From assembly GCF_947539375.1 (NCBI RefSeq), contig NZ_OX443569.1, positions 248,001 through 312,000 of the forward strand: a DNA stretch of 64,000 nucleotides, given 5' to 3'. Both the position numbers and the translations under genes were made by a program. Shown here one piece after another: positions 1 to 64,000 of the stretch. The notes beneath the pieces are model-generated. The model made no database searches. It saw nothing but the letters and a program-made list of their open reading frames with translations, and was not told the origin of the DNA. The first letter of the stretch is position 1. Each line of letters begins with the position of its first letter. Source of the DNA: Lactobacillus isalae. Lineage in GTDB: Bacteria; Bacillota; Bacilli; Lactobacillales; Lactobacillaceae.

Positions 1-140
1 TTTAAAGCTTGAACTGGTGGAAGTAATTTTTTATTTTCTTCGCTTTCTGCTTCTTTTAGAACCTTTTTTAACCATTTATTGTAAAACTCTTGGTCGCTAG
101 GTAACCATTGTCCTACATTGTATTGAATATTCTTTTTCAT
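1..140 (-). CDS. Phosphatidylserine decarboxylase-like protein, N-terminal part
   Basis: Only the first 46 codons are inside the window; the gene runs off the left edge. The visible N-terminus has the pattern VGQWLPSDQEFYNKWL followed by an acidic stretch. This resembles the N-terminal associated domain of phosphatidylserine decarboxylase-family proteins (RxGxWLPSDQE...W). A GAGGT ribosome binding site lies seven bases before the ATG at 138-140. The catalytic domain is not visible, so the enzyme activity is inferred from the N-terminal motif alone. A good sigma-A promoter sits upstream at 209-237, so the gene appears to be transcribed on its own. Confidence 0.5.
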   Translation of the reverse strand, partial: MKKNIQYNVGQWLPSDQEFYNKWLKKVLKEAESEENKKLLPPVQAL

Positions 141-208
141 AATTTATACCTCGATATTTATGAAAAAATAACACTAAACTTAATAAAAATGTGCACACTT
201 TCACTGTC

Positions 209-237
209 ACTATAAGGCTAAATCTAAGAGTGGTCAA
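209..237 (-). promoter_or_regulatory. Sigma-A promoter of the minus-strand gene at the left edge
   Basis: On the minus strand TTGACC (237-232) and TATAGT (214-209) are separated by 17 bases. This is a near-consensus vegetative promoter about 70 bases upstream of the start codon at 140. Confidence 0.6.
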
Positions 238-256
238 AAAAAGCGTATTTTAGAAT

Positions 257-337
257 AAAAAACAGATGGCATAACTGATATGGTTCGTAGATAAATATAT
301 AGGATTATCATATATCAGTTAAAATTCATCTGTTTTT
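257..337. terminator. Long nested inverted repeat, probable bidirectional terminator
   Basis: The outer arms AAAACAGATG (259-268) and CATCTGTTTT (328-337) enclose a second pair, AACTGATATG (273-282) and CATATATCAGTT (309-320). The arms carry A and T runs suitable for termination in either direction. It lies just beyond the end of the minus-strand PTS gene (364), which it would terminate. Confidence 0.55.
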
Positions 338-363
338 GCATACATTTAATTTATTAATAATTT

Positions 364-1653
364 TTAGTCTTTTACGGCATCACCTACGGCTGTATTTTGT
401 GATGTACTATTTTCTTCGCTTCTATTTTCAGCTTTAAGAGCTTGTCTGTCTAAGGCCTTGAAGAATGGCCAGTAGCAAACAACAGCAAAGGCTAAACAAA
501 TTGCTTGCCAAACAACAGCTTTCCAGTCACCACCAGTGATTAAGAAACCATTTAAGAAGATAGGAGTAGTCCAAGGAACACTGGCAATTACCATGTGAAT
601 GACGCCAAATTTAATTAAGAAGTATGAGATCCCCTGTAAAATCATAGGAACTAGAATAAACGGAATTGAAAGCATAGGGTTTAAAACAACTGGTAGACCA
701 AACATAATAGGTTCAGAAATTTGGAAGATACATGGAACAAATCCTAAGTGAGCTAGTTGCTTATAGCGTTTACTTTTAGCAAACATCATACAAATAACTA
801 ATCCTAAAATAGCACCAGTACCACCCATATTCATACCAAAGTTTAAGAATCCATCAGCGGTAATGTGGGTAGCTGCTGCTCCGTTCATAGCTTTATGCAT
901 GTTATCCATTAAGAAAGCACCATAAACAGGACCAGAAATAGCACCGACAGTGTTGTTTCCATGAATACCAATAGTCCAAGCAAATAGAGTAAAGAATAGT
1001 AAAACTTCCATTCCCCAGAAACTACCAAGACCGGCAGTAAATGGTGAAAAGATCCAAGTAATAAAGGCATTAATATCTAGGTGAAGTAAACATCTTAATA
1101 CCCAGGCAAGCCCCAAGATCACAATGGCTGGAATTAACGAAACAAAGGAACTTGCGACTGCAGGTGGAACAGAGTCGGGCAATTTTATGACAATCTTATG
1201 TTTGATAAAGAAATCATAAATTGTTCCGGATAAGAGAGCGATGACGATAGCCGTAAACATACTAGTTGAGCCTAAGTTGGCTGGGTCAAGAGCCATCTTA
1301 TCGTTTAATTCGCAGATAATAAATGCAATAGCACCGATTACAGATGCGGATAATTTATCTATTTTATTTTCTCGAGCTAAAGTATATGAAATACCAATTG
1401 CAACAATTAAACCGATCATGCCAGTTGTCATATTAATTGGCGCATTTAAAATTGGAAGATAAGGTTTAATAACATTATTCCAGCCATTAATAGGAAGATT
1501 GGCAATAATCATAAAGATTGAGCCAAAGATAGTAAATGGAACCGAAATAATCATACCGTCTCTTAAGACGATCATATATTTATTATTGCCAAATTTTCCT
1601 AGAGCTGGCAGGACTTTTGACCTAATAAGGTTCATGAACTTACTGTTTTGCAT
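364..1653 (-). CDS. PTS EIIC permease, cellobiose/lactose type
   Basis: A 429-residue integral membrane protein with roughly ten hydrophobic segments and the fold signature of the lactose/cellobiose family of PTS EIIC (N-terminus KVLPALGKFGNNKYMIVLRDG, then IHGNNTVGAISGPVY). EIIC forms the translocation channel; cytosolic EIIA and EIIB partners are needed, and neither is encoded in the window. The start is supported by GGAGGT seven bases upstream. The gene ends at a large hairpin. Its promoter carries the same operator-like element found before the divergent kinase-glycosidase operon, so it probably imports the beta-glycoside that those enzymes degrade. The exact substrate cannot be read from sequence. 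Confidence 0.85.
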   Translation of the reverse strand: MQNSKFMNLIRSKVLPALGKFGNNKYMIVLRDGMIISVPFTIFGSIFMIIANLPINGWNNVIKPYLPILNAPINMTTGMIGLIVAIGISYTLARENKIDKLSASVIGAIAFIICELNDKMALDPANLGSTSMFTAIVIALLSGTIYDFFIKHKIVIKLPDSVPPAVASSFVSLIPAIVILGLAWVLRCLLHLDINAFITWIFSPFTAGLGSFWGMEVLLFFTLFAWTIGIHGNNTVGAISGPVYGAFLMDNMHKAMNGAAATHITADGFLNFGMNMGGTGAILGLVICMMFAKSKRYKQLAHLGFVPCIFQISEPIMFGLPVVLNPMLSIPFILVPMILQGISYFLIKFGVIHMVIASVPWTTPIFLNGFLITGGDWKAVVWQAICLAFAVVCYWPFFKALDRQALKAENRSEENSTSQNTAVGDAVKD

Positions 1654-1693
1654 GAGTTAGACCTCCAAAAAAAGATAACCAGTAATCATTTAA

Positions 1694-1752
1694 GTAAGTA
1701 AAGTTAATTAACTAACCATCTAAAATGTAAGCCCTTTCTTCAAAAATGTCAA
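1694..1752 (-). promoter_or_regulatory. Promoter and operator of the EIIC gene
   Basis: On the minus strand TTGACA (1752-1747), a 17-base spacer and TACATT (1729-1724) form a promoter. Just downstream (1716-1694) lies an element with the perfect 12-bp palindrome AGTTAATTAACT. Nearly the same element (TAATTAACTAAC plus a GTAAGTAAAG arm) recurs at 3033-3055 before the kinase gene. The position across the transcription start suggests repressor blocking. A weak CcpA cre-like sequence (two mismatches) overlaps the -10 at 1726-1739. Binding by the adjacent ROK protein is inferred. Confidence 0.6.
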
Positions 1753-1772
1753 CAATTAATTTCTAAAATCAT

Positions 1773-1808
1773 AAAAAAAGGCTTATGTCTAAGGAATTAG
1801 ACGTAAGC
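1773..1808 (-). terminator. Terminator overlapping the end of the ROK repressor gene
   Basis: GCTTACGTCTAA (1808-1797, minus strand) pairs with TTAGACATAAGC (1792-1781) and is followed by a run of T. The upstream arm lies inside the last codons of the ROK gene. Confidence 0.75.
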
Positions 1809-2934
1809 GCTTGGTACCAAGATGAAAGACTTGTCTCATCAAAAATGAATAGCTTCCGAGCAATGGAGCAAAAGTAGATTGCCGTGAAATTTCTAATTTA
1901 GTATCTGTTTTTTGCAAAATTGGAAGATGATTACGGAGTTGTATTAATAGTAGTGGCAAGTTTTCAATTAGAGTTGAATCAAGAAAAATAATTTGAGGAG
2001 AATAACTAGCAATTAAGTTGTTTAATACAAGGGAAAGACCATTAATAAATTGATTAATTGAAGAAACAACTTGGTCATTTCCTTGAACATATAATTTGGC
2101 AACTTGCTGCAAAGAAAGATTATTTAATCCCTTATCCTTATATACTTCTTTTAAAATAGCATCTTGAGAACAATAAGAAATTGGATTAATTTCCTTTATC
2201 TTGTTATCGATTTGTATTAAAAACTTCATGTCTTCAATATCGCCTGCTGCTGCTTGATTGCCGAGGTAAAGATTTTCATCAATTATTATTCCAGCATCAA
2301 TAGATTCATTAATAGTAAGTGAAATTAAATTTTTTATTTCATTATTTGAAGAGAAGTCCCTTTGAAAAATTGCCGCTGCATTAGCGCTATTAAGCAAAAC
2401 TACCGGTACTCCAAAATCTTCCTCTAAAACTTGGGATAGATCAATCTCTTTTAAAATTGGCTTTTGCGAAACATTATTTAAAACGCGACAATGAACAGCA
2501 AGTGAAATACCTAGAAGATGATGGACAGTGTTTTTTAACGCAAAATTACGTATTTTTTTCTTGATAGTTTGATAAATTTGGCTGTCTGATTTATCAATAA
2601 TTGATATTTCTTCAAATCTTGCAATTTGGCCGTTAGCCCAGGTGGACATGATGTTTACATAATCTTGACCCATTTCAATATTAATGAAATAGCCAAAATT
2701 TTTATTGAATTCAATTAGTTTTGGCTTACGACCACCATTTTTAGTACTTGCACCTTCACCAATTTCTACTACATATTGCTGTGAAAGTAAGTCTTCAAGA
2801 ATGCTAGAGATAGTTACCTTATTAATCGAAAGATCACGAGAAATTTTACTTCTTGATATGGGACCATAATTAATGACATGTCTAATTACAGAGCGTTCAT
2901 TATTTAAACGCATAGTATGCTTATTGATAAACAT
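1789..2934 (-). CDS. ROK-family transcriptional repressor (XylR/NagC type)
   Basis: A 381-residue ROK regulator. The N-terminal winged helix-turn-helix (about residues 8-65: NERSVIRHVINYGPISRSKISRDL...NKVTISSILEDL) is followed by an actin-like ROK fold. The start at 2934 is chosen because AAAGGAG lies eight bases upstream; a longer frame to 2973 has no ribosome binding site. Sugar-kinase signatures are weak: the GAGEIGH-type segment reads AAGDIEDM and the zinc CxCGxxGCxE motif is absent, which fits a regulator without kinase activity. It lies between the EIIC gene and the divergent kinase operon, each preceded by one copy of an operator-like palindrome. It is therefore the likely repressor of both, with a sugar or sugar phosphate as inducer. 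Confidence 0.85.
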   Translation of the reverse strand: MFINKHTMRLNNERSVIRHVINYGPISRSKISRDLSINKVTISSILEDLLSQQYVVEIGEGASTKNGGRKPKLIEFNKNFGYFINIEMGQDYVNIMSTWANGQIARFEEISIIDKSDSQIYQTIKKKIRNFALKNTVHHLLGISLAVHCRVLNNVSQKPILKEIDLSQVLEEDFGVPVVLLNSANAAAIFQRDFSSNNEIKNLISLTINESIDAGIIIDENLYLGNQAAAGDIEDMKFLIQIDNKIKEINPISYCSQDAILKEVYKDKGLNNLSLQQVAKLYVQGNDQVVSSINQFINGLSLVLNNLIASYSPQIIFLDSTLIENLPLLLIQLRNHLPILQKTDTKLEISRQSTFAPLLGSYSFLMRQVFHLGTKRLRLIP

Positions 2935-2984
2935 AGGCCTAACTCCTTTGAAAATATATGTACTATTATACAAGTTTTATTTAA

Positions 2985-3055
2985 TGAAAGTGTTTACATT
3001 ATTTAATAATTAGTATATGCTTTATTTGTGTTGTAAGTAAAGATAATTAACTAAC
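2985..3055 (+). promoter_or_regulatory. cre site, promoter and operator of the glycosidase operon
   Basis: TTTACA (2993-2998), 17 bases and TATGCT (3016-3021) form the promoter. A cre-like CcpA site TGAAAGTGTTTACA (2985-2998, one mismatch to consensus) covers the -35. The operator-like element at 3033-3055 sits downstream of the -10 and matches the one before the EIIC gene, with one change in its palindrome (AGATAATTAACT). The arrangement suggests catabolite repression plus specific repression by the ROK protein; both are inferred from sequence. Confidence 0.65.
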
Positions 3056-3074
3056 TTAAAAAGGAGAAAGCATT

Positions 3075-3962
3075 ATGGCAATCTTAACACTTGACGTAGG
3101 TCAAAGATTTATCCGTTATGGTTTCTTTGATGAAAAAGGAAATTTAACTGAAAAGGGTCAATATCAAGTTCCTAAAAAATCAGCAAAGGATTTTTACGAG
3201 TCTATAGCAGATTTAGTGGACGAAAGTGACATGAAAATTAACGCTATCAGTATTAGTTTTCCAGGTTTTATCAATGTGAAGGATAAAATTGCTATTCGTG
3301 CAGGTTCTTTAAGATTTTTAGACGGACATAATATTAGTGAAGATTTACATCAATATATAAACCAAGACATTGAAATTTTTATTGAGAATAATTCAAATTG
3401 TGCCGCAATCGCAGAAAAACTAAATGGAAATGCCCAAGATGTTAAAGATTTTGTGGTTATTACTTTAGGACATGGCGTGGGTGGTGGAATATTTGTTAAT
3501 GATAAATTATTACGCGGGCCAGGTTATTCTGCGGGTGAATTTGGAATGATGATTACGGATTACTCAGCACATCAATTTATGACAGCACATGAATTAGCAT
3601 CAACATCAGCTTTGATTAACGATTATGCAACTATGCGAGGGGTTCCCAGTGAATTGGTAGAAGATTATCAAGTCATGTCTGAACTTGATAATCCAAAAGT
3701 TCGAAAAGTAGTTAAAAAATGGGCAAATTATGTAGCAATTTGTATTTTTAATTTAGCTTGTACTTTGAATCCAGAGCGATTTTTAATTGGTGGGGCGCTA
3801 AGTCAAAATAATGAATTAATTCCAATTCTTAAAAGTAGACTGGCTCAAATTCCAAATTGGTCAGATTTTGAAACAGAAATTCAATCTTGTCGTTTTTATA
3901 ATGATGCAAGTCTATATGGAGCCTACTGGGCATATATAGGAAGTAAGAAAGATGTATCATAA
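3075..3962 (+). CDS. ROK-family sugar kinase
   Basis: A 295-residue ROK kinase without a DNA-binding domain. It opens with the phosphate-1 motif (LTLDVGQRFIRYGFFDEKG) and has the sugar-binding/phosphate-2 region ITLGHGVGGGIFVNDKLLRG followed by SAGEFGMM. ROK kinases phosphorylate glucose, fructose, N-acetylmannosamine or beta-glucosides such as cellobiose. AAGGAG lies upstream of the ATG. It is the first gene of an operon with three glycosidases and overlaps the GH1 gene by 11 bases. A plausible job is phosphorylating a free sugar or an imported glycoside before or after hydrolysis. The CxCGxxGCxE zinc motif is not evident, as in some small ROK kinases. The substrate is unknown. Confidence 0.8.
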   Translation: MAILTLDVGQRFIRYGFFDEKGNLTEKGQYQVPKKSAKDFYESIADLVDESDMKINAISISFPGFINVKDKIAIRAGSLRFLDGHNISEDLHQYINQDIEIFIENNSNCAAIAEKLNGNAQDVKDFVVITLGHGVGGGIFVNDKLLRGPGYSAGEFGMMITDYSAHQFMTAHELASTSALINDYATMRGVPSELVEDYQVMSELDNPKVRKVVKKWANYVAICIFNLACTLNPERFLIGGALSQNNELIPILKSRLAQIPNWSDFETEIQSCRFYNDASLYGAYWAYIGSKKDVS

Positions 3963-5439
3963 GCAATTAGATGATTTTCCAAAAGGTTTTTTATGGGGTG
4001 CAAGTTCAGCTGCATATCAGATTGAGGGAGCAGCTAGAGAAGGTGGAAAAGGCCTTTCTATCTGGGATAAATACTCTCATCAATCAGGTAATACTTTTAA
4101 AGGTACAACTGGTGATGTCGCAGTTGATCATTATCATCGCTACAAAGAAGATATTAAATTAATGGCTAAGCAGGGATTGAAGGCTTATCGCTTTTCTGTT
4201 TCTTGGAGCCGAATTTTACCAGATGGGGAAGGTAAAGTTAATCAAGCAGGATTAGCTTTTTATCATAATTTAATTAATGAATTGAGAAAAAATAAAATAG
4301 AACCAATTCTTACGATGTACCATTGGGACTTACCCTTAGCTTTACAAGAAAAATATCAGGGATGGGAATCTAGAAAAACGATCACTGCTTTTGTTAATTA
4401 TGCCAAGTTATTATTTAAAGAGTTTGGTGATGAGGTCAAATATTGGGTAACAATTAATGAACAAAATGTTTTTACTTCAATGGGATATCGTTGGGGAACT
4501 CATCCGCCGAAGAAGCAAGATGTAAAAACAATGTTTTTAGCTAATCATTATGTAAATTTGGCTAATGCGTTAGCAACTATTAAATTTCATCAAATGGTTC
4601 CAACTGGCAAGATTGGTCCTAGCTTTGGTTATGGTCCCGTTTATCCTAAGACTAATAATCCTGAGGATGTCCTAGCAGCTTTAAACGCTGATGATTTCAA
4701 TAATAATTGGTGGTTAGATGTTTATTGCCGAGGAAAATATCCATTTTTTATTAAAAAGCAGCTGGAAAATCTTAACTTAATGCCCGATGTGACTAAAGAA
4801 GATCGAGCAATCTTAGAAAACTCTCAGGCACATCCGGATTTTCTAGGTATCAATTATTATCATGGTGGAACAGTTCAAGAAAATAGATTACAGAAATCTA
4901 ACACAAAAAATAAGGAAAAGCAATTTAACCAAGTAGATCCATATTTGATGCAGCCTAAGGGCGATCAAGCTAAAAATCCAGAAGTACCTATGTTTAATAA
5001 TGTTGAAAATGATTATGTTGATAAGACTAAGTGGGGTTGGGAGATTGATCCAACTGGACTTAGAATTGCGTTAAGACAGGTATATGAAAAGTATCAATTA
5101 CCGATTATGATTACAGAAAACGGTCTTGGAGCAAAAGACGTGCTTGAAGATGGAAAAGTTAATGATCAATATCGGATAAATTATTTGGCTGACCATGTAA
5201 TGGCTATGAAAGAAGCAATTAGCGATGGGGTCGACTTAATAGGCTATTGTGCCTGGTCATTTACTGATTTACTTAGTTGGCTGAATGGTTATTCAAAACG
5301 TTATGGATTTGTATATATTGACCAAGATGATACACAAAACGGAACATTGAAAAGAATTCCGAAAAAGAGTTATAGCTGGTATCAACAGATAATTTTGACT
5401 AATGGTAATAAACTCAGTTTGTTAAAACATGGAGAATAA
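3952..5439 (+). CDS. GH1 beta-glycosidase, probably acting on 6-phosphorylated substrates
   Basis: A 495-residue GH1 enzyme with N-terminal FPKGFLWGASSAAYQIEG, acid/base Glu170 in TINEQN and nucleophile Glu389 in ITENG. Near the C-terminus Ser442, Lys449 and Tyr451 (SWLNGYSKRYG) have the same spacing as the phosphate-binding Ser/Lys/Tyr of 6-phospho-beta-galactosidase LacG, which argues for a 6-phospho-glycosidase. The start overlaps the kinase gene, suggesting translational coupling, and the stop is two bases before the next ATG. With a kinase and a PTS permease in the same regulon, either route could supply phosphorylated substrate. Whether it prefers glucosides or galactosides is not resolved. 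Confidence 0.85.
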   Translation: MYHKQLDDFPKGFLWGASSAAYQIEGAAREGGKGLSIWDKYSHQSGNTFKGTTGDVAVDHYHRYKEDIKLMAKQGLKAYRFSVSWSRILPDGEGKVNQAGLAFYHNLINELRKNKIEPILTMYHWDLPLALQEKYQGWESRKTITAFVNYAKLLFKEFGDEVKYWVTINEQNVFTSMGYRWGTHPPKKQDVKTMFLANHYVNLANALATIKFHQMVPTGKIGPSFGYGPVYPKTNNPEDVLAALNADDFNNNWWLDVYCRGKYPFFIKKQLENLNLMPDVTKEDRAILENSQAHPDFLGINYYHGGTVQENRLQKSNTKNKEKQFNQVDPYLMQPKGDQAKNPEVPMFNNVENDYVDKTKWGWEIDPTGLRIALRQVYEKYQLPIMITENGLGAKDVLEDGKVNDQYRINYLADHVMAMKEAISDGVDLIGYCAWSFTDLLSWLNGYSKRYGFVYIDQDDTQNGTLKRIPKKSYSWYQQIILTNGNKLSLLKHGE

Positions 5440-5441
5440 AA

Positions 5442-7715
5442 ATGAAATATCTAAATGGAAATTGGTTAGTTAAAGATGGCTTTTCAATTGACTATGGTCA
5501 AAGTGTTTTTGATAGCAAAATTGAAAATAATAAACTAATATTATGGGTGCCTTTTAAAGAAATTACAGATTCAGGAATGACTCTTGACGATGGAATGCTA
5601 ACTTTAGAAATTTCATCTCCAAGAGAAAATATCATTAATACTAAAATTATTAATTATCGGGGCGTTATTGATCATGGCCCAAATTTCAAATTAAACGCGG
5701 ATAAAAATATTTCCCCGGAAATAAAGGAAACAGATCAAAAATTTATAGTTAAGTCTGGAAAAACACGTTTGGAAATAATGAAGGGTAGCCAAATTCTTTT
5801 TGATTATTATTATGAAAATGAATTGAAAGCAGAAGTTGCTCCACGTTCAATTGCTAGGATTTTTGATCCAGAGGGCAACGTACATATGTCTAATTCTTTC
5901 GTACTTGAACCTGGTGAGAAAATTTATGGTTTAGGCGAACGCTTTTCTAATTTTGTTAAAAATGGACAAGAAATAGAGATGTGGAATGCAGATGGTGGCA
6001 CTGAGACGATGCAGTCGTATAAGAATATCCCTTTGTACCTATCTAATCGTAAATATGGAATTTTTGTTGATTCAAGTGAGAAAGTATCCTATGAAATTGC
6101 CTCTCAGCAAGTCGATCGAGTAGAATTTTCTGTGCTAGACCAAATTTTGTCGTATTACTTCATTGGTGGAAATGATAATAAAGAAGTCTTAGATCATTAC
6201 ACTGCTTTAACTGGCAGGCCACCTTTATTGCCAGCTTGGAGTTATGGCTTGTGGTTAACTACATCCTTTACAACTAAATATGATGAAAAAACGGTAATGA
6301 GTTTTATTGATGGAATGTTAGAGAGAAAAATTCCATTATCGGTATTTCACTTTGATTGTTGTTGGATGAAGCCAAGCGAGTGGTGTAATTTTGTTTGGGA
6401 TCCGGATGTATTTCCGAACCCAGAAAGATTGCTTAGGAAGATTCATGACAAAGGAATTAAGGTATGCGTTTGGATTAACCCATATATCGCACAAAAATCT
6501 CGGTTGTTTGACGAAGGAATGAAAAATGGCTACTTTATTAAGCGGACAAATGGGGATGTTTGGCAATGGGATAAGTGGCAAGCCGGTATGGCAATTGTGG
6601 ACTTTACTAACCCAGATGCAGTTAGCTGGTATCAGGGTTACTTAAAGGAACTTCTTAGACAGGGCGTAGATGTCTTTAAGACAGACTTTGGTGAAAGAAT
6701 TCCAAGTGAAGGAGTTAAATTCTTTGATGGATCAGATCCTCAAAAGCTGCATAACTATTACACTCTTTTGTATAACAAGGTTGTAACGGAAGCTATTGCT
6801 GATGTAAAAGGTAAAAAAGAAGCATTAGTATTTGCAAGATCAGCTACTGTTGGAAGTCAATGCTATCCAGTTCATTGGGGTGGAGATTCTTCCTCTAATT
6901 ATTCGTCAATGGCTGAAACATTGCGCAGTGGCTTATCATTTGGGATGAGTGGATTTGGATATTGGTCTCACGATATTTCTGGTTTTGAAGCAACCGCTAC
7001 ACCAGATCTATATCGTCGCTGGACTCAATTCGGTTTGCTTAGTTCACATTCACGCTACCATGGTTCAACTACTTATAAGGTTCCATGGTTATATGGAGAA
7101 AAGTCAGTTGAAAATACTAAGAAATACACAAATCTAAAGTTAAAGTTATTGCCATATTTAATGGCGATGTCAAACGAAGCACACTATCATGGCACACCAA
7201 TTTTAAGATCCATGGTTTTAGAATTTCCTGATGATCCTGGCTGTGAAGATTTAGACATGCAATATATGTTTGGAAGCAACTTATTAGTAGCTCCAATTTT
7301 TAATGATCAAGGATTAGCTACTTTTTATGTTCCGGAAGGCGAAGGTAAGTGGATCAGTTTCTTAACTGGGAAAGTTTATGAGGGTGGTAGATGGTATAAA
7401 GAGAAGTTTGATGATATTACCTTGCCCCTCTTAGCTCGTCCTAATTCAGTAATTGTTACTGGTCACTATAACGATAAAACCATGTATGACTATGCAGATC
7501 ATCCGATAGTCAATGTATATGAAATGAAAGACGGTAAGATTTCTACAATTATCACTAATAATTATGGTGTAAAGATTGGAACAATTGTTGTTGAAAAGAA
7601 GGATGGCAAGATTAAAGCATATAGTGATGTAGTGAAAAAATTTGATTTAATCATTCATGATGCAGGAAAAGAAGATCGAAAGTTAAGTACTAATAATGGT
7701 CGAATCGCAGAATAA
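5442..7715 (+). CDS. GH31 alpha-xylosidase (YicI/XylQ type)
   Basis: A 757-residue GH31 enzyme close in length to E. coli YicI (772). The nucleophile Asp415 lies in KTDFGERIP and the acid Asp482 in WGGDSSSNY, in the positions known for YicI. The segment FHFDCCWMKPSEWCNFVWDP is typical of the alpha-xylosidase branch rather than alpha-glucosidases. These enzymes release xylose from isoprimeverose and from the non-reducing end of xyloglucan oligosaccharides. There is no signal peptide, so it is cytoplasmic. It follows the GH1 gene by two bases. With beta-glycosidase and beta-galactosidase neighbours, the most economical reading is breakdown of xylosyl-glucose or galactosylated xyloglucan fragments; this is inference. 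Confidence 0.9.
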   Translation: MKYLNGNWLVKDGFSIDYGQSVFDSKIENNKLILWVPFKEITDSGMTLDDGMLTLEISSPRENIINTKIINYRGVIDHGPNFKLNADKNISPEIKETDQKFIVKSGKTRLEIMKGSQILFDYYYENELKAEVAPRSIARIFDPEGNVHMSNSFVLEPGEKIYGLGERFSNFVKNGQEIEMWNADGGTETMQSYKNIPLYLSNRKYGIFVDSSEKVSYEIASQQVDRVEFSVLDQILSYYFIGGNDNKEVLDHYTALTGRPPLLPAWSYGLWLTTSFTTKYDEKTVMSFIDGMLERKIPLSVFHFDCCWMKPSEWCNFVWDPDVFPNPERLLRKIHDKGIKVCVWINPYIAQKSRLFDEGMKNGYFIKRTNGDVWQWDKWQAGMAIVDFTNPDAVSWYQGYLKELLRQGVDVFKTDFGERIPSEGVKFFDGSDPQKLHNYYTLLYNKVVTEAIADVKGKKEALVFARSATVGSQCYPVHWGGDSSSNYSSMAETLRSGLSFGMSGFGYWSHDISGFEATATPDLYRRWTQFGLLSSHSRYHGSTTYKVPWLYGEKSVENTKKYTNLKLKLLPYLMAMSNEAHYHGTPILRSMVLEFPDDPGCEDLDMQYMFGSNLLVAPIFNDQGLATFYVPEGEGKWISFLTGKVYEGGRWYKEKFDDITLPLLARPNSVIVTGHYNDKTMYDYADHPIVNVYEMKDGKISTIITNNYGVKIGTIVVEKKDGKIKAYSDVVKKFDLIIHDAGKEDRKLSTNNGRIAE

Positions 7716-7787
7716 AAGCGGTATGATTATTTTAAAGGATAGCTACGTTTTCTGAATTGCAGATAGAAAGAAACAAGGAATAAAATC

Positions 7788-9824
7788 ATGAAACGTATCT
7801 TAAATACCAACCAGTTTTTACACGGCGGAGATTATAATCCTGAACAATGGTGGGACGAACCAGATATTATTAATCAAGATTTTGCACTGTTTAAGCAAGC
7901 AAAGATAAATACAGTGACAGTAGGAATTTTTTCGTGGGCAAAGTTAGAGCCCGAAGAAGGCACGTATGATTTCTCGTGGTTGGATGAAATATTTGATCGA
8001 GTAGAAAAAATGAATGGTCATGTCGTCTTAGCAACGCCAAGTGGTGCTCGTCCTGCATGGCTGGCCCAAAAGTATCCTGAAGTTCTTCGAACAGATAACC
8101 TGGGAAATAAGCGTGGTTTTGGTGGGCGTCACAATCATTGTTTGACGTCGCCCATTTATCGTGAAAAAGTGCGCGAGATTAATACGAAATTAGCAGAACA
8201 TTTTGGTCAAAGAAAGAGTTTAGTGCTTTGGCATATTTCTAATGAATATTCAGGCGAATGCTATTGTAATTTATGTAAAAATGCTTTTAGAAATTGGTTA
8301 AAGAACAAATATGGCACTCTTGATAATCTGAATCATGCTTGGTGGAATACTTTTTGGAGTCACACTTATAACGATTGGTCACAAGTTAACCCGCCTAGTC
8401 CGTTAAGCGAGATGGGTAATAAAGGGATGAATCTGGACTGGAAGAGATTTGTAACTGATCAAACAATTTCCTTTATTGATAATGAAACAGCACCCTTGAA
8501 AAAGATAACCCCTACTATTCCAGTTACTACAAATATGATGGCGGGCAATCCTTTAATGGACCCATTTGCTGGCTTTGATTATCAAAAAGTTGCAAAACAT
8601 TTAGATTTTATTTCTTGGGATTCTTATCCTGCCTGGGGCAATGATAGTCAAACTACGGCAGAATTAGGAAGAAATGTTGGTTTAATTCATGATTTCTTTA
8701 GAAGTTTAAAACATCAGAATTTTTTAGTAATGGAAAATACCCCATCTCGTGTTAATTGGCATAGCGTTGACCGAGCAAAACGTCCGGGGATGCATGAACT
8801 AGCTAGTTTACAGGATATTGCACATGGTAGTCAAGGAGTATTATATTTTCAATTACGAGCTTCTCGCGGGTCGTCTGAAATGTTTCATGGGGCGGTAATA
8901 GAGCATCGCCATCCTGAGCAAACACGTGCCTTTAAAGATGTAGTGAAGGTTGGAAAAGATCTGGAGAAAATTAGGTCAATTATTAATACTAATTATGCTA
9001 AACCTAAAGTTGCTATTGTTTTTAGCTATGACAGCTATTGGGCTTTGCAAGATGCTGAAAGCTATAGTAAGGATAAAAAGATTTGGCAAACAATTCAAAA
9101 ACATTATCGATACTTTTATGACCATGATATTCCAGTTGATTTTGTTAGTCCTGAAGATGATTTTTCAAAGTATACGTTGCTAATTGATCCAATGCACTTT
9201 TTGATGAGTAAAGCTTATTTGAAGAAACTTGCTAGCTATGTCAAGAATGGCGGTAGAATAGTTGGAACATATATAAGCGGCGTTGTAGATGAAAATGATC
9301 TGGCTTATATGGATGAATGGCCCAAAGAATTACAAGAAATTTACGGAGTAGAACCGCTTGAGACTGATGTTTTATATCAGGGGCAAAGCAACACATTGAA
9401 TTTTGATGGTCATGAATATCAGGCACATGATTATTGTGAGACTCTAATTAATTGTAAGGGTAAGGTATTAGCAAAATATACTAGTGATTTCTATCGAGAT
9501 ACGCCTGCTATTGTGGAACACGAAGATGGGTTAGGAAAAGGATATTATCTGGCTTGCCGTACTGATTATGATTTGCTAGAAAAATTCTATGAAAAAGTAG
9601 CCAGTGATTTGATTCCAGATTTGCCAATTTGTAAATCTAGCAATAAAGTTTCGATTCAAGTGCGTGAAAATGAGAATACACAGTATTGGTTTGTTCAGAA
9701 CTTTTCTAATAAAGAGACAAAGATTAAATTAGATAAGGAGCTAATTGACCTTATAGGAGATAAAAAAGATAGGGGAGAGGTTATTTTAAAGCCATTTGAA
9801 AGCAAAGTTTATAGTGCTGAGTAG
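7788..9824 (+). CDS. GH42 beta-galactosidase
   Basis: A 678-residue GH42 enzyme. The N-terminus LHGGDYNPEQWWDEP is the family hallmark. Acid/base Glu153 lies in HISNEYSG and nucleophile Glu316 in LVMENTPS. The cysteines in GECYCNLC, with an upstream Cys at HNHC, match the zinc cluster of GH42 trimers. The length is normal and there is no signal peptide, so it acts inside the cell. An AAGGA ribosome binding site precedes the ATG, 72 bases after the GH31 stop. It probably shares the operon transcript and removes terminal beta-galactose from the imported oligosaccharide. A hairpin follows the stop. Confidence 0.92.
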   Translation: MKRILNTNQFLHGGDYNPEQWWDEPDIINQDFALFKQAKINTVTVGIFSWAKLEPEEGTYDFSWLDEIFDRVEKMNGHVVLATPSGARPAWLAQKYPEVLRTDNLGNKRGFGGRHNHCLTSPIYREKVREINTKLAEHFGQRKSLVLWHISNEYSGECYCNLCKNAFRNWLKNKYGTLDNLNHAWWNTFWSHTYNDWSQVNPPSPLSEMGNKGMNLDWKRFVTDQTISFIDNETAPLKKITPTIPVTTNMMAGNPLMDPFAGFDYQKVAKHLDFISWDSYPAWGNDSQTTAELGRNVGLIHDFFRSLKHQNFLVMENTPSRVNWHSVDRAKRPGMHELASLQDIAHGSQGVLYFQLRASRGSSEMFHGAVIEHRHPEQTRAFKDVVKVGKDLEKIRSIINTNYAKPKVAIVFSYDSYWALQDAESYSKDKKIWQTIQKHYRYFYDHDIPVDFVSPEDDFSKYTLLIDPMHFLMSKAYLKKLASYVKNGGRIVGTYISGVVDENDLAYMDEWPKELQEIYGVEPLETDVLYQGQSNTLNFDGHEYQAHDYCETLINCKGKVLAKYTSDFYRDTPAIVEHEDGLGKGYYLACRTDYDLLEKFYEKVASDLIPDLPICKSSNKVSIQVRENENTQYWFVQNFSNKETKIKLDKELIDLIGDKKDRGEVILKPFESKVYSAE

Positions 9825-9835
9825 ATGAGTTTAAA

Positions 9836-9865
9836 ATGAGTATTTTTTAATTTCAAAATACTCAT
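9836..9865 (+). terminator. Terminator-like hairpin after the glycosidase operon
   Basis: Perfect 11-bp arms ATGAGTATTTT and AAAATACTCAT with an 8-base loop, 12 bases after the GH42 stop. The following T run is weak. Confidence 0.6.
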
Positions 9866-9890
9866 ATTGCTCATATTGATCTATACCGAT

Positions 9891-9959
9891 TTGACTAATT
9901 ATTATAAATAGTTATAAAATAAACCTTTCTGTGTGAATAAAACACATAAAACAGAAAGG
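9891..9959 (+). promoter_or_regulatory. dtpT promoter and leader hairpin covering the ribosome binding site
   Basis: TTGACT (9891-9896), 16 bases and TATAAA (9913-9918) form a promoter. The leader then has CCTTTCTGT (9924-9932) complementary to ACAGAAAGG (9951-9959), with inner GTGT/ACAC pairing. The 3' arm contains the AAAGG that serves as ribosome binding site for the ATG at 9970, so the fold would hide it. Confidence 0.55.
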
Positions 9960-9969
9960 ATAGTTTTTA

Positions 9970-11463
9970 ATGAATAATTCAACAACAGAGAAGACGTTCT
10001 TTGGACAGCCGCGTGGCTTGTCTACTCTGTTCTTTACAGAAATGTGGGAGAGATTTAGTTACTACGGTATGCGTGCTATCTTGCTCTTCTACATGTACTA
10101 TGCAGTAGAACGTGGCGGACTTGGCATGAATGAGACGACTGCCGCTTCGATTATGTCTATTTATGGATCATTAGTTTATCTTTCTACGGTAGCTGGTGGT
10201 TGGCTAGCAGATAGAATCTGGGGTGCAAGAAGTACTGTCTTCTTTGGTGGTGTCTTAATTATGATTGGACACATAATCCTAGCTTTACCAATGGCAGAAC
10301 TTGGATTGTACATATCAATTGCCTTTATTGTGGTTGGAACAGGATTACTTAAGCCTAATGTTTCTGATATGGTTGGTGGTCTATACTCATTAGATGACCG
10401 CAGACGGGATGCAGGTTTCAGTATCTTTGTTTTTGGTATTAATTTAGGCTCGGCTCTTGCTCCTTGGCTTGTTCCTTGGGCAAGTGAAGGATTCGGCTTG
10501 AATCTATTTGGAAATCATTTTAACTTCCATGCTGGATTTTCTTTAGCAGCAGTTGGAATGTTTTTTGGTTTAGTACAATATGTTTGGGGCGGTCGAAAGT
10601 ATCTCTCTGAAGATGGAATGCATCCAACTGATCCAATTGATCCAGCAACTCGTAATAAGATCTTAAAGAGAATCGGTTTAGGCGTTTTAGCATTAGCGAT
10701 TGTTTTAGGCTTATTGGCTGCATTTGGTCAATTAAATATCGATAACATCATTACATTAATTACTGTTGTTGCTATTGCATTGCCAATTTACTACTTTGTT
10801 TTAATGCTTAGAAGTCCTAAGGTGACTAAAGAAGAACGCTCAAAAGTATGGGCTTATATTCCATTGTTCATCGCTGCTTCTATTTTCTGGGGAATTGAAG
10901 AATCTGGTTCTGTTGTTTTAGCCTTGTTTGCTGCTCAAAGAACTGTTCTTCATATTGGAAGCTGGCACTTTACTGCAGCTAACTTCCAAACATTAAACCC
11001 ATTGTTCATCATGATTTTAACCCCATTCTTCGTTTGGCTATGGGATAACTGGAAGAAGCAACCAAGTGCAGCTGGAAAATTCGCAGCTGGTTTGGTATTT
11101 GCTGGTTTATCCTACATGTGGATGGCATTGCCAGGTATGCTTTATGGAACAAATGGTCGCGTTAGTCCATTCTGGTTAGTTGGTTCATGGTTTATTGTTG
11201 AAATTGCTGAAATGCTTATTTCTCCAATTGGTTTATCCGTAACAACTCGTTTAGCTCCAAAAGCATTCCGTTCTCAAATGATGAGTCTCTGGTTCTTAGC
11301 AGATGCTACAGGACAGGCAATCAATTCACAAATTGTTAAATACTATTCAAGTAAAACAGAAGTAGCATACTTCTTAGCCGTTGGTATCGTAAGTGTCTTA
11401 TTTGGTGTAGTAATGTTCTTCTTTACTAAAAAGATTCATAATTTGATGGCAGATGCTGAATAG
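9970..11463 (+). CDS. dtpT: Proton-dependent di/tripeptide transporter (POT family)
   Basis: A 497-residue membrane protein with the POT/PTR signature FFTEMWERFSYYGMRAIL near the N-terminus and a second family motif around residues 145-175 (DAGFSIFVFGINLGSALAPW). The length and the expected 12-14 membrane segments match DtpT of lactic acid bacteria, which imports di- and tripeptides with protons. It is monocistronic, bounded by its own promoter and a strong terminator. The C69 dipeptidase that follows would hydrolyse imported dipeptides. The leader hairpin suggests translational control. Confidence 0.93.
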   Translation: MNNSTTEKTFFGQPRGLSTLFFTEMWERFSYYGMRAILLFYMYYAVERGGLGMNETTAASIMSIYGSLVYLSTVAGGWLADRIWGARSTVFFGGVLIMIGHIILALPMAELGLYISIAFIVVGTGLLKPNVSDMVGGLYSLDDRRRDAGFSIFVFGINLGSALAPWLVPWASEGFGLNLFGNHFNFHAGFSLAAVGMFFGLVQYVWGGRKYLSEDGMHPTDPIDPATRNKILKRIGLGVLALAIVLGLLAAFGQLNIDNIITLITVVAIALPIYYFVLMLRSPKVTKEERSKVWAYIPLFIAASIFWGIEESGSVVLALFAAQRTVLHIGSWHFTAANFQTLNPLFIMILTPFFVWLWDNWKKQPSAAGKFAAGLVFAGLSYMWMALPGMLYGTNGRVSPFWLVGSWFIVEIAEMLISPIGLSVTTRLAPKAFRSQMMSLWFLADATGQAINSQIVKYYSSKTEVAYFLAVGIVSVLFGVVMFFFTKKIHNLMADAE

Positions 11464-11489
11464 ATAAAAAAATTAAATAGTTACTTAAG

Positions 11490-11518
11490 AGATTCGATAA
11501 TTTTCGAATCTTTTTTTG
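11490..11518 (+). terminator. Rho-independent terminator after dtpT
   Basis: Arms AGATTCGA and TCGAATCT with a six-base loop, followed directly by seven or more T. Confidence 0.88.
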
Positions 11519-11635
11519 TTTTATGTGGGCATAAGATTCTGCTATTTTGAATGCTTTTTATTAAAGCTTAATAGGATATCGTAATACAATACTAATTGAA
11601 TAAGATATGTTATTAAAATGAAAGTGTGATATCTA

Positions 11636-13042
11636 ATGAAAGAAAATAATCACAGTGCATGTACATCAATTTTAGTAGGAAAAAATGCTACCACTGATGG
11701 CAGTATTATTATTGGTCGTAATGAAGATGACAAGCCGAATTGTGCTAAGCACTTAGCTTTTCATGAGGAAAAAGATATTCCTAATAATCATTTCAAATCA
11801 AATTTGAACAAGTTTGAAATGGATTTACCAACTCATAGATATGGCTATTCATCAACACCTAACTGGAGTGATAAAAAGGGTGTTTATGAGGAATCAGGCA
11901 TTAACCAATTTGGTGTAGCAATGAGTGCCACGGAAACTACCTATGCTAACGATCAAGTACAGGCTTATGATCCATTTAAGAAGACTGGTATTATTGAAGA
12001 AGCAATGGTTACATGTATCTTGCCTTACGTAAAGACCGCTCGTGAAGCTATTGCACGCTTTGGTGAGATCATAAAGAAACATGGTGCTGGTGAATCTGAT
12101 GGTATTTTATTGGCTGATCCAAATGAAGCTTGGTACTTTGAAATTGGTACCGCACATACATGGGTAGCTCAACGTATTCCAGATGACTGCTATGCTGTTG
12201 CTGCTAATGAATTAGCAATTCAAGAAATTGACTTTAATGATTCAGACAATTTCATTACTTCACCAGGTTTACAAAAATTCGTTGAAGAAAATGATTTATG
12301 GCCAAATGGCAAGCCATTTAATTGGCGTAGAATTTTTGGAACCCATAATTTATTAGATGCCACTTACAACACTGCTCGTGTTTGGACCGGGCAAAGAATT
12401 TTAAGTCCATCGATTAAACAAGATCCAAATAGTTTTGATCTTCCATTTATTCAAAAAGCTGATCACCCAATTTCTATCACTGATGCTCAACGAGTATTAA
12501 GAGATCACTATGATGGAACCAAATATGATGTCGCAAATCCTGTTAATAAGGATACAGCTATTTATCGTCCAATTAGTGTTGACTTTACTGAAGAATCTCA
12601 CTTGTTACAACTTAAAGGTAAGGATTGGATTCACTGGTTATCACTTGGCATAACTTGTCAAAATGTATATGTTCCATTCTATCCACAAGGCAGTATTGTT
12701 CCAAGCTTCTATAAGCATGGCAAGGATAAGTATAGTTCTAATTCAGCTTATTGGATTTACAAAGAAGCTCAAGTTTTGGCAGACCGTTCATGGGAAAAGT
12801 ATGGGTTACAACTATATCAAACTAGAAATGCAACTCAACAAAAATTAAGTCAAATGCGGCAAGAGTATGATGTCAAGATTGACAAAGAAAAGGATGCAAA
12901 GAAGAGATTATCTTTGATCAACGAAGCTAACAAAGAATTAGCACATACTGCAGTTAAGAATTATCAAGAATTAATTGGTAAATTAATTACTAAAGAAATA
13001 AAGAAGTCTCCATTACACTTTAGAAGAGATCCAGATTTATAA
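11636..13042 (+). CDS. pepD: C69-family dipeptidase
   Basis: A 468-residue protein of peptidase family C69. Cys9 in HSACTSILVGK is the expected N-terminal nucleophile, exposed after removal of a short N-terminal stretch. The following NEDDKPNCAKHL and the length match PepD/PepDA of lactobacilli. These cytoplasmic enzymes cleave a broad range of dipeptides. It follows the peptide transporter gene but has its own upstream region after a terminator. The ribosome binding site is weak (GTGTGAT). No export signal is present. Confidence 0.9.
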   Translation: MKENNHSACTSILVGKNATTDGSIIIGRNEDDKPNCAKHLAFHEEKDIPNNHFKSNLNKFEMDLPTHRYGYSSTPNWSDKKGVYEESGINQFGVAMSATETTYANDQVQAYDPFKKTGIIEEAMVTCILPYVKTAREAIARFGEIIKKHGAGESDGILLADPNEAWYFEIGTAHTWVAQRIPDDCYAVAANELAIQEIDFNDSDNFITSPGLQKFVEENDLWPNGKPFNWRRIFGTHNLLDATYNTARVWTGQRILSPSIKQDPNSFDLPFIQKADHPISITDAQRVLRDHYDGTKYDVANPVNKDTAIYRPISVDFTEESHLLQLKGKDWIHWLSLGITCQNVYVPFYPQGSIVPSFYKHGKDKYSSNSAYWIYKEAQVLADRSWEKYGLQLYQTRNATQQKLSQMRQEYDVKIDKEKDAKKRLSLINEANKELAHTAVKNYQELIGKLITKEIKKSPLHFRRDPDL

Positions 13043-13049
13043 TTTCAAA

Positions 13050-13077
13050 TTGTAAATTTACGAAAAACGTGTAGAAT
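13050..13077 (+). promoter_or_regulatory. Promoter of the MFS transporter gene
   Basis: TTGTAA (13050-13055), 16 bases and TAGAAT (13072-13077), about 55 bases before the start codon. Confidence 0.45.
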
Positions 13078-13132
13078 GAATTCTGAAGAAATAATTGAAT
13101 GACAGAGAGCATTCGTTTTGGAGGAATTTAAT

Positions 13133-14365
13133 ATGGATACAATGGTAAAGCACAGACATAGTCTAAGCAAAAATCAGAAGTGGGTTATTGCATCTACTTC
13201 TTCGGGTTTTGCTCTTGAGAATATGGATGTGCTTTTTTTATCGTTTGCAATGAGTTCAATGATTGCTGATCTGCACTTATCAGGTGGAGCGGCCGGTTTT
13301 ATTTCTACAATTACTAACCTTGGAATGTTAGTTGGCGGAATTGCTTTTGGAATTTTGGGAGATAAAATTGGACGCGTTAAGACTTTTAGTCATACAGTGA
13401 TCATTTTTGCGGTTGCGACTGCTTTAATGGCTTTTGCAAACAATATTTATATGATCTATGGACTACGTTTTCTAGCAGGTATTGGAGCTGGCGGTGAATA
13501 TGGCGTTGGAATTGCCTTAATTGCTGAAAATTTTCATAAAGAGCAAATCGGTAAGATGACATCCATTGCAGCAATTGGTGGCCAAATCGGCGCAATTTTC
13601 GCAGCTTTAATCGCTGCTTGGATTATTCCAACTGCTGGTTGGCATATGCTATTTTTAGTAGGAATCATTCCAGTTGTGTTAACTGTTTTTATTAGAAAAC
13701 ACGTCCATGAAAGTAAGGAATTTATTGAGGCTAAGCAAAATGAAAAGAACTCATTGTTATCAGATGTAGCTAAAAAGATGTTTTCTACACCTCGTCTTGC
13801 TTGGCAGACTATCGGCTTAATGATTATGATGACTGTACAAATTGCGGGCTACTTTGGTTTGATGAACTGGCTACCAACAATTGTTCAAAAACAACTTAAT
13901 TTAAATGTTTCAAATTCTAGTCTTTGGATGATTGCAACAATCGTTGGGATGAGCATCGGGATGATGACTTTTGGTTCAATATTTGATTATTTTGGACCAC
14001 GAAGAGCTTTTGCAATTTTCTTAATTGGTTCTGCATTAATGGTCTACACTTTGAGTTTGGCTCAAAATATGGTGACTCTTTTAGTAATCGGTGCTGTTGT
14101 TGGCTTTTTCTCAAATGGAATGTTTGGCGGATATGGAGCTGTGATTAGTAGACTCTATCCTACTGAGATTAGATCTAGTGCTAATAACATTATTGTTAAT
14201 GTTGGTAGAGCAATTGGTGGATTTTCATCAGTAGTAATTGGAATTTTGATGGATAGGTATAATCTTGGTGTAGTAATGGGCTTTTTATCAGCTTTATACA
14301 TTATTAGTTTCATCGTAATGATTACGTTGCCTGGTTTAAAGACCCTTTCAAAAGAAGCAAAGTAA
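13133..14365 (+). CDS. MFS transporter, metabolite:H+ symporter type
   Basis: A 410-residue major facilitator protein with 12 predicted membrane segments. The loop 2-3 signature reads GILGDKIGRVKTF, and GGEYGVGIALIAENFHKEQIGKM resembles the sugar-porter/aromatic-acid symporter branch (AAHS/SHS). The start at 13133 has GGAGG eight bases upstream; a longer frame begins at a TTG that overlaps this ribosome binding site. The natural substrate cannot be told from sequence; organic acids or related metabolites are typical for this branch. It stands alone, with no regulator next to it. Confidence 0.8.
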   Translation: MDTMVKHRHSLSKNQKWVIASTSSGFALENMDVLFLSFAMSSMIADLHLSGGAAGFISTITNLGMLVGGIAFGILGDKIGRVKTFSHTVIIFAVATALMAFANNIYMIYGLRFLAGIGAGGEYGVGIALIAENFHKEQIGKMTSIAAIGGQIGAIFAALIAAWIIPTAGWHMLFLVGIIPVVLTVFIRKHVHESKEFIEAKQNEKNSLLSDVAKKMFSTPRLAWQTIGLMIMMTVQIAGYFGLMNWLPTIVQKQLNLNVSNSSLWMIATIVGMSIGMMTFGSIFDYFGPRRAFAIFLIGSALMVYTLSLAQNMVTLLVIGAVVGFFSNGMFGGYGAVISRLYPTEIRSSANNIIVNVGRAIGGFSSVVIGILMDRYNLGVVMGFLSALYIISFIVMITLPGLKTLSKEAK

Positions 14366-14464
14366 TATAGCTTTTAGCAATAGTAAACTAGTGAGAATAA
14401 ATATTTTTTAATTAATAATTGTCCTTGTATACTAGAGAAAAGTAAGTGTGAGAGGAAAACAATT

Positions 14465-15309
14465 ATGAAGAAGAAAAAATTTATCTTGCTAGTTTTTTTG
14501 TTGCTTTATTTATTTTAGCGGGATGTAGTCAAAAGGTACAGGAAGTTCCAGCTAAAAAAATTACTGCTTCATTAACTAATAATAAAACGATCCCGACCTT
14601 TTTCTTCCATGGCTGGGGATCTAGCGCAAATGCTGAAAAACATATGGCAAACGCGGCTAAAAAAGCTGGCGTGACTAATACTGTTATTCGGGCTGATGTA
14701 AGTAAAAATGGCACCGTAAAACTTAATGGAACTATTTCTAAAAATGCTAAAAATCCAATTATTGAGGTTAACTTAGAAGATAATCAAAGTGGAAAAACTT
14801 CATATGTAAAAGATGTGATTACTGCAATCTCTAATAAATATCACTATGCCAAAATTAATTTAGTCGGTCATTCGATGGGAAATTTACAGATCGCTAACTA
14901 TATTAATGAAAACTATAACAATAAAAAATTACCTAAGATCAATAAAGTTGTATCAATTGCTGGCCATTATGATGGCTACTTAGGCGAAGAAGCTGGACAA
15001 AAAGCTAAGATTAAAAACAAAGAAACTGGTCAACCAGATATCTATAGCGATGGTTTTAAGCAGTTATTGCCTTTGCGCAAGCATTATCCAAAACAAATTG
15101 AAGTTTTGAATATTTATGGAAATAAAGAAGACGGTTCAAATTCTGATGGATCCGTTTCGGTAGCTTCCGCGCAGAGCTATAAATATTTAATTAACGGGCG
15201 TGCAAAATCATATAGAGAAGTTGAAATTAAAGGAAAGAATGCCCAACATAGTAAATTGCATGAAAATAAAGAGGTAGATCAGCTGTTAATTAACTTTTTG
15301 TGGAAATGA
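14465..15309 (+). pseudogene. Lipoprotein alpha/beta hydrolase (DUF915-like), frameshifted in a poly-T run
   Basis: The ATG at 14465 starts MKKKKFILLV and then hits a stop. The body continues in another frame that includes a perfect lipobox (FILAGC, Cys codon 14524-14526). Adding one base in the T7 run at 14493-14499 would restore a continuous lipoprotein signal peptide joined to LAGC. The downstream part has an oxyanion-type FFFHGWGSSA, the nucleophile elbow GHSMG and a C-terminal His, as in DUF915 alpha/beta hydrolases. As written, the surface lipoprotein cannot be made from its own start. An internal ATG (14644) would give a truncated 221-residue protein lacking the signal and HGWGSS motif. 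A homopolymer error, a fixed mutation or phase variation are all possible. Confidence 0.7.
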
Positions 15310-15320
15310 ATAAAAAAATA

Positions 15321-15378
15321 TTGACAAATAGTCTCTGCAGATACTAATATAGTTGAAAGATTAGTATCTGCAGAGACT
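15321..15378 (+). promoter_or_regulatory. Promoter with twin operators of the MarR-ABC operon
   Basis: TTGACA (15321-15326), 18 bases and TAATAT (15345-15350). The 16-bp element AGTCTCTGCAGATACT fills the spacer (15330-15345). Its reverse complement AGTATCTGCAGAGACT lies downstream (15363-15378). Each half is itself nearly palindromic around CTGCAG, as expected for a MarR dimer site, and the two together form a long hairpin followed by T7. It may therefore be both a double operator and an attenuator. Autoregulation by the MarR protein is inferred. Confidence 0.7.
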
Positions 15379-15398
15379 ATTTTTTTCGAGGTGAATTT

Positions 15399-15839
15399 AT
15401 GGAGTTAACTGATACTGAAAAGATGAATTTTGCTATTACTCGTGGAAATAAAGCATATCTTGAATGGGAAAAACGACATGGAATGCCAACATATTTAACG
15501 ATAATTTTATATGAGTTATTATTGCGAAAAAAATTAACTCAAAAAGATTTAGTTAATTTAAGCGACTTGCCCAAACAATCTATTAATAAGGGAATTCATC
15601 GCTTACAAGCACAGGATTATTTAGAGTTGACAATTGATCCAGAAGATAATCGTGTAAAGTATTGTCAATTAACAGAATCAGGTAAACAGTACGCTGAAGA
15701 AAAATTATCCTCTTTATTTGAAATAGAAGATAAAATTACTCAAAAAATGGGTGTAAAAAAAATGAAACAGTTAGTAGCTCTTAATGAAGAATGGAGTGAC
15801 ACTTTTTGGAAGTGTTTAGGAAAGAAGGGAGAAAAATAA
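15399..15839 (+). CDS. MarR-family transcriptional regulator
   Basis: A 146-residue winged-helix protein. The DNA-binding region (about residues 45-100) reads LTQKDLVNLSDLPKQSINKG, then the wing LTIDPEDNRVKYCQLTESG, which is the MarR pattern. GAGGTG precedes the ATG. It is the first gene of an operon with two ABC exporter subunits, separated from the first by no bases. By analogy with local regulators of multidrug ABC pumps, it probably represses the operon and is released by a toxic ligand. The paired operator in the promoter supports autoregulation. Confidence 0.87.
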   Translation: MELTDTEKMNFAITRGNKAYLEWEKRHGMPTYLTIILYELLLRKKLTQKDLVNLSDLPKQSINKGIHRLQAQDYLELTIDPEDNRVKYCQLTESGKQYAEEKLSSLFEIEDKITQKMGVKKMKQLVALNEEWSDTFWKCLGKKGEK

Positions 15840-17573
15840 ATGGGAGTTTTGAAGCCACACTTCAAAAATTATCGTAAGGAAATTATTTTAGCAATTATTA
15901 CAATTTTAATTTCTGCTTTTGCGACTTTATGGCAACCAAGATTGTTAGAAAATATTCAAAAAGCAATTCTAGCTGATAATCACGATACTGTCTTAAGAGA
16001 TGGAATTGGGTTAGTAGTACTCGGATTATTAGCAATTATTGCGGGAATTTTTAATGTTTACTATGCTGCTAAAATTGCCCAAGGAATAACTTCAGATTTA
16101 CGTGAAGAAACTTATGCTAAAATTCAAAGCTTTTCTTTTGGAAATATTGAAAAGTTCTCTAGTGGCTCCTTAGTTGTACGCTTAATTAACGATATGAACC
16201 AAGTGATGAATATGATGATGATCTTATTCATGCAGCTGCTTAGAATGCCAATTATTTTAATTGGATCTTTTGTATTAAGTATTATTACCATTCCGCGTTA
16301 TTGGTGGGCTCCTGTATTAATGCTGGCCTTAATGATGGGAGTTGGCTATATCGTTATCCAAAACATGAATAAGTTATTTGCCAAATTCCAAAAATATATG
16401 GATAGAATTTCTACTCATGTTAAAGAAAACTTGCAGGGAGTTCGTGTAGTTAAATCATTTAATCAAGGAGAAAATGAAATTGAGAGATTTAACAAGACTT
16501 CTGATGGTTTGAATGAGTTAAATATTAAAATTGGTTACTGGATTTCTACTATTATGCCTGCATTTATGTTAATTGCTTATTTAGTAATTGCATTGGTTGT
16601 CTTTTTAGTAGGACGTAGCGCTAATTTAAATCCAACTGATGTAGCTGTGGTATCACCATATGTTTCTTATATTTTAACTTTACTTTTCGCAATTTTAATT
16701 GGTGGTTTTGTGATTATGAACTTTACTCGTGGAATGGTTTCTTTGAAACGAATTGAGGAAGTTCTTGAAACTGAACCAGATGTTCAATTTGATCCTAATG
16801 CATCAACTGCACCAGAAAAAGGAAGCATTGAATTTGACAATGTTTCATTTACTTATCCTGATGGTGATAAACCAACTTTAAAAAATATTTCATTTAAGGT
16901 AAAACCAGGTGAAATGGTTGGAATTGTGGGTGCGACTGGATCTGGTAAAAGTACTTTAGCTCAGCTTATTCCTCGACTTTATGATCCTACTGAGGGAACA
17001 ATCAAGATCGGAGGAAAGGATTTAAAAACAATAGGTGAAAAATCACTCCGTAATACAGTTTCGATGGTCTTGCAAAAAGCAATTCTGTTTTCAGGAACGA
17101 TTGCTTCTAATCTAAGACAAGGAAAAGAAGATGCAACTGATTATGAATTAAAGCGTGCATCAGAAATTGCTCAAGCACAAGAATTTATTGGTCAGTATTC
17201 TGATGAATTTGATCATGAAGTCGAAGAGCGTTCAGCTAATTTTTCTGGCGGTCAAAAGCAACGGCTCTCTATTGCTCGTGGTGTAATCGGGCAACCGCCT
17301 ATTTTAATTTTAGATGATTCAACTTCTGCCTTAGATGCTAAATCCGAAAAGCTGGTGCAAGAAGCATTAGAACACGATTTAAAGGATACAACAACAGTAA
17401 TTATTGCTGAAAAAATTGTGTCAGTAATGAATGCTGATAAGATTTTGGTGTTAGACGATGGAAAGCTGGTTGCAGAAGGAACTCATGAAGAATTATTAAA
17501 GACTTCGCCAATTTATCAAGATATTTATCGCACGCAAAAAGCTAAGGAAAAGAGAGGTGAAATTGATGAGTAA
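15840..17573 (+). CDS. ABC exporter, subunit 1 (degenerate catalytic residues)
   Basis: A 577-residue half-transporter: six membrane segments (residues about 15-300) then a nucleotide-binding domain with Walker A GATGSGKST and signature FSGGQKQR. Walker B reads ILILDDSTSALD, so the catalytic Glu is Asp, and the usual switch His is Glu in VIIAEKIVSV. Its partner has a complementary pattern. This is the known design of heterodimeric exporters such as LmrCD and BmrCD, in which one ATP site is catalytically weak. It probably pumps drugs or other hydrophobic compounds out across the cell membrane. It ends in an 8-base overlap with the partner gene. Confidence 0.87.
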   Translation: MGVLKPHFKNYRKEIILAIITILISAFATLWQPRLLENIQKAILADNHDTVLRDGIGLVVLGLLAIIAGIFNVYYAAKIAQGITSDLREETYAKIQSFSFGNIEKFSSGSLVVRLINDMNQVMNMMMILFMQLLRMPIILIGSFVLSIITIPRYWWAPVLMLALMMGVGYIVIQNMNKLFAKFQKYMDRISTHVKENLQGVRVVKSFNQGENEIERFNKTSDGLNELNIKIGYWISTIMPAFMLIAYLVIALVVFLVGRSANLNPTDVAVVSPYVSYILTLLFAILIGGFVIMNFTRGMVSLKRIEEVLETEPDVQFDPNASTAPEKGSIEFDNVSFTYPDGDKPTLKNISFKVKPGEMVGIVGATGSGKSTLAQLIPRLYDPTEGTIKIGGKDLKTIGEKSLRNTVSMVLQKAILFSGTIASNLRQGKEDATDYELKRASEIAQAQEFIGQYSDEFDHEVEERSANFSGGQKQRLSIARGVIGQPPILILDDSTSALDAKSEKLVQEALEHDLKDTTTVIIAEKIVSVMNADKILVLDDGKLVAEGTHEELLKTSPIYQDIYRTQKAKEKRGEIDE

Positions 17574-19335
17574 TACTAAGAAAGCATTAAAGTATTTTGC
17601 TAAGTATTTAAAGAACTACTGGAAGGGAGTTACGATAGTTATAGTCCTTTCCTTGATTTCAACGTTAAGTCAGGTTTTGGGACCACTTTTCCTGGGAAAT
17701 GCTGTTCAAGAATTAACTAAGGCTGTCAGCAAGGTAGCTAGTCGTAGTCACGATTTGAGCAGTTTTTATCAGTCTCTAGGCTCAATGGTCAGCGTATATG
17801 CAGCTGGAATTATTGCTTCATTCATTGCATGGATGGTAATGTCAAAATTTACTGCAAATGCTACAAATGACATGAGAGAGAACTTGTTTGCTAAGTTTCA
17901 AAGGATGCTAATTCGTTATTTTGATACTCATCAGGATGGAAAACTATTATCCCTGTTCAATTCAGATTTAGATAATATTTTTAACGCCTTGAACAATGCA
18001 ATTTTCGAAATTATTTCTCAAGGTGCGTTATTAATAGGAACGATTATTATGATGTTTATCGTAAATCCAACCATGGCCTGGTTTACGGTTGCTACAACAC
18101 CATTTATTTTGATTATTAGTTTAGTCATTATGAAAAAGGCACGGATTTACCTAGATAAGCAGCAAGATAAAATTAGTGATCTAAACGGTTATGTTAATGA
18201 ACAGATCAATGGTGAAAAAGTTATTATTACTAATGGCTTGCAGGAAGAATCTGTTCAAAACTTTAAAAAATACAATAACGATGTCCGTAGCGCTATGTTT
18301 AAGGGTCAATTTTATTCCGGAATGCTTTTCCCACTATTACAAGGAATTTCTTTATTAAACTTAGCGATTGTAATTGGTGGAGGAGCATGGTTAATAGTTA
18401 CTGGGCAAGTAAGCCGGGCAGTTGGTTTAGGTTTAATTGTGGCCTTTGTTGAGTATTCTCAAACATACTTCCAGCCTTTAACTCAACTGACTTCTATTTA
18501 TTCTATGACTCAACTTGCCTTAACTGGTGCAAGAAGGTTAGCAACTGTTGAAGAACAAGATGAAGAAAACACTGTACCGAATGGTAAAGTGTTAAAAGGT
18601 ATCAAACAAGGCGTGAAGTTAGAAAATGTTCATTTTGGTTATAACGCTGATAAAGAAATTTTACATGGGGTTTCCATTGACGTTAATAAAGGAAAATCAG
18701 TTGCTGTAGTTGGTCCAACAGGATCGGGAAAAACTACTATCATGAACTTGATCAACCGCTTTTATGATGTAAATAGCGGCAAGGTAACTTTTGATGGTGT
18801 CGATGTACGTGATATCACGCTGGAATCCTTAAGAAATAATGTTGGAATTGTTTTACAGGATTCAGTCTTATTTACTGGAACGGTTGAGGATAATATCAGG
18901 TACGGAAAGCCAAATGCTAGCCGCGATGAAGTGATTTCAGCAGCCAAAGAAGCTAATATTCATGATTTTATCATGACGCTGCCTGAAGGATATGATACTC
19001 AAGTTTCAGAAGAGAACTCAGTCTTTTCTACTGGACAAAAACAATTAATCTCAATTGCAAGAACTATCTTAACTGATCCAGAATTTTTAATTTTGGATGA
19101 GGCAACTTCCAATGTTGATACGGTTACTGAAGCTAAGATTCAAAAGGCAATGGATGCAGTTATTGCTGGAAGAACGAGCTTTGTTATCGCCCACCGTTTG
19201 AAGACTATCTTAAATTCAGATAAAATAGTAGTGTTGAAAGATGGAAATGTCATTGAAGAAGGAAACCATGATGAATTAATTAAGAAACGTGGTTTCTATT
19301 ACGGCTTATATACTAATCAAATGGCATTTGAATAG
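17566..19335 (+). CDS. ABC exporter, subunit 2 (canonical Walker B)
   Basis: A 589-residue half-transporter with six membrane segments and a nucleotide-binding domain. Walker A is GPTGSGKTT, Walker B LILDEATSNVD with catalytic Glu, and the switch His is present (VIAHRLKTI). The signature motif is altered (FSTGQKQL). The pairing of a canonical Walker B here with the altered one in subunit 1 marks a heterodimer with one active ATP site. The start at 17566 is set by GAGGTG six bases upstream and lies inside the end of the previous gene. A terminator follows. Confidence 0.88.
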   Translation: MSNTKKALKYFAKYLKNYWKGVTIVIVLSLISTLSQVLGPLFLGNAVQELTKAVSKVASRSHDLSSFYQSLGSMVSVYAAGIIASFIAWMVMSKFTANATNDMRENLFAKFQRMLIRYFDTHQDGKLLSLFNSDLDNIFNALNNAIFEIISQGALLIGTIIMMFIVNPTMAWFTVATTPFILIISLVIMKKARIYLDKQQDKISDLNGYVNEQINGEKVIITNGLQEESVQNFKKYNNDVRSAMFKGQFYSGMLFPLLQGISLLNLAIVIGGGAWLIVTGQVSRAVGLGLIVAFVEYSQTYFQPLTQLTSIYSMTQLALTGARRLATVEEQDEENTVPNGKVLKGIKQGVKLENVHFGYNADKEILHGVSIDVNKGKSVAVVGPTGSGKTTIMNLINRFYDVNSGKVTFDGVDVRDITLESLRNNVGIVLQDSVLFTGTVEDNIRYGKPNASRDEVISAAKEANIHDFIMTLPEGYDTQVSEENSVFSTGQKQLISIARTILTDPEFLILDEATSNVDTVTEAKIQKAMDAVIAGRTSFVIAHRLKTILNSDKIVVLKDGNVIEEGNHDELIKKRGFYYGLYTNQMAFE

Positions 19336-19338
19336 TAA

Positions 19339-19365
19339 TTAGAGGGAGTCTTTCCCTCTAATTTT
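19339..19365 (+). terminator. Terminator after the MarR-ABC operon
   Basis: TTAGAGGGA and TCCCTCTAA arms around a short loop, followed by TTTT. Confidence 0.75.
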
Positions 19366-19386
19366 AGTTAGGGGGAAAGTAAAAAA

Positions 19387-20208
19387 GTGAAGAGAAAGCT
19401 GCGATTCTTTTCTTTATTTATTGTCTTATTTAGCGTTTTTCTACTTTCGGCATGCCAAAAAAATACGCGCAATGTTTATCAAGAAGTTAAAAAGAGCAAT
19501 GAAATTACATGGGGCGTTAAGGCTGATACCCGTTTGTTTGGTTTAATGAGTATTAAAACTGGAAAAATTGAAGGTTTTGAAGTTGACTTAGCAAACGCGC
19601 TCACCAAAGAAATGCTTGGAAAAAATGCTAAAGCAACATTTGTACAAACTACAGCCAAAACTAAGATTCCATTGCTAAAGAATGGTAATATCGATGCTGT
19701 GTTAGCAGCAATGACGATTACACCAGAGCGTAAAAAACAAATTGATTTTAGTGAACCATATTTTTATGCTGGACAATCCTTATTAGTTAAAGATGATTCG
19801 AAAATTAAGAGCATAAAAGATATGAATGGGAAAACTGCCTTAGCTGTCAAGGGTACAACAGCAGTAGCTAATGTTAAAAAATTTGCGCCAAAGGCCAAAA
19901 TTTTAGAGTTTGACGACTATGGTCAGGCTTTTACTGCCCTAAAGGCTGGTCAAGGACAAGCAATGACTACGGATAATGGTTTGCTTGCCGGAATTGCAAC
20001 AGAAAATAAGGGCTACAAATTAGTGGGTGGTACTTATACCAGTGAACCATATGGAATTGCGGTTAATAAGGGCCAAACGCAAATGAAAAATGCAATTAAT
20101 CAGGCTTTGATAAAATTAAAAAAAGATGGGACGTATGATGCCTTGGTAAAGAAGTGGTTTAGCGGTATTCCGGGCTTCAATATTAAAGAAGCGGAAGGCG
20201 AAAAATAA
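19387..20208 (+). CDS. Amino-acid ABC transporter substrate-binding lipoprotein, copy 1
   Basis: A 273-residue lipoprotein: signal peptide with lipobox LLSAC, then a family 3 (polar amino acid) binding protein fold. It starts with GTG at 19387, after a GGGGG ribosome binding site with rather long spacing. It is very similar to the binding protein encoded at 21416, sharing ITWGVKADTRLFGLMSIKTG, a clear paralogue. It lies upstream of the T-box leader, outside the operon that holds the ATPase and permeases, and probably feeds the same transporter. Aspartate, glutamate or glutamine are typical ligands for the family; the real ligand is not readable. Confidence 0.85.
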   Translation: MKRKLRFFSLFIVLFSVFLLSACQKNTRNVYQEVKKSNEITWGVKADTRLFGLMSIKTGKIEGFEVDLANALTKEMLGKNAKATFVQTTAKTKIPLLKNGNIDAVLAAMTITPERKKQIDFSEPYFYAGQSLLVKDDSKIKSIKDMNGKTALAVKGTTAVANVKKFAPKAKILEFDDYGQAFTALKAGQGQAMTTDNGLLAGIATENKGYKLVGGTYTSEPYGIAVNKGQTQMKNAINQALIKLKKDGTYDALVKKWFSGIPGFNIKEAEGEK

Positions 20209-20269
20209 AATTTTTACTTGCCTTTTTTGAAAAAATATTATTAAATGTAATCAACATTTAAATTTAAAA

Positions 20270-20540
20270 AGCGATGAAAAGAAAAGTAGATAATTTATTT
20301 CTTTTAGTGAGTTAACGGTAGTGGAAAAGTTAGCAGACCCTGAATTATTGAAAGACACTTTTACAATGCTGCTGGCTGAAATCTAGTAAGAGAGTAAGTT
20401 TAGCCGTAAGCGGTACGTTATCTAGCCGCTGGAGCATGTCTGTGCTCTAGTCAAAGTTGGTCTTTAAATAGACAATTTAGGTGGTACCGCGGAAAGAAGC
20501 CTTTCGTCCTGAGAAATTTAGGAGCGAAGGGCTTTTTTTC
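20270..20540 (+). promoter_or_regulatory. T-box riboswitch leader of the amino-acid ABC operon
   Basis: The T-box core AGGTGGTACCGCG lies at 20479-20491. It is followed by a terminator (arm 20497-20509, arm 20521-20534, then T7) whose 5' arm can instead be held by the antiterminator. Upstream there is a long stem I with lower pairing ATAATTTA/TGAATTAT and a distal GTTAAC...GTTAGC region. In the probable specifier loop, opposite an AGTA, the 3' strand reads GAAAGACAC. I read the specifier as GAC (Asp), with AGA (Arg) as the alternative. T-boxes sense the charging of a specific tRNA and raise transcription on starvation. The remaining gap to 20664 holds only an AT-rich stretch and the ribosome binding site. 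Confidence 0.9.
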
Positions 20541-20664
20541 TTTACTCCAATCTATGATAAAGAGGTAAGTCTTAGTTAATCAGGCATTGAATCATTTTAA
20601 AGTTAGTTTTAGTAATTTTAGAGTAAAATGAAAAACGTGAATAAAAAAGAGAGGGGAAAGCACA

Positions 20665-21414
20665 ATGGCTGCAATTATTGATTTTAAGCATGTAAACAAG
20701 TACTATGGTAAATTTCATGCTTTAAAGGATATTAATTTGAGTATTGAAGAGGGTCAAGTTGTTTCAATTATTGGACCATCTGGTTCTGGTAAGAGTACTT
20801 TGATTCGTACAATGAATGGATTAGAGCGAATCAATTCTGGAAAGCTGATGGTTACTGGCTATGATTTAGCTGATAAGCATACAGATTTGAATAAAATTCG
20901 TAAAAATGTGGGAATGGTTTTCCAACATTTTAACCTGTATGACAACCATACTGTGCTTGAAAATATAACCTTAGCTCCAAAGATTGTTTTACACCGTCCA
21001 GATAAAGAAAATCATGATATTGCGATGGATCTTTTGAAAAAAGTAGGACTTGAAGAAAAAGCTGATATGTATCCAAGACAATTATCTGGTGGACAAAAAC
21101 AACGTGTTGCAATTGCTCGTTCATTAGCCATGAGACCTAAGGCTATTTTATTTGATGAACCAACAAGTGCTCTTGATCCAGAAATGATTCAAGACGTTTT
21201 AGACGTTATGAAGTATGTTGCAGATCAAGGAATTACAATGGTTGTTGTAACTCACGAAATGGGATTTGCACGTGAAGTTGGCGATAGATTGATTTTCTTT
21301 GATCAAGGAAGAATTTTGGAAGATGCTAAGCCAGAAGAATTCTTTGAACATCCCAAGACTGAACGTGCTCGTCAGTTTTTAAGTAAGGTTATTACTGAAA
21401 AGCTAGGTGGCTAA
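20665..21414 (+). CDS. Amino-acid ABC transporter ATP-binding protein (GlnQ type)
   Basis: A 249-residue ATPase with Walker [10 protein letters not shown], signature LSGGQKQR, Walker [16 protein letters not shown] and switch His in [11 protein letters not shown], all typical of polar amino-acid importers. AGGGG precedes the ATG. It is the first gene after the T-box, and the binding protein and two permeases follow with overlaps or short gaps. It powers uptake of the amino acid sensed by the leader. Confidence 0.93.
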
Positions 21415-21415
21415 A

Positions 21416-22240
21416 ATGAAAAAATCAACTAAGATTTTTATCTTGCCTTTAGTATTAGTTTTGTTGATTACTTTGACTGGATGCGCAAAAAAACAGGAGT
21501 CAAGTAATGTTTATGACCAAGTTAAAGATAGTAAGACTATTACCTGGGGTGTTAAGGCTGATACTCGCTTGTTTGGTTTAATGAGCATTAAAACTGGAAA
21601 AATTGAAGGTTTTGAAGTTGACTTGGCAAAAGCACTAACCAAGCAAATGTTGGGCAAAGGTGCAAAAGCCGGATTTGTGCAAACTACTCCCAAGACAAGA
21701 ATTCCATTACTTAAAAATGGAAATATTGATGCAATTTTAGCAACAATGACGATTACACCTGATCGTAAAAAACAAGTAACTTTTAGTGAGCCATATTTTA
21801 TTGCTGGTCAATCTTTATTGGTTAAAGATGATTCAACTATTAAGAATATTAAAGATCTTAATGGTAAAACTGCTTTAGCAGTTAAAGGAACTACAGCAGT
21901 TGATAATGTTAAAAAGTTTGCACCTAAAGCAAAAGTTTTAGAATATGATGATTATGGACAAGCCTTTACAGCTTTAAAAGCCGGTCAAGGACAAGCAATG
22001 ACAACTGATAATGGATTGCTTGCAGGTATTGCTAGTGAAAACAAGGGCTATAAATTAGTGGGTGGTACTTATACAAGCGAGCCTTATGGTATTGCCGTAG
22101 AAAAAGGACAAAATGAGTTTGCTGATCATATCGATAAAGCACTAAATGAGTTAAAGAAAAATGGAACATATCATCGCTTATTAGTTAAATGGTTTAGTGG
22201 TATTCCAGGATTTAATATTAAGGAGGTTGAAAATTCGTGA
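21416..22240 (+). CDS. Amino-acid ABC transporter substrate-binding lipoprotein, copy 2
   Basis: A 274-residue lipoprotein with lipobox LTGC and the same family 3 binding-protein fold as the protein at 19387. The ATG at 21416 is preferred to a GTG at 21407 because the ribosome binding site AGGTGG (21405-21410) would overlap the latter. It is co-transcribed with the ATPase and permeases behind the T-box. The close similarity of the two proteins implies recent duplication; differences cluster in the N-terminal leader and at the C-terminus. Confidence 0.9.
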   Translation: MKKSTKIFILPLVLVLLITLTGCAKKQESSNVYDQVKDSKTITWGVKADTRLFGLMSIKTGKIEGFEVDLAKALTKQMLGKGAKAGFVQTTPKTRIPLLKNGNIDAILATMTITPDRKKQVTFSEPYFIAGQSLLVKDDSTIKNIKDLNGKTALAVKGTTAVDNVKKFAPKAKVLEYDDYGQAFTALKAGQGQAMTTDNGLLAGIASENKGYKLVGGTYTSEPYGIAVEKGQNEFADHIDKALNELKKNGTYHRLLVKWFSGIPGFNIKEVENS

Positions 22241-22875
22241 TAGGAATTTTAACAAATCACTGGTCTGAATTCTTATCAGGCTTTTGGAACACAATTTTAT
22301 GTAGTCTAATTGCTCTGTTCTTTAGTTTAATTCTTGGGGTTGGCTTTGCCTTGTTAGAAGTTGCACCGAATAAATTTGGAAGAGCAGTAGCTCATGTCTA
22401 CATCGAGATTTTCCGTAATATTCCTTTGTTGGTTATTACAATGATTTTCTACCTTGTTGTACCGCAAATTTGGTTTAAGGTATCAGGTTTCGCAGCTGGT
22501 ACAATTGGATTGACTTTGTATACTTCAGCATTTATTGCAGAAACTGTTAGAGCAGGAATTAACTCAGTTGGGGATGGCCAAATGGAAGGAGCTCGCTCAA
22601 ATGGGATGACTTATACGCAAGCTATGCGTTACGTCATTTTGCCACAAGCTTTGAAGATTGTGATTCCTCCATTGGGTAATCAATTTATTAACTTAATCAA
22701 GAACTCGTCAGTTTTAGCCTTCGTAGCTGGTTTTGACTTGATGTATCAAGCAGATGTAATTGCTTTTTCATCTTTTGAAACCATTAATACATATGTCGTA
22801 GTAGGTCTGTTCTATTTAGTTTTGACCTTGCCATTAAGTTATTACATGCGTCACTTAGAAAAGAAATTAGCCTAG
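22237..22875 (+). CDS. Amino-acid ABC transporter permease 1
   Basis: A 212-residue His/Glu/Gln/Arg/opine-type permease with about five membrane segments and the EAA loop GQMEGARSNGMTYTQAMRYVILPQAL. It starts with GTG overlapping the previous stop, with AAGGAGG eleven bases upstream. It forms the membrane channel with the next gene product. Its EAA-loop DNA contains a 38-base stretch identical to one in that gene. Confidence 0.9.
   Translation: MIGILTNHWSEFLSGFWNTILCSLIALFFSLILGVGFALLEVAPNKFGRAVAHVYIEIFRNIPLLVITMIFYLVVPQIWFKVSGFAAGTIGLTLYTSAFIAETVRAGINSVGDGQMEGARSNGMTYTQAMRYVILPQALKIVIPPLGNQFINLIKNSSVLAFVAGFDLMYQADVIAFSSFETINTYVVVGLFYLVLTLPLSYYMRHLEKKLA
22576..22613 (+). repeat. 38-base exact repeat, copy A (EAA loop of permease 1)
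   Basis: Identical at nucleotide level to 23240-23277, although the flanking sequence has diverged. It encodes GQMEGARSNGMT. Confidence 0.85.
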
Positions 22876-22888
22876 GAAGGAGAAAAAG

Positions 22889-23539
22889 ATGGAAAACTTT
22901 ATTCATGCATATTCTTGGATTAACATTCGCTTTCTCTTACAAGGTTTGTGGGTGACTATATATGTATCATTAATTTCGATTGCTTTAAGTTTTATACTAG
23001 GTTTAGTGTTTGGCTTTATTAGATATGTGAAGATCAAGTATCTCTCAGCTATTGTGGGTTTTGTGATTGATATTATTAGAAATTTGCCATTGTTGCTAAT
23101 AATTTTCTTTACGTATTTCGGATTACCTGAATTAGGTATTATTACTAATCCAACGGTAGCTTCAATTATTGCCCTGGTTGTGTTTGAAGGAGCAATGCTT
23201 GCCGAAATTGTGCGAAGTGGGATTGCGGCAGTAGATCCAGGCCAAATGGAAGGAGCTCGCTCAAATGGGATGACTTACATGCAGGCAATGTATCATGTGA
23301 TCATTCCGCAAGCTTTAAATAAGATGATTCCATCACTTTTGTCTCAATTTGTGTCATTAGTCAAGGACACATCTTTGGCAACAATTATTGTTTTGCCTGA
23401 GTTACTGTTCCATGCGCAGATTATTTACAGTCAAAATACAACATATTTGATTCCAATGTATGTAATTATTGCAATTATGTATTTCATTGTTTGTTTCTCA
23501 TTATCAATGATCGCTAAGCATTTGCAAAGTAAGTATTAG
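22889..23539 (+). CDS. Amino-acid ABC transporter permease 2
   Basis: A 216-residue permease of the same family as its upstream neighbour, with EAA loop GQMEGARSNGMTYMQAMYHV. AAGGAG precedes the ATG. It is the last gene of the T-box operon and is closed by a strong terminator. Two different permease subunits probably make a heterodimeric channel. Confidence 0.9.
   Translation: MENFIHAYSWINIRFLLQGLWVTIYVSLISIALSFILGLVFGFIRYVKIKYLSAIVGFVIDIIRNLPLLLIIFFTYFGLPELGIITNPTVASIIALVVFEGAMLAEIVRSGIAAVDPGQMEGARSNGMTYMQAMYHVIIPQALNKMIPSLLSQFVSLVKDTSLATIIVLPELLFHAQIIYSQNTTYLIPMYVIIAIMYFIVCFSLSMIAKHLQSKY
23240..23277 (+). repeat. 38-base exact repeat, copy B (EAA loop of permease 2)
   Basis: The same 38 bases as 22576-22613, in the equivalent codons of the second permease. 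Confidence 0.85.
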
Positions 23540-23548
23540 TTATGAAAG

Positions 23549-23579
23549 AAGGCACGTGAGTTAAGTTCACGTGCCTTTT
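23549..23579 (+). terminator. Terminator after the amino-acid ABC operon
   Basis: Perfect arms AAGGCACGTGA and TCACGTGCCTT with a 7-base loop, then TTT. Confidence 0.87.
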
Positions 23580-23727
23580 GTATCTAAAAAATAGACTAAT
23601 TTGATGTAAAAAATACTAAATTAGTACATAAGTTTACATGTTCGATCCTTTTTACTTAAAAAATAGAAAAATAGTTTATAATGAAATAAATATTTATAAG
23701 GCTAAGCTACTAGAAAGAGTATATAAA

Positions 23728-24117
23728 ATGAAAGATTGGGGATTAACAGCTTTATATATCGTAACAATGCTACTGGGATTTTTTGAATTGTATAGAACAT
23801 TTAAATTTTATAAATGGGATAAAAAATCTAAAAAAATCGCAACAGCACCATATGTAATATATTTTGGTACTTTTGTCAGTGGTGTATTTATTATTGTGCC
23901 TATGATGTTTATGTTAGGAGATACTAACCCTAAAATTCCTCATATTTTTTACATTATTCTTGGAATTATATTGATTATTGTCTCTATTTTAATGTATCGT
24001 CGTGGACATAAAATGGCAAAAAAGTTGGGTAAAGATGATAGCAATCTAACCATATGGCAAATTTATATGATAAGTACAGTAATCTTGTTTACTGGTATTG
24101 TAAACTTTTTTAAATAA
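23728..24117 (+). CDS. Small membrane protein of unknown function
   Basis: I do not recognise the family. The 129-residue product has four hydrophobic stretches likely to cross the membrane, with basic loops (KWDKKSKK; RRGHKMAKKLGKDD). The reading frame extends back to 23638, but a TATAAT -10 box lies inside that extension (near 23677). The ATG at 23728 is therefore the better start, although its ribosome binding site is weak (AGAAAGAG). It stands alone between two terminators. Confidence 0.6.
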   Translation: MKDWGLTALYIVTMLLGFFELYRTFKFYKWDKKSKKIATAPYVIYFGTFVSGVFIIVPMMFMLGDTNPKIPHIFYIILGIILIIVSILMYRRGHKMAKKLGKDDSNLTIWQIYMISTVILFTGIVNFFK

Positions 24118-24132
24118 AGATTGAGAAATTGA

Positions 24133-24172
24133 AAACAGGCCACATGAACACTTAAATTCATGTGGCCTGTTT
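24133..24172. terminator. Bidirectional terminator between convergent genes
   Basis: 16-bp arms AAACAGGCCACATGAA and TTCATGTGGCCTGTTT around an 8-base loop, between genes that converge on it. Confidence 0.85.
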
Positions 24173-24178
24173 GACTAT

Positions 24179-25015
24179 CTAATTATTTTTAATAAATTGC
24201 TTTAATTCTTCTTGAGAAAAATATGCACCATAATTTTTAGTAAGAAATTTAAGAATAGTTTGATTGTCTGCACTTAAGTCACGATAATCATTAATCATCT
24301 TTTTAATAGCATCAATTCGTTCTTCTTCTTTACCGGTTTTTTCGCCGACATATCGCATGTCATCAAGTTTCATTTGATAATCCATGAGTTCTTTCCTTCT
24401 TTCTGGATTGGTTTTGTATTTCTCAACGTCGCTTTGTAGCTTTTGAATAAAGCTATCATTTGTATTAATTTTACCACGCATTAGATCGAAAAATCCTTGT
24501 AGACGTGACGTGATTTTTCCCTTTGTTCCACTTGCATTAAGTAAAATTAATTTTTGACCAATATTTAGCGGATCATACTTGAATCCCTTGGTGCTCCAAG
24601 TCGTATCATAGCGATACTGATCAAGCCCAAGAGGATCAGTTGGCAGAATTAAAATTAAGTATGTAGTAGGCAAATTGCGATAATTTTCATCTTGCATAAA
24701 CAGACTTTGATCCATCATTGAAAAATAATACCGCATTCGCTTTCCTAAAAAGTTTGGCAGAGTCATTTGTAATTCAATATCAAAGACTCGTCCCTTGTCG
24801 TCTGTAGCGTAGATATCTGGAATAATGCCATGCATAGCAGGGTGAAATTTCAATCTTTTTTGCGTTTCAAAATTAGCAGTTTGAATATGCAATTCAGGTG
24901 CAATTGCCCGCAAAAGGTCGCGGCAATTAGTTCCTTGTTCCATAACCCAGCTAAAAATTGGATCAGCAGTGATATCTGCTTCATCAACGCGCTTTTCAAG
25001 CTCATTTTTGTTCAT
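24179..25015 (-). CDS. Rpn-family recombination-promoting nuclease/putative transposase (PD-(D/E)XK)
   Basis: A 278-residue protein with the PDDEXK_2/Rpn pattern: an N-terminal DPIFSWVM block, then GIIPDIYATDDKGRVFDIELQM, containing the D...ExQ nuclease core, and the typical RMRYYFSMMDQSLF. The C-terminal third is charged and helical (EEERIDAIKKMINDYR). Proteins of this family are abundant in lactobacilli; the E. coli members are DNA endonucleases that promote recombination. There are no terminal inverted repeats or target duplications, so it is not an insertion sequence here. It is monocistronic. Confidence 0.8.
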   Translation of the reverse strand: MNKNELEKRVDEADITADPIFSWVMEQGTNCRDLLRAIAPELHIQTANFETQKRLKFHPAMHGIIPDIYATDDKGRVFDIELQMTLPNFLGKRMRYYFSMMDQSLFMQDENYRNLPTTYLILILPTDPLGLDQYRYDTTWSTKGFKYDPLNIGQKLILLNASGTKGKITSRLQGFFDLMRGKINTNDSFIQKLQSDVEKYKTNPERRKELMDYQMKLDDMRYVGEKTGKEEERIDAIKKMINDYRDLSADNQTILKFLTKNYGAYFSQEELKQFIKNN

Positions 25016-25085
25016 AGAACGCTCCTTTAAGTGTATTAGAGAAAGATCTCTAATTTTAATTACGCAAAAAGGAGTTTTATTTTTT

Positions 25086-25116
25086 AAGAAAAAAAGAAGA
25101 TCATTATGATCTTCTT
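25086..25116 (-). terminator. Terminator of the treR-treC operon
   Basis: On the minus strand AAGAAGATCAT and ATGATCTTCTT pair around one unpaired base plus closing bases, followed by TTTTT; it lies just after the treC stop. Confidence 0.75.
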
Positions 25117-25119
25117 AAA

Positions 25120-26778
25120 TTAAAATTTGATTGCTAAAGCTTCATAAGGTTTCAGATGCAAAATTGAAGGAAGAGAAACAAAAGTTTCATTATAATTTTG
25201 AATTAGAATTTGACCAGCTTGATTTAAATAGTCTGCTGGTACCGTAACTTCAGTTTCTTTTTCATAGAAGTTTGCGAACACTAAAAGTTTTTCATCAGAA
25301 TGATCTAAATAGCGTTCATATGCCATAACTTGTGGGTGTTCCATCAAAATTGGCTTAATGTGGCCTTCGGAAATTATTTTTTCTGATTTTCGAAGTTTAA
25401 TTAATTTTTGATAGAAGTTAAAAATTTCACCTTCTTTAAGTTCTTTTTCGACATTGATTTTATCTTGGTCTGTTGGCATGAGCCAAGGCTTATGATCACT
25501 AAAACCAGCATATTTAGAACTATCCCAATGCATTGGAACTCTTGAGTTGTCCCGTGCTTTAGACTGAACGATTTCAAAAGCTTCTTTTTCAGAAAGTCCT
25601 TTTTTGATTAATGCGTCGTAGGCATTCAAGGCTTCAATATCAACATAGTCTTTCATGGAAAGGTAATGGGGGTCCATCATACCGATCTCTTCACCCATAT
25701 AAATGTAGGGCGTTCCGCGCAAAAGATGAAGAGCTAAAGCGAGCATTTCGGCAGATTTGCTGTGGTATTTTCCTGTGTTACCAAAACGGTTTAAAGCCCA
25801 AGGTTGGTCATGATTATTCCAAAAGAGAGCTTGCCAGCCACCGCCTTGATCAATCTTGCTGTTCCATGTAAGCATAATATCTTTTAATTTCTTAAAATCA
25901 AAAGGCATCTTAGACCATTTTTCACCGTTCTTGTAATCAACCTTTAGATGGTGGAAGGTGAAGACCATGGAGAGTTCGTGATCCTCTGGTCGAGTATAAG
26001 CAATCGAATTTTCAATGGTAGTTGATGACATTTCTCCAACAGTAACTGATTCTGGGTCTTGCCCAAATGATTTTGCATTTAGTTCTTTTAAGTATTGTTG
26101 GACCACAGGTGTGTCAGTATAAAGAGATTTTTCTTGAACTGGATCGGTTGAATCAACGAGTACATTATCCTTTCCAGTAACGTTAATTACGTCAAAGCGG
26201 AAGCCATGAACTCCCTTGTTACGCCAAAAGTTTACAACATCTATCAAGGCAGCACGAACTTCAGGATTATGCCAGTCAAGATCTGCTTGAGTTGGATCGT
26301 AGAGATGGAGATAGTAATAATCAGTATCGCCAAATTTTGACCATGCAGGACCGCCAAATTTTGATTGCCAGTTATTAGGTAGTTGTCCGTCTTTGCCTTT
26401 TCTAAGATAGAAAAACTTTTGATATTTTTTATCTCCGGCTAGGGCTTTTTTAAACCATTCATGTTCTGTTGAGCAGTGATTTAAGACCATGTCAAGCATC
26501 ACATTAACATTAACTGCCTTTAATTTAGAAACCAGTTCTTCAAAGTCGCTCATCGTTCCAAAGCGAGGATCAATTTTTTTATAATCGGCGATATCATAGC
26601 CATTATCATTCTGGGGGGAAACAAAAAATGGGTTAAACCAAATGAAGTCTACATTTAATTTCTTAATGTAATCGATTTTTTCGATGATACCACGTAAGTC
26701 TCCAATACCATCATTGTTTGAATCATAAAATGATTTTGGATAAATTTGGTAAATTACTTTATTGCCTAAATTATTCAT
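25120..26778 (-). CDS. treC: Trehalose-6-phosphate hydrolase (GH13)
   Basis: A 552-residue GH13 enzyme with the (beta/alpha)8 motifs DMVLNH, GFRFDVINV (nucleophile Asp), TVGEMSS (acid Glu) and NNHDQP. The segment KARDNSRVPMHWD and the context with treR and a trehalose-type PTS point to hydrolysis of trehalose 6-phosphate to glucose and glucose 6-phosphate rather than oligo-1,6-glucosidase. It is cytoplasmic. It lies 14 bases downstream of treR in the same direction, so the two are co-transcribed. AAAGG serves as ribosome binding site. Confidence 0.9.
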   Translation of the reverse strand: MNNLGNKVIYQIYPKSFYDSNNDGIGDLRGIIEKIDYIKKLNVDFIWFNPFFVSPQNDNGYDIADYKKIDPRFGTMSDFEELVSKLKAVNVNVMLDMVLNHCSTEHEWFKKALAGDKKYQKFFYLRKGKDGQLPNNWQSKFGGPAWSKFGDTDYYYLHLYDPTQADLDWHNPEVRAALIDVVNFWRNKGVHGFRFDVINVTGKDNVLVDSTDPVQEKSLYTDTPVVQQYLKELNAKSFGQDPESVTVGEMSSTTIENSIAYTRPEDHELSMVFTFHHLKVDYKNGEKWSKMPFDFKKLKDIMLTWNSKIDQGGGWQALFWNNHDQPWALNRFGNTGKYHSKSAEMLALALHLLRGTPYIYMGEEIGMMDPHYLSMKDYVDIEALNAYDALIKKGLSEKEAFEIVQSKARDNSRVPMHWDSSKYAGFSDHKPWLMPTDQDKINVEKELKEGEIFNFYQKLIKLRKSEKIISEGHIKPILMEHPQVMAYERYLDHSDEKLLVFANFYEKETEVTVPADYLNQAGQILIQNYNETFVSLPSILHLKPYEALAIKF

Positions 26779-26792
26779 TGGATAGTACCTTT

Positions 26793-27518
26793 CTAAAGCT
26801 TAATCTTTTTTCTACGAGCAAAGTCAACAAATTTAAATTTATCAGGTTTATGGTAAGACAAAGTTAATTCAAATTTAGTTGTATCAGCTAAGTAATTTCG
26901 ACTTGCGACTAAAACTGCAAGCTCGTTCTCTAGTTGAAGTAAATCTTGAATTCTTTTATCAACTTTGCAGACAGAAATTTCTTTTGTTGCATAGGAGATA
27001 TCTAATTTTTGTTTATTTTCTAAATAGTCATAAATAGACTTTTTCGCAGCTTCCATAGGAAGAGCACTAACAGGAGGGGAAAGTAGATAATCACAGTCCA
27101 ATACTTCTGCTTGTCCATCTATTAAACGTAATCGTTCAAGATGAAAACCTGTGTTGCTTTTTTCTTCTGGAAAATACCTTATAAATTGAGCTGGTAATTC
27201 ATCTTCTTTTTTTAGAAGTAAAACTTTAGTTTCAGCTTTAAGTCCTAATTGATTATTTAATTCCGCAAAACTACTAATACCAGAAATAGGAAATGTATAA
27301 CGATCTAAATTTAACACTATTGATCCTTTTCCTCGTATTTTTTGAATTAATCCGAGATCATTTAAACTATTGAGAGCTTTACGAATGGTTTCTCTTGAAG
27401 CGCCATAAAGTTCCATTAGTTGGTGTTCACTAGGGAGATATTCGCCGGGCTTATATTGTTGATGCTTAATTTTGTCAACTAAATCTTGGGCGATAACTCC
27501 GGCTTTTGATTGGGCCAT
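26793..27518 (-). CDS. treR: GntR-family trehalose operon repressor
   Basis: A 241-residue GntR/HutC regulator. Winged helix at residues about 5-70 (PGEYLPSEHQLMELYGASRETIRKALNSL), then a UTRA ligand-binding domain. The start at 27518 is chosen because AAAGGAGG lies seven bases upstream; the longer frame to 27590 runs through the operator region. TreR proteins release DNA on binding trehalose 6-phosphate. Two similar operator sequences lie between treR and the divergent treB, one of them inside the treB promoter spacer. Confidence 0.9.
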   Translation of the reverse strand: MAQSKAGVIAQDLVDKIKHQQYKPGEYLPSEHQLMELYGASRETIRKALNSLNDLGLIQKIRGKGSIVLNLDRYTFPISGISSFAELNNQLGLKAETKVLLLKKEDELPAQFIRYFPEEKSNTGFHLERLRLIDGQAEVLDCDYLLSPPVSALPMEAAKKSIYDYLENKQKLDISYATKEISVCKVDKRIQDLLQLENELAVLVASRNYLADTTKFELTLSYHKPDKFKFVDFARRKKIKL

Positions 27519-27549
27519 AAAAAATCCTCCTTTGTCTTTAATTATATAC

Positions 27550-27565
27550 ACTTGATTAGACAAGT
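27550..27565. promoter_or_regulatory. TreR operator 1
   Basis: ACTTGATTAGACAAGT is an inverted repeat (ACTTG/CAAGT) just upstream of treR. It matches a second site at 27640-27655. Confidence 0.6.
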
Positions 27566-27633
27566 AAAGCAAAATATTTTTTTGCATCAAAATATTAGTT
27601 TTAAAGAAAAGTAAGCTTTTTCATAAAAATATG

Positions 27634-27692
27634 TTGACAACATGTACAGACAAGCATAATATTTAAATCAAGATAAATGAAAGCGAATTCTT
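27634..27692 (+). promoter_or_regulatory. treB promoter with TreR operator 2 and a cre site
   Basis: TTGACA (27634-27639), 17 bases and TAATAT (27657-27662). The operator ACATGTACAGACAAGC fills the spacer (27640-27655), so bound TreR would exclude RNA polymerase. ATGAAAGCGAATTCTT (27677-27692) matches the CcpA cre consensus with one mismatch and lies downstream of the start site, a roadblock position. Confidence 0.7.
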
Positions 27693-27713
27693 TCAAGGAG
27701 GAGATTGAAAATT

Positions 27714-29642
27714 ATGGTACAAGATACTACTAATTTATTAGCTCCAGCCACTGGAGCAGTTATTGCTTTAGCTAAGACTTCTGATCCAATTTTTTCTCAG
27801 GGAACAATGGGGGATGGATTTGGTTTAACTCCAACAATTGGAAAGGTTGTAGCACCTGTTTCAGGAAAAATTAGTATGGTTGCTGATACTAAACATGCTA
27901 TCGGAATTGTAACCGATGAAGGTCTAGAAGTATTAGTTCACATGGGTGTTGATACAGTCGGCTTAAAGGGTGCACCATTTACTATTAAGATTGAAGATGG
28001 TCAAGAAGTTCGAGCCGGCGATGAAATTGCTGAAATGGATTTAGATGAAATCAAGGCTAAGGGCTTAGATACAACAATCATGGTTTTAATTACTAATTCA
28101 GCTGATAAAATTTCAGGGCTTGATGTAACTGAAGGTGAGGCAAAAGCAGGCGAAGTAGTAGCAACTGCATATTTAAAAGCAACTGAAACAGAAGATACTT
28201 CAAGTAAAAAGTTATCTTATCCAGAATTAGCAGCCTTTATTATTAAAAATGTTGGCGGTAAAGATAATGTTAATAATGTAATTCACTGTATTACACGTTT
28301 GCGTTTTTACTTAAAGGATGAGAGCAAGGCAAATGATGAGGCTCTAAAGAATCAACGTGGAATTTTAGACGTTATGCATGCTTCAGGTCAATACCAGGTT
28401 GTAATTGGTAATGAAGTGGCTAATGTCTTTGACGAAGTAGTTAAACAATTAGGACCATTAGATAGTGAAGCAGCTCCTGCTCCAGAAGATGATGGTAAGA
28501 ATCCAGTTTCAAAGGCTTTTGGTAATTTAATTGGCTTTATTACCGGTTCGATGAGTCCAATCATTGGTGTAATTGCCGCAGCTGGTATTATTAAAGGAAT
28601 TTTGGCATTATTTACATTACCGCAATTAGGTAGTTTACTTAGTGTAAAGAGTACAGCCTATATAACTACTAGTGCAATTGCAGATTCCGCATTTTTCTTC
28701 TTACCAATTCTTGTTGGATATTGCGCAGCTAAGAGATTGAACTCTGACCCAATTATTGCAGCTGTAATTGGTGGTGTGCTGGTTTATCCGCAATTGGTTG
28801 AATGGGGTAAAGCTTTTAAGACGATGTTTGAAGTAGGCGGAATTAAGTTTGAATTCTTGAACTACACTTACTCAATTTTCCCAATGATTTTAGCTGCATG
28901 GCTTGCTAAAAAATGTGAAGATTGGCTTAAAAAGTGGCTACCCTCATACTTACAAATGATTTTTATTCCATTAATTACTGTTTTAGTTGTATCAGCTTTG
29001 ACTTTGATGGTAACTGGTCCAATTATTCAAGGTGTTGCTAACGGTATTGCTGTCTTCATTAACTGGTTAGTTCATGCATCTGGCTGGGTTGGCGGCTTCA
29101 TTATTGGTGGATTTTATCAAGTGTTGGTTATTTTTGGTTTGCACTGGGGTGTCGTTCCACTTGTTGCTCAACAAATTGCCGGAACTGGTGAAAGTGCATT
29201 AAACGCAATTATTTGTTCATCAATGATTGCTCAAGGTGCTGCCGTATTAGCAGTTGCTATTAAATCTAAGAAGGAAGACCTAAAGGAATTAGGTTTTGCT
29301 TCAACTATTTCTGCAATGTGTGGTGTTACTGAACCAGCTGTTTATGGTATTAGTTTAAGATACAAGAAAGTATTTATTTCTGGATGTATTGGTTCTGCAT
29401 TTGGTGGTCTTGTTACTGGTTTAATGCACGGAACAATGTATGGCTTTACTGGTGGATTAATTGGATTTTCTTCATTCTTTAATCCAAAACATCCAACTGA
29501 CTTATCAAGTTTCTATACATTCTTAATTGCTAGTGCAGTCACAATTGTTGTTTCATTTATCGTTACTTGGTTCTGGGGTTATAACGATAATATGACTAAA
29601 GGTGCTAAGGTTGAAAAGAAGAAGAGACCAGGAACTAAATAA
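27714..29642 (+). CDS. treB: Trehalose PTS transporter, EIIABC
   Basis: A 642-residue PTS permease. Domains in order: EIIA-Glc type (residues about 1-150, active His in LVHMGVDT), EIIB (about 160-240, active Cys in VIHCITRLRF) and EIIC (about 265-630, ten or so membrane segments). The A-B-C order differs from the more common B-C-A of glucose-family permeases. The ATG at 27714 is used because AAGGAGGAG (27695-27703) would abut the earlier TTG at 27705. It imports trehalose as trehalose 6-phosphate for TreC. It is controlled by TreR and probably CcpA. Confidence 0.9.
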   Translation: MVQDTTNLLAPATGAVIALAKTSDPIFSQGTMGDGFGLTPTIGKVVAPVSGKISMVADTKHAIGIVTDEGLEVLVHMGVDTVGLKGAPFTIKIEDGQEVRAGDEIAEMDLDEIKAKGLDTTIMVLITNSADKISGLDVTEGEAKAGEVVATAYLKATETEDTSSKKLSYPELAAFIIKNVGGKDNVNNVIHCITRLRFYLKDESKANDEALKNQRGILDVMHASGQYQVVIGNEVANVFDEVVKQLGPLDSEAAPAPEDDGKNPVSKAFGNLIGFITGSMSPIIGVIAAAGIIKGILALFTLPQLGSLLSVKSTAYITTSAIADSAFFFLPILVGYCAAKRLNSDPIIAAVIGGVLVYPQLVEWGKAFKTMFEVGGIKFEFLNYTYSIFPMILAAWLAKKCEDWLKKWLPSYLQMIFIPLITVLVVSALTLMVTGPIIQGVANGIAVFINWLVHASGWVGGFIIGGFYQVLVIFGLHWGVVPLVAQQIAGTGESALNAIICSSMIAQGAAVLAVAIKSKKEDLKELGFASTISAMCGVTEPAVYGISLRYKKVFISGCIGSAFGGLVTGLMHGTMYGFTGGLIGFSSFFNPKHPTDLSSFYTFLIASAVTIVVSFIVTWFWGYNDNMTKGAKVEKKKRPGTK

Positions 29643-29657
29643 AAATATACTTACTAG

Positions 29658-29694
29658 ATAGAGAATTATTGAAAAATAGTTCTCTATTTTTTTA
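29658..29694 (+). terminator. Terminator after treB
   Basis: ATAGAGAA and TTCTCTAT arms with extra pairing in the loop, then a T-rich run. Confidence 0.7.
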
Positions 29695-29704
29695 TTTGCA
29701 TTTT

Positions 29705-29746
29705 ATGTCGATATAGTCATATAATAAAATATGTCGATAAAAACAT
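29705..29746 (+). promoter_or_regulatory. padC promoter region with two PadR-type sites
   Basis: A TATAAT -10 box (29720-29725) is flanked by ATGT-N8-TCAT (29705-29720) and ATGT-N8-ACAT (29731-29746), both starting ATGTCGATA. ATGT-N8-ACAT is the known core for PadR-family repressors, so this is the likely target of the PadR protein encoded downstream. Confidence 0.65.
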
Positions 29747-29768
29747 AAAACTAAAAAGGATGATAAAA

Positions 29769-30347
29769 ATGACTAATTTAAATAAGATGAATAAAAAATT
29801 TAAAACTTTGGATGATTTTGTAGGTACTCACTTTATCTATACTTATGATAATGGCTGGGAATATGAATGGTATTGTAAAAACGATCATACCGTTGATTAT
29901 CGTATTCACGGCGGTATGGTAAAGGGACGTTGGGTAAAGGATCAAGAAGCTAATATTAATCTCTTAACTGATGGAATTTACAAAATTGCCTGGACTGAAC
30001 CAACTGGTACAGATGTCGCATTAGATTTTGTTCCAAATGAACATAAATTAAATGGAACTATTTTCTTCCCTAAGTGGGTGCAAGATCATCCGGAAATTAC
30101 AGTTTGCTATCAGAATGATCACATTGACTTAATGCATGAGTCACGAAAAAAATATGAAACTTATCCTAAGATGGTAGTTCCAGAATTCGCGAAGATTACT
30201 TATATTGGGGATGCTGGAGTAAATAATGAAGAAACTATTGCAGAAGCTCCTTATGAGGAAATGACTGATGATATTAGAAATGGCAATTACTACGATGAAA
30301 ATTATCAGATTATTAAGAAGGATGGGCATAACTATCTTGAAAAATAA
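29769..30347 (+). CDS. padC: Phenolic acid decarboxylase
   Basis: A 192-residue beta-barrel enzyme with the family core [29 protein letters not shown] and the block GRWVKDQ. The final segment ([11 protein letters not shown]) is slightly longer than typical. It converts hydroxycinnamic acids such as p-coumarate and ferulate to vinyl phenols in the cytoplasm, a detoxification step. The ATG at 29769 has better ribosome binding site spacing than the one at 29760. The gene is followed by padR and preceded by two PadR-type sites, the expected inducible arrangement. Confidence 0.93.
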
Positions 30348-30404
30348 TTAGATAGACGACTTTTTTGGTAGAATAAAAATACCACATACAGAAAAGAAGA
30401 TTAG

Positions 30405-30938
30405 ATGCCAAAAAAGCGAATTTTACCTTATATTATTTTAGGAATTTTAGGGCAAAACCCTAACTCGACTGGAAAGTTTATTACTAATCAATTTAAAAAT
30501 GAAATTGGAGAATTTTGGAAAGCTTCTCATAGTCAGATTTATCCTGAGTTGAAAAAAATGGTTGAGGATAATTGGATTAAGCAAGTGAGTGATAGTAATA
30601 ATGAAAAAGAAAAATATTATCATTTAACTAAGCAGGGAGAAGAAAAATTGCATGACTGGATTGATATTCCGATTACAGAATTACCTGTTATGGAAGATTT
30701 ATTTTCCTTAAAATTATTTTTTATTCAAGACCCAAATGATCCTAGAATTTCTGTTCTTGTTAAAGAGCAGCTTGGACTACTAGAAAATCAGCTTAAGCAT
30801 TTAAAAGATAGAGAAAACAGCTTATTTAGTAGTAGGGAACAAAGAGAAAGAAATTATGGACATTATTTGATTTTAGAGCGTGCTATTAGTAGGCTTGATA
30901 ATCAAATTAAATGGCTTAAGACAATAAAGCAGCGTTGA
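30405..30938 (+). CDS. padR: PadR-family regulator of phenolic acid response
   Basis: A 177-residue PadR protein: winged helix at residues about 1-80 (ILGILGQNPNSTGKFITNQF...SHSQIYPELKKM, YYHLTKQGEE) and a C-terminal helical dimerisation domain. PadR represses the decarboxylase gene until phenolic acids accumulate. It lies 57 bases after padC in the same direction and its stop codon is inside the terminator stem. It therefore probably forms an autoregulated operon with padC. Confidence 0.9.
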   Translation: MPKKRILPYIILGILGQNPNSTGKFITNQFKNEIGEFWKASHSQIYPELKKMVEDNWIKQVSDSNNEKEKYYHLTKQGEEKLHDWIDIPITELPVMEDLFSLKLFFIQDPNDPRISVLVKEQLGLLENQLKHLKDRENSLFSSREQRERNYGHYLILERAISRLDNQIKWLKTIKQR

Positions 30939-30957
30939 AATTTCAACGCTGTTTTTT
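30930..30957 (+). terminator. Terminator of padC-padR
   Basis: CAGCGTTGAAA pairs with TTTCAACGCTG, followed by six T; the 5' arm overlaps the end of padR. Confidence 0.87.
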
Positions 30958-31035
30958 ATGTAATAGTTGCATCTATTAAACTAGATTAATATAATTAATG
31001 ATAATTTAATTAAGGCGTAAGTTAGGGGGAAGGCT

Positions 31036-31830
31036 ATGTTTTTTGAAAAGCTTTTTTCTAAAGGAAATAAAAAAGATGAAATTGTTGATGTTAAATTAAC
31101 TAATAAAGAATTTTATAAGCTAAAAATAAAGTTAGGCGTGGGGGATGTAATCATTGAGCAGGGGGAGAATTTTAGTGTTAGTTTTATAGGAAAAAAACCT
31201 TACTTGCCTCTTGTCCAATTATCTGATGGAAAGTTGCAGCTTAAGCAGAAGATTAATTTGCTTGAAAGAGGAGAAGCTGAGTTAAAAGTTGTCATTCCTC
31301 AAGAAGTGACACTAGATAGCATAGATATTCAAACTAATAGCGGAAATATCGAAATAGTTGATATTAAAGCTGAAAAGGCATATCTCAAGTCTACTGCAGG
31401 TAGAGTGAGAGTGAGACGAGTTGCAATAGCGGAATCGTTACTTGAATCTACTGATGGTAACGTGACTGTAAGAAATAGCGATTTAGCTGATGGAAAGCTT
31501 GCAACCTATGATGGAGAAATTAAAGTCTCTGGCTCAATCTTGTCACGAGTAGTGTTGAATGTTACAGATGGCGATATGAATTTAACTGACGTAACAATTG
31601 ATGAAGGCAGCGCAAATTTAAAAGCTGGTAATTTTACGTTAGATCATGCTGTTTTTAAGAGTGATTATGAGATAAAGAATATCGAAGGAAATAATACTGT
31701 TTGGAGTGCAAATTTAAAATATGCTCGTGTCAGAACAGCTAATGGACTAAATAATATTTCATTTGATCCACAACCATCTGGAGTAGTCTTAACAATGACA
31801 ACAGTAGATGGAGATAATGTGGTGGAATAG
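31036..31830 (+). CDS. DUF4097-like beta-helix protein
   Basis: A 264-residue protein made of short repeating beta-strand units (SGNIEIVDIKAEKAYLKSTA, DGNVTVRNSDLADGKL, DGEIKV, DGDMNL). This is the pattern of DUF4097 putative adhesin-type proteins, which often sit with membrane partners and envelope-stress genes. There is no signal peptide or membrane segment in the protein itself. GGGGGAAGG precedes the ATG. The following small membrane-protein gene starts eight bases after its stop, so they probably work together. The molecular function is unknown. Confidence 0.7.
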   Translation: MFFEKLFSKGNKKDEIVDVKLTNKEFYKLKIKLGVGDVIIEQGENFSVSFIGKKPYLPLVQLSDGKLQLKQKINLLERGEAELKVVIPQEVTLDSIDIQTNSGNIEIVDIKAEKAYLKSTAGRVRVRRVAIAESLLESTDGNVTVRNSDLADGKLATYDGEIKVSGSILSRVVLNVTDGDMNLTDVTIDEGSANLKAGNFTLDHAVFKSDYEIKNIEGNNTVWSANLKYARVRTANGLNNISFDPQPSGVVLTMTTVDGDNVVE

Positions 31831-31837
31831 GGGAAGA

Positions 31838-32065
31838 ATGGTGAAAAGAGAGAAATCTAAGCAGAAAAATTTAGGAATTTATAGTAGCTTGAAATCAGTT
31901 ATTATTAATACAGTCTCATTCTTTGTAATAAGCTCTATAGTAATGGGAATTTCTAATTGGAGTGAAACCCAAAGCTTAATACTAAAAACGTCAGAATATC
32001 TTGGATTAATAGGTGGAAGTCTGATTGCTGGAATTATAATGAGTTTCTTTTTTGGTGAAAAATAA
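31838..32065 (+). CDS. Small two-segment membrane protein
   Basis: A 75-residue protein with a basic N-terminus (MVKREKSKQKN) and two hydrophobic segments (VIINTVSFFVISSIVMGI; LGLIGGSLIAGIIMSFFFG). The start at 31838 follows GGGGA (31830-31834); an upstream ATG in frame at 31808 overlaps the preceding gene and lacks a site. It is coupled to the DUF4097-like gene and is a candidate membrane partner for it. The family is not recognised. Confidence 0.6.
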   Translation: MVKREKSKQKNLGIYSSLKSVIINTVSFFVISSIVMGISNWSETQSLILKTSEYLGLIGGSLIAGIIMSFFFGEK

Positions 32066-32095
32066 CCCCGTGGAAAACCACGAGGTTATTTTTAT
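32058..32095. terminator. Bidirectional terminator between convergent genes
   Basis: AAAATAACC-CGTGG and CCACG-GGTTATTTT arms around AAAA; serves the gene on each side. Confidence 0.85.
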
Positions 32096-32727
32096 TTGAC
32101 TGTACTTAAAACTGAGCGAATCTTAGTAGTAAGCATATCGATAGCAACATCATTTTCTCCGCCTTCTGGAACGATGATGTCTGCATAACGTTTAGTTGGT
32201 TCAATAAATTGATTGTACATTGGCTTAACAGTCTTTAAATATTGGGTAATAACTGAATTAACTGAACGACCACGTTCTTGAGTATCGCGCTCTAAACGTC
32301 TAATGAAACGAATATCGTCGTCTGTATCAACAAAGACTTTAATACTCATTAGGTCGCGTAAGTTTTCTTCACCAAGAACGAGGATGCCCTCTAAGATAAT
32401 AATATCAGCTGGTTCAGTGTGAATAGTTTTTTCACTTCGAGTGTGAGCAGTAAAGTCGTAAACTGGCATTTCAACTGCCTTATAGTCCATTAATTGACGA
32501 AGTTGTTCAACAAGTAGTGGCATATCAAAGGCATCTGGATGATCGTAGTTGATTTTTTTACGGTCTGCCATTGATAAGTTGTCGTTGTTCTTGTAGTAAG
32601 AATCTTGCGTCATAATTAAGATATGGTCGTCTTGTTGTAATTGGTCATAAATTTCATGGGCGATGGTTGTTTTACCACTACCAGAACCACCAGCGATTCC
32701 AATGATAATAGGGCGTTTACTTTGCAC
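32092..32727 (-). CDS. udk: Uridine kinase
   Basis: A 211-residue P-loop nucleoside kinase: Walker [10 protein letters not shown], then [27 protein letters not shown], which binds the nucleoside, and the lid arginines [15 protein letters not shown]. It phosphorylates uridine and cytidine to UMP and CMP in pyrimidine salvage. Its length is standard. A GGAG-type site lies before the ATG on the minus strand. It is monocistronic, sharing a terminator with the convergent gene. The 180 bases between it and the next gene hold no recognisable feature beyond its promoter region. Confidence 0.95.
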
Positions 32728-32909
32728 AATAAAATCTCCTTTTTTAAACTATTACAATAATACCTTAAAATTAGGCTCTGTGATAGATTTATAGGCAAGA
32801 ATATTGACAAATATGTTTTTTATAGTGATATATTTTGGGACTAGTTAAAAATAGAAGATTTTATGTCTTAATTTATTCAAGGGTCTATTGTTTTTTACTA
32901 AATAAGAGC

Positions 32910-34112
32910 TTATGCTAAATTAAATAATTCTAATTCTGCCTTCAAATTATTTCTGTACACTGGAACATCTATGGATTTTAAAATTTGCTTTGCTTCACCA
33001 TAATATCCTAATTTTACTAATAAACGCACCATTAACTCATCGAGAGCATTTTCTGATCCTTGAGATTCTTCATGAACAAGCTCTAGTTGATTCTTATAGT
33101 CATTTAATTTGTTGAGGGACATTTTCAATAATTTTTTATATTCTAAATTTAGTTCCTCATTCTTTACTGAAATGTATAGACTCACATAATTTGAGTCAGA
33201 AGGAAATAATTTTATACCTGCTTCTGCACCACTTAGTGCAGATTTAAAATCTTTATAATACAAAACTAATAACATTACATATCTAAACAGATTATATTTT
33301 AAATACTTATTTTTTATTATATTTTCAAGTGAAAAATCATTCACTTTATCTTTAAATAAGAAATATTGATACTTTTTTCTTAAAAAGTCCGCAGAAACCA
33401 GCCCTAAGTCTACATAACTTAAGGACATTAATGATAACCATCTTGGATTTTGAGGTTCTAATTTAATTTGTTGTAACAAGAGACGCGAATATCTTTTTTC
33501 TTTATCAAATTTTTGTACTTGCTCTCTATCTGTTCCTTTATTTAATACTTCTAAATCAGTATCTATAATTTGTAAATTTGATTTGTCTGATACAAGTTCT
33601 TCATGGACAATCCCATGATATTTAAGGTGAGGGGAAATTTTATATAAATTTTTCTTTCGAACAAATGAACTATATCCATTGCTACAACATTTGGTAGTAC
33701 AGATTAGTTCTTTATTAGCATTGTTAATTTCTAGCCAGCCTAAAAAATTGTGCAATTCGTCGTACGTGCACATTTTCTGAAAAGTTTCATCAGAATCAAG
33801 AACAAAAATCCAGCCATCTCTTACAAAATTTAATGCGGCATTTCTAATATAGGCGTAATTTTCTCTCCACTCCAGATGTTTGAGTTGTACATTTGGGAAA
33901 AATTTTTTAATATTTTTAACCGTATTATCAGTAGATCCCGTATCTACTACTACGATTCGGTCACATACTTTATTCAAAGAATTTAAAGAATCAATTATAT
34001 ATTTTTCTTGATTCTTTACAATAATTAAACCTGTAAGCTGAATTGGATTTTGAATTTCCTCATTATTAAAAGTATAAAACTTATTTTGATTAGTACTTTT
34101 ATATCTAAGCAT
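32910..34112 (-). CDS. Family 2 glycosyltransferase resembling glycocin synthases (SunS-like)
   Basis: A 400-residue protein. An N-terminal GT-A domain (residues about 25-200) has IVKNQEKYIIDSL, the nucleotide-sugar motif DTGSTDNT (57-64) and DSDE (106-109), then YHGIVHEEL. The C-terminal half is helical and TPR-like. This layout, with the FHGxVHEE and LEPxNPRWL segments, resembles SunS, the S-glycosyltransferase of sublancin, and related glycocin enzymes; it is also shared with other family 2 transferases. It lies directly downstream of a double-glycine peptide gene on the same strand and inside the bacteriocin regulon. I infer that it glycosylates that peptide. GAGGAG precedes the ATG. A role in cell-wall glycosylation is the main alternative. 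Confidence 0.75.
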   Translation of the reverse strand: MLRYKSTNQNKFYTFNNEEIQNPIQLTGLIIVKNQEKYIIDSLNSLNKVCDRIVVVDTGSTDNTVKNIKKFFPNVQLKHLEWRENYAYIRNAALNFVRDGWIFVLDSDETFQKMCTYDELHNFLGWLEINNANKELICTTKCCSNGYSSFVRKKNLYKISPHLKYHGIVHEELVSDKSNLQIIDTDLEVLNKGTDREQVQKFDKEKRYSRLLLQQIKLEPQNPRWLSLMSLSYVDLGLVSADFLRKKYQYFLFKDKVNDFSLENIIKNKYLKYNLFRYVMLLVLYYKDFKSALSGAEAGIKLFPSDSNYVSLYISVKNEELNLEYKKLLKMSLNKLNDYKNQLELVHEESQGSENALDELMVRLLVKLGYYGEAKQILKSIDVPVYRNNLKAELELFNLA

Positions 34113-34180
34113 TTTCGCTTCTCCTCATTCTGTACATATAATCATTAAAAACGATTAAATTAGAGAGTTAGTTGAAAATA

Positions 34181-34235
34181 AAAAGTGCTTTCATATTATC
34201 ATTTAATATCATAAACGAAAATAAGCAGCACTTTT
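34181..34235 (-). terminator. Hairpin between the double-glycine peptide and glycosyltransferase genes
   Basis: AAAAGTGCT (34181-34189) and AGCACTTTT (34227-34235) with some inner pairing. It may partially terminate after the peptide gene, giving more peptide than enzyme message. Confidence 0.5.
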
Positions 34236-34263
34236 ATAGTATTAGTTTGTTAACGTCTTAAAG

Positions 34264-34446
34264 TTATCTTGACCAAGAATTTGCTCCGCCTTCAATCATA
34301 TTACCAACGGCACCCCAAAATTTTCTAACGCCCGGATTATTAAAGTAATGAATCATATCTTTTCTCCAGTTACCTCCCATTACTTTTTGTAATTCGTCAT
34401 CACTAACAATCTTTTCTAAATTATCTAATTCGTTTAAAGATTTCAT
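34264..34446 (-). CDS. Double-glycine leader bacteriocin-like peptide
   Basis: A 60-residue peptide with a 25-residue leader ending ELQKVMGG, the double-glycine cleavage site for C39-peptidase transporters, and a 35-residue mature part starting NWRKDMIHYFNNPG and ending GGANSWSR. The mature part is basic and aromatic, without Cys or Thr. Its only hydroxyl side chains are Tyr9, Ser32 and Ser34. GGAG lies ten bases before the ATG, and the promoter carries the regulon repeats. The next gene is a SunS-like glycosyltransferase, so it may be glycosylated, most simply on the C-terminal serines. It is probably exported by the LafT-type transporter encoded nearby. No close known bacteriocin comes to mind. 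Confidence 0.8.
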   Translation of the reverse strand: MKSLNELDNLEKIVSDDELQKVMGGNWRKDMIHYFNNPGVRKFWGAVGNMIEGGANSWSR

Positions 34447-34489
34447 AATAATCTTTCTCCTTTGTTATATTAATTTTGTTTACGCTTAT

Positions 34490-34556
34490 ATCTTAGTCTC
34501 TAGATTATTTGGTTGTGTAAAATGTACCAAATTAACTAATTTTTTTACCAATTTAA
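34490..34556 (-). promoter_or_regulatory. Regulated promoter P1 (double-glycine peptide)
   Basis: On the minus strand AAATTGGTA (34554-34546) and AATTTGGTA (34533-34525) are direct repeats 21 bp apart. TAAGAT (34495-34490) lies about 40 bases beyond the second repeat as -10. The geometry matches five other promoters in the window and suits a LytTR dimer. The AT-rich stretch from 34557 to 34705 between P1 and P2 holds no other feature I can see. Confidence 0.7.
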
Positions 34557-34705
34557 TTATTTGATACCGAATCAGTTATTTTATTATGAAAAAATTGAAC
34601 AATATTTTTCAAAAAATAAATATATTGTTCCTCATTTAATATGTATAAAACTAATTCTCTTTAAAAAATTGTCAGGTTTACTAGTAGTATGTGATAGAGA
34701 AAAAT

Positions 34706-34774
34706 ACTAAATTAGTCATCAAATTGACCAATTTGGTATTTTTTGATTTTTTAGATAGCAAAAGATGGTAATAT
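34706..34774 (+). promoter_or_regulatory. Regulated promoter P2 (pheromone-regulator operon)
   Basis: ACTAAATTA (34706-34714) and ACCAATTTG (34727-34735) are 21 bp apart; TAATAT (34769-34774) is the -10. It lets the response regulator amplify its own operon. Confidence 0.72.
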
Positions 34775-34820
34775 TTAAGACATAAAAATGTTATTAATTG
34801 TTTTAGAGGAGAGAATAACA

Positions 34821-34967
34821 ATGAAAGAAATAAAAAAAGAAAATATTGTTAAGAAAGTTACTTTAACTGAAGAAGAAATGAGTGAAGTTACTGGTGGGAG
34901 AGCAGTGAATGGTTATATTATTCCATCAAGTGTTTGTAAAATAAAATGGTGGAAATTTGGTAGATAA
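34821..34967 (+). CDS. Bacteriocin induction pheromone precursor (double-glycine leader)
   Basis: A 48-residue peptide. The 26-residue leader ends MSEVTGG; the 22-residue mature part begins RAVNGYIIPSSVC and ends KIKWWKFGR. It is small, cationic and aromatic, as expected of class II bacteriocin induction peptides. GAGGAG (34806-34811) precedes the ATG. The stop codon is immediately followed by the ATG of the sensor kinase gene, the classical three-component order (peptide, kinase, regulator). The mature part contains a single Cys, unusual for such pheromones, which would permit disulfide-linked dimers. After cleavage and export by the C39 transporter it should bind the kinase. Confidence 0.85.
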   Translation: MKEIKKENIVKKVTLTEEEMSEVTGGRAVNGYIIPSSVCKIKWWKFGR

Positions 34968-36287
34968 ATGACATGGTTGTATCTATTAGCTGTTTTAGCA
35001 TCCATTTTACTAGATATAGTTCTTTTTTATAAAGTTACTAAATTAAAGATATCAAAAACTTATTGTTTGTTTTATGTACTGTTAATAACTATTGGAGTTA
35101 TTTGTAGTATATATGGCTATAAAACTATTTTGATCTATAATCTTTGTGCCATCATAATTCTGAACATTATTCATAGGAGAAATAATAATCTTACACTAAT
35201 TAGTGGTGTACTAGTGTATATTTTTAGTGTGGATTTAATTATAGAGTTATTACGAGGCATCTCTTTAGACATAATTGAAAAAATTGTTGTATCAAAGAAT
35301 GTAATTGAATGGATTAATTTAAGCTGCATTTTTTTCTTTTTTATAATTACATATTTAAGTATCTATTTTTCGGCAGATTTGATTAGAAAAAAGTTAACAG
35401 GTAGTAATTTTAGAATTTTCTTTTGGTTATTAATATATTTATATCTAGTATCTCTAGTTATTGCTATTGTATATTCTGAAACCAAAAATGTTCCTCCCGT
35501 TACAATTTTTTTTATATCCTTTTTGACAATCCAATTTGTTTTTTCAATAGGGTTGTATTATTTGATGATAAAAAATCAAAAGATACTTTTAAAAAAGTCC
35601 CAAGAAGACAAACTAATAAAAGAGCAAAAACAACTTCAAGAATACACGCAATATTTAGAAGAGAGCGAAGATGAACTTCGTGCTTTTCGACATGATTACC
35701 AAAATATGTTTAACTCATTAAAAATCAGTGCACAAGAAGGGAATACCAAAGAAGTAATCCAAAAGCTTGATGAATATACTAAGGCTAATTTAAATGCAAA
35801 AGCATTTGAAAAATATAGAGATGTTAATCATATAAAAATAAAGTCTCTGAAAAGTATCATTATTGCTAAGTTAACAGAAATGTATGGCGAAGATATTCCA
35901 TATAATTTTGAATGTAGCGATGAAATTACTAAATTACCTAAAAATATTAATGAATTAGATTTAGTCAGAATTATTGGTATAAGTTGTGATAATGCAATTG
36001 AAGAAAGTAAAGAGTTATTGGAGCGGAATAAAGAAGCCCATATTGAAATTATGATCAATTCAAATGATAATGGTGAGTTTGAATATGAAATTCAAAATAA
36101 AAGAAGAGAATCGAAAATTTCACTTAAACAGATCCAGCAACGTGGTTATTCAACTAAGAAAAGTCACTCTGGCGTGGGTTTAGCTAATATCAATAATATT
36201 AAGAATAAATACGAAAATATGACTATTTCTTATGAAGTGCCAAAGGAATACTTTGATTTCTATCTCGTAATTGAACCAGAGGAGTGA
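34968..36287 (+). CDS. Peptide-pheromone sensor histidine kinase (HPK10/AgrC type)
   Basis: A 439-residue kinase: six or seven hydrophobic segments in residues 1-215, a coiled region (about 215-240), phospho-accepting His in LRAFRHDYQNMFNSLK (His243 or near) and a GHKL ATPase domain with N-box IIGISCDNAIEES and GVGLANI. The polytopic sensor is typical of HPK10 kinases that bind peptide pheromones directly. It starts right after the pheromone stop with no gap, so translation is coupled. The partner regulator follows. Confidence 0.92.
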   Translation: MTWLYLLAVLASILLDIVLFYKVTKLKISKTYCLFYVLLITIGVICSIYGYKTILIYNLCAIIILNIIHRRNNNLTLISGVLVYIFSVDLIIELLRGISLDIIEKIVVSKNVIEWINLSCIFFFFIITYLSIYFSADLIRKKLTGSNFRIFFWLLIYLYLVSLVIAIVYSETKNVPPVTIFFISFLTIQFVFSIGLYYLMIKNQKILLKKSQEDKLIKEQKQLQEYTQYLEESEDELRAFRHDYQNMFNSLKISAQEGNTKEVIQKLDEYTKANLNAKAFEKYRDVNHIKIKSLKSIIIAKLTEMYGEDIPYNFECSDEITKLPKNINELDLVRIIGISCDNAIEESKELLERNKEAHIEIMINSNDNGEFEYEIQNKRRESKISLKQIQQRGYSTKKSHSGVGLANINNIKNKYENMTISYEVPKEYFDFYLVIEPEE

Positions 36288-36294
36288 AAAAATA

Positions 36295-37092
36295 TTGAAA
36301 TATCCAGTAATTATTTGTGATGACGATAGAACATTAGCGAATAATTTAGCAAATAATGTGAGATATGCAGTTGATAATTTTGTTGAAGACAATACAGCTT
36401 ATGAAAATGTGGAGATTAGTGTAGAGCAAGTTGCCACTACCTTTGAGCAAGTTGTAAGTTATGTAGTAGCTAAGGATATTCAGAATGCGATCTACTTCTT
36501 AGATATTGAATTAAGTCAAAGCTCTGAAGCTAAGAATGGAGTAGATTTAGCAGAATTTATCAAAAAACAAGATCCTAATGCACAAATTATTTTTGTTACT
36601 GCTTATGATAAGTATGCACCGTTAACTTATCGAAGACGAATTGGTGCAATCGATTATATTAATAAGGCGCTAGACCAAAAAGATATGATGAAACGTCTAG
36701 AAGAAACAATTACGGATGCAGTTCAAAGCATTAACAATCTTACAAAATCTGGAAGAAAAGAGCTTGTTTATAAGGTAGGTCGCAGGATAAATAAGGTGGA
36801 AGATACCTCCATATATTATCTTGAAAATAGCCCTACACAACACAAGGTTACTTTAATAACTGAAACTGGTTCAGCTGAATTTAGAAGTAATATTTCAAAA
36901 GTTGATGATGAAAATGATTTTTTAGTTAAGGTCTCTCAATCTAGTGTAGTAAATCCAAATAACATTGATAGCATTGATTTTTCGAAAAAAACAATAACAT
37001 TTCCAAATGGCGATGAAGTAATATTTGCTCGTAGCTATAGAAGAAATGTCAAAGATTTATTAAGTAAATATCCAGAAATTAATGTTAAATAA
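36295..37092 (+). CDS. LytTR-family response regulator of bacteriocin production
   Basis: A 265-residue regulator with a receiver domain (VIICDDDR acidic pocket, FLDIEL phospho-Asp, VTAYDKYAPL, Lys in YINKAL) and a C-terminal LytTR DNA-binding domain (residues about 155-260). A TTG at 36295 is chosen as start because AGAGGAG ends about ten bases upstream; the alternative TTG at 36271 lies inside the kinase gene before that site. LytTR regulators bind pairs of about 9-bp direct repeats one helical double-turn apart. Six such pairs with 21-bp periodicity occur in this island, so its regulon can be read from the sequence. Confidence 0.92.
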   Translation: MKYPVIICDDDRTLANNLANNVRYAVDNFVEDNTAYENVEISVEQVATTFEQVVSYVVAKDIQNAIYFLDIELSQSSEAKNGVDLAEFIKKQDPNAQIIFVTAYDKYAPLTYRRRIGAIDYINKALDQKDMMKRLEETITDAVQSINNLTKSGRKELVYKVGRRINKVEDTSIYYLENSPTQHKVTLITETGSAEFRSNISKVDDENDFLVKVSQSSVVNPNNIDSIDFSKKTITFPNGDEVIFARSYRRNVKDLLSKYPEINVK

Positions 37093-37104
37093 AAGGTAAG
37101 ACTT

Positions 37105-39264
37105 ATGTTATTAAAATATAAATCCGTATACGTGCCACAAGTCGATGAGATGGATTGCGGGGTTGCTTGTCTAGCAATGATTCTAAAACAATATCATTCT
37201 CGTGTATCCTTAGCACATTTACGGCATGAAGCTCGCACTAATCTTGAAGGCACCACAGCTTGGGGATTAGTGAAGACAGCGCAAAAATTAAATTTCAAAA
37301 CTGAAGCCGTAAAAGCTGACATGTCTTTGTTTAATGAGAATAGTATTCAATATCCTTTTATTGCACATGTTCTTAAGCAAGGGGAATTACTTCATTATTA
37401 TGTAGTTCTTAAAAATGCTAAAAACTATTTAGTAATTGCGGATCCCGATCCATCAATTGGTGTGGTAAAGATGCCTAAAGATAGGTTCGCTCAAGAATGG
37501 ACAGGGATTGCACTCTTTATGGTTCCAAATGAAGATTTTGAACCAATTAAAGAAAAGAAAAATAACCTATGGTCTCTCTTTCCATATATGTTTAAACAAA
37601 AGCGGCTGATGATTAACATCATTTTAGCCGCTTTATTAATGACCATAATTAGTATCTGTAGTTCATACTTTGTTCAAGGAATAATTGATACTTATATTCC
37701 AGATGGAACTTATCAGACTCTTTCAATTTTAGCTGTTGGATTATTAATTGCTTATATTTTTAATTCAATCTTTTCTTATGGACAGAATTTTTTATTAAAT
37801 GTTTTAGGTCAAAGATTAAGTATTGATTTAAATCTTCAATATATTAGACATATTTTTGAATTACCAATGGAATTCTTTGTGACTAGAAGAACTGGTGAAA
37901 TAACCTCACGTTTCTCTGATGCAAGTAGAATTATTGATGCTCTAGCAAGTACTGTTATTTCGCTCTTCTTAGACCTCTCAATTGTGATTGTGATGGGATT
38001 AGTCTTAGCAGCACAAAATATGACATTATTTGGGATTACATTATTAGCTTTACCAGTATATGCAGTTGTAATTCTAGGCTTTACTAAGAAGTTCGAAAAA
38101 TTAAACAATGAACAAATGGAAAGTAACGCTGTTTTGAGTTCCTCAGTTATTGAAGATATTCAAGGAATTGAAACTATTAAAGCTTTAAATAGTGAGAATA
38201 CAAGATATAGAAGAATTGATAGTCAGTTTGTAGATTACTTAAAAAAATCTTTTAAATACAGCAAAACTGAGAGCTTGCAGACAGCACTCAAGACATTTAT
38301 TCAATTATCTCTTAATGTAATTATTCTTTGGGTTGGTGCAAAAGTTGTAATGCAAGGACAATTGAGCATTGGTCAGTTGATGACTTTTAATGCGTTGCTG
38401 GCATATTTTATTGATCCACTGCAAAATATTATTAATCTGCAACCGCGACTTCAATCAGCTAGTGTTGCTCAAAATCGATTGAATGAGGTCTATCAAGTAA
38501 AAAGTGAATTCAATCAGAAGACTGCTATTGAAGATTGTAAGCTCCTAGAAGGAAATATTGAATATAAGAATGTGGATTATCGCTATGGTTATGGTGCAGA
38601 TGTCTTAAAAGATATTAATCTAAAAATTAACCAGGGCGAAAAATTAACGATTGTTGGAATGAGTGGATCTGGAAAATCAACAATGGTTAAGTTGTTAGTA
38701 GATTTCTTTTCGCCAAGTAAGGGTCAAGTCATTTTAAATGGCCATGCAACAAGTGAGATTAATAAGCATAGCTTGCGATCATATGTGAATTATGTACCTC
38801 AAACCCCATATATCTTTTCTGGAACAGTTAGAGAGAATTTGTTGTTAGGTTGTAGGCCAGATATCACTGAAGAAGATGTAATAGAGGCTTGTCAGATTGC
38901 TGAGATTGACCAAGAAATAGCTAATCTACCTTTGCAATTTGAAACAAAATTAGATGAAAATGCAAAAATTCTATCTGGTGGACAAAAACAAAGGTTAACA
39001 ATTGCTCGGGCATTATTATCTCCTGCAAAGGTATTTATCTTTGATGAAGTAACAAGTGGCTTAGATACAATTACTGAGAAGAGAGTAATTGATAATTTGA
39101 TGAAGCTCAAAGATAAGACAATTATTTTTATCGCACACCGTCTGGCAATTGCGGAACGAGCAGATAAGGTTGTTGTAATTGATCGTGGCCAGATAGTTGA
39201 AGAAGGCAGTCACAGCGAATTGATGAATATGCATGGCTTTTATTATGACTTAGTGAAGGGATAG
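37105..39264 (+). CDS. lafT: Bacteriocin ABC exporter with C39 peptidase domain (LafT-like)
   Basis: A 719-residue peptidase-containing ABC transporter. C39 domain (residues 1-130) with catalytic Cys18 in EMDCGVACLAM, the His in LLHYYVV and ADPDP. Six membrane segments follow (about 165-440), then the ATPase domain with Walker A GMSGSGKST, signature LSGGQKQR and Walker B VFIFDEVTSGLD. It cuts double-glycine leaders and exports the peptides: lafA, lafX, the pheromone and the 34264 peptide all have suitable leaders. The accessory protein gene follows after 10 bases. A decayed second copy lies at 42303-43273. Confidence 0.93.
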   Translation: MLLKYKSVYVPQVDEMDCGVACLAMILKQYHSRVSLAHLRHEARTNLEGTTAWGLVKTAQKLNFKTEAVKADMSLFNENSIQYPFIAHVLKQGELLHYYVVLKNAKNYLVIADPDPSIGVVKMPKDRFAQEWTGIALFMVPNEDFEPIKEKKNNLWSLFPYMFKQKRLMINIILAALLMTIISICSSYFVQGIIDTYIPDGTYQTLSILAVGLLIAYIFNSIFSYGQNFLLNVLGQRLSIDLNLQYIRHIFELPMEFFVTRRTGEITSRFSDASRIIDALASTVISLFLDLSIVIVMGLVLAAQNMTLFGITLLALPVYAVVILGFTKKFEKLNNEQMESNAVLSSSVIEDIQGIETIKALNSENTRYRRIDSQFVDYLKKSFKYSKTESLQTALKTFIQLSLNVIILWVGAKVVMQGQLSIGQLMTFNALLAYFIDPLQNIINLQPRLQSASVAQNRLNEVYQVKSEFNQKTAIEDCKLLEGNIEYKNVDYRYGYGADVLKDINLKINQGEKLTIVGMSGSGKSTMVKLLVDFFSPSKGQVILNGHATSEINKHSLRSYVNYVPQTPYIFSGTVRENLLLGCRPDITEEDVIEACQIAEIDQEIANLPLQFETKLDENAKILSGGQKQRLTIARALLSPAKVFIFDEVTSGLDTITEKRVIDNLMKLKDKTIIFIAHRLAIAERADKVVVIDRGQIVEEGSHSELMNMHGFYYDLVKG

Positions 39265-39274
39265 GTGAGTACAG

Positions 39275-39868
39275 ATGGATGCAAAGAATTATGAAAGTAC
39301 CGAATTCTATTCCTATAAGTATAGAAATTTTTCGACTATGATTATTATTCCAGCAGCTATTTTTGTCTTACTTTTATTTGTTGGATCTTTTTTTGCAGTT
39401 AGGCAGAATACAGTCTCTTCGGTTGGCGTTGTTGAACCAACGGTTGTAATTAAGCGGAAAAATGTTAACTATGATGAGGGACAAGTCGTTACGAAATATG
39501 GTCAAAAGTGGGTAGCTCATGTTGATCAAGGTGGTGGGATTAGTTTAATGCCTGTTATGAAACCTAAAAGCAAAGTAAAAATTGTAACTTATGTGACAAG
39601 TGATAAAATCTCGACTATTAAAAAGGGACAGTCGTTAACCTTTTCTGTACCTACTGGAGATGGCTTAACTAGACACTTGACTGGTAAGGTAAAGGAAATT
39701 GGAGTCTATCCTGTGAACATGAATAAACAAAATATGTACGAAATTATTTCGACTGCAAAAGTTAATGATGAGAATATTAAATATGGGATGCAGGGGAATG
39801 TGACGATAATGACCGGTAGGAGTACGTATTTAAAATATCTTTTGGATAAGGTAAGGAATAATAAGTAA
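39275..39868 (+). CDS. Bacteriocin transport accessory protein (HlyD-like, short)
   Basis: A 197-residue membrane-anchored protein: one N-terminal membrane segment ([20 protein letters not shown]) and an extracytoplasmic beta-rich domain with SVGVVEP and [11 protein letters not shown] motifs seen in the accessory factors of class II bacteriocin exporters. Many such proteins are about 450 residues with a coiled coil; this one is short, as in the lactacin F-type systems. It works with LafT. An almost complete second copy lies at 43284-43877. It ends the pheromone operon. Confidence 0.87.
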
Positions 39869-39892
39869 AAAATACTAATTTAGTTAATAAAA

Positions 39893-39960
39893 GTAATTTT
39901 AGACACAAATAGAACAATATTGGTCAATTTTATATCTTAAGATGATAACTTTAGTAAGCT
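39893..39960 (+). promoter_or_regulatory. Regulated promoter P3 (lafA operon)
   Basis: GTAATTTTA (39893-39901) and ACAATATTG (39914-39922) are 21 bp apart; TAAGCT (39955-39960) is 41 bases after the start of the second repeat, as in the other promoters. The repeats are the most diverged of the six. Confidence 0.6.
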
Positions 39961-39994
39961 ATGCATATAAATAAAATTTTAGGAGGTTTCTATC

Positions 39995-40222
39995 ATGAAA
40001 CAATTTAATTATTTATCACATAAAGATTTAGCAGTCGTTGTTGGTGGAAGAAATAATTGGCAAACAAATGTGGGAGGAGCAGTGGGATCAGCTATGATTG
40101 GGGCTACAGTTGGTGGTACAATTTGTGGACCTGCATGTGCTGTAGCTGGTGCCCATTATCTTCCTATTTTATGGACAGGGGTTACAGCTGCAACAGGTGG
40201 TTTTGGCAAGATAAGAAAGTAG
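39995..40222 (+). CDS. lafA: Lactacin F peptide LafA precursor
   Basis: A 75-residue precursor: leader MKQFNYLSHKDLAVVVGG (18) and a 57-residue mature peptide starting RNNWQTNVGGAVGSAM and ending GGFGKIRK. I recognise it as lactacin F LafA of L. johnsonii. It has two Cys (TICGPAC) and GxxxG-type motifs for helix pairing with LafX. Together they form pores in related lactobacilli and enterococci. AGGAGG precedes the ATG. It is transcribed from P3 with lafX and the putative immunity gene. Confidence 0.97.
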   Translation: MKQFNYLSHKDLAVVVGGRNNWQTNVGGAVGSAMIGATVGGTICGPACAVAGAHYLPILWTGVTAATGGFGKIRK

Positions 40223-40232
40223 GATTTTGACA

Positions 40233-40421
40233 ATGAAATTAAATGACAAAGAATTATCAAAGATTGTTGGTGGAAATCGATGGGGAGATACTGTTTTATC
40301 AGCTGCTAGTGGCGCAGGAACTGGTATTAAAGCATGTAAAAGTTTTGGCCCATGGGGAATGGCAATTTGTGGTGTAGGAGGTGCAGCAATAGGAGGTTAT
40401 TTTGGCTATACTCATAATTAA
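40233..40421 (+). CDS. lafX: Lactacin F complementary peptide LafX precursor
   Basis: A 62-residue precursor: 14-residue leader ending SKIVGG and a 48-residue mature peptide starting NRWGDTVLSAASGAGTGIKA. It is the partner of LafA in the two-peptide bacteriocin lactacin F. Two Cys (KACKS, AICGV) can form a disulfide. The ATG at 40233 is used, with AGGA about eight bases upstream; a TTG two codons earlier has no adequate site. Confidence 0.97.
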   Translation: MKLNDKELSKIVGGNRWGDTVLSAASGAGTGIKACKSFGPWGMAICGVGGAAIGGYFGYTHN

Positions 40422-40434
40422 ACTATAGTCAATT

Positions 40435-40478
40435 AAAGTAAAACAGTGATGATTTGATATTTAGCACTGCATTACTTT
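40435..40478 (+). terminator. Hairpin between lafX and the putative immunity gene
   Basis: AAAGTAA/TTACTTT outer arms and CAGTG/CACTG inner arms. It probably lowers read-through rather than ending the operon, as no long T run follows. Confidence 0.5.
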
Positions 40479-40507
40479 ATTCATAGATTCATTAGTAGGT
40501 AGTTTAA

Positions 40508-40882
40508 ATGACTAAACATTATAAAATTATTGGTCTAAGGATATTGTCATGGGTAATTACGATTACTGGATTGATAATATTTATCGGAAATGTTCATGAG
40601 TATGGCTTACATTTTACTTATAATCAAGTATTGGCAATAATTATTGTGATTTTACTTTTAGTTACTACTATGTATTTTTCAGTTACACCCAAATTATTGA
40701 AATGGAATGAAAAATATGAGCTTGTATGGTGGTTATGCTATTTATGTGCTCCTATATATCTCTTTTTAACTAATTTATATAATTCAACAGATCTTGGTTA
40801 TACTATCAAGTTTTGGCTTTTCTTTGGTGGAGGAGCAGCTTTAATAATCATAAGTAAGTATATTTTGAAAAACAAAAAATAA
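40508..40882 (+). CDS. Putative lactacin F immunity protein
   Basis: A 124-residue membrane protein with four hydrophobic segments (ILSWVITITGLIIFIG; QVLAIIIVILLLVTT; YELVWWLCYLCAPIYLF; FWLFFGGGAALIIIS). It occupies the third position of the lactacin F operon, where the putative immunity gene is found. Protection of the producer is inferred from position and topology, not from a recognised domain. AGGT before the ATG is a modest ribosome binding site. Confidence 0.75.
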   Translation: MTKHYKIIGLRILSWVITITGLIIFIGNVHEYGLHFTYNQVLAIIIVILLLVTTMYFSVTPKLLKWNEKYELVWWLCYLCAPIYLFLTNLYNSTDLGYTIKFWLFFGGGAALIIISKYILKNKK

Positions 40883-40931
40883 AGTCTAAATAATTTATCT
40901 ATTTCAATCGTATATAAATAAAAATTAGAAT

Positions 40932-40999
40932 ACCAAATTGGTCTGTAAAACGACTAATTTGGTATTTTTTATCTTATGAAATTTTGAACCTGATAAAAT
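40932..40999 (+). promoter_or_regulatory. Regulated promoter P4 (upstream of the IS-truncated gene)
   Basis: ACCAAATTG (40932-40940) and ACTAATTTG (40953-40961) are 21 bp apart, with TAAAAT (40994-40999) 41 bases after the second repeat start. The pair also forms an inverted repeat with T6 after it, so it could terminate the lafA transcript. The promoter now drives only a remnant and an IS element. Confidence 0.7.
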
Positions 41000-41032
41000 T
41001 TTTAATAAGGTAAAAAAGAGAGCGTGATAAAA

Positions 41033-41158
41033 ATGGAAATAATTAAAAATAATGAAAAGATAGCATCAAATAAAGAAAAATGGATAACACTAATTCTAGC
41101 TGCTGCTTTTGGATATTCAATGAATAAATTGTTTTCGCTGATTGTAAAATTAAATTGA
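41033..41158 (+). pseudogene. 5' remnant of a small membrane protein gene cut by the IS30-type element
   Basis: The ATG at 41033 opens MEIIKNNEKIASNKEKW followed by a hydrophobic stretch (ITLILAAAFGYSMNKLFSLIV). After 41 codons the frame ends at a TGA that is the first three bases of the insertion element (41156-41158). The original gene was longer and its 3' part is absent from the other side of the element. It lies under regulated promoter P4, so it probably encoded an immunity or maturation protein of the second bacteriocin locus. Confidence 0.65.
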
Positions 41159-42302
41159 ACACTTGATAAAAAATAAAAAGTCCATTCGGACCTGTTTGAT
41201 AGAATGTTAATAACCACAAAAACTTTCTATTGGAGGTCAAAATGGACTCTTTACATTCTACCATGAACCAGCACGTTAAAGGCAAGCATTTATCATTTGA
41301 AGAGCGAGTTATTATTCAATTGCGTTTGAAAGATGGCTATTCTTTGCGTGCAATTGCCCGTGAACTTAACTGTTCTCCTTCTACTATCAGCTATGAGGTT
41401 AAGCGTGGCACTGTAAAACTGTATCATGGTAAAGTCAAAAAATATAAGGCTACTCAAGGGCATGATGCATATAAAGCTCATCGTAAAAATTGTGGGCGCA
41501 AATCAGACTTTCTCAGGAAAGCTCAATTCATGCGCTATGTCCACAAGCATTTTTTTAAAGATGGCTGGTCGCTTGATGTGTGCAGTAATCGTGCTACTGC
41601 TGTTGGCGAATTCGCTAGCAGCGATGTTGTCTGCCCCAAAACTCTTTATAATTACGTTGATCAAGGCTTATTAGGAATTTATAATTACGACTTGCCAGAG
41701 AAGCTTAAACGCAATACTAAGCTTCATCGTATTCGCAAAAATAAGAAAAAACTTGGCAGAAGCATTGAAGAACGTCCTAAAGAGATCAATACGTAATGAA
41801 TTCGGTCATTGGGAATGCGATTTAGTTCTCGGACATAAGAGCAAAGATGATGAGGTACTGCTAACCTTATCTGAGCGTATGAGTCGTGAGTTTTTAATTC
41901 TTCGTATTCCTGACAAGACTTCTGTCAGTGTCATGCAGGCCTTTAAAGAACTCCAAAGGCAATACAGCGAACATTGGAATGATATTTTTAAAACCATTAC
42001 CACTGATAATGGCTCAGAGTTTGCAGATCTTTCCAACCTAGAAAAAGTATCCAATACACTGGTTTACTATGCCCATCCTTACACTTCTTGTGATAAGGGA
42101 ACAGTTGAAAGACACAATGGTCTTATTCGCAGATTCATTCCTAAGGGAGAAGCAATAGCTAACTATTCTTTACAAGACATCATTAATATTGAAACCTGGT
42201 GCAATTCTTTGCCAAGAAAGATACTGGCCTATCATACACCAGATGAAATCTTTGAAAGAGAATTAGATCTAATCTATCAAGCAGCTTAACTAAAAGTGTT
42301 CA
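41156..42302 (+). mobile_element. IS30-family insertion sequence
   Basis: A 1,147-bp element bounded by TGAACACTT on the left and AAGTGTTCA on the right (imperfect beyond the first nine bases). It is flanked by a possible 2-bp AT duplication. The single transposase gene is IS30-like but frameshifted. The left flank is a truncated small gene and the right flank is the middle of an ABC transporter gene, so insertion was accompanied or followed by a deletion that removed at least the first 400 codons of the transporter. Confidence 0.85.
41242..42289 (+). pseudogene. IS30-family transposase with a 2-base deletion
   Basis: The first part (41242-41796) has the N-terminal helix-turn-helix (LSFEERVIIQLRLKDGYSLR, CSPSTISYEVKRG). 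The second part, in another frame, carries the catalytic core: HWECDLVLG (Asp), TITTDNGSEF (Asp) and DKGTVERHNG (Glu). At ATCAATACGTAATGAA near 41785-41800 the expected reading is EINT-R-NEFGHWE, which would need two more bases (CG). The two frames together give a normal length of about 350 residues. GGAGG precedes the start. As written the enzyme is inactive. Confidence 0.8.
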
Positions 42303-43273
42303 ATTTATTATTGCAATTTGCGAATGTAATTATTTTATGGGTTGGCGCACGAGTAGTGATGCAAGGACAGATGAGTATTGGTCAATTAATGACTTTTAAT
42401 GCATTACTATCTTATTTCATTGACCCACTTCAAAATATTATTAACTTACAACCTCGTCTTCAATCAGCTAGTGTTGCACAAAATAGATTAAACGAGGTCT
42501 ATCAGGTGCAAAGTGAATTTAAAGCAAATACTTCTATCCAGAACTCGGCTGCTTTAGAAGGAATAATTGAATACAAGCATGTTGATTATCGATATGGTTA
42601 TGGGACGGATATTTTAAAAGATATTAATCTAAAGATTAAGCCAGATGAAAAATTAGCAATTGTTGGCATGAGTGGATCAGAAAAATCGACAATGGTTAAG
42701 TTACTCGTTGATTTCTTTTCACCAAGTAAGGGAGAAGTAACTTTAAATGGTCATGCAACTAGTGAAGTTAATAAACATACCTTACGCTCATATGTTAACT
42801 ATGTTCCTCAAACGCCATATATCTTTTCTGGAACAGTTAAGAAGAATTTATTACTCGGCTGCAGACCGGATATTAGCGAAGAAGATGTAATTAAAGCCTG
42901 TCAGATTGCTGGAATTGATCAGGAGATAGCTAGTTTGCCACTACAATTCGAGACAAAGTTAGATGAGAATGCCAAGATTTTATCCGGTGGACAAAAGCAG
43001 AGATTAACTATTGCTAGAGCATTACTCTCGCCAGCAAAAGTTTTTATCTTTGATGAAGTAACAAGTGGTTTAGATACAATTACAGAAAAAAGAGTAGTTG
43101 ACAATCTTATGAAACTAAAAGACAAGACAATCATTTTTATTGCACACCGTCTAGCTATTGCAGAACGTGCAGATAAGGTGGTTGTAATTGATCAGGGGCA
43201 GATTGTTGAAGAAGGAAGTCATGAAGAGCTTATGGAGCAACATGGTTTTTATTATGACTTAGTAAAGGGATAG
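42303..43273 (+). pseudogene. 3' remnant of a second LafT-type bacteriocin exporter gene
   Basis: Homologous to residues of about 399-719 of the LafT at 37105, from NVIILWVGA to the C-terminus; the C39 peptidase domain and most membrane segments are missing. The ATPase domain is complete in length, but Walker A reads GMSGSEKST, with Glu for the invariant Gly. This shows that the remnant is no longer under selection or that its ATPase was already impaired. The left boundary is the IS30 right end. It is followed 10 bases later by an intact accessory protein gene, the same order as in the functional operon. Confidence 0.88.
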
Positions 43274-43283
43274 GTGAAGATAG

Positions 43284-43877
43284 ATGGACGTAAAAGACTA
43301 TGAAAGCACAGAATTCTATTCCTATAAATTTAAAAATTTTTCGACAATGATTATTATTCCAGCTGCTGTTCTTGTCTTCCTGGTGTTTATTGGTTCCTTT
43401 TTTGCAGTGAGACAGAATACAGTTTCTTCAGTCGGAGTTGTTGAACCAATGACTGTGATTAAACAAAAAGCTGCTAATTATGATGAAGGCCAAATTGTCA
43501 CAAAACATGGGCAAAAATGGGTAGCCCATATTGATCAAGATGATGCAGTAAATTTGATGCCCATGATAGTAGCCAAGAAAAAGGTGAAGATAATCACTTA
43601 TGTACCAAGTAATAAGGTTTCGACTATTAAAAAGGGACAGACGATAAACTTTTCTGTCCCAACAGGAGATGGCTTGACCAGTAGATTAATTGGTAAAGTG
43701 AGAGAAATTGGCGTTTATCCAGTAAATGTAAATAAGCAGAGTGGCTATGAAGTCATTTCAACTGCGAAAATTAATGATGAGAATGTTAAGTATGGGATGC
43801 AGGGAAATGCGACAATTCTCACGGGTAGTAGCACTTATTTTGAATACTTTTTAGATAAGATCTTGAATAAGAAATAA
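43284..43877 (+). CDS. Second bacteriocin transport accessory protein
   Basis: A 197-residue paralogue of the protein at 39275, with the same single membrane anchor ([20 protein letters not shown]), SVGVVEP motif and length. The frame is intact, so it may still be made if transcription reads in from the left. Its cognate transporter is the remnant at 42303. It could assist the intact LafT instead. Two copies of the transporter-accessory pair mean that a second, related export locus once existed here. Confidence 0.82.
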
Positions 43878-43921
43878 GTTTGATAAAATGATGTTAAATC
43901 ATATTAGGTGAGGACAGAAAT

Positions 43922-44206
43922 ATGAATGAAAATAAGCTAAAAATGATGTTGACTAAAATCAAAGCAAATGTTGATATTGCAACTGATCCAGAAGCACAAA
44001 AACTAATTGAATCAGCACTTGACGCAGTAGATAGAAAAATTGATTTACAAAAAGTTATGCATGATCTAAAGCAAGATATTAATATGTATTCTGTGGCGCA
44101 TGGATTTAAGCTACCAGAGACTTTGACAAAGTTACAGCTTTTATTAGATAAAGATCCTGATAAATGGGCTGGTGCTGGAGAAACTTTGTCACTGACTAAT
44201 TTTTAG
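43922..44206 (+). CDS. Bacteriocin immunity protein, enterocin A immunity type
   Basis: A 94-residue soluble helical protein (KLKMMLTKIKANVDIATDPEAQKLIESALDAVD, then a second amphipathic half). Its length and four-helix pattern fit the enterocin A/pediocin-type immunity family. GTGAGGACAG precedes the ATG. It follows the second accessory protein gene by 44 bases, probably in the same old operon. No pediocin-like bacteriocin is encoded nearby, so it may protect against competitors. Confidence 0.7.
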   Translation: MNENKLKMMLTKIKANVDIATDPEAQKLIESALDAVDRKIDLQKVMHDLKQDINMYSVAHGFKLPETLTKLQLLLDKDPDKWAGAGETLSLTNF

Positions 44207-44253
44207 AAAAATCACTATTCAACACTATTAGATTCGGCACGTAGTAAATAAAT

Positions 44254-44321
44254 ACCAAATTTGTCGTAAAGAAGACCGAATAGGTCTTTTTTATTTTTTG
44301 CCGATTTTTAAATGTTAAAAT
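44254..44321 (+). promoter_or_regulatory. Regulated promoter P5
   Basis: ACCAAATTT (44254-44262) and ACCGAATAG (44275-44283) are 21 bp apart; TAAAAT (44316-44321) is the -10. It drives the two small membrane-protein genes that follow. Confidence 0.68.
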
Positions 44322-44353
44322 CATAGCAAGATCTTTACAGGAGAAGAAAGAAA

Positions 44354-44551
44354 ATGAATGATAAACAGCTTATTTTTTGTTCTATTCTTAGCGGAATTTT
44401 AATTAGTATTCTTGCTAGCTTGGGTGATCTTGCAGTTGGAAGTCAGCTAACTTTTTGCATAATTTTAGGGAATATCCTATGGGGAATAATCTTTGCCTAT
44501 CTAGTATTTAAATTTATAAAAAGAATGAAAAATAAGAAATTAAAAGTATGA
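44354..44551 (+). CDS. Small membrane protein, bacteriocin-locus (possible immunity)
   Basis: A 65-residue protein with two hydrophobic segments (FCSILSGILISILASLGDLA; FCIILGNILWGIIFAYLVFK) and a basic tail. AGGAGAAG lies before the ATG. It has no double-glycine leader, so it is not a bacteriocin precursor of that type. Position under a regulon promoter and size suggest immunity; there is no recognised domain. Confidence 0.6.
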   Translation: MNDKQLIFCSILSGILISILASLGDLAVGSQLTFCIILGNILWGIIFAYLVFKFIKRMKNKKLKV

Positions 44552-44564
44552 AGGAAGACTATCA

Positions 44565-44795
44565 ATGAAATGGATTGAAACAATTAAAAATAAGGAAACA
44601 AATACGGAAGAATGGATAGTGATTGTACTAAGCTTAATCTTTGCGATTTTTGTAAGAAAAGTATTCTTCTATTTCGTAAATATTGATAGTGTAGTCCTAA
44701 ACTTTGTAATTGGAATTACTAGTATGTGGATTTTCTCAATTACTTATTATTATGTGAAAGACAAATTGCAACAACGCTTAAAGAATAGAAAATAA
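44565..44795 (+). CDS. Small membrane protein, bacteriocin-locus (possible immunity)
   Basis: A 76-residue protein with two hydrophobic segments (WIVIVLSLIFAIFVRKVFFYF; VVLNFVIGITSMWIFSITYYY) and a basic C-terminus. It starts 13 bases after the previous gene, so both share promoter P5. GAAGGAAG provides the ribosome binding site. Function unknown; immunity is an inference from context. Confidence 0.6.
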   Translation: MKWIETIKNKETNTEEWIVIVLSLIFAIFVRKVFFYFVNIDSVVLNFVIGITSMWIFSITYYYVKDKLQQRLKNRK

Positions 44796-44842
44796 AAGAT
44801 ATAAATAATGAGTAAAAGAGTAAACAATTTATATCTCCAAAT

Positions 44843-44909
44843 ACCAAATTGGTAATAGATTGGTCCAAATCGGACATTTTTAAGTTTTATAAAAAAATGA
44901 TAGTAAAAT
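44843..44909 (+). promoter_or_regulatory. Regulated promoter P6
   Basis: ACCAAATTG (44843-44851) and TCCAAATCG (44864-44872) are 21 bp apart; TAAAAT (44904-44909) is 40 bases after the second repeat start. Confidence 0.7.
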
Positions 44910-44963
44910 TAATAAATAAATGATAATATTAAAAAAGCGACATAACTCTTTGGAGGATAAAAA

Positions 44964-45278
44964 ATAAAAAATGAATTTGAACAAGTATTGAATGATTTTA
45001 TTTCACTTGCTAAGGCTCATTATGATAGAAAAGGCAACGAATACTTATTAGAACAACTTGAAGTTGCCTTAGACAAGTTAGAACATAATGTTCAAGATGA
45101 CATTGATGAAGCACGTGCAACTTATCAAAATATAAATACTATTTGCCTTGTTAACCATCTTCACTTAGAAAAAGATGAAGAAGCATTACTTGAAAAGATT
45201 AAAGAAATTTCAATGAGTAATGGCTGGATTGGTGGCTTGAATAGCTGGAACACGACCAACACTTGGCCTGGAAAGTAG
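44964..45278 (+). CDS. Immunity-type protein with a probable ATA start
   Basis: A helical protein of about 104 residues similar in build to enterocin A-type immunity proteins (KNEFEQVLNDFISLAKAHYDRK, then YLLEQLEVALDKLEHN). The frame opens at 44961. GGAGG (44952-44956) is ideally placed, seven bases before an ATA codon at 44964, where the reading ATA-AAA-AAT-GAA looks like a mutated ATG-AAA-AAT-GAA. The first usual start, TTG at 44988, has no ribosome binding site and would cut off a conserved-looking helix. An out-of-frame ATG at 44971 gives six codons only. So the gene is either started at a rare AUA at low rate or damaged. Driven by P6. Confidence 0.6.
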   Translation: MKNEFEQVLNDFISLAKAHYDRKGNEYLLEQLEVALDKLEHNVQDDIDEARATYQNINTICLVNHLHLEKDEEALLEKIKEISMSNGWIGGLNSWNTTNTWPGK

Positions 45279-45285
45279 GAGAACA

Positions 45286-45564
45286 ATGCAATTTCTATAT
45301 TATGCAATGCCAGCTTTGGCAGTAATTGTAATTGGAATGTACATTTTTGCTTCAATTAAAGTTCATAAGTTTATCTGGTTCTCACCCGTGGTATATCTTG
45401 CCTTAATTGGAAGCGTTGGTTTGTGGCTGACAATTGGTACAAATCTCTTTTCTGCTTCAAAACAAGGAGTTCTGGGATTACTTATTTTAGAAACAATTCT
45501 CTTAGAAGGAATTGTTGAAGAATATAAATATCAAAAGAAAAATTTAGCAAAGAATGAAGAGTAG
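45286..45564 (+). CDS. Small membrane protein, bacteriocin-locus
   Basis: A 92-residue protein with three hydrophobic segments (ALAVIVIGMYIFASI; WFSPVVYLALIGSVGLWLTIG; GVLGLLILETILLEGIV). It begins seven bases after the preceding immunity-type gene, with AGGAG before the ATG, and ends at a terminator, so the two form the P6 operon. It may be a membrane immunity partner. Not recognised. Confidence 0.6.
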   Translation: MQFLYYAMPALAVIVIGMYIFASIKVHKFIWFSPVVYLALIGSVGLWLTIGTNLFSASKQGVLGLLILETILLEGIVEEYKYQKKNLAKNEE

Positions 45565-45584
45565 TTGAAAGACTACTCTTTTTT
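45557..45584 (+). terminator. Terminator at the end of the bacteriocin island
   Basis: AAGAGTAGT and ACTACTCTT arms with a GAAAG-type loop, then six T; overlaps the end of the last small gene. Confidence 0.85.
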
Positions 45585-45651
45585 AATATATTAACTTTAT
45601 GTGCATATTTTCTCAAAGTGAACTAAAATGGACCTGTAAAAGGGAATAGAA

Positions 45652-48456
45652 GTGATAACTTTGACTGAAAATGATGATGAAGACGATGAGATAATTAAGA
45701 TTGCACAATTATCTGTCGATGATGCATTAAAAGAATTAAATACGAGCCAAAGTGGTTTAACCATTGATGAAGTTCATACACTAGAGCATAAATATGGAAA
45801 GAATATTTTTGCTAAAGCTAAACAAGAACCACTTTGGAAGAAATTTTTAGCTAATTTTACTAGTTTAATGGCTATTTTGCTTTGGGTAGCAGGTATTATT
45901 GCGTTTTGTGCTGATTTGGTGCAATTAGGGATTGCTATTTGGGCAGTAAATATCATTAATGGTATTTTTAGTTTTTGGCAAGAATTCCAAGCTGATAAGG
46001 CAACCGAGGCCTTAGCAAACATGCTTCCTTCTTATACACGTGTTGTAAGAAATGGTAAGGAAGATAAGATTTTAGCTAAAGATTTAGTGCCTGGCGATAT
46101 CGTTAAACTTGAAGAGGGTGACGATATACCAGCCGATATTCGTGTAATTGTGGCCACAACTGCACAAGCTGATCAATCTTCCCTAACTGGTGAAGTAAAC
46201 CCAGTTCACAAGGGAGCCCATCCAATTAAAGAAATTGGTAAAAAGAACCATGCTGATTTGGATAACATGATTTTCTCTGGTACCAATATGATGAAAGGTA
46301 ATGTAACTGGAGTCGTAGTTAAGACAGGAATGAATACTGATTTTGGTAAAATTGCTGAATTAACTCAAAACGTGGTTCAACAAAAGAGTCCGCTTGAAAA
46401 GGAACTAGATACTTTAACTAAGCAAATATCAATTTTAGCAATTTCTATTGGTATTATTTTTTTCTTAATTGCTACTTTCTTTGTTCATTATCCTTTGGTA
46501 AAAGGTTTTGTTTTTGCTTTAGGGATGATTGTAGCCTTTATTCCGGAAGGATTAGAGCCCACGGTTACTCTATCTTTAGCTGGTGCAGTACAACGAATGG
46601 CAAAAAAGCACGCTTTAATTAAGCGCCTGTCTAGTGTAGAAACGTTGGGTTCGACATCGGTGATTTGTTCTGATAAAACTGGAACTTTAACTAAGAACGA
46701 AATGACAGTTAAGGAACTTTGGACATTAGAAAAGAGCTACCATGTGTCAGGCGAAGGCTATGCAGTTCGTGGTCATATTAAAGAGGGTCCAAGGCACGTT
46801 TTTGCTAAAGATAACGATACTTTGAAAGAAGTATTACTTGGCGGTGTTTTTGCAGATAACGCAAGAATTCAAGCACCTGATAAAAAACATTTACGCTACC
46901 AAATCTTAGGCGATCCAACTGAGGCATGTCTGGAAGTGGTTGCTCGAAAAGGTAAAGTTGATGTTGAAGCTGAAGTGAAAAAGACACCACGTATTAAAGA
47001 ATTGCCGTTTGATTCAGGCAGAAAAATGATGACAGTAATTCAAAGTTCTGATGGTACGCACCGTTTTAATACTTATACAAAGGGTGCACCAAATTGTGTG
47101 GTCGATAAGTGTACTTCTTATTTATATCAAGGTGAAATAAAGCCTATTACCCAGGAAATAAAAGACAAGATTATGCGTGCTAATGACGGGTATGCTAAAG
47201 ATGGGTTACGTGTTTTAGCAGTTGCGGGACGTAATCTTGATCAAAAGATAATGGATAATTTAGATTTAGCAACGATTGATACTGTTGAAAAAGACCTTAC
47301 TTTCTTAGGTTTGACGGTCATGATGGATCCACCAAGAGCAGAAGTCTATAGGGCTGCGCGCGAATGTCGCAAAGCGGGAATTAAGGTGACGATGGTTACA
47401 GGTGACTATGGTTTAACAGCTAAAAGTATTGCGCGTGAGATTGGCTTGACTGATCCAGATAAACCTTTAACTGTAATTACAGGAGATGCTTTAAAGACGA
47501 TGCCAGATAATGAGTTAAGACATTATCTGGAAGGTGAAGTAGTTTTTGCCAGAATGGCACCTGAACAAAAGTATCGCGTTGTTTCCATGTATGAGAAAAT
47601 GGGTAAAATTGTTGCTGCTACTGGAGACGGTGTCAATGATGCGCCTGCTTTGAAGAAAGCAAATATTGGAATTGCTATGGGCGGAACAGGAACCGACGTA
47701 GCAAAAGAAGCAGCAGACATGATTTTAACTGATGATAATTTTGCTTCGATTGTAGGAGCAATTAAAGAGGGACGCGGGGTCTACAGCAACATTCGGAAGT
47801 TCTTGATTTATATTTTGAATTCGAATATGCCTGAAGCAGTTCCTTCTGTTTTGTTCTTGCTATCAGGAGGAGCGATTCCACTAGCTTTAACTGTAATGGA
47901 AATTTTGTTTATTGACCTTGGAACTGATATGATTCCAGCTCTGGGCTTAGGCCGTGAAGATCCCGAAAAAGGAATTATGGATCGACCTCCAAGATCTCCT
48001 AAGGATCACTTAATTAATAAGAACGTTTTAGCTAAGGCATTTTTATGGTATGGTTTGATTGCGTCAATTATTGCAACAGTTGCATTCTTTATTGCTAACT
48101 TTTATCGTGGCCATGTCTTTCCAAATTTGCCATCGGCAGGTTGGGATTATCGTCAGGCTACGACGGTAACTTTAGCTGCGATTATCTTTTGCCAGATTGC
48201 CGCGGTTCTAAATATTCGTTATGCAAGACAATCAATGTTCAATAAGCATTTCTTTAAGAATTCAATGATCTTTATCGGGATTATTATGGAAGTTATATTG
48301 CTCTTGTGTATTTCTTACGTTCCAGTATTTCAATCATTCTTTGGAACTGAACCATTAAATGCTCATGATTGGATTATGTTAGTATGTATTCCAATTCCGT
48401 TAATTTTAATTGACGAATTAAGAAAATGGATTCTTAGAAAAGATTCAAAAAAATAA
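45652..48456 (+). CDS. P2-type cation-transporting ATPase
   Basis: A 934-residue P-type ATPase: actuator TGEVNP, phosphorylation site CSDKTGTLTKNE, hinge GDGVNDAPALKKA, ten membrane segments. Segment M4 reads IPEGLEPTVTLSLA, nearer to the Na+/K+-ATPase (PEGLLATVT) subclass than to heavy-metal pumps, and the C-terminal six-segment region is complete. It probably exports Na+ or Ca2+; the ion is not decided by sequence. It starts with GTG after AGGG. It is monocistronic, with a terminator. Confidence 0.9.
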   Translation: MITLTENDDEDDEIIKIAQLSVDDALKELNTSQSGLTIDEVHTLEHKYGKNIFAKAKQEPLWKKFLANFTSLMAILLWVAGIIAFCADLVQLGIAIWAVNIINGIFSFWQEFQADKATEALANMLPSYTRVVRNGKEDKILAKDLVPGDIVKLEEGDDIPADIRVIVATTAQADQSSLTGEVNPVHKGAHPIKEIGKKNHADLDNMIFSGTNMMKGNVTGVVVKTGMNTDFGKIAELTQNVVQQKSPLEKELDTLTKQISILAISIGIIFFLIATFFVHYPLVKGFVFALGMIVAFIPEGLEPTVTLSLAGAVQRMAKKHALIKRLSSVETLGSTSVICSDKTGTLTKNEMTVKELWTLEKSYHVSGEGYAVRGHIKEGPRHVFAKDNDTLKEVLLGGVFADNARIQAPDKKHLRYQILGDPTEACLEVVARKGKVDVEAEVKKTPRIKELPFDSGRKMMTVIQSSDGTHRFNTYTKGAPNCVVDKCTSYLYQGEIKPITQEIKDKIMRANDGYAKDGLRVLAVAGRNLDQKIMDNLDLATIDTVEKDLTFLGLTVMMDPPRAEVYRAARECRKAGIKVTMVTGDYGLTAKSIAREIGLTDPDKPLTVITGDALKTMPDNELRHYLEGEVVFARMAPEQKYRVVSMYEKMGKIVAATGDGVNDAPALKKANIGIAMGGTGTDVAKEAADMILTDDNFASIVGAIKEGRGVYSNIRKFLIYILNSNMPEAVPSVLFLLSGGAIPLALTVMEILFIDLGTDMIPALGLGREDPEKGIMDRPPRSPKDHLINKNVLAKAFLWYGLIASIIATVAFFIANFYRGHVFPNLPSAGWDYRQATTVTLAAIIFCQIAAVLNIRYARQSMFNKHFFKNSMIFIGIIMEVILLLCISYVPVFQSFFGTEPLNAHDWIMLVCIPIPLILIDELRKWILRKDSKK

Positions 48457-48465
48457 ATAAACTTT

Positions 48466-48493
48466 AACTGCTAGTTTTAACTAGCGGTTTTTT
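48466..48493 (+). terminator. Terminator after the P-type ATPase gene
   Basis: AACTGCTAGTT and AACTAGCGGTT arms (one G-T mismatch pair) then TTTT. Confidence 0.8.
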
Positions 48494-48528
48494 CTTGCTA
48501 GAATATTAAAAATAAAGGTGGCGAAAGT

Positions 48529-49377
48529 ATGAAAAAAGGATTGGTCATGGAAGGCGGAGCAATGCGTTGCATGTTTACCGCTGGTGTAATTGATACTTTA
48601 ATGAAAGAAAAAATTGTATTTGATGGAGCGGTTGGCGTTTCAGCAGGAGCAGCATTTGGCTGTAATTATAAGTCAGAGCAAATCGGGCGAGTCCTGCGTT
48701 ATAACGTGAAATATGCTAGTGATCCACGTTTATCTAGCTGGCATTCATGGTTTAAAACGGGAGACTTATATGGAGCAGATTTTTGTTATCGAGAATTACC
48801 AGTTGAATTAGATGTTTTTGATACAAGTGCTTTTCAAAATAATCCGATGGATTTTTGGTGCGTGGCAACTGATATTAATAACGGTGAAGCAGTATATCAT
48901 AAACTAATCTCAGGTAAAGAAGCAGATTTGCAGTGGATCCGTGCTTCTTCTTCAATTCCTGTTTTTGCTCGACCAGTTGAAATTGGTAATCGTAAATATT
49001 GGGATGGTGGTATTAGCGATTCGATTCCGATTAAGTTCTTTGAAAAGATTGGTTATCAAAAGAATGTTGTAGTCTTAACGCAGCCACTATCTTATCGAAA
49101 AGAAGCAAGTAAGTTATATCCAGCTTTAGAATTGCTCTTGAATAAATATCCTGCTGTTTTAGGCAAACTCAAAACGCGAGCAAGAGATTATAATCGCGTA
49201 CTTGATTATCTTAGAAAAAAGGAAGTTCAAGGAAAGCTTTTAGTAATTAGACCTCCATATCCCTTAGATATTGGTACGATGGAAAAGAATCCGGAAGAAC
49301 TGAAACGGGTATATAAGGTTGGTGTAAAAGAAGCAAAGAAGAACTTAAAAGCAATCCGGGCATATTTAGGTGAATAA
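48529..49377 (+). CDS. Patatin-like phospholipase
   Basis: A 282-residue protein with the patatin elements: glycine-rich oxyanion loop EGGAMRCMFTAG, nucleophile Ser in GVSAGA, and catalytic Asp in DGGISDSIP. The dyad is complete. Bacterial relatives (YjjU/RssA-type) hydrolyse acyl esters of lipids in the cytoplasm; the physiological substrate is unknown. There is no signal peptide. AAGGTGG precedes the ATG. It appears to be monocistronic. Confidence 0.88.
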   Translation: MKKGLVMEGGAMRCMFTAGVIDTLMKEKIVFDGAVGVSAGAAFGCNYKSEQIGRVLRYNVKYASDPRLSSWHSWFKTGDLYGADFCYRELPVELDVFDTSAFQNNPMDFWCVATDINNGEAVYHKLISGKEADLQWIRASSSIPVFARPVEIGNRKYWDGGISDSIPIKFFEKIGYQKNVVVLTQPLSYRKEASKLYPALELLLNKYPAVLGKLKTRARDYNRVLDYLRKKEVQGKLLVIRPPYPLDIGTMEKNPEELKRVYKVGVKEAKKNLKAIRAYLGE

Positions 49378-49479
49378 TATTTCTTGAACTACTTGTCTTT
49401 ATTGCATTTCATTCGCTATAATTAGCAAAAGCTTAAAATTTTAGTTTTTTTAATAGTAATTATAGAGGGAATGAGCATA

Positions 49480-50976
49480 ATGAAGAAATCAAAACTATTT
49501 AGCTTCTTCTTTGCATTCTTGATGTTTTTCTCACTCAGTGCCGCTTTTATTCAACCAGCTCAAGCAGCTAGTGAAAAGAAAGTAGCAGAAGGCACTGTTT
49601 TAAAGAAGATTAAAAAGAGTGGAGAGCTAGTAGTTGGAACATCTGCCGACTATCCGCCATTAGAGTTCACAGCAAGTGAAAATGGCAAGATTAAGTACGT
49701 TGGAGTTGACGTTGAATTAGCAAAAGATATTGCTAAAGACTTGGGTGTAAAGCTTGTTATTAAGAATATGTCTTTTGACTCATTGTTAGTTGCACTTGAG
49801 ACAGGTAAGGTAGACATGGTAATTTCTGCTATGACTCCTACGCCTGAAAGAAAGCAGAGTGTAGCCTTTTCAAAAATCTACTACAAACCAAGTGGTGAAT
49901 ATTTCTTAGTAAATAAGAAAGATAAAGACAAGTACAACAGTATTCAAAGCCTTAAGGGACAAACCGTTGGAGCTCAAACAGGAAGTAATCAATATAATTT
50001 AGTTAAATCACAAATGAAAGACTCTAAATTAAAGGGTCTGGGAAAGATTAATAACTTGGTTTTAGCTTTGCAATCAGGTAAGGTATCAGCTGTTGTGGTT
50101 GAAGAGCTAATTGCTAAGGCTTATGCCGAAAATAATAATAGTCTAGCTGCAGTACGTTCTAACTTAAAGGAAACACAAGCCGGCAATGCAGTGGCAATTG
50201 CTAAGGGGCAAGATGACTTAGTTGTACAAGTTAATAAGACTATTGATCACGTGCAGAAAAAAGATTTGATTAATAAAGAATATCTTCCAGCAGCAGCTAA
50301 GTACATGAAGACTGAGAAGAAGAGCAATACTTTTGCTAAATATATTCCATATTTCTTTAAGGGAATCTGGTATACGATTGTAATTACAGTCTTTTCAGTT
50401 GTAATTGGAATAGTTCTAGGAATTATTCTGGCCTTAATGCGTTTATCCAAGAATCCAATTTTGCACTGGCTTGCTGTTTGCTACATTGAATTCATTCGTG
50501 GTACGCCACAAATGGTTCAAATTCTGTTTGTTTACTTTGGAATTGGATATCTAATTTCTAATCTTTCAGCATTAGTAGCCGGCGTTATTGCGATCGGTCT
50601 TAATTCAGGAGCTTATGTTGCTGAAGATATTAGATCAGGAATTGACTCTTTACCAAAAGGTCAAATGGAAGCCGCTCGTTCTTTAGGATTAAGCCGTCAG
50701 AAAGCATTTAGATATGTTATTATTCCTCAAGCCATCAAGAATATTTGGCCAGCTTTGGGTAATGAGTTTATTACCTTGCTTAAGGATAGTTCCTTAGTTT
50801 CAGTAATTGGGGTAGCTGAATTAATGTATCAAACACAATTAGTTCAGACTTCAACTTATAAAGGTGTATTACCATTATTCATTGCCATGATTATTTACTT
50901 TATTATGACTTTCTCATTAACGAGATTGTTGAATCACTTTGAAAAGAGGATGAAGCGTAATGACAGCAATGATTAA
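49480..50976 (+). CDS. Amino-acid ABC transporter, fused binding protein and permease
   Basis: A 498-residue fusion. Signal peptide (residues 1-30, ends PAQAAS), family 3 substrate-binding domain (about 45-270: [27 protein letters not shown]) and a His/Glu/Gln-type permease domain (about 290-495) with EAA loop [25 protein letters not shown]. This is the GlnPH-type architecture of lactic acid bacteria, where the binding domain is tethered to the channel. The ATG at 49480 is preferred to 49471 because AGAGGGA abuts the latter. The ATPase gene overlaps its 3' end. Glutamine/glutamate or a basic amino acid are likely substrates. Confidence 0.9.
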
Positions 50977-51694
50977 GGTTGAACATTTAAAGAAAAATTT
51001 TGGAAAAAAAGAAGTCCTCAAAGATATCTCTGCAAACGTTGATAAAGGGAAAGTTATTAGTATCATTGGTCCCTCTGGATCAGGAAAGAGTACTTTTTTA
51101 CGTTGTCTTAATGTACTTGAGACTCCAACTAGCGGCAAAATTGTTTTTGACGGACAGGATTTAACGCATATTAGTGAAAAAGAACTTGATATTTTACGTG
51201 AGAAGATGGGAATGGTTTTCCAAAACTTTAATCTTTTTCCAAATATAAATGTGATTGAAAATATTAAACTTGCTCCGATGAAAGTTAAGGGTGTAAGTGA
51301 AGACGAGGCTGAAAAGCAAGCTTTAGAATTGCTTGATAAGGTTGGTTTGAAAGACCGCGCTAAACAATATCCATCGAGTCTTTCTGGTGGTCAGCAGCAA
51401 CGTGTTGCCATTGCCCGTGCATTAGCGATGGATCCAGAAGTAATGCTTTTTGATGAACCAACAAGTGCACTAGATCCAGAGATGGTTGGCGAAGTTTTAA
51501 AGACAATGCAGGACTTAGCAGATTCAGGGATGACAATGGTCATTGTTACTCACGAAATGGGCTTTGCTCGTGAGGTTTCTGATGAAGTATGGTTTATGGC
51601 TGATGGATATTTGCAAGAACAAGGTAGTCCAGAGCAAATTTTTGAAAATCCACAAAGCTTGCGTGCACAAGATTTTCTTTCTAAGGTTCTATAA
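50960..51694 (+). CDS. Amino-acid ABC transporter ATP-binding protein
   Basis: A 244-residue ATPase: Walker [10 protein letters not shown], signature LSGGQQQR, Walker [16 protein letters not shown] and [11 protein letters not shown]. It overlaps the fused permease gene by 17 bases, so the two are coupled and form a complete importer. A hairpin follows. Confidence 0.93.
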
Positions 51695-51713
51695 ATATTA
51701 ATATTTTTTAAAA

Positions 51714-51747
51714 TAGGCACTTTCTTTTTACAAGGAGAGTGCTTTTC
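51714..51747 (+). terminator. Terminator after the amino-acid importer
   Basis: GCACTTTC and GAGAGTGC arms (51717-51724 and 51735-51742) followed by a T-rich tract. Confidence 0.65.
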
Positions 51748-51791
51748 TTTATAATAGTTGCGTTAGAAAAAGTTGGAAAGGGATGAGTTTA

Positions 51792-52313
51792 ATGAAGATT
51801 AGACAAGCTACAATGAATGATTACGATCAAATTATGACCATTTTGAAGGATGGCGCTAACCAGCTGGCAGAGCGTGGCGTGGATCAATGGCAAGGAGATT
51901 ATCCTTCTCCTGATCAAATTAAAGAAGATATTGAAAATGGCTTTGCTTACTTAGCTGTTTCAGCTGATGGCGAAACTGTCGGTGCAATTTCAATTGTAGA
52001 AGCACCTGACCATTCCTATGATGATTTAAAGGGCGAATGGCTTCTTGATACAGATAAGTATGTGGTAATTCACCGTGTTGCAATTCATTCAAAACACGCA
52101 GGACATGGCTATGCCACTAAACTTTTGACTGAAGTAATTGATTATATCCGTGATAATCGTAAAGATATTGATAGTATTCGCATTGACACTCACGAAAACA
52201 ACGCTGCTATGCAACACTTAATTGATAAAATGAGCTTTACAAAAGTCGGCGAATTGCATGGAGTTTATCGTCCAGATGAAATTTCATATGTTTATGAAAA
52301 TGTCAGAGACTAA
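51792..52313 (+). CDS. GNAT-family N-acetyltransferase
   Basis: A 173-residue acetyltransferase with N-terminal IRQATMNDYDQIMTIL, the acetyl-CoA region VIHRVAIHSKHAGHGYATKLL (relaxed Q/RxxGxG/A) and a C-terminal NNAAMQHLIDKMSFTKVG. The acceptor is unknown. The ATG at 51792 has GGAAAGGG at proper distance; the one at 51783 abuts it. Monocistronic. Confidence 0.85.
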   Translation: MKIRQATMNDYDQIMTILKDGANQLAERGVDQWQGDYPSPDQIKEDIENGFAYLAVSADGETVGAISIVEAPDHSYDDLKGEWLLDTDKYVVIHRVAIHSKHAGHGYATKLLTEVIDYIRDNRKDIDSIRIDTHENNAAMQHLIDKMSFTKVGELHGVYRPDEISYVYENVRD

Positions 52314-52323
52314 GTAATTTTTT

Positions 52324-52350
52324 AGCTAGGTTGAAAAACCTAGCTTTTTT
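52324..52350 (+). terminator. Terminator after the GNAT gene
   Basis: AGCTAGGTT and AACCTAGCT arms with a short loop, then six T. Confidence 0.85.
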
Positions 52351-52431
52351 GTTAGGCTTAGGCATTCTGTTGACGCATAGTATTATGTTAGAATATTCTT
52401 GTTAAATACTGTAAATTACATGGAGAAATTG

Positions 52432-53301
52432 ATGAGAACAAATTTTAAATTTAAAATAGCAGCATTTTGTGGATTGTTAGCTATTTTAATCGGACTTACA
52501 GGCTGTGCTAACAATAATAGCAATAAGATTACTGTTGTTGGATCTAGTGCCATGCAGCTTTTAGCTGAACAAGCTGGAAATGACTATCGTCTTTCTCATC
52601 CAGACAGTAATATTGTGGTTCAAGGTGGAGGTTCTGGAACTGGTCTTAGCCAAGTACAGGCTGGTGCCGTTGAAATTGGAACTTCTGATGTTTTTGCCGA
52701 GACTCAAAAGGGGATTGATGCCAAAAAACTACAAAATCACTTAGTTGCCGTAGTTGGCATTGTACCAATTGTTAATAAGAGTGCTGGCGTAAAGAACTTA
52801 ACCAAGCAGCAATTGAGTGATATTTTTACTGGTAAGATTACCAACTGGAAGCAAGTTGGCGGAAAAAATCAAAATATCACCGTAATTAATCGTTCTAAAG
52901 GTAGTGGTACTCGCGGAACTTTTGAAGGTTTAATTTTGAATGGAAAAAAGCCGATCCAAGCTCAAGAACAAGATTCTAACGGTACTGTACGTAAGATTGT
53001 TAGCTCTACTCCAGGGACAATCTCATATATTTCCTTCCCATATGCTAATGATGAAAATATTCAAAAATTGAGCATTGATGGAATAAAGCCTACGAATAAA
53101 AATGTAGAGACTAATCGCTGGCATCTTTGGTCTTATGAACATATGTATACTAAGGGTAAACCTAATAAAAATGTTCAAAAGTTTATTGACTATATGCTTG
53201 GCAGTAAGGTACAAAATGATTTAGTACCTAAGTTAGGCTATATTAGTATCAATAAGATGCAAGTTGAACGTGATAGTAATAATCATGTTGTTCAAAAATA
53301 A
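52432..53301 (+). CDS. pstS: Phosphate ABC transporter substrate-binding lipoprotein
   Basis: A 289-residue lipoprotein with lipobox IGLTGC and PstS motifs (VVGSSAMQLLAEQAG; GGGSGTGLSQVQAGAVEIGTSD; NRSKGSGTRGTFE). It binds inorganic phosphate outside the membrane. The ATG at 52432 has GGAG ten bases upstream; longer frames start inside the promoter region. It is the first gene of pstS-pstC-pstA-pstB1-pstB2-phoU. No PhoPR two-component genes are visible, so control must be elsewhere. TTGACG near 52371 may be a -35. Confidence 0.93.
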   Translation: MRTNFKFKIAAFCGLLAILIGLTGCANNNSNKITVVGSSAMQLLAEQAGNDYRLSHPDSNIVVQGGGSGTGLSQVQAGAVEIGTSDVFAETQKGIDAKKLQNHLVAVVGIVPIVNKSAGVKNLTKQQLSDIFTGKITNWKQVGGKNQNITVINRSKGSGTRGTFEGLILNGKKPIQAQEQDSNGTVRKIVSSTPGTISYISFPYANDENIQKLSIDGIKPTNKNVETNRWHLWSYEHMYTKGKPNKNVQKFIDYMLGSKVQNDLVPKLGYISINKMQVERDSNNHVVQK

Positions 53302-53317
53302 AGAATAGGACGTTTTG

Positions 53318-54310
53318 ATGAATAACAAAGATCTAAAAAAAGTAGTTAAATCTGCTTTAGATAAACAAAAAGTTCCTCATGTTAAGTTAAAAAAGATTGG
53401 TGCAAGTAAGGTTGACGTTGCGAGTTTGACTGAGCCTTCAAAAGAAACCAGGCAAGAATATTGGGGAAAAGGCTTAACTTACTGTGCTATTATCTTGATT
53501 GTCATTTTAGTTGCTTCAATTATTGGTTTTATTGGATTTCATGGTTTAGAAACTTTTACTAAGGATCATGTTAATGTTTTCCAATTTTTGACATCTAGTG
53601 ACTGGGATCCAGGTGAGGGAAAAAATCACGTCGGAGCAGCGGCAATGATTGTAACTTCATTTTCTGTAACTTTATTAGCAGCTTTAGTGGCAACCCCATT
53701 TGCAATTGCGGTAGCCTTATTTATGACTGAATATTCTTCAAAAAAGGGTGCGCGCTTTTTACAATCAGTAATTGAATTACTAGTTGGTATTCCGTCTGTT
53801 GTTTATGGTTTTTTAGGTTTAACAATTATTGTTCCATTTATTAGAAATGTTTTTGGTGGAACTGGATTTGGAATTTTATCTGCTACTTTAGTTTTATTTG
53901 TAATGGTTTTACCAACGATTACTTCTTTGACTGTCGATAGTTTAAAGGCAGTTCCTTCTGATTATCGAAAGGCTTCATTAGCTTTGGGAGCAACTAAGTG
54001 GCAGACAATTTATAAGGTTATTTTGCGAGTTGCTTCTCCTAGAATTATGACTGCTGTGATTTTCGGGATGGCTCGTGCTTTCGGTGAGGCCTTAGCTGTA
54101 CAAATGGTTATTGGTAATGCTGTCTTAATGCCTTCTAATTTAGTGAGCCCATCAGCTACACTAACTAGTCAGTTAACTAGTCAAATGGGAAACACTGTGA
54201 TGGGAACGTTACCAAATAATGCTCTTTGGTCGTTAGCCCTATTATTGTTAATTATGTCTTTAGTCTTTAACTTCTTAGTCCGCTTAATTGGAAAGAGAGG
54301 ACAGAAATAA
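53318..54310 (+). CDS. pstC: Phosphate ABC transporter permease PstC
   Basis: A 330-residue permease with about six membrane segments, a cytoplasmic N-terminal extension (residues 1-50) and the PstC core LLVGIPSVVYGFLGL and EALAVQMVIGNA. AGGACG precedes the ATG. Its stop overlaps the pstA start by one base (TAATG). Confidence 0.93.
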   Translation: MNNKDLKKVVKSALDKQKVPHVKLKKIGASKVDVASLTEPSKETRQEYWGKGLTYCAIILIVILVASIIGFIGFHGLETFTKDHVNVFQFLTSSDWDPGEGKNHVGAAAMIVTSFSVTLLAALVATPFAIAVALFMTEYSSKKGARFLQSVIELLVGIPSVVYGFLGLTIIVPFIRNVFGGTGFGILSATLVLFVMVLPTITSLTVDSLKAVPSDYRKASLALGATKWQTIYKVILRVASPRIMTAVIFGMARAFGEALAVQMVIGNAVLMPSNLVSPSATLTSQLTSQMGNTVMGTLPNNALWSLALLLLIMSLVFNFLVRLIGKRGQK

Positions 54311-55200
54311 TGAACGCAAAAACTAGTAATAAAATTGCTACCGCTGGAATTTATACCTTAGTGAGTATTGTCGTAATTATTCTTTTTGGAATTTTAGGCG
54401 ATATTCTAGTTTCAGGTGTGCCACATCTTTCTTGGCATTTTCTATCTTCTGAAGCTTCTTCTTATCAAGCAGGAGGAGGGGTAAGAGACCAACTTTTTAA
54501 TTCGTTGTATTTATTGGTTTTAACTTTGATTATTTCACTCCCAATTGCTTTGGGAGCAGGAATTTATTTGGCAGAATATGCTAAAGATAATTGGTTTACA
54601 AATTTAATTAGAACGACTATTGAAATTTTGAGTTCTTTACCATCGATTGTTGTTGGTTTATTTGGTTACTTACTATTTGTAGTTCAGTTTGGCTTTGGTT
54701 TTTCTATTATTTCTGGTGCCTTAGCTTTAACTTTCTTTAATTTGCCAACCTTGACTAGTAACATTGAGCAGGCTATCGAGGGAGTTCCACAAGCGCAAAG
54801 AGATGCGGGACTTGCTTTAGGTTTATCTAACTGGAAGACAATTCGTGGAATTGTTTTACCTGCGGCTTTACCAGGAATTTTAACTGGTATTATTTTGAGT
54901 GCTGGTAGAATTTTTGGTGAGGCAGCTGCTTTGATTTATACTGCAGGTCAGAGTGGATCAACAATTGACTATAGTAACTGGAATCCGCTTAGTCCAACTA
55001 GTTTCTTAAATGTTATGCGTCCAGCGGAAACTCTTGCTGTTCATATTTGGAAGGTTAATACAGAAGGAATTATTCCGGATGCAACTATTGTTTCAGCTGC
55101 CACTTCTGCTTTATTAATTATTGTAGTAATTTTATTTAACCTAGGAGCTCGCGCTTTAGGTAATCACTTATACCGCAAGTTGACAGCAGCTAAGTCATAA
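54310..55200 (+). CDS. pstA: Phosphate ABC transporter permease PstA
   Basis: A 296-residue permease with six membrane segments and the PstA core [19 protein letters not shown] and [15 protein letters not shown]. It pairs with PstC as the phosphate channel. Translationally coupled to pstC. Confidence 0.93.
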
Positions 55201-55210
55201 GGAGAATTCT

Positions 55211-56011
55211 ATGCAAAATGTAAATGAAGCACCTACTTTTATTCATCAATTTGATAAAGATGAACAAATAATTTCTACTAAAGATCTTAGCGTCTTTTAT
55301 GGTGGGAGCGTTCAAAAGCTTTTTGATGCTAGCCTTCAATTTAAGAAAAAGACTATTACTGCCTTGATTGGTGGGTCTGGTTCTGGAAAATCTACTTTTT
55401 TACGTTGCCTTAATCGCATGAATGATAAAGTAGCACGTGTTGATGGGGAGATTTGGTATCACGATTTAGACATTAATAGGAATAATATCAACGTTTATCA
55501 ATTAAGAAAAAATATTGGAATGGTTTTTCAAAAACCCAACCCATTTCCAAAGTCAATTAGAGAAAATATTACTTATGCCTTAAAAGCAAATGGTGAAAAA
55601 GACAAGCAAAAGTTAGATCAGATTGTAGAAGAAAGCTTGAGAGCAGCAGCTTTATGGGATGAGGTTAAGGATAAATTAGATAAAAGTGCCTTAGCTATGT
55701 CTGGTGGTCAGCAGCAACGTTTATGTATTGCTAGAGCGCTTGCTCTGAAACCGGAAATTTTGCTTCTTGATGAACCAGCTAGTGCACTAGATCCTGTATC
55801 TACTTCTAAACTGGAAGATACGCTTAAACAGCTAAGAACTGATTATACGATGATTATGGTAACGCATAATATGCAACAGGCCAGTCGAATCAGTGACTAT
55901 ACAGCCTTTTTCCATTTGGGCCATGTTTTAGAGTATGATACGACTGAAAATATTTTCACTAATCCTAAAGGTGAGATTACAGAAGATTATATTCGCGGAA
56001 GTTTTGGATAA
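55211..56011 (+). CDS. pstB1: Phosphate ABC transporter ATP-binding protein PstB, copy 1
   Basis: A 266-residue ATPase with a 20-residue N-terminal extension, Walker [25 protein letters not shown], Walker [16 protein letters not shown] and [19 protein letters not shown] precedes the ATG. Tandem pstB genes are common in Firmicutes. Confidence 0.93.
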
Positions 56012-56021
56012 GGGGATCACT

Positions 56022-56777
56022 GTGGAAAATATTATTACAAGTAAAGATGTTCATCTAAGCTATGGAAACGTTGAAGCTTTACATGGGATTAGCTTAGATT
56101 TTGAAGAAAAAGAACTTACTGCTTTAATTGGTCCTTCGGGATGCGGAAAGTCGACTTTCTTGCGTTGTTTGAATCGAATGAACGATGATATTCCAAATAT
56201 TCATATCAGTGGCGATATTAAGTTTGAAGGCCAAAATATTTATGGCTCAAAGATGGATTTAGTAGAATTGCGCAAAGAAGTTGGAATGGTTTTCCAGCAA
56301 CCAAGCCCCTTTCCGTTTTCAGTTTATGACAATATAGCTTATGGTTTGAGAATTGCAGGAATTAAGGATAAAGAATTAATTGATCAGCGTGTTGAAGAAA
56401 GTCTGAAGCAAGCGGCAATTTGGAAAGAGACTAAGGACAACTTAGATCGTAATGCGCAGGCCTTTTCCGGAGGACAGCAACAAAGAATTTGTATTGCTCG
56501 TGCTTTAGCAGTTAGGCCAAAGGTGGTTTTACTTGATGAACCGACAAGTGCACTAGATCCGATTTCAAGCAGTGAAATTGAAGAAACCCTGCTTGAACTA
56601 AAACATGAATTTACTTTTATTATGGTAACGCATAACTTGCAACAGGCTAGTCGAATTAGCGACTATACCGCCTTTTTGATGAGCGGGAATTTGATTGAGT
56701 ATGGCAAAACAGCGGATATGTTCCTGAACCCTAAGAAACAAATTACTAGTGATTATCTAAATGGACGCTTTGGTTAA
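56022..56777 (+). CDS. pstB2: Phosphate ABC transporter ATP-binding protein PstB, copy 2
   Basis: A 251-residue ATPase: Walker [25 protein letters not shown], Walker [16 protein letters not shown]. It starts with GTG at 56022 after AAGGGG; the longer frame runs back into pstB1 without a site. The classical GCGKST P-loop makes it the more typical PstB of the two. Confidence 0.93.
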
Positions 56778-56791
56778 TAAGGAGAACAAAA

Positions 56792-57484
56792 ATGCATGAA
56801 GTTTTTTTAGATGAATTAAGAAAATTAAATACCCGCTTTATGAGTTTGGGTATCGATGTTAGTGAGCAAATTGAAGAAGCTACACAAGCTTTTATTGATC
56901 ATGATAAAAAGCTTGCTCAAGATTTAGTAAAAGATGATCAAAAGGTTCCTCACGATTCTCTTAAAGTAGTAAAAAGAACTTTGAAGTTGATGGCTTTACA
57001 ACAACCTGTAGCTAGCGACTTTAGAAATGTAATTAGTATTTTAGAGGCGGCTGGAGATTTAGAACGAATTGGTGAAAATGCTAATTCAATTGCCTGGGAA
57101 ACAATTCGTGTTAAGGGAAATGAACGTATTCCAGAAGTTGAGCAATTGCTTAAAGATATGTCCCAAAAAGTGAATTATATGCTAGATCAAATGCTCAAGG
57201 CATATGTTCAAAATGATGAAGAATTAGCTAGAGAAATTGCCAAAAAAGACGATGAAGTTGACAAAGACTATGTTGAAGGCAGAAAATTAATCATTAAAGG
57301 TATTAAGAATGATTCTAAAGTTGCGGTTGCTTCCTCTAGCTATTTTATGGTAATTCGTTTACTTGAACGAATAGGCGATCACGTTGTTAATTTAGGCCAA
57401 TGGGTCGTTTATCGAAATAGTGGAGAATTAATTGATTTAAACCAAAACGATAGTGAAAAAGGTACAGAATTAGATAATTTATAG
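56792..57484 (+). CDS. phoU: Phosphate transport regulator PhoU
   Basis: A 230-residue all-helical protein made of two PhoU repeats, each with the metal-binding pattern (DLERIGENANSIAW; LLERIGDHVVNLGQW). It moderates Pst transport and phosphate signalling at the membrane. Last gene of the operon, followed by a terminator. Confidence 0.93.
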   Translation: MHEVFLDELRKLNTRFMSLGIDVSEQIEEATQAFIDHDKKLAQDLVKDDQKVPHDSLKVVKRTLKLMALQQPVASDFRNVISILEAAGDLERIGENANSIAWETIRVKGNERIPEVEQLLKDMSQKVNYMLDQMLKAYVQNDEELAREIAKKDDEVDKDYVEGRKLIIKGIKNDSKVAVASSSYFMVIRLLERIGDHVVNLGQWVVYRNSGELIDLNQNDSEKGTELDNL

Positions 57485-57510
57485 TAGTTTATATTTAAAT
57501 ATTTTCAAAA

Positions 57511-57537
57511 AAGAAGTTCCAATGGAACTTCTTTTTT
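57511..57537 (+). terminator. Terminator of the pst operon
   Basis: Perfect 10-bp arms AAGAAGTTCC and GGAACTTCTT with a 3-base loop, then TTTT. Confidence 0.88.
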
Positions 57538-57562
57538 GTTTAGAAGAAAAAACGGGGCTGAT

Positions 57563-57576
57563 TGTAAGCGCGTGCA
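57563..57576 (+). promoter_or_regulatory. cre-like CcpA site before the YfcC-type carrier gene
   Basis: TGTAAGCGCGTGCA matches the cre consensus with one mismatch. It lies upstream of the gene at 57640, so catabolite control is plausible. Confidence 0.45.
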
Positions 57577-57639
57577 AAAATAAAGAAAGAAAACTATAAT
57601 AAGATTATAATTAAACTGCAAAAGTGATCGGGGGAAGTT

Positions 57640-59178
57640 ATGAGTAATACAGTACAAAAAAAGAAAAAACATCAATTTCCAACAGCATATACAGTTATCA
57701 TTATTGTCTTATTGTTGGTACAAATTTTAACCTTTTTCATTCCATCAGGTAATTATGCAACACTTGAGTATGATCAGCCTAGTAAAGAGTTTGTAATTAC
57801 CAAGCCAAATGGAAGTAAACATAAAGAAGTAGCAACTCAAAAAACTTTAGATAAGTATAAAGTTAAAATTGATGTCAAAAAGTTTACTAATGGCACAATT
57901 TATAAACCAGTTGCTATTCCTGATTCATATGAAAAGATTGACCAGAAAAAGCCCGGATTGGGAGGAGCAATTTATCAATTCTTGTCTTCGCAAGTAAACG
58001 GAATTGCACAAAGTATTGATATTATTGCTTTCGTTTTGATTCTAGGTGGATGTATTGGTGTTGTACATGCAAATGGTGCAATTGATGCCGGAATGCAGGC
58101 TCTTTCTAAAAAGATCAAGGGAAAGCAAGTTTTATTGATTGTTTTGGTAATGGGCTTAATTGCGATAGGAGGTACAACTTTCGGCTTAGCCGAAGAGACA
58201 ATGGCCTTTTATCCGATACTGATTCCGGTGTTTTTGCTTGCTGGTTTTGATCGAATGACAGTTGTGGCGACGATTTTCTTAGGAACTAGTATTGGTACGA
58301 TGGCTTCAACTATCAATCCTTTCTCAACTGTGATTGCTTCTAACACTGCCGGCGTTAACTTTACCGATGCATTGCCACTTCGAATCTGCATGTGGGCGAC
58401 CTGTGTTATTGTCGGCATGATTTATGTCATTATGTATGCCAAAAAGGTTCAAAAGCATCCGAAGGCATCATATGTTTACAATGATTTTGTCAAAGAAGAT
58501 CAAGAATATATGAACCAGGATCAAACAACACAAGGCCATGAATTTACTTGGCGTCAGAAATTAACTCTTCTTATTTTTGTAATTGCGTTTATCGTAATGA
58601 TTTGGGGAGTCCAACAAAAAGGTTGGTACTTTACTGAAATTGCAGTTGTATTTCTAGCAACGGGATATATTTTCGCTTTTATTTCTGGCTTGAGTGAGCA
58701 TAAATTTGTTGAAAGTTTTGTAAATGGTGCAGCCGACTTACTAGGTGTAGCATTAACGATCGGACTAGCACGTGCAGTTTCAATTGTGATGGAGGAAAGC
58801 CATACGAGCGATACCATCATGAATTTCTTCAGCCAACAAGTTTCAGGTATGCCACCACTTTTGTTTATTTGGTTTATGTTCTTAGTCTTTATTGTTCTAG
58901 GATTCTTTATTCAATCATCTTCTGGCTTAGCTGTTCTTTCCATGCCAATTATGGCTCCTTTAGCTAATGTAGTCGGAATTGACCGTGCAAGTATTATTGA
59001 TGCCTATAATTGGGGTCAAGGGTTTATTAGCCTGGTGGCACCAACAGGATTAATTTTAATGAGTTTGATGATGGTAAACATTGGCTTTAACAAGTGGTTT
59101 AAGTTTTGCTGGAAGCTGTTGGTAATCGAATTTGGAATTTGTCTAGCATTCTTGGCAATTGGCTTAGTTGTTTACTGA
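57640..59178 (+). CDS. YfcC-family (DcuC/ArcD superfamily) carrier
   Basis: A 512-residue membrane protein with about 12 segments, N-terminal FPTAYTVIIIVLLLVQILTF and the family segment FGLAEETMAFYPILIPVFLLAGFD. This matches YfcC proteins, related to arginine/ornithine antiporters and C4-dicarboxylate carriers. A hydrophilic extracytoplasmic loop (about residues 40-110) is typical. The substrate is probably an amino acid or peptide and is not determined. GGGGGAAG precedes the ATG. Monocistronic. Confidence 0.85.
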   Translation: MSNTVQKKKKHQFPTAYTVIIIVLLLVQILTFFIPSGNYATLEYDQPSKEFVITKPNGSKHKEVATQKTLDKYKVKIDVKKFTNGTIYKPVAIPDSYEKIDQKKPGLGGAIYQFLSSQVNGIAQSIDIIAFVLILGGCIGVVHANGAIDAGMQALSKKIKGKQVLLIVLVMGLIAIGGTTFGLAEETMAFYPILIPVFLLAGFDRMTVVATIFLGTSIGTMASTINPFSTVIASNTAGVNFTDALPLRICMWATCVIVGMIYVIMYAKKVQKHPKASYVYNDFVKEDQEYMNQDQTTQGHEFTWRQKLTLLIFVIAFIVMIWGVQQKGWYFTEIAVVFLATGYIFAFISGLSEHKFVESFVNGAADLLGVALTIGLARAVSIVMEESHTSDTIMNFFSQQVSGMPPLLFIWFMFLVFIVLGFFIQSSSGLAVLSMPIMAPLANVVGIDRASIIDAYNWGQGFISLVAPTGLILMSLMMVNIGFNKWFKFCWKLLVIEFGICLAFLAIGLVVY

Positions 59179-59254
59179 TAAGACAAATTAATAGCTTTTA
59201 TTAATTTTTGTAGTTATGATTTAGGTATAATTATTGATTCAGGGAGGCATTTTT

Positions 59255-59722
59255 ATGACTTATCCAAAAACTAAGAAAATTATGAATGAAATTGTTGCTG
59301 ATTTGACTCAAGCACATATGGTTGTACATCAACATCACTGGTATATGCTTGGCAGAGGATTTTTAAAATTACATCCATATTTAGATGAAGTAATGGACGA
59401 ATTGGCTGAACAACAAGATGGTGTTGCTGAAAGATTAATTGAGATCAATGGTAGTCCAATTTCAACTTATGAAGAAGTCTTAGAAGAGACCAATATTCCT
59501 GATCAAATTGGTAGTTGGGACTTATCCATGGAGGAAAGATTCCAATTAATCGTGAATGCTTATAAGCAATTGCGCGATGATTATGAGCGTGGAATAAAAA
59601 TTAGTGAAGACGAAGGTGACGATTCCACTAATGACTTATTAATTGCTTACCATACTGATATTGAAAAGCGAATCTGGATGATGTCAGCTGAACTTGGGGA
59701 ACGTCCTGGCGAGGGAGAATAA
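59255..59722 (+). CDS. dps: Dps-family ferritin-like DNA-protection protein
   Basis: A 155-residue four-helix protein. The inter-subunit ferroxidase residues are recognisable: HQHHWYMLGRGFLKLHPYLDEVMDELAEQQDGVAERL contains the expected His, His, Asp and Glu. It forms a 12-subunit cage that oxidises and stores iron with peroxide, protecting DNA. The ATG at 59255 is set by GGGAGG seven bases upstream. The extreme C-terminus (GERPGEGE) is acidic, without a basic DNA-binding tail. Confidence 0.9.
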   Translation: MTYPKTKKIMNEIVADLTQAHMVVHQHHWYMLGRGFLKLHPYLDEVMDELAEQQDGVAERLIEINGSPISTYEEVLEETNIPDQIGSWDLSMEERFQLIVNAYKQLRDDYERGIKISEDEGDDSTNDLLIAYHTDIEKRIWMMSAELGERPGEGE

Positions 59723-59736
59723 ATTAAATATATTAT

Positions 59737-59768
59737 GCAAAGCATTCCGTTTCGTGAATGCTTTTTTG
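59737..59768 (+). terminator. Terminator between dps and rbsK
   Basis: AAAGCATTC and GAATGCTTT arms with an 8-base loop and T6; a TATAAT box of the rbsK promoter follows immediately. Confidence 0.8.
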
Positions 59769-59812
59769 CTATAATTAAGGTAAATTATTTGCCATATAGG
59801 GAAAGGAATACC

Positions 59813-60739
59813 ATGAATAAAGTTACAATTGTTGGATCAATTAACGTTGACAACATTATGCATATTAAAAAACTTCCTCAACCAGGAGAAACAATAGCAA
59901 TGTCTGAATTTTCAAAGGCTGCTGGTGGTAAGGGAGCAAATCAAGCCGTAGCAAGTAGTCGAGCAAAAAATGAAACAATTTTTGTTGGACGTGTTGGAGA
60001 TGATGACAATGGCCGCTTTATGCTTGAACAATTTAAAGAAAATGGAATTAATGTTGACCATGTAGCTGTAACGCCAAACCAACAAACTGGACAAGCTTAT
60101 ATTTTGCTTCAAGAGACAGGGCAAAATTCAATTATTATTCAACATGGTGCAAATTTTGACGTAACAGCAGAAGATGTTAGAAATGCAAAAGATCAAATTG
60201 AAGATAGCGATTTTGTGATTGCTCAATTTGAAACACCAATTGAAGCAACTATTGAAGCTTTTAAGATTGCTAGAGAAGCGGGTAAAATTACTATTTTAAA
60301 TCCTGCGCCGGCCCGTACTGATATTCCAGAAGAATTATTAGAGTTAACCGATTTGATTACTCCTAATGAAACTGAAGCTGAGAGTATTACGGGAATTAAA
60401 GTTGACAGTGAAGAGTCAATGAAGAAGAGTAGCGAGATTTTTCATCAAATGGGAATTAAGGGTGTAATTATCACAATTGGTGAACGTGGATCGTATGTTT
60501 CTTATGAAGATATCGAAGAAATTATTCCAGCATTTAAGGTTAAAGCAGTTGATACAACTGCTGCTGGTGATACTTTCTTAGGTGCTTTGTCTAGTGAACT
60601 AAAACCTGACTTAAGTAACTTAAAAGAAAGCGTAGTTTATGCATCCAAATCATCTTCATTTACAGTTCAAAAATTAGGTGCATTTCCATCTATTCCAACT
60701 AGAGAAGTAGTTGAAGAAGCTTTGAAGGAGAAAAACTAA
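59813..60739 (+). CDS. rbsK: Ribokinase
   Basis: A 308-residue PfkB-family kinase: N-terminal VGSINVDNIMHIKKLPQPGET, GGKGANQAVA and the C-terminal catalytic DTTAAGDTFLGA with base Asp. It phosphorylates ribose to ribose 5-phosphate. The ATG at 59813 follows AAAGGA; the longer frame starts within the terminator. It overlaps rpiA by one base, so the pair feeds ribose into the pentose phosphate pathway. No ribose transporter is next to it. Confidence 0.93.
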   Translation: MNKVTIVGSINVDNIMHIKKLPQPGETIAMSEFSKAAGGKGANQAVASSRAKNETIFVGRVGDDDNGRFMLEQFKENGINVDHVAVTPNQQTGQAYILLQETGQNSIIIQHGANFDVTAEDVRNAKDQIEDSDFVIAQFETPIEATIEAFKIAREAGKITILNPAPARTDIPEELLELTDLITPNETEAESITGIKVDSEESMKKSSEIFHQMGIKGVIITIGERGSYVSYEDIEEIIPAFKVKAVDTTAAGDTFLGALSSELKPDLSNLKESVVYASKSSSFTVQKLGAFPSIPTREVVEEALKEKN

Positions 60740-61437
60740 TGAATAAGACAGAGCAAGATCAATTAAAAAAAGAAGCAGCTACTAAAGCTGCTAATATGGT
60801 AGAGCCTAATTCTGTTTTAGGAGTTGGAACAGGCTCAACAGTTGCTTTTTTTATCGATGCATTAGGTGAACGCAAAGAAAAAGAAGGATTTAGTTTAAAG
60901 CATATTGTTACTACTTCTAACCGTAGTAAGAAGCAACTTGAAGGACTAGGCTTTAAGGTTGATGAGTTAGCAGATATTGATCAAGCTGATTTAACAGTAG
61001 ATGGCGCTGATCGAGTAGACGATAATTTAGATGGAATTAAAGGCGGTGGTGGTGCCTTAACTTTAGAAAAAAATGTTGCCATCAACTCAAAGAAGATTAT
61101 TTGGATTGTTGATGAATCAAAACTGGTTCACCATCTCAGCGGTTTCCCGCTTCCAGTTGAAGTATTACCAGTATCTGCTGAACAAAACTTTAAACGTTTT
61201 GAAGCTGAAGGTTTGAAGCCTCAATGGCGTTTAGATGATCAAGGAAAGCGTTACGTAACGCACTATGGTAACTACATCATTGATTTAGCTGCTGATCCAA
61301 CCCCAGTACCACATGGTTTAGCTGACTATCTAGATCACACAGTTGGTGTAGTTGAGCATGGTTTGTTTTTAGACATGTGTGATGAAGTCATCATTGCACA
61401 TAGTGATGGTACAATCGAAGACAAGAAGAGAAAATAA
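60739..61437 (+). CDS. rpiA: Ribose-5-phosphate isomerase A
   Basis: A 232-residue RpiA with LGVGTGSTVAFFIDAL (phosphate loop), DLTVDGADRVDDNLDGIKGGGGALTLEK (active-site Asp/Glu) and DESKLV. It interconverts ribose 5-phosphate and ribulose 5-phosphate. It is coupled to rbsK (TAATG) with GGAG upstream, and ended by a terminator. Confidence 0.95.
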   Translation: MNKTEQDQLKKEAATKAANMVEPNSVLGVGTGSTVAFFIDALGERKEKEGFSLKHIVTTSNRSKKQLEGLGFKVDELADIDQADLTVDGADRVDDNLDGIKGGGGALTLEKNVAINSKKIIWIVDESKLVHHLSGFPLPVEVLPVSAEQNFKRFEAEGLKPQWRLDDQGKRYVTHYGNYIIDLAADPTPVPHGLADYLDHTVGVVEHGLFLDMCDEVIIAHSDGTIEDKKRK

Positions 61438-61444
61438 TTAATTT

Positions 61445-61474
61445 GGGCTCATTATAAAAATGAGTCCTTATTTG
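61445..61474 (+). terminator. Terminator after rpiA
   Basis: GGGCTCATT and AATGAGTCC arms with a short A-rich loop, then a T-containing tail. Confidence 0.7.
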
Positions 61475-61502
61475 TTTAACTAATACTAATCAAGGTATAA
61501 AT

Positions 61503-62315
61503 ATGACGATTGGAGAAGCTTTAAAAGCAGAAAGAAAGAGATTGGGATTAAGCCAGTCTCAAATGACAGGAAATTTAATAACGAAATCACATTATTCAAA
61601 AATTGAACGTGGCTTGTTTGACATTAGAACAAATGATTTATTAACAATTTTAAATTTACATAACATTGATGTGGTTGAATTTTTTAAAAAGATTTCTGTT
61701 ACTAATCAAGAAGAAAATACGAAAGCCTATTTAGCACAGCTTCATGCAGCTTATTACACGAGAAATATTGAGAAAATTGAGCAAATTAGTAATAAATTGA
61801 AAAATAAACAACCAAAAACACTAGAGTTAAAAAATTTAGAAGCACAAGCATCTCTTTTAAAAGCTTACTTTACAAACAGTATTGATACATTATCGGATAA
61901 ATCAAAAGAAAATATTAAAAGAATTATTTTTAGTAATGATGAATGGCAAGTAGAAGATTTAAGGCTATTTGCAATTGCTATATCACTTTTTGATATTTCT
62001 GAATTGAATTCGGTGGTAAAATCTATTATTAGTCGCCATTTTAATTTGAATTTGGAAGAAAAGGAATTTAGGTTAGTTTTATCTGCGATACTAGTAAATT
62101 TTTTATCTTATTCTGTTAAAGTTCAAAATTCAGATATTCAATTGATCAAGAAAGTATTTCAGGTACTAGATAATTTAAATGGAGAACCGGATAATTGTTT
62201 TGCAAAATTAATGACTTTATATTATCGAGAATATTTTGCAGAAAATAGCAAAAATATGGAAGAAATTATAAAAGTCATAAGAAATAGCGGAATGGATAAA
62301 ATATTAAAAAAGTAA
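61503..62315 (+). CDS. Rgg/MutR-type regulator
   Basis: A 270-residue protein with an XRE helix-turn-helix at residues about 4-60 (LKAERKRLGLSQSQMTGNLITKSHYSKIERG) and a long all-helical TPR-like C-terminal domain, the architecture of Rgg, MutR and RopB regulators. These bind short intracellular peptides in the C-terminal domain and activate nearby genes. AAGGT precedes the ATG. A perfect palindrome and an 8-codon ORF with a strong ribosome binding site follow, then a lanthipeptide synthetase-like gene. MutR itself activates lantibiotic genes, so this is its probable target. The C-terminus (MDKILKK) is slightly shorter than usual. Confidence 0.85.
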   Translation: MTIGEALKAERKRLGLSQSQMTGNLITKSHYSKIERGLFDIRTNDLLTILNLHNIDVVEFFKKISVTNQEENTKAYLAQLHAAYYTRNIEKIEQISNKLKNKQPKTLELKNLEAQASLLKAYFTNSIDTLSDKSKENIKRIIFSNDEWQVEDLRLFAIAISLFDISELNSVVKSIISRHFNLNLEEKEFRLVLSAILVNFLSYSVKVQNSDIQLIKKVFQVLDNLNGEPDNCFAKLMTLYYREYFAENSKNMEEIIKVIRNSGMDKILKK

Positions 62316-62320
62316 AAATA

Positions 62321-62344
62321 AAAAGTGTTAAATTTAACACTTTT
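62321..62344. terminator. 24-bp perfect palindrome after the Rgg-type gene
   Basis: AAAAGTGTTAAA is followed directly by its reverse complement, then ATTTTTTT. It should terminate the regulator transcript. Its position upstream of the next promoter region (AT-rich, possible -10 TATAAG at 62371-62376) means that it could also be an operator. Confidence 0.65.
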
Positions 62345-62418
62345 TATTTTTTTATAAGAATTAATTTTAATATAAGTACATAAAGAAAGTTAGTTAAAAC
62401 TGAAATGGAGGTATTCAG

Positions 62419-62445
62419 ATGTTTATTCCCTGGTATCCACTTTAA
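62419..62445 (+). CDS. 8-residue peptide ORF, candidate leaderless signal
   Basis: ATG (62419) to TAA (62443-62445) encodes MFIPWYPL. GGAGG (62407-62411) lies seven bases upstream, the best-placed ribosome binding site in this gap. The peptide is short, hydrophobic and aromatic, with no signal sequence and no Ser, Thr or Cys, so it cannot be a lanthipeptide core. Next to an Rgg-type gene it recalls the 8-residue leaderless SIP peptide (MWLLLLFL) that activates RopB in Streptococcus pyogenes. It is directly upstream of the synthetase-like gene. A translational-coupling leader is the main alternative. Confidence 0.6.
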   Translation: MFIPWYPL

Positions 62446-62471
62446 ATAGATGAATTGGTGAGATGATAACG

Positions 62472-63971
62472 ATGAAAATAATGAATATTAATTTGATTAA
62501 GAATATAGAATATGCAGAATTACTATCACAACCGGAAAACTCGAAATTATCAAAATTAATATTAAAAAAATTGAAAAGTTTACCAGATTATGAAGTTAAA
62601 CAAAATAATTTTTTTATAGAATGTATTTCTACTAAAAATATTATGAAAGAACAAGGGTGGAAAATTCATATTTCAGCTTCTAATAATAATTATATCCACA
62701 TTTTAAAAGAAGTAATTAGAATAATAGTTCCACTGAATGTTTCTTTTAAATGGGTTTCTATTAAGAATAGAAATATTATGTTAACCAAAGATTTTTTGAG
62801 AGAACAGGCTGGAAAATTCATTACTATTTATCCTCAGAATAATATTCAGTTTCAAGTTTTATGCAGGATATTTCAAAAAAAATTACGTCAATATAGTGGT
62901 GTTCCTATTTTGACAGATAAGTCTATCGGAAATGTAATATCAATTAGATATGGTGGTTTTAAGAAAATATTGGATTACGATAATGAAGGAGATGGAATAT
63001 ATTGTATAAGAGATACAAACAAAAAATTGGTGTATGACAGAAGAGAAATTGGAATTTATAAGCCTGAGTGGATAACTGAGAATTTTGTAAAACCATTAAA
63101 TAATCTATATCCAAAACAAAAATCTAAGTTATTAGAACAATATAATTTTAAAAATGCACTTCAATTTACTAATTATGGTGGGGTTTATGAAGCAATTCAA
63201 AAGAAAGATAATTTACACGTTGTAATTAAAGAAGCAAAAAAATATTTTGGAGGAAATATATTTAATAATAGTTTCCCTAAGGATGTAAGATCAATTCGTA
63301 GAAATGAATATTTAATTTTACAAAAAATTAGTTTAATAAATGCTACTCCTAAACCAATAAGTTACTTTAAAGAAAAGTCAGGAGATTATCTAGTCGAAAA
63401 ATATGTTAGTGGAGATCTTCTAAGAACATTACGTCTTGAAAATCCATTGTATTATCCAAATGCTACAGAAGATGAGTATAATCAATATTTAAAGAAATTA
63501 TCCCATATATTTTTGGATTTATACTTTAAAATCAATAAAATAAACAAAAATGGGATTATATTAAATGATCTTACGCCAAATAATATTATCGTAGATTTAA
63601 AAACGAATTCAGCTAAAATAATTGATTTAGAAAGTAGTGTTGATCTGTCCTGTGAAAAAACTACCTATCCTTTATTTGTTACGCCGGGGTATTCAGAATA
63701 TTTTTATTCAAAAAAACTTAGCACAAACGATGATTTCTCATGGGTCATGTGTTTAATAGATATGTTGATAGCACGGGCACAACTACTAAATATTAATATT
63801 AAGTTAATAATTCAATCACTAGAATTTTGTAGAGAAATACAAGATTCATGGGCGCAATTATGTACCCATTTAATCTTGTATCTAGAACATTATAAAAATA
63901 ATTCTAAGACACAAAATTGTATAAAAGAAATATTAAGCGATCTAAACAAGGAAATTCAAATTTATGGATGA
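62472..63971 (+). CDS. Class III lanthipeptide synthetase-like protein (lyase and kinase domains only)
   Basis: A 499-residue LanKC/RamC-type protein. The N-terminal domain (residues about 60-205) has GWKIHISA, GKFITIYP, IRYGGF and the DRR...PEWI pattern typical of class III enzymes. The kinase domain (about 230-470) has Lys253 in VVIKEA, a catalytic loop NDLTPNNII (365-373), metal-binding DLE (385-387) and VTPGY. The usual C-terminal LanC-like cyclase is missing; normal enzymes are about 800-900 residues. It should phosphorylate and eliminate Ser/Thr to give dehydro-residues. The ATG at 62472 is used because GGTGAG (62457-62462) abuts the alternative at 62463. The precursor and any cyclase must lie beyond the window. 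Confidence 0.8.
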   Translation: MKIMNINLIKNIEYAELLSQPENSKLSKLILKKLKSLPDYEVKQNNFFIECISTKNIMKEQGWKIHISASNNNYIHILKEVIRIIVPLNVSFKWVSIKNRNIMLTKDFLREQAGKFITIYPQNNIQFQVLCRIFQKKLRQYSGVPILTDKSIGNVISIRYGGFKKILDYDNEGDGIYCIRDTNKKLVYDRREIGIYKPEWITENFVKPLNNLYPKQKSKLLEQYNFKNALQFTNYGGVYEAIQKKDNLHVVIKEAKKYFGGNIFNNSFPKDVRSIRRNEYLILQKISLINATPKPISYFKEKSGDYLVEKYVSGDLLRTLRLENPLYYPNATEDEYNQYLKKLSHIFLDLYFKINKINKNGIILNDLTPNNIIVDLKTNSAKIIDLESSVDLSCEKTTYPLFVTPGYSEYFYSKKLSTNDDFSWVMCLIDMLIARAQLLNINIKLIIQSLEFCREIQDSWAQLCTHLILYLEHYKNNSKTQNCIKEILSDLNKEIQIYG

Positions 63972-63983
63972 TGTGAGTATATT

Positions 63984-64000
63984 ATGTCAAAAAACTTTAA
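63984..64000 (+). CDS. Start of the next gene (cut by window edge)
   Basis: An ATG at 63984 opens MSKNF and runs off the edge. An ATG at 63964, overlapping the synthetase stop, also stays open to the edge, so the start is undecided. Its position suggests an operon partner: a precursor peptide, cyclase or transporter. Nothing more can be said from five codons. Confidence 0.35.

Follow-up and report, generated by a model that had tools for sequence, protein, structure and literature searches.

A leaderless octapeptide as candidate pheromone of an Rgg-type regulator beside a split lanthipeptide synthetase in Lactobacillus

Does the tiny ORF between an Rgg-type regulator gene and a RiPP enzyme gene in Lactobacillus isalae encode a signal for that regulator? 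The window in which it lies, the whole 64-kb stretch of DNA analyzed here, is G000:C1:248001-312000 of a 2.12-Mb genome. By direct reading the usORF (62419-62445, plus strand) is ATG TTT ATT CCC TGG TAT CCA CTT TAA, eight codons and a stop, coding for the proposed leaderless pheromone MFIPWYPL. Its Shine-Dalgarno (SD) sequence, GGAGG (62407-62411, plus strand; a 6-nt match as GGAGGT), is separated from the ATG by 7 nt. The Rgg gene (61503-62315) precedes the usORF and half of a class III lanthipeptide synthetase (62463-63971) follows it. The anatomy described in the original prediction, a tiny ORF with GGAGG, 7-nt spacing, an immediate stop and Rgg and RiPP-enzyme flanks, was found in full at 62407-62445. 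On both strands of the window only three ATG usORFs combine 6-12 aa, an SD match of at least 6 nt and a spacing of 5-10 nt, and MFIPWYPL is one of them. Eight codons also agree with the length criterion for a leaderless communication peptide (LCP; about 8-10 aa, without a leader) and GGAGGT with the criterion of a strong Shine-Dalgarno.

The regulator, encoded on the plus strand, is a 270-aa protein of the Rgg/GadR/MutR family with an HTH_3 domain and is the proposed cytosolic receptor and activator. Its C-terminus matches TIGR01716 RGG_Cterm with 40.7 bits (cut-off 36.9; E 2e-10), inside the E < 1e-5 for the adjacent receptor of LCP systems, and its profile A1 matches the solved Rgg-type regulators 4ryk, 7zcv, 10lg/6w1e and 4yv6. 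The putative operon, read beyond the window end in L003, has the order rgg, usORF, lyase-kinase, LanC-like cyclase, putative precursor and ABC exporter. The 502-aa lyase-kinase (62463-63971, plus strand; its start may be 62472) carries Pfam RamC_N (lyase) and Pkinase domains and aligns to positions 33-468 of the 833 in NF038151 (280.5 bits, cut-off 575). The 370-aa cyclase (plus strand, 63964-64000 and on past the window, L003:6964-8076) is over the cut-off of Pfam LANC_like, overlaps the lyase-kinase gene by 8 bp and aligns to positions 519-833 of the same 833 (114.9 bits, cut-off 575). Lyase, kinase and cyclase domains are thus all present, in two genes that are each below the cut-off, and since the regions to which these align in the class III LanKC model complement one another, they look like a split class III synthetase. 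They are followed by a putative precursor of 45 aa ending HFASSLSCGCSAFH (L003:8092-8229), for which no Pfam or NCBIfam match was found at E 0.01, and by a 524-aa ABC exporter (L003:8298-9872). L. xujianguonis has the same lyase-kinase/cyclase split, with the cyclase itself in two frames, and a precursor core (FASSLSVGCSVG) similar to that of the window.

We consider leaderless MFIPWYPL to be probably the cognate ligand of the adjacent Rgg, which would activate and autoinduce the lanthipeptide operon via a palindrome. MFIPWYPL would be translated as a ready-made signal peptide, exported, taken up again and bound by the Rgg. Peptide-bound Rgg would then sit on the palindrome at 62325-62340, at the end of rgg and just upstream of a weak promoter, and activate one transcript. 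That transcript would encode MFIPWYPL itself, giving positive feedback, together with the split class III synthetase including its cyclase, the precursor and the ABC exporter. Anatomy, conservation at the peptide level, a palindrome of the receptor clade and joint decay in two genomes are documented at the sequence level; translation, binding, activation, a single transcript, export and re-uptake are inferred.

To follow the usORF across related loci, searches covered 75 genomes of the genus with the window Rgg itself and 301 genomes of the family with a profile, and census loci were fetched from the upper part of the matches listed. Restricting proteins to 230-330 aa and removing entries that shared both protein end and flank gave 168 loci (149 Lactobacillaceae, 19 Streptococcus); they hold near-duplicates from sister species, and the window copy is represented by the G069 copy. 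In the 168-tip tree the window Rgg belongs to a clade of 18 tips (support 0.977). Eight of these 18 loci encode, in the equivalent position and orientation 66-109 nt past the rgg stop, a usORF with the motif M-(0-2)-P-x-[FYW]-P. The motif was defined after the peptides were seen and the shuffles ignore relatedness; it occurred in none of 9,000 shuffled regions (18 loci x 500 dinucleotide shuffles). Among the 150 other Rggs there is one more motif usORF, MYPTFPRFP.

The identical MFIPWYPL is encoded in G069, a near-identical MAG, and the exact peptide was seen only in these two near-identical genomes. Elsewhere in the clade the usORFs read MDPWYPL (with only a 4-nt SD match) and MGPWFPL at two loci of L. 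hamsteri, MYPWFPL and MIPWYPCPGC... at two of L. xujianguonis, MYPLFPF in L. johnsonii ATCC 33200, MGPCFPL in G059 and MFIPCYPL in L. taiwanensis (no SD match). One usORF of L. xujianguonis runs on (MIPWYPCPGCLIFRKKMNLLL) and has a poor ribosome site. The Rggs beside the recurring motif usORFs have diverged to 33-43% identity to the window Rgg, and for the first conserved Pro all four Pro codons (CCC, CCG, CCA and CCT) are used. These comparisons support a usORF that is conserved at the peptide level as partner of the window-type Rgg. An intact motif usORF is missing in 10 of the 18 clade loci, MAG G070 (MFIPWYLL, without GGAGG) among them. For the other nine, the ORF list gives genes of transporter size or further ORFs, with no neighbour resembling a synthetase; most of these entries come without a library scan.

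A stricter SD test (ATG, 6-18 aa, SD match of at least 5 nt, start 50-120 nt downstream of rgg, same strand) is passed by five of the 18 clade loci, against 0.37 expected in shuffles. Such usORFs stand downstream of 29 of 148 fetched Lactobacillaceae Rggs, a count that omits one locus with <200 nt downstream; the shuffles gave a mean of 3.3 and a maximum of 6 (20 shuffles). In control placements they number 1 of 148 on the opposite strand, 2 of 147 upstream on the same strand and 1 of 147 upstream and divergent. Of 31 in the census, 24 begin 75-104 nt after rgg. The wider group falls into three peptide classes, P-x-[FY]-P, LPVLP-like (e.g. MIIVTLPVLPKSN) and MDLLRxVIII-like. Class, likewise labelled after the peptides were seen, tracks the Rgg tree with 3 changes over 31 labelled tips (shuffled mean 14.6, minimum 10), to which shared descent contributes. 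Related Lactobacillus species most likely hold sister systems with signal words of their own.

MDLLRxVIII-like usORFs of 14-17 aa were seen behind another group of Lactobacillus Rggs (L100, L096, L103, L185, L186, L189, L194, L199). Plasmid-borne Rggs with 25-30% identity to the window Rgg are also followed by usORFs with purine-rich AAGGAG sites (3 records): MIIVGYPVLPE in L. kefiranofaciens ZW18, MKPEDVVIIVIKG in L. paragasseri JV-V03 and MTWWQ, with a AAAAGGAGG site, after rgg 3001-3843 of L. johnsonii FI9785 p9785L (L243). The five-residue MTWWQ is perhaps a still shorter signal of the leaderless kind. An ORF of this size had been expected to go unannotated, and in the 3 plasmid records checked, out of 39 with an Rgg match, the gene tables, which are incomplete, list none of these sister usORFs.

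The proposed operator is the palindrome GTGTTA-AATT-TAACAC at 62325-62340, the core of a full perfect palindrome spanning 62316-62349. GTGTCA-N4-TGACAC with at most 2 mismatches (at least 10 of 12) is found in all 18 clade loci, in none of the 131 other fetched Lactobacillaceae Rggs and in 2 of 3600 shuffles. Measured from the end of the rgg stop, its first base falls between 12 bases upstream and 24 bases downstream, and in five loci (L069, L070, L071, L074 and L075) it straddles the stop, so that the same bases encode the last residues of the regulator and the proposed binding site. Within the clade the half-site is conserved and the spacer and flanks are variable, and in some loci the following T-run is short or missing; this speaks for a protein-binding site rather than a terminator alone. 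The palindrome could still be only a terminator, or it may be both the proposed Rgg operator and the rgg terminator.

A promoter may follow at a fixed distance. Thirteen of 18 loci have a TATAAT-like hexamer (at most 1 mismatch) that starts 32-36 nt from the centre of the palindrome; the runner-up among the 5-nt bins has 9. In the window weak -10-like bases, TTTAAT/TAATAT (62366-62373, plus strand), are 33-35 nt from the centre, and a promoter scan of this region was at chance level (3 found, 2.6 expected). In the nine loci measured, among them MAG G070, the usORF ATG is 70-94 nt from the centre. Different palindromes are present at the rgg stop in some loci of other classes, such as TTTTCAAATATGAAAA (MDLLR peptides) and AAATTTGCAAATTTGCAAATTT (LPVLP peptides); in other loci of those classes no palindrome of note was found.

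We also examined how the module is gained and lost. An alignment of this region from L. johnsonii and L. gasseri genomes had been suggested as a check, and as worded it would fail, the site being empty in L. johnsonii ATCC 33200 and in its near relatives G023 and G059. In these three, RpiA, which stands beside the module, is 99% identical, and rpiA is followed by a 307-aa ORF, by its look a putative nucleoside hydrolase, whose place in the window is behind the exporter. The rgg-to-exporter module is therefore missing as a unit in three of five genomes compared, with G069 and L. taiwanensis holding rgg there. The lanthipeptide enzymes are gone from the locus in L. taiwanensis and MAG G070, and no cyclase match was found in either (G070 is 71% complete). 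L. taiwanensis keeps rgg and the exporter, its usORF having no GGAGG and having lost the tryptophan (MFIPCYPL), and in G070 the GGAGG is lost and the peptide reads MFIPWYLL. In both genomes, so far as their sequences record it, ribosome site and peptide have decayed together with the loss of the enzymes. The L. taiwanensis relict (L066; L007:1200-1500) also has the start of the synthetase gene directly abutting the apparent end of the precursor core.

The usORF ends 17 nt before the synthetase start, and short leader ORFs are common before operons. It could thus be a cis-acting leader, an upstream ORF that couples or attenuates lanKC translation, with a peptide that has no role in trans. We regard this as unlikely, as the motif tracks the Rgg clade while the next gene changes. 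The gene downstream at L071 has as its best models ATP-grasp ribosomal peptide maturases, under their cut-offs; L076 has a lactococcin-972 (Lcn972) family bacteriocin, over its cut-off; L077 a 46-aa ORF and an ABC exporter; and L068 and L075 ABC exporters (L068 by homology in the first residues). At L083, of another peptide class, a lantibiotic dehydratase and a LanC-sized protein follow. This variety of genes after the usORF indicates a peptide that follows the regulator and not one enzyme. The distance from usORF to next ORF varies as well, from tens to hundreds of nt, and no credible Rfam element was found in the intergenic region (the one match has E 0.9 and 14.3 bits, the gathering score being 117).

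The window genome contains a second Rgg-usORF system at G000:C1:1765748-1769006 (L086:9390-14007). It has two rgg genes, MVIIVLPVLPHDFNK and a putative precursor MKNLKVNQVRNLRRLPKAAVANNGPRLCGYTCSKTC, belongs to another peptide class and includes a complete 866-aa synthetase of class III/IV type that is under the cut-offs of both models.

It is similarly improbable that the Rgg answers another, leadered peptide of the SHP/ComS type, or none, with the usORF product having some other role in the lanthipeptide pathway. Leadered SHPs are usual for many characterized streptococcal Rggs, according to the part of PMC13361665 consulted, and the window receptor is about equally far from RopB (15-19%) and from other streptococcal Rggs (13-19%). 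Against this, the gaps around rgg yielded no SHP-like ORF that has a good ribosome site, and 24 of 31 census usORFs begin 75-104 nt after rgg. Nine ORFs of 12-45 aa with SD matches of 4-5 nt occur in 61053-62900; eight are inside rpiA, rgg or lanKC, which leaves MEVFRCLFPGIHFK (62405-62449), an ORF overlapping the usORF, with an SD match of 4 nt. It is highly improbable that the usORF has its ATG and ribosome site by chance, for although it is just 27 nt and a single genome cannot exclude chance, the eight of 18 clade loci against none of 9,000 shuffled regions, together with the peak at 75-104 nt, indicate that it is beyond chance.

With MFIPWYPL retained as the probable ligand, we examined how close its receptor is to RopB. 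Across 284 genomes of a single genus, assumed to be Streptococcus, the SIP-type usORF pattern was found at 8 loci, which served as RopB references; 395 genomes of the order gave none. All eight adjoin a divergent Rgg, and the eight SIP-linked RopBs form their own clade (support 0.998) in the 168-tip tree. The window clade sits inside a 137-tip clade free of Streptococcus (support 0.981), in a tree with long branches and no targeted sampling of Lactobacillaceae from the published RopB clan. The window Rgg accordingly lies outside the clade of sampled RopBs. Over the alignment, the window-type Rgg is 15-19% identical to the eight SIP-linked RopBs and 13-19% to 11 other streptococcal Rggs.

The BLASTP criterion for the RopB clan is at least 25% identity with at least 70% mutual coverage, and the values here are of query coverage, with S. 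pyogenes RopB not told apart among the queries. Among the matches listed, the single alignment of a SIP-linked RopB with the window-type Rgg gives 26.5% over 170 aa, 57% of the query and so below the coverage limit, and elsewhere in the window clade L067 has 25.3% at a query coverage of 73% assembled from two pieces. The remaining rows each fail one limit among the matches listed (best 3 targets per query). The gene order is likewise not that of the RopB clan, the window genes being co-directional and an upstream divergent usORF occurring at 1 of 147 Lactobacillaceae Rggs. The proposal of a Lactobacillus counterpart of RopB-SIP therefore holds for a peptide-level partner of an Rgg that comes first in a lanthipeptide operon, and not for a close RopB relative or for the gene order. 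Given a RopB-like anatomy and a separate receptor clade, the system would work like RopB-SIP while not being a shown member of the RopB clan.

On balance we lean towards the view that Lactobacillus has a large radiation of leaderless pheromones of its own, apart from the RopB clan. Words of 5-18 residues would be encoded downstream of, and co-directionally with, Rggs, at least some classes having a receptor-class palindrome at the rgg stop, and chemically unrelated bacteriocin and RiPP clusters would be switched on by them. Rggs would in that case have acquired leaderless signalling, by origin or by spread, on more than one occasion. Genes for leaderless pheromones escape gene callers. Such a second lineage would provide many natural receptor-peptide-operator triples for specificity work and would name a synthetic octapeptide inducer that might wake silent bacteriocin clusters.

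Six peptide strings were not found in the literature searched, and the window system is undescribed among the literature matches listed (titles and abstract starts). The main text of PMC10518010, so far as available, does not contain 'Lactobacillus', 'johnsonii', 'gasseri' or 'crispatus', and its supplements may list single Lactobacillus peptides; it does name the Lactobacillaceae among the families with LCPs. In many characterized streptococcal Rggs the signal is a leadered SHP (PMC13361665, in the part consulted). Like the Rgg/SHP and ComRS systems, the window has an Rgg-type receptor with an adjoining peptide gene; it differs in a peptide without leader or processing site. The TGACAC-like half-site and the P-aromatic-aromatic run resemble ComR boxes and XIP peptides. 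The enzymes resemble class III LanKC in having a RamC_N lyase, kinase, cyclase, putative small precursor and ABC exporter, and differ in that two overlapping genes encode lyase-kinase and cyclase separately, both of them below the NCBIfam LanKC cut-off.

The nearest parallel is with RopB-SIP and the LCPs, as described in the accessible part of PMC10518010 (Aggarwal et al. 2023). Shared with them are an 8-aa hydrophobic leaderless ORF with an immediate stop and strong SD, an adjacent Rgg-type receptor, an inverted repeat upstream of the peptide ORF and a biosynthetic cluster as likely target. The window system differs in its P-x-[FY]-P code and its co-directional genes, peptide and receptor genes of the RopB clan being predominantly divergent, and its GTGTTA-AATT-TAACAC compares with published LCP half-sites of GTTACGTNT (9-7-9) and ATGTAACATATT (12-4-12). 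The same source gives the export and import route of leaderless pheromones as unknown and reports that in S. salivarius the same kind of circuit as we propose here has been proven for an LCP.
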